Below are positions 1 through 12,031 of a DNA stretch of 12,031 bases, piece after piece (position 1 is the stretch's first letter; every line of letters starts with the position of its first letter). Location: positions 1 through 12,031 of the forward strand of contig DAOVTF010000022.1 in the NCBI GenBank assembly GCA_030633225.1, in the 5' to 3' direction. The notes beneath the pieces are model-generated. The model searched no databases, was not told where the DNA came from, and worked only from the letters and a program-made list of their open reading frames with translations. The DNA comes from Flavobacteriaceae bacterium (GTDB taxonomy: Bacteria > Bacteroidota > Bacteroidia > Flavobacteriales > Flavobacteriaceae). A program made the translations under genes and the position numbers.

Positions 1-560
1 ATTAGCTCGGTATGCGGTTCTTCTTGTCCTTCTAATGATACACCCACTACTGACATGTCCGGTTCGTCGCAACAATAAGGTATACCGAGGCTAACAAATG
101 GGTTTATAGAATTGCTACTCCTATAATAAGAGGAATAATCTTCTAACTCCATAAAATAAAATTCCATATTAGTCCCAATATTATACATTTTAATTTGACC
201 TTGCATCTCTCTAAGCTTTTGAGCTGTTGCTCCATTTCCTTTAGCATATTCCCCTTCATGTTGAATATTCGTATTAAACATGTAGTTAAACTCTGTTTTC
301 AATTTAAAGTGTTGAGAAAAGTAACTTGAACCTGTTCTCCAACTATATTGACTACCGAAAAATTTTAAATAATGTGTAACACCAAATGTCATTGTTGCAG
401 CATTAGCACTAGGAAAGTCATTTCTTTGTCCAAAATCTGTTTGATATGATGCAACACCAAATAAAATCCCAACTTCATGACTAACACTCGACTGAGAATT
501 CACGGTTTCAGTAAAGAAGAAAATTGTTAAAACGATATAAAAAGGTAAAAGTTTCTTCAT
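1..560 (-). CDS. THC0290_0291-type secreted/outer-membrane protein, C-terminus cut by window edge
   Basis: The reading frame is open from the ATG at 558-560 to the window edge, giving 186 complete codons. Residues 1 to about 22 form a signal peptide: a Lys pair, a hydrophobic stretch rich in Phe, Leu and Ile, then NSQ, a common Bacteroidota cleavage context. The mature part begins SHEVGILFGVASYQTDFGQR, then has alternating polar and aromatic residues with Gly turns (FGVTHYLKFF, HFKLKTEFNYMFNT, NPFVSLGIPY) as in an outer-membrane beta-barrel. From memory this opening and the later 'FVSLG' segment resemble the flavobacterial THC0290_0291 family, whose function is unknown and which is sometimes mislabelled glutamate dehydrogenase. 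No enzymatic motif is seen. A CC pair lies at about residues 163-164. It has its own promoter at 582-610, so it need not depend on the genes upstream. The family call is an inference; export is well supported. Confidence 0.75.
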   Translation of the reverse strand, partial: MKKLLPFYIVLTIFFFTETVNSQSSVSHEVGILFGVASYQTDFGQRNDFPSANAATMTFGVTHYLKFFGSQYSWRTGSSYFSQHFKLKTEFNYMFNTNIQHEGEYAKGNGATAQKLREMQGQIKMYNIGTNMEFYFMELEDYSSYYRSSNSINPFVSLGIPYCCDEPDMSVVGVSLEGQEEPHTEL

Positions 561-581
561 AATATTTTATGCAATTATTTA

Positions 582-610
582 CAAATATAAAAAAGATAAT
601 GTTTAATCAA
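582..610 (-). promoter_or_regulatory. Bacteroidota-type promoter for the THC0290_0291-type gene
   Basis: On the minus strand a TTG (608-610) is followed after 18 nt by TATATTTG (582-589), a full match to the TAnnTTTG -7 element of this phylum. The implied transcription start, near 575-577, leaves an untranslated leader of about 15 nt before the ATG at 560. Confidence 0.7.
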
Positions 611-645
611 CTTATTTCTAATGAAAAAGTTAAAAAAATGAATTA

Positions 646-981
646 TTACCTTTTTTCTAAATGTTTAATAGGATCCCAAAAATAATTCTCAAAATCTATT
701 ATTTTATTATCATATACTTTTATCTTTTCATTTTCTAACAATTGTTGCATTAAATTTGTTCCATTAAAATGATGCTTTCCTGTCAATAATCCTTGTTTAT
801 TTACAACTCGATGAGCTGGTACAGTTCCATCAATACCCGATGAATTTAATGCCCAGCCAACCATTCTTGCTGACCCTGGTGTGCTTAAATAATTTGCAAT
901 TGCTCCATAAGTAGTAACTTTACCATATGGGATTTGATTTACAACATCATAAACACTTTCAAAAAAACCTTTATCTTTCAT
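646..981 (-). CDS. Alkyltransferase-like protein (ATL), MGMT family, catalytic Cys replaced by Ala
   Basis: This is a 111-residue protein of the O6-alkylguanine-DNA alkyltransferase DNA-binding fold, lacking the N-terminal domain of full-length Ogt/MGMT. The helix-turn-helix region KVTTYGAIANYL...SARMVGWAL (about 21-44) carries the Tyr (Y25) and the Arg finger (R39) used to rotate and hold the flipped base. The active-site motif, PCHRV in alkyltransferases, reads PAHRVV (55-60), so the alkyl-accepting Cys is Ala56. ATL proteins of this kind bind O6-alkylguanine without repairing it and direct the lesion to nucleotide excision repair. E. coli and fission yeast ATLs have Trp here, and a Thermus ATL has Ala. 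The C-terminal FWDP motif is also typical. It follows trmB by 29 bp on the same strand, so co-transcription is likely, although no functional link between the two is evident. A direct repair role is unlikely. Confidence 0.9.
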   Translation of the reverse strand: MKDKGFFESVYDVVNQIPYGKVTTYGAIANYLSTPGSARMVGWALNSSGIDGTVPAHRVVNKQGLLTGKHHFNGTNLMQQLLENEKIKVYDNKIIDFENYFWDPIKHLEKR

Positions 982-1010
982 TTGCCAAAACTATTAAAAT
1001 ACAAATGAAA

Positions 1011-1682
1011 TTAATAGTCTGTTTTAAATTTAACATACGTAATAGGTTTGTTTTGTTTTAAATATTGATTTTCATAAAACGTTTGAATTTCTAACGCTTC
1101 CTTTGGCGGACTAGAACTATTGTAAATGTCATGATGCGCATATAAAACTTCGTGATTACCTTCGTGAAGAATCCCTAATAAATAACCATGTAAAAATTCA
1201 CTATCGGTTTTTAAATGAATAATACCTTCTTTAGATAAAATAAATTGATATTTTTTTAAAAAATCTTGATTAATCAAACGATGTTTTGTCCTCTTATATT
1301 TAATTTGAGGATCTGGAAAAGTAATCCAGATTTCCGAAACTTCATCCTTATTAAAACACAAATTAATTAATTCAATTTGTGTTCTTAAAAAAGCCACATT
1401 TGATAAATTTTCTTGAAGTGCTTCTTTGGCGCCATTCCAAAACCGTGCTCCTTTTATGTCAACTCCAATAAAATTTTTATTTGGATATTTTTTTGCAAGA
1501 GCTACTGAATATTCCCCTTTTCCGCAACCAAGCTCAAGAACTATAGGGTTATTATTATTAAAGAAAGTTGGCCACTTTCCTTGTAGTTCAAAATTACTTA
1601 AAACTTCTTCTCTTGAGGGTTGAATAACATTTTTAAATAATTCGTTCTCACGAAATCTTTTTAATTTGTTTTTACTCCCCAC
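1011..1682 (-). CDS. trmB: tRNA (guanine-N7-)-methyltransferase TrmB
   Basis: TrmB uses S-adenosylmethionine to methylate N7 of G46 in the variable loop of tRNA, in the cytosol. The 223-residue length is normal. Motif I, VLELGCGKGE (48-57), and the acidic loop GVDIKG (73-78) bind SAM. The family signature TFPDPQIKYKRTKHRL (121-136) contains the catalytic-region Asp124, and the C-terminal EIQTFYENQYL corresponds to the family's conserved T-x-Y/F-E segment. The start is taken as GTG at 1680-1682, because the N-terminus MGSKNKLKRF matches flavobacterial TrmB and no in-frame ATG lies in a suitable place. It lies 18 bp after the DUF6341 gene and 29 bp before the ATL gene, all leftward, and is probably co-transcribed from the promoter near 2001-2031. 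Confidence 0.95.
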   Translation of the reverse strand: MGSKNKLKRFRENELFKNVIQPSREEVLSNFELQGKWPTFFNNNNPIVLELGCGKGEYSVALAKKYPNKNFIGVDIKGARFWNGAKEALQENLSNVAFLRTQIELINLCFNKDEVSEIWITFPDPQIKYKRTKHRLINQDFLKKYQFILSKEGIIHLKTDSEFLHGYLLGILHEGNHEVLYAHHDIYNSSSPPKEALEIQTFYENQYLKQNKPITYVKFKTDY

Positions 1683-1700
1683 AATAATATACTAATAAAA

Positions 1701-1898
1701 TTATTCGTTTTCAGTTTTTCTAAAACTCTGTAATCGACCTAACCAATAAAATAATAATACAAGTCCAATGCTTATAAATATTGCATTAACAATATTTGAT
1801 GTCCACCACCCGTCTGTAAACCTTAAGACATCATACGGTATAAATAAAATGTTTGTGCAAAAATCAGCTATAGCTCTAAATATATTAGTTGAAATCAT
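1701..1898 (-). CDS. DUF6341-type small membrane protein
   Basis: This is a 65-residue protein with a short N-terminal amphipathic part (about 1-30, including NILFIPYDVLRF), a WW pair at 31-32, one transmembrane segment at about 37-54 (NAIFISIGLVLLFYW) and a charged tail GRLQSFRKTENE. The pattern 'F-PFDxLR ... WW ... single TM ... YW' resembles the flavobacterial family DUF6341, whose function is unknown. The divergent neighbour across 122 bp is a DUF6427 protein, and I recall the two families being found side by side in this group, which supports the call. It is the first gene of the leftward group with trmB and the ATL gene. No catalytic residues are seen. It could be a small partner of an integral membrane protein, but that is inference. 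Confidence 0.7.
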   Translation of the reverse strand: MISTNIFRAIADFCTNILFIPYDVLRFTDGWWTSNIVNAIFISIGLVLLFYWLGRLQSFRKTENE

Positions 1899-1916
1899 AT
1901 TAAAAATTTTAAAATC

Positions 1917-1934
1917 AGCCTAAACCATTAGGCT
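1917..1934. repeat. Inverted repeat (7-bp stem, 4-nt loop) in the leader of the leftward group
   Basis: AGCCTAA-ACCA-TTAGGCT is a perfect 7-bp stem. On the minus strand it lies 18 nt before the DUF6341 ATG and is followed by a broken T-rich stretch (GATTTTAAAATTTTT). This is a poor intrinsic terminator but could be a 5'-leader hairpin or weak attenuator. Confidence 0.45.
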
Positions 1935-2000
1935 TGTAATACAAAGTTTTTTATTTTCGTTGTAACTTATAAATTAATAATGAGAAAAATCCCAAAAGCA

Positions 2001-2031
2001 CAAAAATAAACAATATCATTATGATTGCCAA
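2001..2031 (-). promoter_or_regulatory. Candidate promoter for DUF6341-trmB-ATL
   Basis: On the minus strand a TTG (2029-2031) is followed after 20 nt by TATTTTTG (2001-2008), which fits the TTG/TAnnTTTG pattern. The predicted start near 1994-1996 gives a leader of about 95 nt containing the hairpin at 1917-1934. The -33 part overlaps the first codons of the divergent DUF6427 gene. Confidence 0.5.
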
Positions 2032-2944
2032 TTTTTTTAATAAAACAAGACCAATAAATTTTTTGTTATTATCAATATTGATGCTTATTGTTTTTGTAAT
2101 TAATACTTGGTCTGTTCAATCAAATGAATTTACTTTCGGATTATTTTTTAAAAAAAGTGTTTTTCTAACTCTTTCAATTCTAAGTATCTTTGTTATTAGT
2201 TTTATTCTTAGAAAAAACCTTTTAACCGAGAATAATAGTTATGCATTACTTTTTTTTATTTTATTCTTTGGTTTGTTTCAATATTCTTTTCATAATGAAA
2301 AAATATTACTTTCTAATTTTGTCCTACTATTTGCCTTTAGAAGAATTTATAGTCTAAGAACATCATTAAAACCGAAAGAAAAAATATTTGATAGTGCGTT
2401 GTGGGTTGGTGTTGCTAGCTTATTTTATATATGGAGCTCGCTATATTTAATTCTTGTTTATTTTGCTATTTTTATCTTTAATAAAAGAAATTGGAGAAAT
2501 ATATTTATACCTATAATTGGTTTTATAACTCCTGTTTTTCTATTTTATATATATTTATTGGTTATAGATAATGTGTCAGGATTTAATGAAGTATTGGATT
2601 TAAATTTTAGTTTAGATCTTCAAAATTATTCCCTTTATCCAATTGTAATTTCAATATCTACTTTGATAATATTTACTTCAGTTTCAATTTTTCCAACAAC
2701 TAAAAAATTCTTATTAGCAAAAATTGATCAAAAATCTACTTGGTTTGTGCTTTTGTTTCATATCTTAATATCACTAATTATTGTAATGCTTGCTCCTGAA
2801 AAAAATGGTTCTGAGTTTGTGTTTTTATTCTTTCCTTTAAGTATTTTATTTGCTGATTACATTCAAATATTAAAAAAATATTGGATTAAAGAAGCTATTA
2901 TATACGTGTTTTTAATAGTTTTAGTAATTGTGATTTTAGTTTAA
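2021..2944 (+). CDS. DUF6427 family polytopic membrane protein
   Basis: This 307-residue protein is mostly hydrophobic, with about nine or ten predicted membrane segments, near residues 13-29, 46-64, 73-88, 93-109, 126-153, 160-183, 205-223, 241-258, 263-282 and 291-307. The opening MIANFFNKTRPINFLLLSIL and a central Leu/Phe/Ile-rich body match what I recall of flavobacterial DUF6427, a family of unknown function. Polar or charged points between segments include FRRIYSLR (106-113), KPKEKIFD (118-125) and a late 'APEKNGSEF' loop (258-266). The spacing resembles polytopic membrane glycosyltransferases or O-antigen ligase-like proteins, but no motif proves that. It is a single gene on its strand, divergent from the DUF6341 group and ending one base from the convergent upp stop. 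No strong promoter of its own is seen; the best candidate upstream -7 box is imperfect. Confidence 0.8.
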   Translation: MIANFFNKTRPINFLLLSILMLIVFVINTWSVQSNEFTFGLFFKKSVFLTLSILSIFVISFILRKNLLTENNSYALLFFILFFGLFQYSFHNEKILLSNFVLLFAFRRIYSLRTSLKPKEKIFDSALWVGVASLFYIWSSLYLILVYFAIFIFNKRNWRNIFIPIIGFITPVFLFYIYLLVIDNVSGFNEVLDLNFSLDLQNYSLYPIVISISTLIIFTSVSIFPTTKKFLLAKIDQKSTWFVLLFHILISLIIVMLAPEKNGSEFVFLFFPLSILFADYIQILKKYWIKEAIIYVFLIVLVIVILV

Positions 2945-2945
2945 A

Positions 2946-3596
2946 TTATAGCTTTGGTCCAAAAGCTAAATCTCCAGCATCACCTAATCCAGGAATAATA
3001 TAGCCTTTACTATTTAGTTTTTGATCAATAGTTGCAACCCATAAATTAGTGTTTTTTGGAAAATGTTTTGAGACAAAATCAATTCCTTCTTGTGCAGCAA
3101 TAACCGAAATTATATGTATCTGTTTATTTTTACCGTACTTTTTAAGAGTGTCGTATACTGCAACTAATGAGTTTCCTGTTGCTAACATAGGATCCGCCAA
3201 TATTAGAATTTTACTATCTAGACTTGGAGTTGCTAAATATTCTACTTTAATTTCAAAATCTTCTTTAGTTAGATGATGTCTATATGCGGAAATAAAAGCA
3301 TTTTCTATTGAATCAAAATAATTCAAAATACCTTGATGTAATGGTAAACCAGCTCTTAAAACAGAACATAATACAAGTTTATCATTTAAAATTGGTACTG
3401 TTTTTTCTCCTAAAGGAGTAATAACATTTATAGATGAATAATTAAGGTTTTTACTCATTTCATAACTCAATATTTCTCCAATACGTTCAATATTCCTTCT
3501 AAAACGCATCGAATCTTTTTGAATTTTAACATCTCTTATTTCTGTAACAAAATTGCTTAGTATTGAATTATTAGCGCTAAAATTAAAAACTTCCAT
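2946..3596 (-). CDS. upp: Uracil phosphoribosyltransferase
   Basis: Upp converts uracil and PRPP to UMP and pyrophosphate, the pyrimidine salvage step, in the cytosol. The 216-residue length is usual. The substrate-contacting VLRAGLP (79-85), the PRPP-binding loop LILADPMLATGNS (131-143) and the C-terminal uracil-binding signature GYIIPGLGDAGD (198-209) are all intact, followed by the standard AFGPKL ending. The ATG at 3594-3596 begins MEVFNF and fits the family N-terminus. It is a single leftward gene with its own candidate promoter (3613-3646), and a perfect 13-bp direct repeat flanks the -7 box. Its stop codon is one base from the convergent DUF6427 stop, with no terminator hairpin visible between them, so antisense readthrough is possible. 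Confidence 0.97.
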   Translation of the reverse strand: MEVFNFSANNSILSNFVTEIRDVKIQKDSMRFRRNIERIGEILSYEMSKNLNYSSINVITPLGEKTVPILNDKLVLCSVLRAGLPLHQGILNYFDSIENAFISAYRHHLTKEDFEIKVEYLATPSLDSKILILADPMLATGNSLVAVYDTLKKYGKNKQIHIISVIAAQEGIDFVSKHFPKNTNLWVATIDQKLNSKGYIIPGLGDAGDLAFGPKL

Positions 3597-3599
3597 CTT

Positions 3600-3630
3600 A
3601 TATAAATTTAAACAAAGATATAAATTTAAA
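3600..3630. repeat. Perfect 13-bp direct repeat around the upp promoter
   Basis: ATATAAATTTAAA occurs at 3600-3612 and again at 3618-3630, an 18-bp period. The two copies flank the upp -7 box at 3613-3620, and the core TAAATTTA is itself palindromic. It could be an operator for a dimeric regulator, or chance in AT-rich DNA. Confidence 0.6.
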
Positions 3631-3646
3631 AGATTGATATGCTCAA
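3613..3646 (-). promoter_or_regulatory. Candidate upp promoter
   Basis: On the minus strand TATCTTTG (3613-3620) matches TAnnTTTG fully. The nearest TTG (3644-3646) is 23 nt upstream, longer than the usual spacing of about 19. The implied start lies just before the ATG, giving a leader of only about 10-15 nt. Confidence 0.5.
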
Positions 3647-3730
3647 ATTAAATTGGTTAATAATTTCATTAAGTGATGTGTTTTTTTTAACTTTACTTGC
3701 TAATAACTAACCCTAAAAACAAAAAATAAT

Positions 3731-4174
3731 ATGGGAATTTTTAATTTTTCAAAAGACGCAGGTGAAGAAACAATAGATGCAGCTGCCGCGAATAATATAA
3801 ATGCTAGTAAATTAATTGACGGTATTGAATCCAGAGGATTTGATATCAAAGATCTTGACATTGAGATGGATGGTGATACCGTAAAAGTATGGGGTACAGC
3901 TGCCGATCAAGCTACTCGAGAAAAAATATTATTAGCACTTGGTAATACACAAGGAATTGCTAATGTTGAAGATAATATGACTACTGCATTTCCTCAACCA
4001 GAAGCAAAATTTCACACAGTAGAAAGTGGAGAGTCATTAAGTTTAATTGCTAAAAAATATTATGGTGATGTAATGAAATACAACAGTATTTTTGAAGCCA
4101 ATCAACCATTATTATCTTCTCCAGATAAAATTTACCCTGGACAGGTATTAAGAATTCCTAATTTGGAAAACTAA
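3731..4174 (+). CDS. BON-LysM protein, Kbp/YgaU-like (potassium-binding protein homologue)
   Basis: The protein has 147 residues and no signal peptide, so it is likely cytosolic. After an N-terminal MGIFNFSKDAGEE, which closely matches E. coli Kbp (YgaU), there is a BON domain at about 25-86 (INASKLIDGIESRG, then ILLALGNTQGIANVEDNM) and a C-terminal LysM domain at about 94-143 (FHTVESGESLSLIAKKYYG, then FEANQPLL and IYPGQVLRIP). E. coli Kbp has the same architecture and length and is a cytosolic K+-binding sensor. A similar role is likely here but is inferred from similarity. The LysM module in such proteins need not bind peptidoglycan. It is a single-gene unit with a strong terminator directly downstream (4199-4237). 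A partial -7 element (TAACTTTA, about 3689-3696) lies upstream without a matching -33 TTG. Confidence 0.9.
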   Translation: MGIFNFSKDAGEETIDAAAANNINASKLIDGIESRGFDIKDLDIEMDGDTVKVWGTAADQATREKILLALGNTQGIANVEDNMTTAFPQPEAKFHTVESGESLSLIAKKYYGDVMKYNSIFEANQPLLSSPDKIYPGQVLRIPNLEN

Positions 4175-4198
4175 ATTTATTGACTACCCTTACTTTAG

Positions 4199-4237
4199 GT
4201 GTCCTTGAAATATAATATTTTTGAGGACACTTTTTTT
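4199..4237 (+). terminator. Intrinsic terminator of the Kbp-like gene
   Basis: GTGTCCTT (4199-4206) pairs with GAGGACAC (4223-4230), 8 bp including one T-G pair, around a 16-nt AT-rich loop, followed directly by seven T (4231-4237). It begins 25 nt after the stop codon. It has no T-tract on the other strand, so it does not stop the convergent GT9 transcript. Confidence 0.88.
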
Positions 4238-4246
4238 ATTGTGCTT

Positions 4247-5281
4247 TCAAATAATATCTTCAATTTTTTCAATAATCTGATTTGGAGAAATTGTTCGCAT
4301 AACATCTTCATAACCATCACAAACTTTATTACCATATATTGAACATGGAATATCTGGATATTTATTTAGATCTGGAATCAAAGCAAAATCCATAAGTTGT
4401 TCAAAGGGATAAAACCCAGTAAATGGATGTGTTATCCCCCAAACGGTAATCGTTTTTACTCCTTGCATTGCGGCTAAATGTGCATTTGCAGAATCCATAC
4501 TAACCATACAATCTAAGTGTGAAATTACACTTAACTCATCGCTTAGTTTTACTTTTCCTGCAAGTGAAATTACGTTTTTATATTTACTTTCAATTGAATG
4601 TAATTTTTCAATTTCTTTTTTCCCACCTCCAAAAAGCAATATCTGATAATTGTTATTTTCGCTGAGTTTTGAAATTACTTTTTCCATTAAATCAAATGGA
4701 TACATTTTAGAATTATACTGTGCAAACGGAGCAATCCCTATTTTTTTTATTTTCTCTTTCCCAACTAAATCAATAACGTTTTTAGGTAACATTTCTTTCT
4801 TAGGGAATTCGTGTTTACTTAAATCTAATTGAAAACCTAAATCTCTAAAAACATCTGAATAACGTTCATGTGTAGATTTTAGTTGCTTAAATATTTTATT
4901 TTCTATTCTTGTTAAAGCTTTCTTTTCTGCTCTTCCTTTGTCAATTGTCATACTTTTAATTCCTGAAAAGGATAAAAATAATCGTATTATTTTAGATCTT
5001 AATACATTATGAATATCAGCAACAGCATCAATATCTAACTTTATTAATTCATTTGATAGCTTGAATAAACCTATAATTCCTTTATGATCTTTATCAACAT
5101 CAGCTGCATAAAAATTAACATTCGGAATGTTTTCAAACATAGGTTTTAAAAATGCTCTTGATAAAAAAGTGATTTTTACATTTGGATTCTGAGAAGTAAA
5201 TGCCCTTAAAACCGGAACACTCATGGCAACATCTCCCATTGCCGAAAGTCGAATTACTAAAATATGTTTTGGAACACTCAA
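4247..5281 (-). CDS. Glycosyltransferase family 9 (heptosyltransferase-like)
   Basis: The 344-residue protein has the GT-B fold of ADP-heptose:LPS heptosyltransferases. The N-terminal signature HILVIRLSAMGDVAMSVPVL (6-25) contains the conserved Asp17, the likely catalytic base. The second domain begins near 178 (KKIGIAPFAQYNSK) and includes LLFGGG (215-220) and the nucleotide-sugar site SMDSANAHLAA (261-271), followed by WGITHPFTGF (281-290). It probably adds a sugar to lipid A-core or another surface glycan on the cytosolic side of the inner membrane; donor and acceptor cannot be read from sequence. The start is TTG at 5279-5281: no upstream in-frame ATG exists, and the next ATG (residue 15) would delete the conserved first strand. 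It lies downstream of the aromatic-operon terminator, whose T-tract ends about 5 nt before this start. kdsA at the right edge is functionally related but not linked. Confidence 0.9.
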   Translation of the reverse strand: MSVPKHILVIRLSAMGDVAMSVPVLRAFTSQNPNVKITFLSRAFLKPMFENIPNVNFYAADVDKDHKGIIGLFKLSNELIKLDIDAVADIHNVLRSKIIRLFLSFSGIKSMTIDKGRAEKKALTRIENKIFKQLKSTHERYSDVFRDLGFQLDLSKHEFPKKEMLPKNVIDLVGKEKIKKIGIAPFAQYNSKMYPFDLMEKVISKLSENNNYQILLFGGGKKEIEKLHSIESKYKNVISLAGKVKLSDELSVISHLDCMVSMDSANAHLAAMQGVKTITVWGITHPFTGFYPFEQLMDFALIPDLNKYPDIPCSIYGNKVCDGYEDVMRTISPNQIIEKIEDII

Positions 5282-5285
5282 ATTA

Positions 5286-5320
5286 CTAAAAATAAAAACC
5301 TCCCCAAATATAGGAAGGTT
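5286..5320 (-). terminator. Intrinsic terminator of the aromatic amino-acid operon
   Basis: On the minus strand AACCTTCC (5313-5320) pairs with GGGAGGTT (5297-5304), 8 bp with one T-G pair and an 8-nt loop, followed by a T-rich tail TTTATTTTT. It lies about 80 nt after the DAHP synthase stop and ends just before the GT9 start. The loop (5305-5312) reads TATATTTG, a perfect -7 element. Confidence 0.8.
5305..5312 (-). promoter_or_regulatory. Possible GT9 -7 element inside the terminator loop
   Basis: TATATTTG on the minus strand matches TAnnTTTG exactly and would place transcription start about 17-20 nt before the GT9 TTG start. No TTG lies at the usual spacing upstream (the nearest is 27 nt away), so the promoter is only tentative. 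Confidence 0.35.
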
Positions 5321-5399
5321 CTATAAATAAAATTCTAATCAAAAGCTTCAAATTTAAAATCAGATATTTTTGAAATCACTATGCTCTTTAATTCTTAAT

Positions 5400-6479
5400 T
5401 TAACTGTTAATAATATTCTCTTGATGTGCAATAGATTCTTGATGTATTGCTTTGAATATTTTTTCAATAAACTCTTTAGTCATACCTTGCTCTTCTCCTT
5501 TTTCAATTACTTTTTGCAAAATTTCTTGCCATCGTGTATTTTGTAAAACGGCTACATTACTTTCTTTTTTGGCTTTGCCAATATTCTCAACAATTTGCAT
5601 TCTTTCGGCAAGAGTTTCTAATAATTGATCGTCTTTTGCGTTTATTTCTTCACGTAAAGCATTTAATTTTGAGACAGATTCTTCTTTTTCAAATCTGGGC
5701 TTTCTCACCTTCAAATCATCCATTATCTCCATCAATCTTGCCGGTTTAATTTGCTGTTTAGCATCACTCCAAGCTTCATCTGGATTACAATGAGTCTCAA
5801 TCATTAAACCGTCAAATTTTAAATCTAACGCCGTTTGAGAAACGTCAAAAATCAATTCTCTATTTCCACAAATATGTGAAGGATCATTAATAATTGGTAA
5901 GGTTGGATATTTTGCTTTTAGATCAATTGGAATTTGCCAACTTGGAATATTTCTGTATTTTGATTTTCTAAAGGACGAGAATCCACGGTGAATGGCACCT
6001 AAATTTTTTACTCCCATTTTATAAAAACGCTCAATTGCACCCATCCAAAGCTCTAAATCTGGATTGATTGGATTTTTAACTAAAACAATCTTATCTGTAT
6101 CTCGAATAGCTTCAGCTATTTCCTGAACAGCAAAAGGGTTAACCGTAGTTCTAGCTCCAATCCATAAAATATCAATATCAAATTCTAAAGCTAGTTTCGC
6201 ATGTTGTGCATTGGCAATTTCAACCGCAGTTAACATACCTGTTTTTTCTTTTACTTTTTGTAACCAGGGTAAAGCTTTTGCACCATTTCCCTCGAACGTT
6301 CCAGGTCGAGTTCTTGGTTTCCAAACTCCTGCTCTAAAAATAGTAGCATCAGTATTTTTTAATTCTTGCGCAATTTCTAATACTTGTTCTTCTGATTCTG
6401 CACTACAAGGTCCTGCAATTACCAATGGATGGTTTAATTGCATATTATCTAACCATGTTCTAAAATTCTTGTTTTCCAT
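5400..6479 (-). CDS. Bifunctional 3-deoxy-7-phosphoheptulonate synthase / chorismate mutase
   Basis: This 359-residue fusion catalyses the first shikimate step (PEP + erythrose-4-phosphate to DAHP) and, in its C-terminal domain, chorismate to prephenate. The DAHP synthase part (about 15-260, type I-beta) shows IAGPCSAES (21-29), RAGVWKPRTRPGTFEG (49-64), KNP (135-137), HRGFS (164-168), NDPSH (198-202) and ETHCNPDEAWSD (228-239). Cys25, His202, Glu228 and Asp239 are the likely metal ligands. The chorismate mutase part (about 269-350) is an AroQ-type helical domain: LREEINAKDDQLLETLAERM, then IGKAKKES. In enzymes of this architecture the mutase domain often mediates feedback inhibition of the synthase, and DAHPS with C-terminal mutase is usual in Bacteroidota. 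It is the last gene of the operon, 8 bp after tyrA, and a terminator follows. Confidence 0.95.
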   Translation of the reverse strand: MENKNFRTWLDNMQLNHPLVIAGPCSAESEEQVLEIAQELKNTDATIFRAGVWKPRTRPGTFEGNGAKALPWLQKVKEKTGMLTAVEIANAQHAKLALEFDIDILWIGARTTVNPFAVQEIAEAIRDTDKIVLVKNPINPDLELWMGAIERFYKMGVKNLGAIHRGFSSFRKSKYRNIPSWQIPIDLKAKYPTLPIINDPSHICGNRELIFDVSQTALDLKFDGLMIETHCNPDEAWSDAKQQIKPARLMEIMDDLKVRKPRFEKEESVSKLNALREEINAKDDQLLETLAERMQIVENIGKAKKESNVAVLQNTRWQEILQKVIEKGEEQGMTKEFIEKIFKAIHQESIAHQENIINS

Positions 6480-6487
6480 CTTTTTAA

Positions 6488-7342
6488 TTAATTTTTAATA
6501 CCAGCTAAAACTTCCTTTATTCGATTTGTATTTTGCATTATTGCATAAACATCTTCTGCTGATTCATTCTCAATAATTTGTTTAAATTCCTTTAAGTTTT
6601 TAATATATTCATTTAATGATTTTAGTATAGATTCTTTATTTTGTAAAAATATTGGTGTCCATGTATCTGGATTACTTTTTGCTAACCTAACTGTTGAAGC
6701 GAAACCACTACCTGCCATATTAAAAATATTTTTTTCGTCATTTTCAATTTCTAATACAGTTTTTCCTAGCATAAATGAACTTATATGAGACAAATGCGAA
6801 ACATAGGCTATGTGAATATCATGTTGTTTAGCCGACTCCATATAAACATTTCGCATTTTTAACCCTTCAAATATTTTACTTGCCAGATCCACCATTTCTT
6901 TACTGCTTAAATGCTGCTCACAAATAATATTTACCTTATCACTAAATAGATCATAAATAGCAGCATCTGGTCCTGAAAATTCAGTTCCGGCAATTGGATG
7001 AAGTGCAACAAAATTTTTTCTTTTCGGATGATCTTTTACCGCTTCACAAACTGCAGCTTTAGTTGAACCAACATCAAATACTAAAGTATTATCATTAATC
7101 AGATCTAATACTTGATTTGTTAGTATTGGAGTAATATTTACAGGAACAGCAATAATCACAACATCAACTTCTTTTACAATGTTTATATCTGCTTTTTTAT
7201 AAATTATTCCAAGTTCTAATGCTCTTTTTAAGTGATCAGAGTTTTTATCAATTCCATAAATTGTTGCCCAAGAAGTTTTTTTTAGCTCTAAAGCTAAAGA
7301 ACCGCCAATCAATCCTAATCCGATAACTGCTATTTTTTTCAT
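6488..7342 (-). CDS. tyrA: Prephenate dehydrogenase
   Basis: TyrA oxidatively decarboxylates prephenate to 4-hydroxyphenylpyruvate, the committed step to tyrosine. Its 284 residues have an N-terminal Rossmann domain beginning KKIAVIGLGLIGGS with GLGLIGG (8-14) for NAD(P); the acidic residue IYGID at about 32 suggests NAD+. The conserved HPIAGTE (115-121) and the helical domain's DIHIAYVSHLSHISSF (175-190) carry the substrate-binding and catalytic His/Ser residues expected of the family. There is no fused chorismate mutase or ACT domain: the mutase is supplied by the next gene. The ATG overlaps the stop of the aminotransferase by 4 bp (ATGA type), so translation is probably coupled. Confidence 0.95.
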   Translation of the reverse strand: MKKIAVIGLGLIGGSLALELKKTSWATIYGIDKNSDHLKRALELGIIYKKADINIVKEVDVVIIAVPVNITPILTNQVLDLINDNTLVFDVGSTKAAVCEAVKDHPKRKNFVALHPIAGTEFSGPDAAIYDLFSDKVNIICEQHLSSKEMVDLASKIFEGLKMRNVYMESAKQHDIHIAYVSHLSHISSFMLGKTVLEIENDEKNIFNMAGSGFASTVRLAKSNPDTWTPIFLQNKESILKSLNEYIKNLKEFKQIIENESAEDVYAIMQNTNRIKEVLAGIKN

Positions 7343-8484
7343 GATACTCTACTTAAAACTTCCTTAATTTTACTTTCTTCAACACATAATGAGAAACGAA
7401 TGTAATCTTCTCCATTGGTTCCGAAAATTTTACCTGGCGCAATAAAAACATTATGTTTATAAAGTAAATCATCTGTTAAATCAATAGCTGATTTTCCTTT
7501 TGGAACTTTTGCCCAAACAAATAATCCAACACTATTTTTATCGTAACTGCAATCCAAAATATCGCAAATTTCCCATACAATTATTCGGCGAGAACGATAT
7601 ATATCGTTCATTTTTTTAAACCAAATTGAAGGTAGTTTTAATGCTGCAATAGCGCCTTGTTGAATTCCAAAATACATGCCAGAATCCATATTGCTTTTTA
7701 CTTGTAAAATTCTATTGATATTTTCTTTATTTCCTAAAACCATTCCCACTCTCCAGCCTGCCATATTAAAAGATTTGCTCAAAGAGTTTAATTCTATTGC
7801 AACATCTTTTGCTCCTTTAAAAGCTAATATACTTTTAGGATTATCATTTAAAACAAAGCTATACGGATTATCATTTACTATTAGAATATTGTGTTTTTTA
7901 GCAAAAGAAATTAGTGTTTCAAATAACTCGTCTGATGGATTTGCACCTGTAGGCATATGCGGATAATTAACCCACATTATTTTTACTTTTGACAAGTTGA
8001 GTTTTTCCAATTTATTAAAATCAGGAAACCAATTATTTTCTTCTTTTAAATCATAATAAACTGATTTTGCTTCTACCAAATTTGTAACTGATGTATAAGT
8101 TGGGTAACCTGGGTTTGGAATCAATACTTCATCCCCTACATTTAAAAATGCCATAGAAATATGTAAAATCCCTTCTTTTGACCCCATTAAAGGTAAAATA
8201 TCGGAATTAATATTTAAATCTACATGATAATGTTTTTTATAAAAATTAGATATTTCCTGACGAAATTCTGGCACTCCTTGATAACTCTGGTATCCATGAT
8301 TATTATTTTGACTTGAAGCATTATTTAATGCATTTACTACCTCAACTGGTGGTGGTAAATCCGGACTCCCAATTCCCAAATTTATTATAGGTTTTCCCTG
8401 AGAAATTAATTCTCTAACCTCCCTTAATTTTGTTGAGAAATAGTACTCTTTTACATTATTTAATCTATTCGCTGCATGTATCAT
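7339..8484 (-). CDS. Class I/II PLP-dependent aminotransferase of the aromatic pathway
   Basis: The 381-residue protein is a fold-type I aminotransferase. The PLP-binding Lys is K237 in SLSKSFNMAGWRVG (234-247). IGSPDLPPP (38-46), GYPTYTS (126-132), NYPHMPTGA (173-181, in place of the usual NPNNPTG), NDNPY (204-208) and the C-terminal YIRFS (361-365, whose Arg binds the substrate carboxylate) are present. Placed between pheA and tyrA with 4-bp overlaps on both sides, it very probably converts phenylpyruvate and 4-hydroxyphenylpyruvate to Phe and Tyr with glutamate. The sequence also resembles aspartate and LL-diaminopimelate aminotransferases, so specificity rests on context. Confidence 0.9.
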   Translation of the reverse strand: MIHAANRLNNVKEYYFSTKLREVRELISQGKPIINLGIGSPDLPPPVEVVNALNNASSQNNNHGYQSYQGVPEFRQEISNFYKKHYHVDLNINSDILPLMGSKEGILHISMAFLNVGDEVLIPNPGYPTYTSVTNLVEAKSVYYDLKEENNWFPDFNKLEKLNLSKVKIMWVNYPHMPTGANPSDELFETLISFAKKHNILIVNDNPYSFVLNDNPKSILAFKGAKDVAIELNSLSKSFNMAGWRVGMVLGNKENINRILQVKSNMDSGMYFGIQQGAIAALKLPSIWFKKMNDIYRSRRIIVWEICDILDCSYDKNSVGLFVWAKVPKGKSAIDLTDDLLYKHNVFIAPGKIFGTNGEDYIRFSLCVEESKIKEVLSRVS

Positions 8485-9323
8485 AACTGCAAAGAATTTT
8501 GATGATATTCTCCTAAAATTCTTAAATGGTTCACTTTTTTACCTATTAAATGCAAAGCGTTCTCATATAGTTTGAAATCATCTATAATTAAATCAATAAA
8601 AAATGCATAACTCCATGGTTTGTCAACTATTGGCATAGATTGAATCTTTGTCAAATTGATTTCATGTTTTGCAAAAATATCCAAAACCTCAGCTAAACTT
8701 CCCTTATTGTGCTTAGTAATAAATTTTATGGAAGCTTTATTTTTTTTACCATTCATTTTACTTTTATGATATGGGGTGTTTTTTCCTTTTTTTAAAATAA
8801 AAAATCTAGTTGAATTATGTTCATTTGTTTGAATATCGTCTTTAATAACTTCTAAATCAAATATTTTTGAAGCTTTTTTACTTGCTATTGTTGCAATTCC
8901 TTTAATATTTTTTTCTTTAATTCTTTTGGCAACTTCGGCAGTATCACTTTCTTCAACCAATTTTATATTCGGGTGATCTCTAAAAAACTTTCTACATTGT
9001 AAAAGTGCCATCGGATGTGACCAAACCTCTTTAATATCATCAAAATTTTGTCCTTTTAAAGCCATTAAATGATGATGTATATTTAAATAAATTTCGCCTT
9101 CTATGTTTAAATTATACTCATCTATTAAGGCATAATTTGGTAAAATTGCTCCTGCAATAGAGTTTTCAATTGCCATAACCGCACTGTCAACCGCTCCATT
9201 CTTAAGTAATTCAGGGATTTCTGTAAAGGATAAACATTCTTTTAAAATAATGCTTTTTCCAAAAAACTCTTCAGCCACAATGTGGTGAAATGATCCTTGT
9301 ATACCTTGAATTGCAATTTTCAT
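8481..9323 (-). CDS. pheA: Prephenate dehydratase with C-terminal ACT domain
   Basis: PheA converts prephenate to phenylpyruvate, the committed step to phenylalanine. The 280-residue protein has the catalytic domain at about 1-180: KIAIQGIQGSFHH (2-14), the AIENSIAG loop (51-58) and NSTRFFIL (170-177) with the catalytic Thr172-Arg173-Phe174 triad. The ACT domain at about 198-275 shows GSLAEVL (208-214) and KIQSMP (226-231) in place of the enterobacterial GALV and ESRP Phe-binding motifs; as I recall this variant is normal in Flavobacteria, so Phe feedback inhibition is still likely. No chorismate mutase is fused. It is the first gene of the operon. The ATG at 9321-9323 is 13 nt after the attenuator's T-tract, so transcription into it depends on readthrough of that terminator. 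The aminotransferase start overlaps its stop by 4 bp. Confidence 0.96.
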   Translation of the reverse strand: MKIAIQGIQGSFHHIVAEEFFGKSIILKECLSFTEIPELLKNGAVDSAVMAIENSIAGAILPNYALIDEYNLNIEGEIYLNIHHHLMALKGQNFDDIKEVWSHPMALLQCRKFFRDHPNIKLVEESDTAEVAKRIKEKNIKGIATIASKKASKIFDLEVIKDDIQTNEHNSTRFFILKKGKNTPYHKSKMNGKKNKASIKFITKHNKGSLAEVLDIFAKHEINLTKIQSMPIVDKPWSYAFFIDLIIDDFKLYENALHLIGKKVNHLRILGEYHQNSLQL

Positions 9324-9335
9324 TTAATTTGTTCT

Positions 9336-9365
9336 AAAAAAAAAGTCTCGAAAATTTTCGAGACT
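9336..9365 (-). terminator. Attenuator terminator upstream of pheA
   Basis: A perfect 22-bp palindrome (9344-9365) has arms AGTCTCGAA and TTCGAGACT around an AATT loop. On the minus strand it is followed by eight T (9336-9343). It stands in the sense direction directly before pheA and has no T-tract on the plus strand. Because it lies after the promoter and before the first gene, it can only act as a regulatory (attenuating) terminator. Confidence 0.92.
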
Positions 9366-9390
9366 CTTATGTTATATTTTGATATAATTT

Positions 9391-9465
9391 TTAAACACAC
9401 ATTGTCTCGCTTTTATTTAGAAAATAAAAGAAATAACGGCTAAAAAAATTATTTGTATTAATCAC
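9391..9465 (-). CDS. Phe/Tyr-rich leader peptide of the aromatic operon (pheL-like)
   Basis: This is a 24-codon open frame starting at GTG (9463-9465) and ending TAA (9391-9393). Codons 7-15 read F-F-S-R-Y-F-F-Y-F: five Phe and two Tyr in nine positions, encoding the two end products of the operon. It begins about 14 nt after the predicted transcription start, with a purine-rich AAGTAAAAAACA before the GTG. An in-frame TAA just upstream rules out a longer form, and no ATG in this frame precedes the aromatic run. The tail (LNKSETMCV) contains the AGC GAG ACA codons that form the antiterminator arm. The peptide itself is probably without function, as in enterobacterial PheL; its translation is the sensor. 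The composition could arise partly from AT-rich codons, but its placement between promoter and attenuator argues against chance. Confidence 0.8.
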   Translation of the reverse strand: MINTNNFFSRYFFYFLNKSETMCV

Positions 9466-9484
9466 TGTTTTTTACTTATGGCAG

Positions 9485-9514
9485 CAAATCTATAATTATA
9501 TTTTTTAATTCCAA
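9485..9514 (-). promoter_or_regulatory. Promoter of the aromatic operon and its leader
   Basis: On the minus strand TTG (9512-9514), exactly 19 nt, then TAGATTTG (9485-9492) is an ideal match to the Bacteroidota TTG-N19-TAnnTTTG promoter. Transcription should begin near 9478-9481, just before the GTG leader peptide. Confidence 0.82.
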
Positions 9515-9670
9515 CTATTTTTATAGAAATATTAACAAATTATTTAAAAATACTGTGTTTTTCTGTGAAAATTTTAAAAATAAATAGAATCTCTTGTCAA
9601 TTATCTTTGTCATTTAAGTATTATTTTTTAGTCAAAGTTTTGTTTCTTTGTCAATACAAAAAAATTACAA

Positions 9671-10564
9671 ATGCCTATTCTTGTAAAGAACACAACGAAG
9701 TTATACGGAAAGCAATTAGCTTTAAATAATGTAACTTTTGAAATACCTTCGGGGGAAATAGTTGGGTTTTTAGGACCTAATGGAGCAGGAAAATCTACCA
9801 TGATGAAAATTATTACTACCTATCTTCCAAAAAGTGATGGAGTAGTAACGGTCAATGGTTTTGATGTTGATTCTAACGCTTTAGATGTAAAAAAATCAGT
9901 TGGCTATTTGCCAGAACACAATCCTTTATATTTAGAATTATACATAAAAGAATATTTAAGCTTTCATGCTAATATTCATCTGGTTTCAAAAGATAGAATT
10001 GAAGAAGTAATTGATTTAGTGGGTCTTACCCCAGAAAAAAATAAAAAAATAAATCAACTATCAAAAGGATATCGCCAAAGAGTTGGTTTGGCTGCGGCAC
10101 TTTTACACGATCCTGAAGTTTTGATCTTAGACGAGCCAACAACTGGTTTAGATCCAAATCAATTGGCTGATATTAGAAACCTCATTAAAAAAATTGGTAA
10201 AACAAAAACTGTTTTATTATCAACACATATTATGCAAGAAGTCGAAGCTATGTGTGATAGGGTTATCATTATTAATAAAGGAGAAATAGTTGCAGATAAA
10301 AAATTAAAAGATCTATTAGAAAGCCAAGAACAAATTATTGAGGTTGAGTTCGATTTAAGAGCTGAAGAACAATTACTAAAAACAATACCAAATATTAAAT
10401 CTGTAAAAAATATATTTGATAATACATGGCACTTATCCTTTAACACCAAAGAAGACATGCGGTCTAAAATATTTGATTTTGCACAAAAAAATGGTTTAAA
10501 AACTCTACAACTTCAGCAAAAAGTAAATAGTTTAGAAAGTTTGTTTCAAGAATTGACAAATTGA
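9671..10564 (+). CDS. gldA: Gliding-motility-associated ABC transporter ATP-binding protein GldA
   Basis: The 297-residue protein is an ABC ATPase with Walker A GPNGAGKS (35-42), the loop GYLPEHNPLY (78-87, Glu where many ABC proteins have the Q-loop Gln), signature LSKGYRQR (130-137), Walker B VLILDEP (150-156), D-loop GLDPNQ (159-164) and switch His186 in LSTHIMQE. The PEHNPLY and KGYRQRVGL segments and the C-terminal tail (residues from about 215) match Flavobacterium GldA as I recall it. GldA works with the membrane proteins GldF and GldG and is needed for gliding in some Flavobacterium species, but not in every gliding species. gldF and gldG are not in this window, as is common because they lie elsewhere. 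It is divergent from the aromatic operon and overlaps the next gene by 4 bp. Confidence 0.93.
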   Translation: MPILVKNTTKLYGKQLALNNVTFEIPSGEIVGFLGPNGAGKSTMMKIITTYLPKSDGVVTVNGFDVDSNALDVKKSVGYLPEHNPLYLELYIKEYLSFHANIHLVSKDRIEEVIDLVGLTPEKNKKINQLSKGYRQRVGLAAALLHDPEVLILDEPTTGLDPNQLADIRNLIKKIGKTKTVLLSTHIMQEVEAMCDRVIIINKGEIVADKKLKDLLESQEQIIEVEFDLRAEEQLLKTIPNIKSVKNIFDNTWHLSFNTKEDMRSKIFDFAQKNGLKTLQLQQKVNSLESLFQELTN

Positions 10565-11748
10565 AATTGTTTAAAAAATTTAAAATATTATTTTTTTTAG
10601 TATTTTTTTCTTCTATAGTTACTTCACAAGAAAAAAGTAAAGATTTCTATATTACCAAAGGAAAAGGTTTTGAGTTTCATTTTTTTGATGATCAGTATTT
10701 ATTACAAATAGATTTTAGAGGTCAGTTTAGAACTTCCTATCCTTATGATGCTTTTCCCGTAATTAGCTCTGATTTTAATGATGATGAGGTGACCCTTGGA
10801 ATAAGCAGAGCAAGAATAAAAATTGGAGGTCATGTTTACAAGCCTTACTATACGTTTTATTTTGAGCAGGATATTAAAGGGGCAAATCTGTTAGATTTTA
10901 GAGCGCAGATTGAAAAATATTCATTTATAAAATTGAGAGTGGGGCAATGGAAAGCTAGATATACAAGAGAAAGAGTAATTTCTTCTGGAAATCAACAAGG
11001 CTTAGAAAGATCATTAATTAATAGTGTTTTTACAATTGATCGACAGCAAGGAATATCTCTTTATGGAAATTTAAAAGGAAATGGAGCTGCAAATTTTAAT
11101 TATTGGGCATCAGTTCTAACTGGTATGGGTAGAGGTGCATCATCAAATGACGATAGTAACTTAATGTATTTGCTGCGTTTACAATGGAACCCTAACAGAG
11201 AAGTTTTAAAATTTTCTGGTTCTGATTTAGAAAATCATGAAAAGTTTGTTTCCTCTATTGCTCTTGCAGGAGTAACAAATACAAGTCCCTATACTTCCTT
11301 TTCAACCAGAGGAGGAGAACAACTGTTTGGATATGAAAATGGAGTGGATGGTCAATATAAAGTTGATCAATTACTTTTTGAAACGGCTTTTAAATACAAG
11401 GGAGCATCTTGGCAACAAGAATTTCATTATAAAAATATTGATGATAGAGTAAATTTTAAAGAAACCTCCTTAATCGGTAATTATTTTCAAATTGGTTACT
11501 TTTTTCATTATAGTTTTCCAAAATTTCCGAAACCACTTGAAATTTTTGCACGACAAGCATTTTATGATGCTAATATTGATGTGTCAGGAAACAATAACTA
11601 CGAATATACTATTGGTTGTAATTGGTTTTTTAGAGGGCATAAAAATAAACTCACCTTTGATTATTCTTATCTAAAATACAATGAATTTGATCCTGTTTTT
11701 GAATCTGGAAATAGGTTTAGATTACAATGGGATATCTCTATTTTCTAA
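10561..11748 (+). CDS. OprO/OprP-type (phosphate-selective) outer-membrane porin
   Basis: The 395-residue exported protein has a signal peptide (about 1-22: KLFKKFK, hydrophobic core, then TSQ). The mature part is rich in alternating aromatic/polar beta-strands, with the family-like segments LQIDFRGQFR, ISRARIKIGGHVYKPYYTFYFEQD, KLRVGQWKARYTRER and GISLYGNL. It ends ...RLQWDISIF, whose C-terminal Phe is the outer-membrane assembly signal. These features fit the porin O/P family (PF07396 type); phosphate specificity is not provable here. The start is TTG at 10561-10563, overlapping the gldA stop as TTGA. An in-frame TAG at 10528-10530 and no ATG between leave TTG as the only start that keeps the whole signal peptide. 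It is probably co-transcribed and translationally coupled with gldA, although no functional link between the two is known to me. Confidence 0.88.
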   Translation: MKLFKKFKILFFLVFFSSIVTSQEKSKDFYITKGKGFEFHFFDDQYLLQIDFRGQFRTSYPYDAFPVISSDFNDDEVTLGISRARIKIGGHVYKPYYTFYFEQDIKGANLLDFRAQIEKYSFIKLRVGQWKARYTRERVISSGNQQGLERSLINSVFTIDRQQGISLYGNLKGNGAANFNYWASVLTGMGRGASSNDDSNLMYLLRLQWNPNREVLKFSGSDLENHEKFVSSIALAGVTNTSPYTSFSTRGGEQLFGYENGVDGQYKVDQLLFETAFKYKGASWQQEFHYKNIDDRVNFKETSLIGNYFQIGYFFHYSFPKFPKPLEIFARQAFYDANIDVSGNNNYEYTIGCNWFFRGHKNKLTFDYSYLKYNEFDPVFESGNRFRLQWDISIF

Positions 11749-11790
11749 TGGGGTAAAATCTTAAATAGTATCTTTACAAAAAATAAATAA

Positions 11791-12031
11791 ATGGACTTAC
11801 ATAAAATTTCTAAAATAAAACATCTCAACAGTAATAACTTCTTTTTATTAGCAGGGCCATGCGCTATGGAAGGTGAAGAAATGGCAATGCAAATTGCCGA
11901 AAAATGTGTAGAAATTACAAACAAACTAGAAATTCCATATATATTTAAAGGGAGTTTTAAAAAAGCCAACCGCTCAAGAATTGATAGTTTTACTGGAATT
12001 GGCGATGAAAAAGCTTTAAAGATCCTTGAAA
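11791..12031 (+). CDS. kdsA: 3-deoxy-8-phosphooctulonate synthase, N-terminal part, cut by window edge
   Basis: The ATG at 11791 opens a frame that continues past the window end, with 80 complete codons visible. KdsA condenses PEP with arabinose-5-phosphate to make Kdo-8-phosphate for the LPS inner core. The visible part has FFLLAGPCAMEG (17-28), IPYIFKGSFKKANRSRIDSF (48-67) and TGIGDEKALKIL (68-79), which are hallmark KdsA segments. The Cys in AGPC (C24) is the position that is Cys in metal-dependent KdsA (Aquifex type) and Asn in the E. coli metal-independent form, so a metallo-enzyme is predicted. It lies 42 bp after the porin stop. No terminator is visible between them, and a weak -7-like TATCTTTA at about 11769-11776 may serve as its promoter. 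Confidence 0.93.
   Translation, partial: MDLHKISKIKHLNSNNFFLLAGPCAMEGEEMAMQIAEKCVEITNKLEIPYIFKGSFKKANRSRIDSFTGIGDEKALKILE

Follow-up and report, generated by a model that had tools for sequence, protein, structure and literature searches.

The window, by which we mean the whole stretch of 12,031 nucleotides that was analysed, carries on its minus strand an operon for aromatic amino acid synthesis in the gene order pheA-aminotransferase-tyrA-DAHPS/CM, in which pheA, the aminotransferase gene and tyrA overlap by 4 bases each (Table 1). Among the four operon genes, the curated cut-off of NCBIfam is passed by the prephenate dehydrogenase alone, and the top NCBIfam models of pheA fall slightly below their cut-offs. 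The operon had earlier been described as pheA-tyrA-DAHPS/CM; these genes are indeed present, but the aminotransferase gene between pheA and tyrA had been missed. The order of the four genes is kept in 23 of the 24 genome-contig loci, and in the remaining one (L032) the sequence breaks off at a contig edge. On its other side, the leader is flanked by gldA, a divergent gene. At positions 11791-12030 there is also the start of an open frame that resembles by eye KDO-8-phosphate synthase (KdsA) and is cut by the window end.

Table 1. Features of the pheA operon and of its leader region, in positions of the window.
Feature	Position	Strand	Details
Promoter, presumed Bacteroidota type	9485..9514	-	TTG 9514-9512, 19 nt, TAGATTTG 9492-9485
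Leader peptide gene	9391..9465	-	MINTNNFFSRYFFYFLNKSETMCV; GTG at 9465, stop at 9391, 24 codons
Hairpin P1 within the peptide gene	9410..9430	-	CTTTTATTT (last aromatic codons) pairs with AAATAAAAG directly 5′ of arm A
Arm A (CGAGAC), antiterminator arm within the peptide gene	9404..9409	-	pairing and covariation
Inner antiterminator helix, predicted, extending A:B	9368..9399	-	TGTGTT (9399-9394) with AACATA (9373-9368)
Arm B	9357..9367	-	AGAGTCTCGAA; alternative partners A (antiterminator) or C (terminator)
Arm C and nine-T run completing the terminator	9336..9352	-	TTCGAGACTTT (9352-9342); nine-T run 9344-9336
pheA, prephenate dehydratase with ACT domain	8481..9323	-	Pfam PDT and ACT above cut-off
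Aminotransferase class I/II	7339..8484	-	Pfam above cut-off; 4-base overlap with pheA
tyrA, prephenate dehydrogenase	6488..7342	-	Pfam above cut-off; 4-base overlap with the aminotransferase gene
DAHP synthase/chorismate mutase fusion (DAHPS/CM)	5400..6479	-	both Pfam domains above cut-off; NCBIfam models below cut-off

The earlier note on this DNA had placed a promoter, a Phe/Tyr frame, a CGAGAC arm and a terminator in front of pheA, and all four were found in that order on the minus strand, from 9514 to 9336. The TTG-N19-TAGATTTG sequence is what we take to be a promoter of the Bacteroidota type, the consensus being assumed. A scan for sigma-70 promoters gave a single site at 9600-9571, compared with 3.9 expected by chance, and this site was set aside. 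In the leader frame, codons 7-15 hold seven Phe/Tyr, the core (FFSRYFFYF) has counterparts in relatives, and no Trp codon occurs in the window's leader peptide; its GTG start is shared with the leaders L005 and L008. The terminator ahead of pheA forms a hairpin at 9368-9341 followed by the T run, as had been claimed, but its distance from the ATG of pheA is 12 nt and not 13. A TATGTG-like motif lies 3′ of arm A, which may be a pause signal or, equally, part of the inner antiterminator helix. In the window, A:B together with the inner helix has a predicted energy of -11.3 kcal/mol, compared with -13.3 for the terminator hairpin, and the spacer that would form the inner helix has a folding z of -0.80 (mean -1.09 over 119 leaders).

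Because the DNA is T-rich, Phe/Tyr frames arise easily in it. Dinucleotide shuffles of the 16 same-genus regions yield frames containing five or more aromatics within 9 codons at a rate of 0.24; for seven or more, seven being the number that the window has, the rate is 0.006. Terminator-like sites number 2, compared with 0.1 expected in 551 bases, and the second of them is the same palindrome on the other strand. Moreover, the best pairing of the post-aromatic segment of the window with arm B is equalled by 0.24% of 5000 shuffles, and the whole leader folds with a z of -2.81, a stability that 4 of 200 shuffles also reach.

The searches detected a pheA homologue in 44/60 relatives, 102/120 family genomes and 128/148 phylum genomes (in the phylum by Pfam family), and 24 further loci came from the genome-contig set. 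Two of the homologues (G142:C6:99273-100088 and G078:C36:383-1201) contain one in-frame stop each, for which decay or assembly error is possible. L011, with only 44 nt upstream, and L021, at a contig edge, were removed beforehand, as were the duplicates L031, L037 and L038, which are identical to L002, L007 and L009. The survey consists of 174 regions, each with an upstream stretch of 130 nt or more, including the window and part of the phylum-search matches. The comparison among relatives that the earlier note had proposed came out in its favour: 155 of the 174 regions upstream of pheA homologues combine a frame rich in aromatic codons with a terminator and an arm A that matches, and both stems covary, as described below. 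By taxon, this full set is present in 143/148 regions in or near the same family, in 4/9 from other families of the order, in 8/10 from other orders of the class and in 0/7 from other classes of the phylum. The first of these groups comprises the same genus (16/16), the near genome-contig loci (5/5), Lutibacter and the other genome-contig loci (16/16), the family (95/100) and 11/11 family members from the phylum search. In the 155 leaders, the complementarity of arm A exceeds that of shuffles at p ≤ 0.05 in 131 and at p ≤ 0.01 in 81.

The set was not detected in 19 of the 174 regions, five of them in the family. Among these five, L030, L120 and L165 seem to be without it, L125 is truncated by the end of its contig, and the terminator of L155 lies as far out as -370, with a frame that may fall outside the stretch taken. 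Two side observations were made in the course of the survey. The pheA of L018 (G050), from another family of the order, is 62% identical to that of the window; in the relatives and family searches, no other genus from the window's own family came as close, and horizontal transfer is possible. The leader of L018 has GCCTCG arms. In several Lutibacter-like loci, an element of about 90 bases lies between the terminator and pheA; it is doubled in tandem in L042:1691-1869 and L047:4821-5000, where the copies are 74-81% alike, and seen by eye as a single copy in L039, L041, L043 and L050. A search of L040-L043, L047 and L050 gave 0 Rfam matches at the gathering score.

For the analysis of leader structure, a diverse set of 119 leaders was used (L001, L018-L030 and L055-L202 with arm A assigned, the same-genus and genome-contig loci being excluded); 117 of them remained after L157 and L195, whose frames are doubtful, were taken out. 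Alignment A1 has 107 rows, that is, the 119 without L157, L163, L179, L187, L195, L183-L186, L190, L201 and L202. The antiterminator A:B and the terminator B:C are mutually exclusive, and both covary. Since the shuffles leave relatedness in place, the following margins are not to be read as probabilities: in B:C, double changes occur at 8 of 9 pairs and in 85 cells against 8.2 in shuffles, and in A:B there are 67 double-change cells against 25.7. The score of A:B is 0.350 in register and 0.040-0.186 when slid by 1-3 columns. In the number of double-change pairs and in that of pair types, A:B stands no higher than shuffles (246 and 128 of 500 reach its values); these counts are lowered because arm A of the GGG group stands one column out of register in A1. 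When arm B is swapped between species, the A:B score falls from 17.29 to 13.35 ± 0.24 (n = 119), the highest of 5000 permutations being 14.13. An intrinsic terminator precedes the first structural gene, together with an exclusive antiterminator that has one arm within reach of the ribosome. If the terminator merely insulated pheA from stray upstream transcription, this would account for the presence of a strong intrinsic terminator but would leave the covariation of arm A without explanation. Since gldA is divergent, no upstream gene on the minus strand needs this terminator, and a promoter motif lies between gldA and the terminator, which makes such a role scarcely credible.

A short frame rich in codons for the products of the pathway is conserved in frame, that is, as a predicted leader peptide. 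In the 117 leaders, the last nine codons of the core are aromatic at a rate of 0.83 in frame, compared with 0.24 and 0.29 in the other two frames, and an in-frame start lies close 5′ of the core in 117/117 (116 ATG and one GTG). In the stretch from 70 nt ahead of the leader start to 20 nt past it, the motif TAnnTT[TA]G is present in 104/117, compared with 13% in base-shuffled stretches. Arm A starts a median of 11 nt past the last aromatic codon, with a standard deviation of 1.61 nt in place of 14.3 nt in shuffled segments, and within 7-14 nt of that codon in 114/117 (19% in shuffled segments); its spacing to arm B (5.2) and to the stop codon (6.5) is looser. These results can be set against the alternative of a structured 5′ UTR, in which a bistable A:B/B:C element senses a protein, a small molecule or temperature, and the peptide frame simply results from the T-richness of the DNA. 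A:B and B:C are RNA structures in themselves, and frames with five aromatics are frequent in shuffled regions, as given above; however, aromatics confined to one frame, a start codon in front of every core and an arm held more closely to the last aromatic codon than to its own pairing partner render this alternative very unlikely.

The end of the peptide also varies in a regular manner. Where arm B is GTCTCG, the peptide ends in E followed by T/A/M/I in 45/55 leaders and in xG(L/R/P) in 0/55; where arm B is GTCCCG, the corresponding figures are 3/23 and 17/23. The change of arm B from GTCTCG to GTCCCG is thus accompanied by a change of the peptide end, and therefore the peptide end follows the RNA arm. 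Such tracking would not be expected if the peptide acted in trans, or if it handed ribosomes to pheA by reinitiation and the terminator were incidental; in the window, moreover, the stop codon of the leader lies 67 nt 5′ of pheA, and the distance from stop codon to arm varies among leaders. According to the accessible text of two papers, the leader peptide peTrpL has been described as acting in trans (PMC7298713), and reinitiation at leader genes has been proposed (PMC4833913); at this locus both modes appear highly improbable.

How the ribosome would meet these arms was examined with an assumed footprint. The E. coli ribosome covers -12 to +15 around the P site, and this value was adopted, although that of Bacteroidota may differ. 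With this assumed footprint and the A-site on the last aromatic codon, arm A starts a median of 2 nt past the front edge in the 117 leaders; it lies at or past the edge in 104/117, and at most 2 nt inside it in 114/117. With the same assumption, half or more of arm A lies under a ribosome placed at the stop codon in 105/117. The earlier note had held that stalling in codons 7-13 frees arm A; this stands, but the range was too narrow, since with the assumed footprint a stall at codon 15 leaves arm A free too, and all codons 7-15 therefore qualify.

In folding before arm C is made, A:B has a mean probability of 0.84 over the 117 leaders when a ribosome sits on the last aromatic codon (window 0.99); without a ribosome the mean is 0.69, and the value exceeds 0.5 in 72% of the leaders (window 0.99). 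With the ribosome at the stop codon, the mean is 0.06 (window 0.00), in agreement with the earlier claim that arm A is then covered. The full RNA at equilibrium forms the terminator in all three ribosome states, with a mean P(B:C) of 0.89-0.93 (window 0.93). Equilibrium folding was therefore rejected as proof of the switch; the terminator is preferred whatever the ribosome does, so that a switch must be kinetic, through trapping of A:B. A kinetic choice is accepted for attenuators of this kind.

Because most of the related bacteria examined have the same arrangement in front of this operon, the aromatic leader before pheA is almost certainly a real, conserved and classical amino acid sensor. 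On the grounds of comparative sequence and modelled folding, it very probably works as a ribosome-mediated transcription attenuator. RNA polymerase would start roughly 10-18 nt before the GTG and then transcribe the peptide gene of 24 codons. Under a shortage of charged tRNA-Phe or tRNA-Tyr, the ribosome would stall in codons 7-15 with its front edge just short of arm A; A would then pair with B once B has been made, the terminator would be blocked, and pheA-aminotransferase-tyrA-DAHPS/CM would be transcribed. When the amino acids are plentiful, the ribosome would proceed to the stop codon and cover A, B would pair with C, and transcription would end near 9336. The choice between A:B and B:C would be made kinetically.

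Three further properties concern the range of the sensor and its untranslated state. Firstly, the cores of the 117 leaders contain 574 Phe, 335 Tyr and 63 Trp residues, and in the stretch running from the nearest start to the last aromatic codon Trp occurs in 78/117 leaders, inside the core in 62/117. Secondly, hairpin P1 is more stable than in codon shuffles, with a mean z of -1.64 and 64% of the 119 leaders below -1 (window -1.10). Its covariation is moderate, with 40 double-change cells against 27.3 in shuffles and 20% of cells unpaired; the covarying pairs and pair types of P1 do not exceed those of shuffles, and a version slid by -3 forms pairs equally often. Thirdly, folding of the 117 leaders and of the window gave no trp-type 1:2 stem that sequesters arm A in the untranslated leader: in the ribosome-free RNA that still lacks C, the mean probability of pairing between arm A and upstream sequence is 0.22 (window 0.00). 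Since no general stem hides arm A, the untranslated leader is predicted to read through. In the trp system of Escherichia coli, a stem shuts off untranslated leaders. A wider reading of these properties is a default-on aromatic sensor throughout the class, in which Phe, Tyr and, in most sampled lineages, Trp would be read for an operon that holds the first step of the shikimate pathway, a failed translation start would give readthrough for want of a shut-off stem, and the hairpin of the sensing codons would pace RNA polymerase or the ribosome. We put this wider reading forward tentatively, as possible but on balance rather doubtful.

Putative leaders of similar build lie elsewhere in the same genome. 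Before hisG, the his leader (L212, on C270) has the frame MKKITLHHHHIHICTQAN and a terminator, and ACTCAAGCG of this frame pairs over 9 bases with the 5′ arm of the terminator. His-rich frames (HHHHIH) precede hisG in this genome and in 6/6 others checked, and terminator-like stretches were seen by eye in those 6. Likewise, the trp leader before the anthranilate synthase gene (L219, on C109) has the frame MKIQKLNTWWWSLRKLSS and a terminator, with only a weak arm match, and Trp-rich frames (WWW) stand before this gene in the same genome and in 6/6 others checked.

The mechanism itself is textbook, and the points of interest are its breadth, the predicted sensing of three aromatic amino acids and the possible default-on wiring, which, if true, would invert what is taught from the trp operon of Escherichia coli. 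The outcome, for a large bacterial group, is a map with good support of how aromatic amino acid synthesis is regulated. The alignment is good enough for proposing an Rfam entry, and the tight spacing between arm and codons provides a natural measurement of the front edge of the ribosome in this group.

Comparative work by Vitreschak et al. in 2004 is said to have predicted leader-peptide attenuators of his, trp, phe and other operons in Proteobacteria, with some in Bacteroidetes/Chlorobi. For Flavobacterium psychrophilum, the accessible text of Guerin et al. 2021 (PMC9723704) reports strong clues that amino acid operons are preceded by leader-peptide attenuators, together with structured 5′ elements before pheA, hisG and others, which occur in other Flavobacteriaceae genera and have no Rfam hit. 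The guess of the earlier note that comparative studies may have predicted such a leader was thus right, in that a 5′ element of pheA in Flavobacteriaceae is listed there; the gene is the same, and for pheA neither a peptide nor arms nor covariation are given in that accessible text. A search that covered few subscription journals returned no other paper on the flavobacterial pheA leader. That is to say, a pheA leader element in Flavobacteriaceae is already known, and the particular instance is unreported in the literature found, as far as its accessible text goes. The new details are the Trp codons in most leaders, the hairpin inside the peptide gene and the lack of a general sequestering stem. 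In Bacteroides thetaiotaomicron, sORFs in long 5′ UTRs have been called reminiscent of attenuation leader peptides (PMC7366714); the example in the accessible text precedes a hypothetical gene and not an amino acid operon.

Among known systems, the PheL leader of Enterobacteria (Rfam RF01859, Phe_leader) likewise consists of an aromatic-rich leader peptide gene, an antiterminator and a terminator, with pheA as first gene. RF01859 matches over its full length but weakly, at 21.5 bits in the window (E 0.28), 34.3 in L176 and 30.9 in L132, all three below its gathering score of 55 bits, and no Rfam family matches the window at the gathering score. Weak Rfam matches to RcsR1, MicC and BSnc120 that overlap the terminator hairpin were ignored. 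PheL is rich in Phe, whereas the flavobacterial peptide mixes Phe with Tyr and, in most relatives, Trp. The flavobacterial leader also differs from PheL in lacking any general stem to sequester arm A in the untranslated state, and the operon behind it adds the aminotransferase gene, tyrA and DAHPS/CM.
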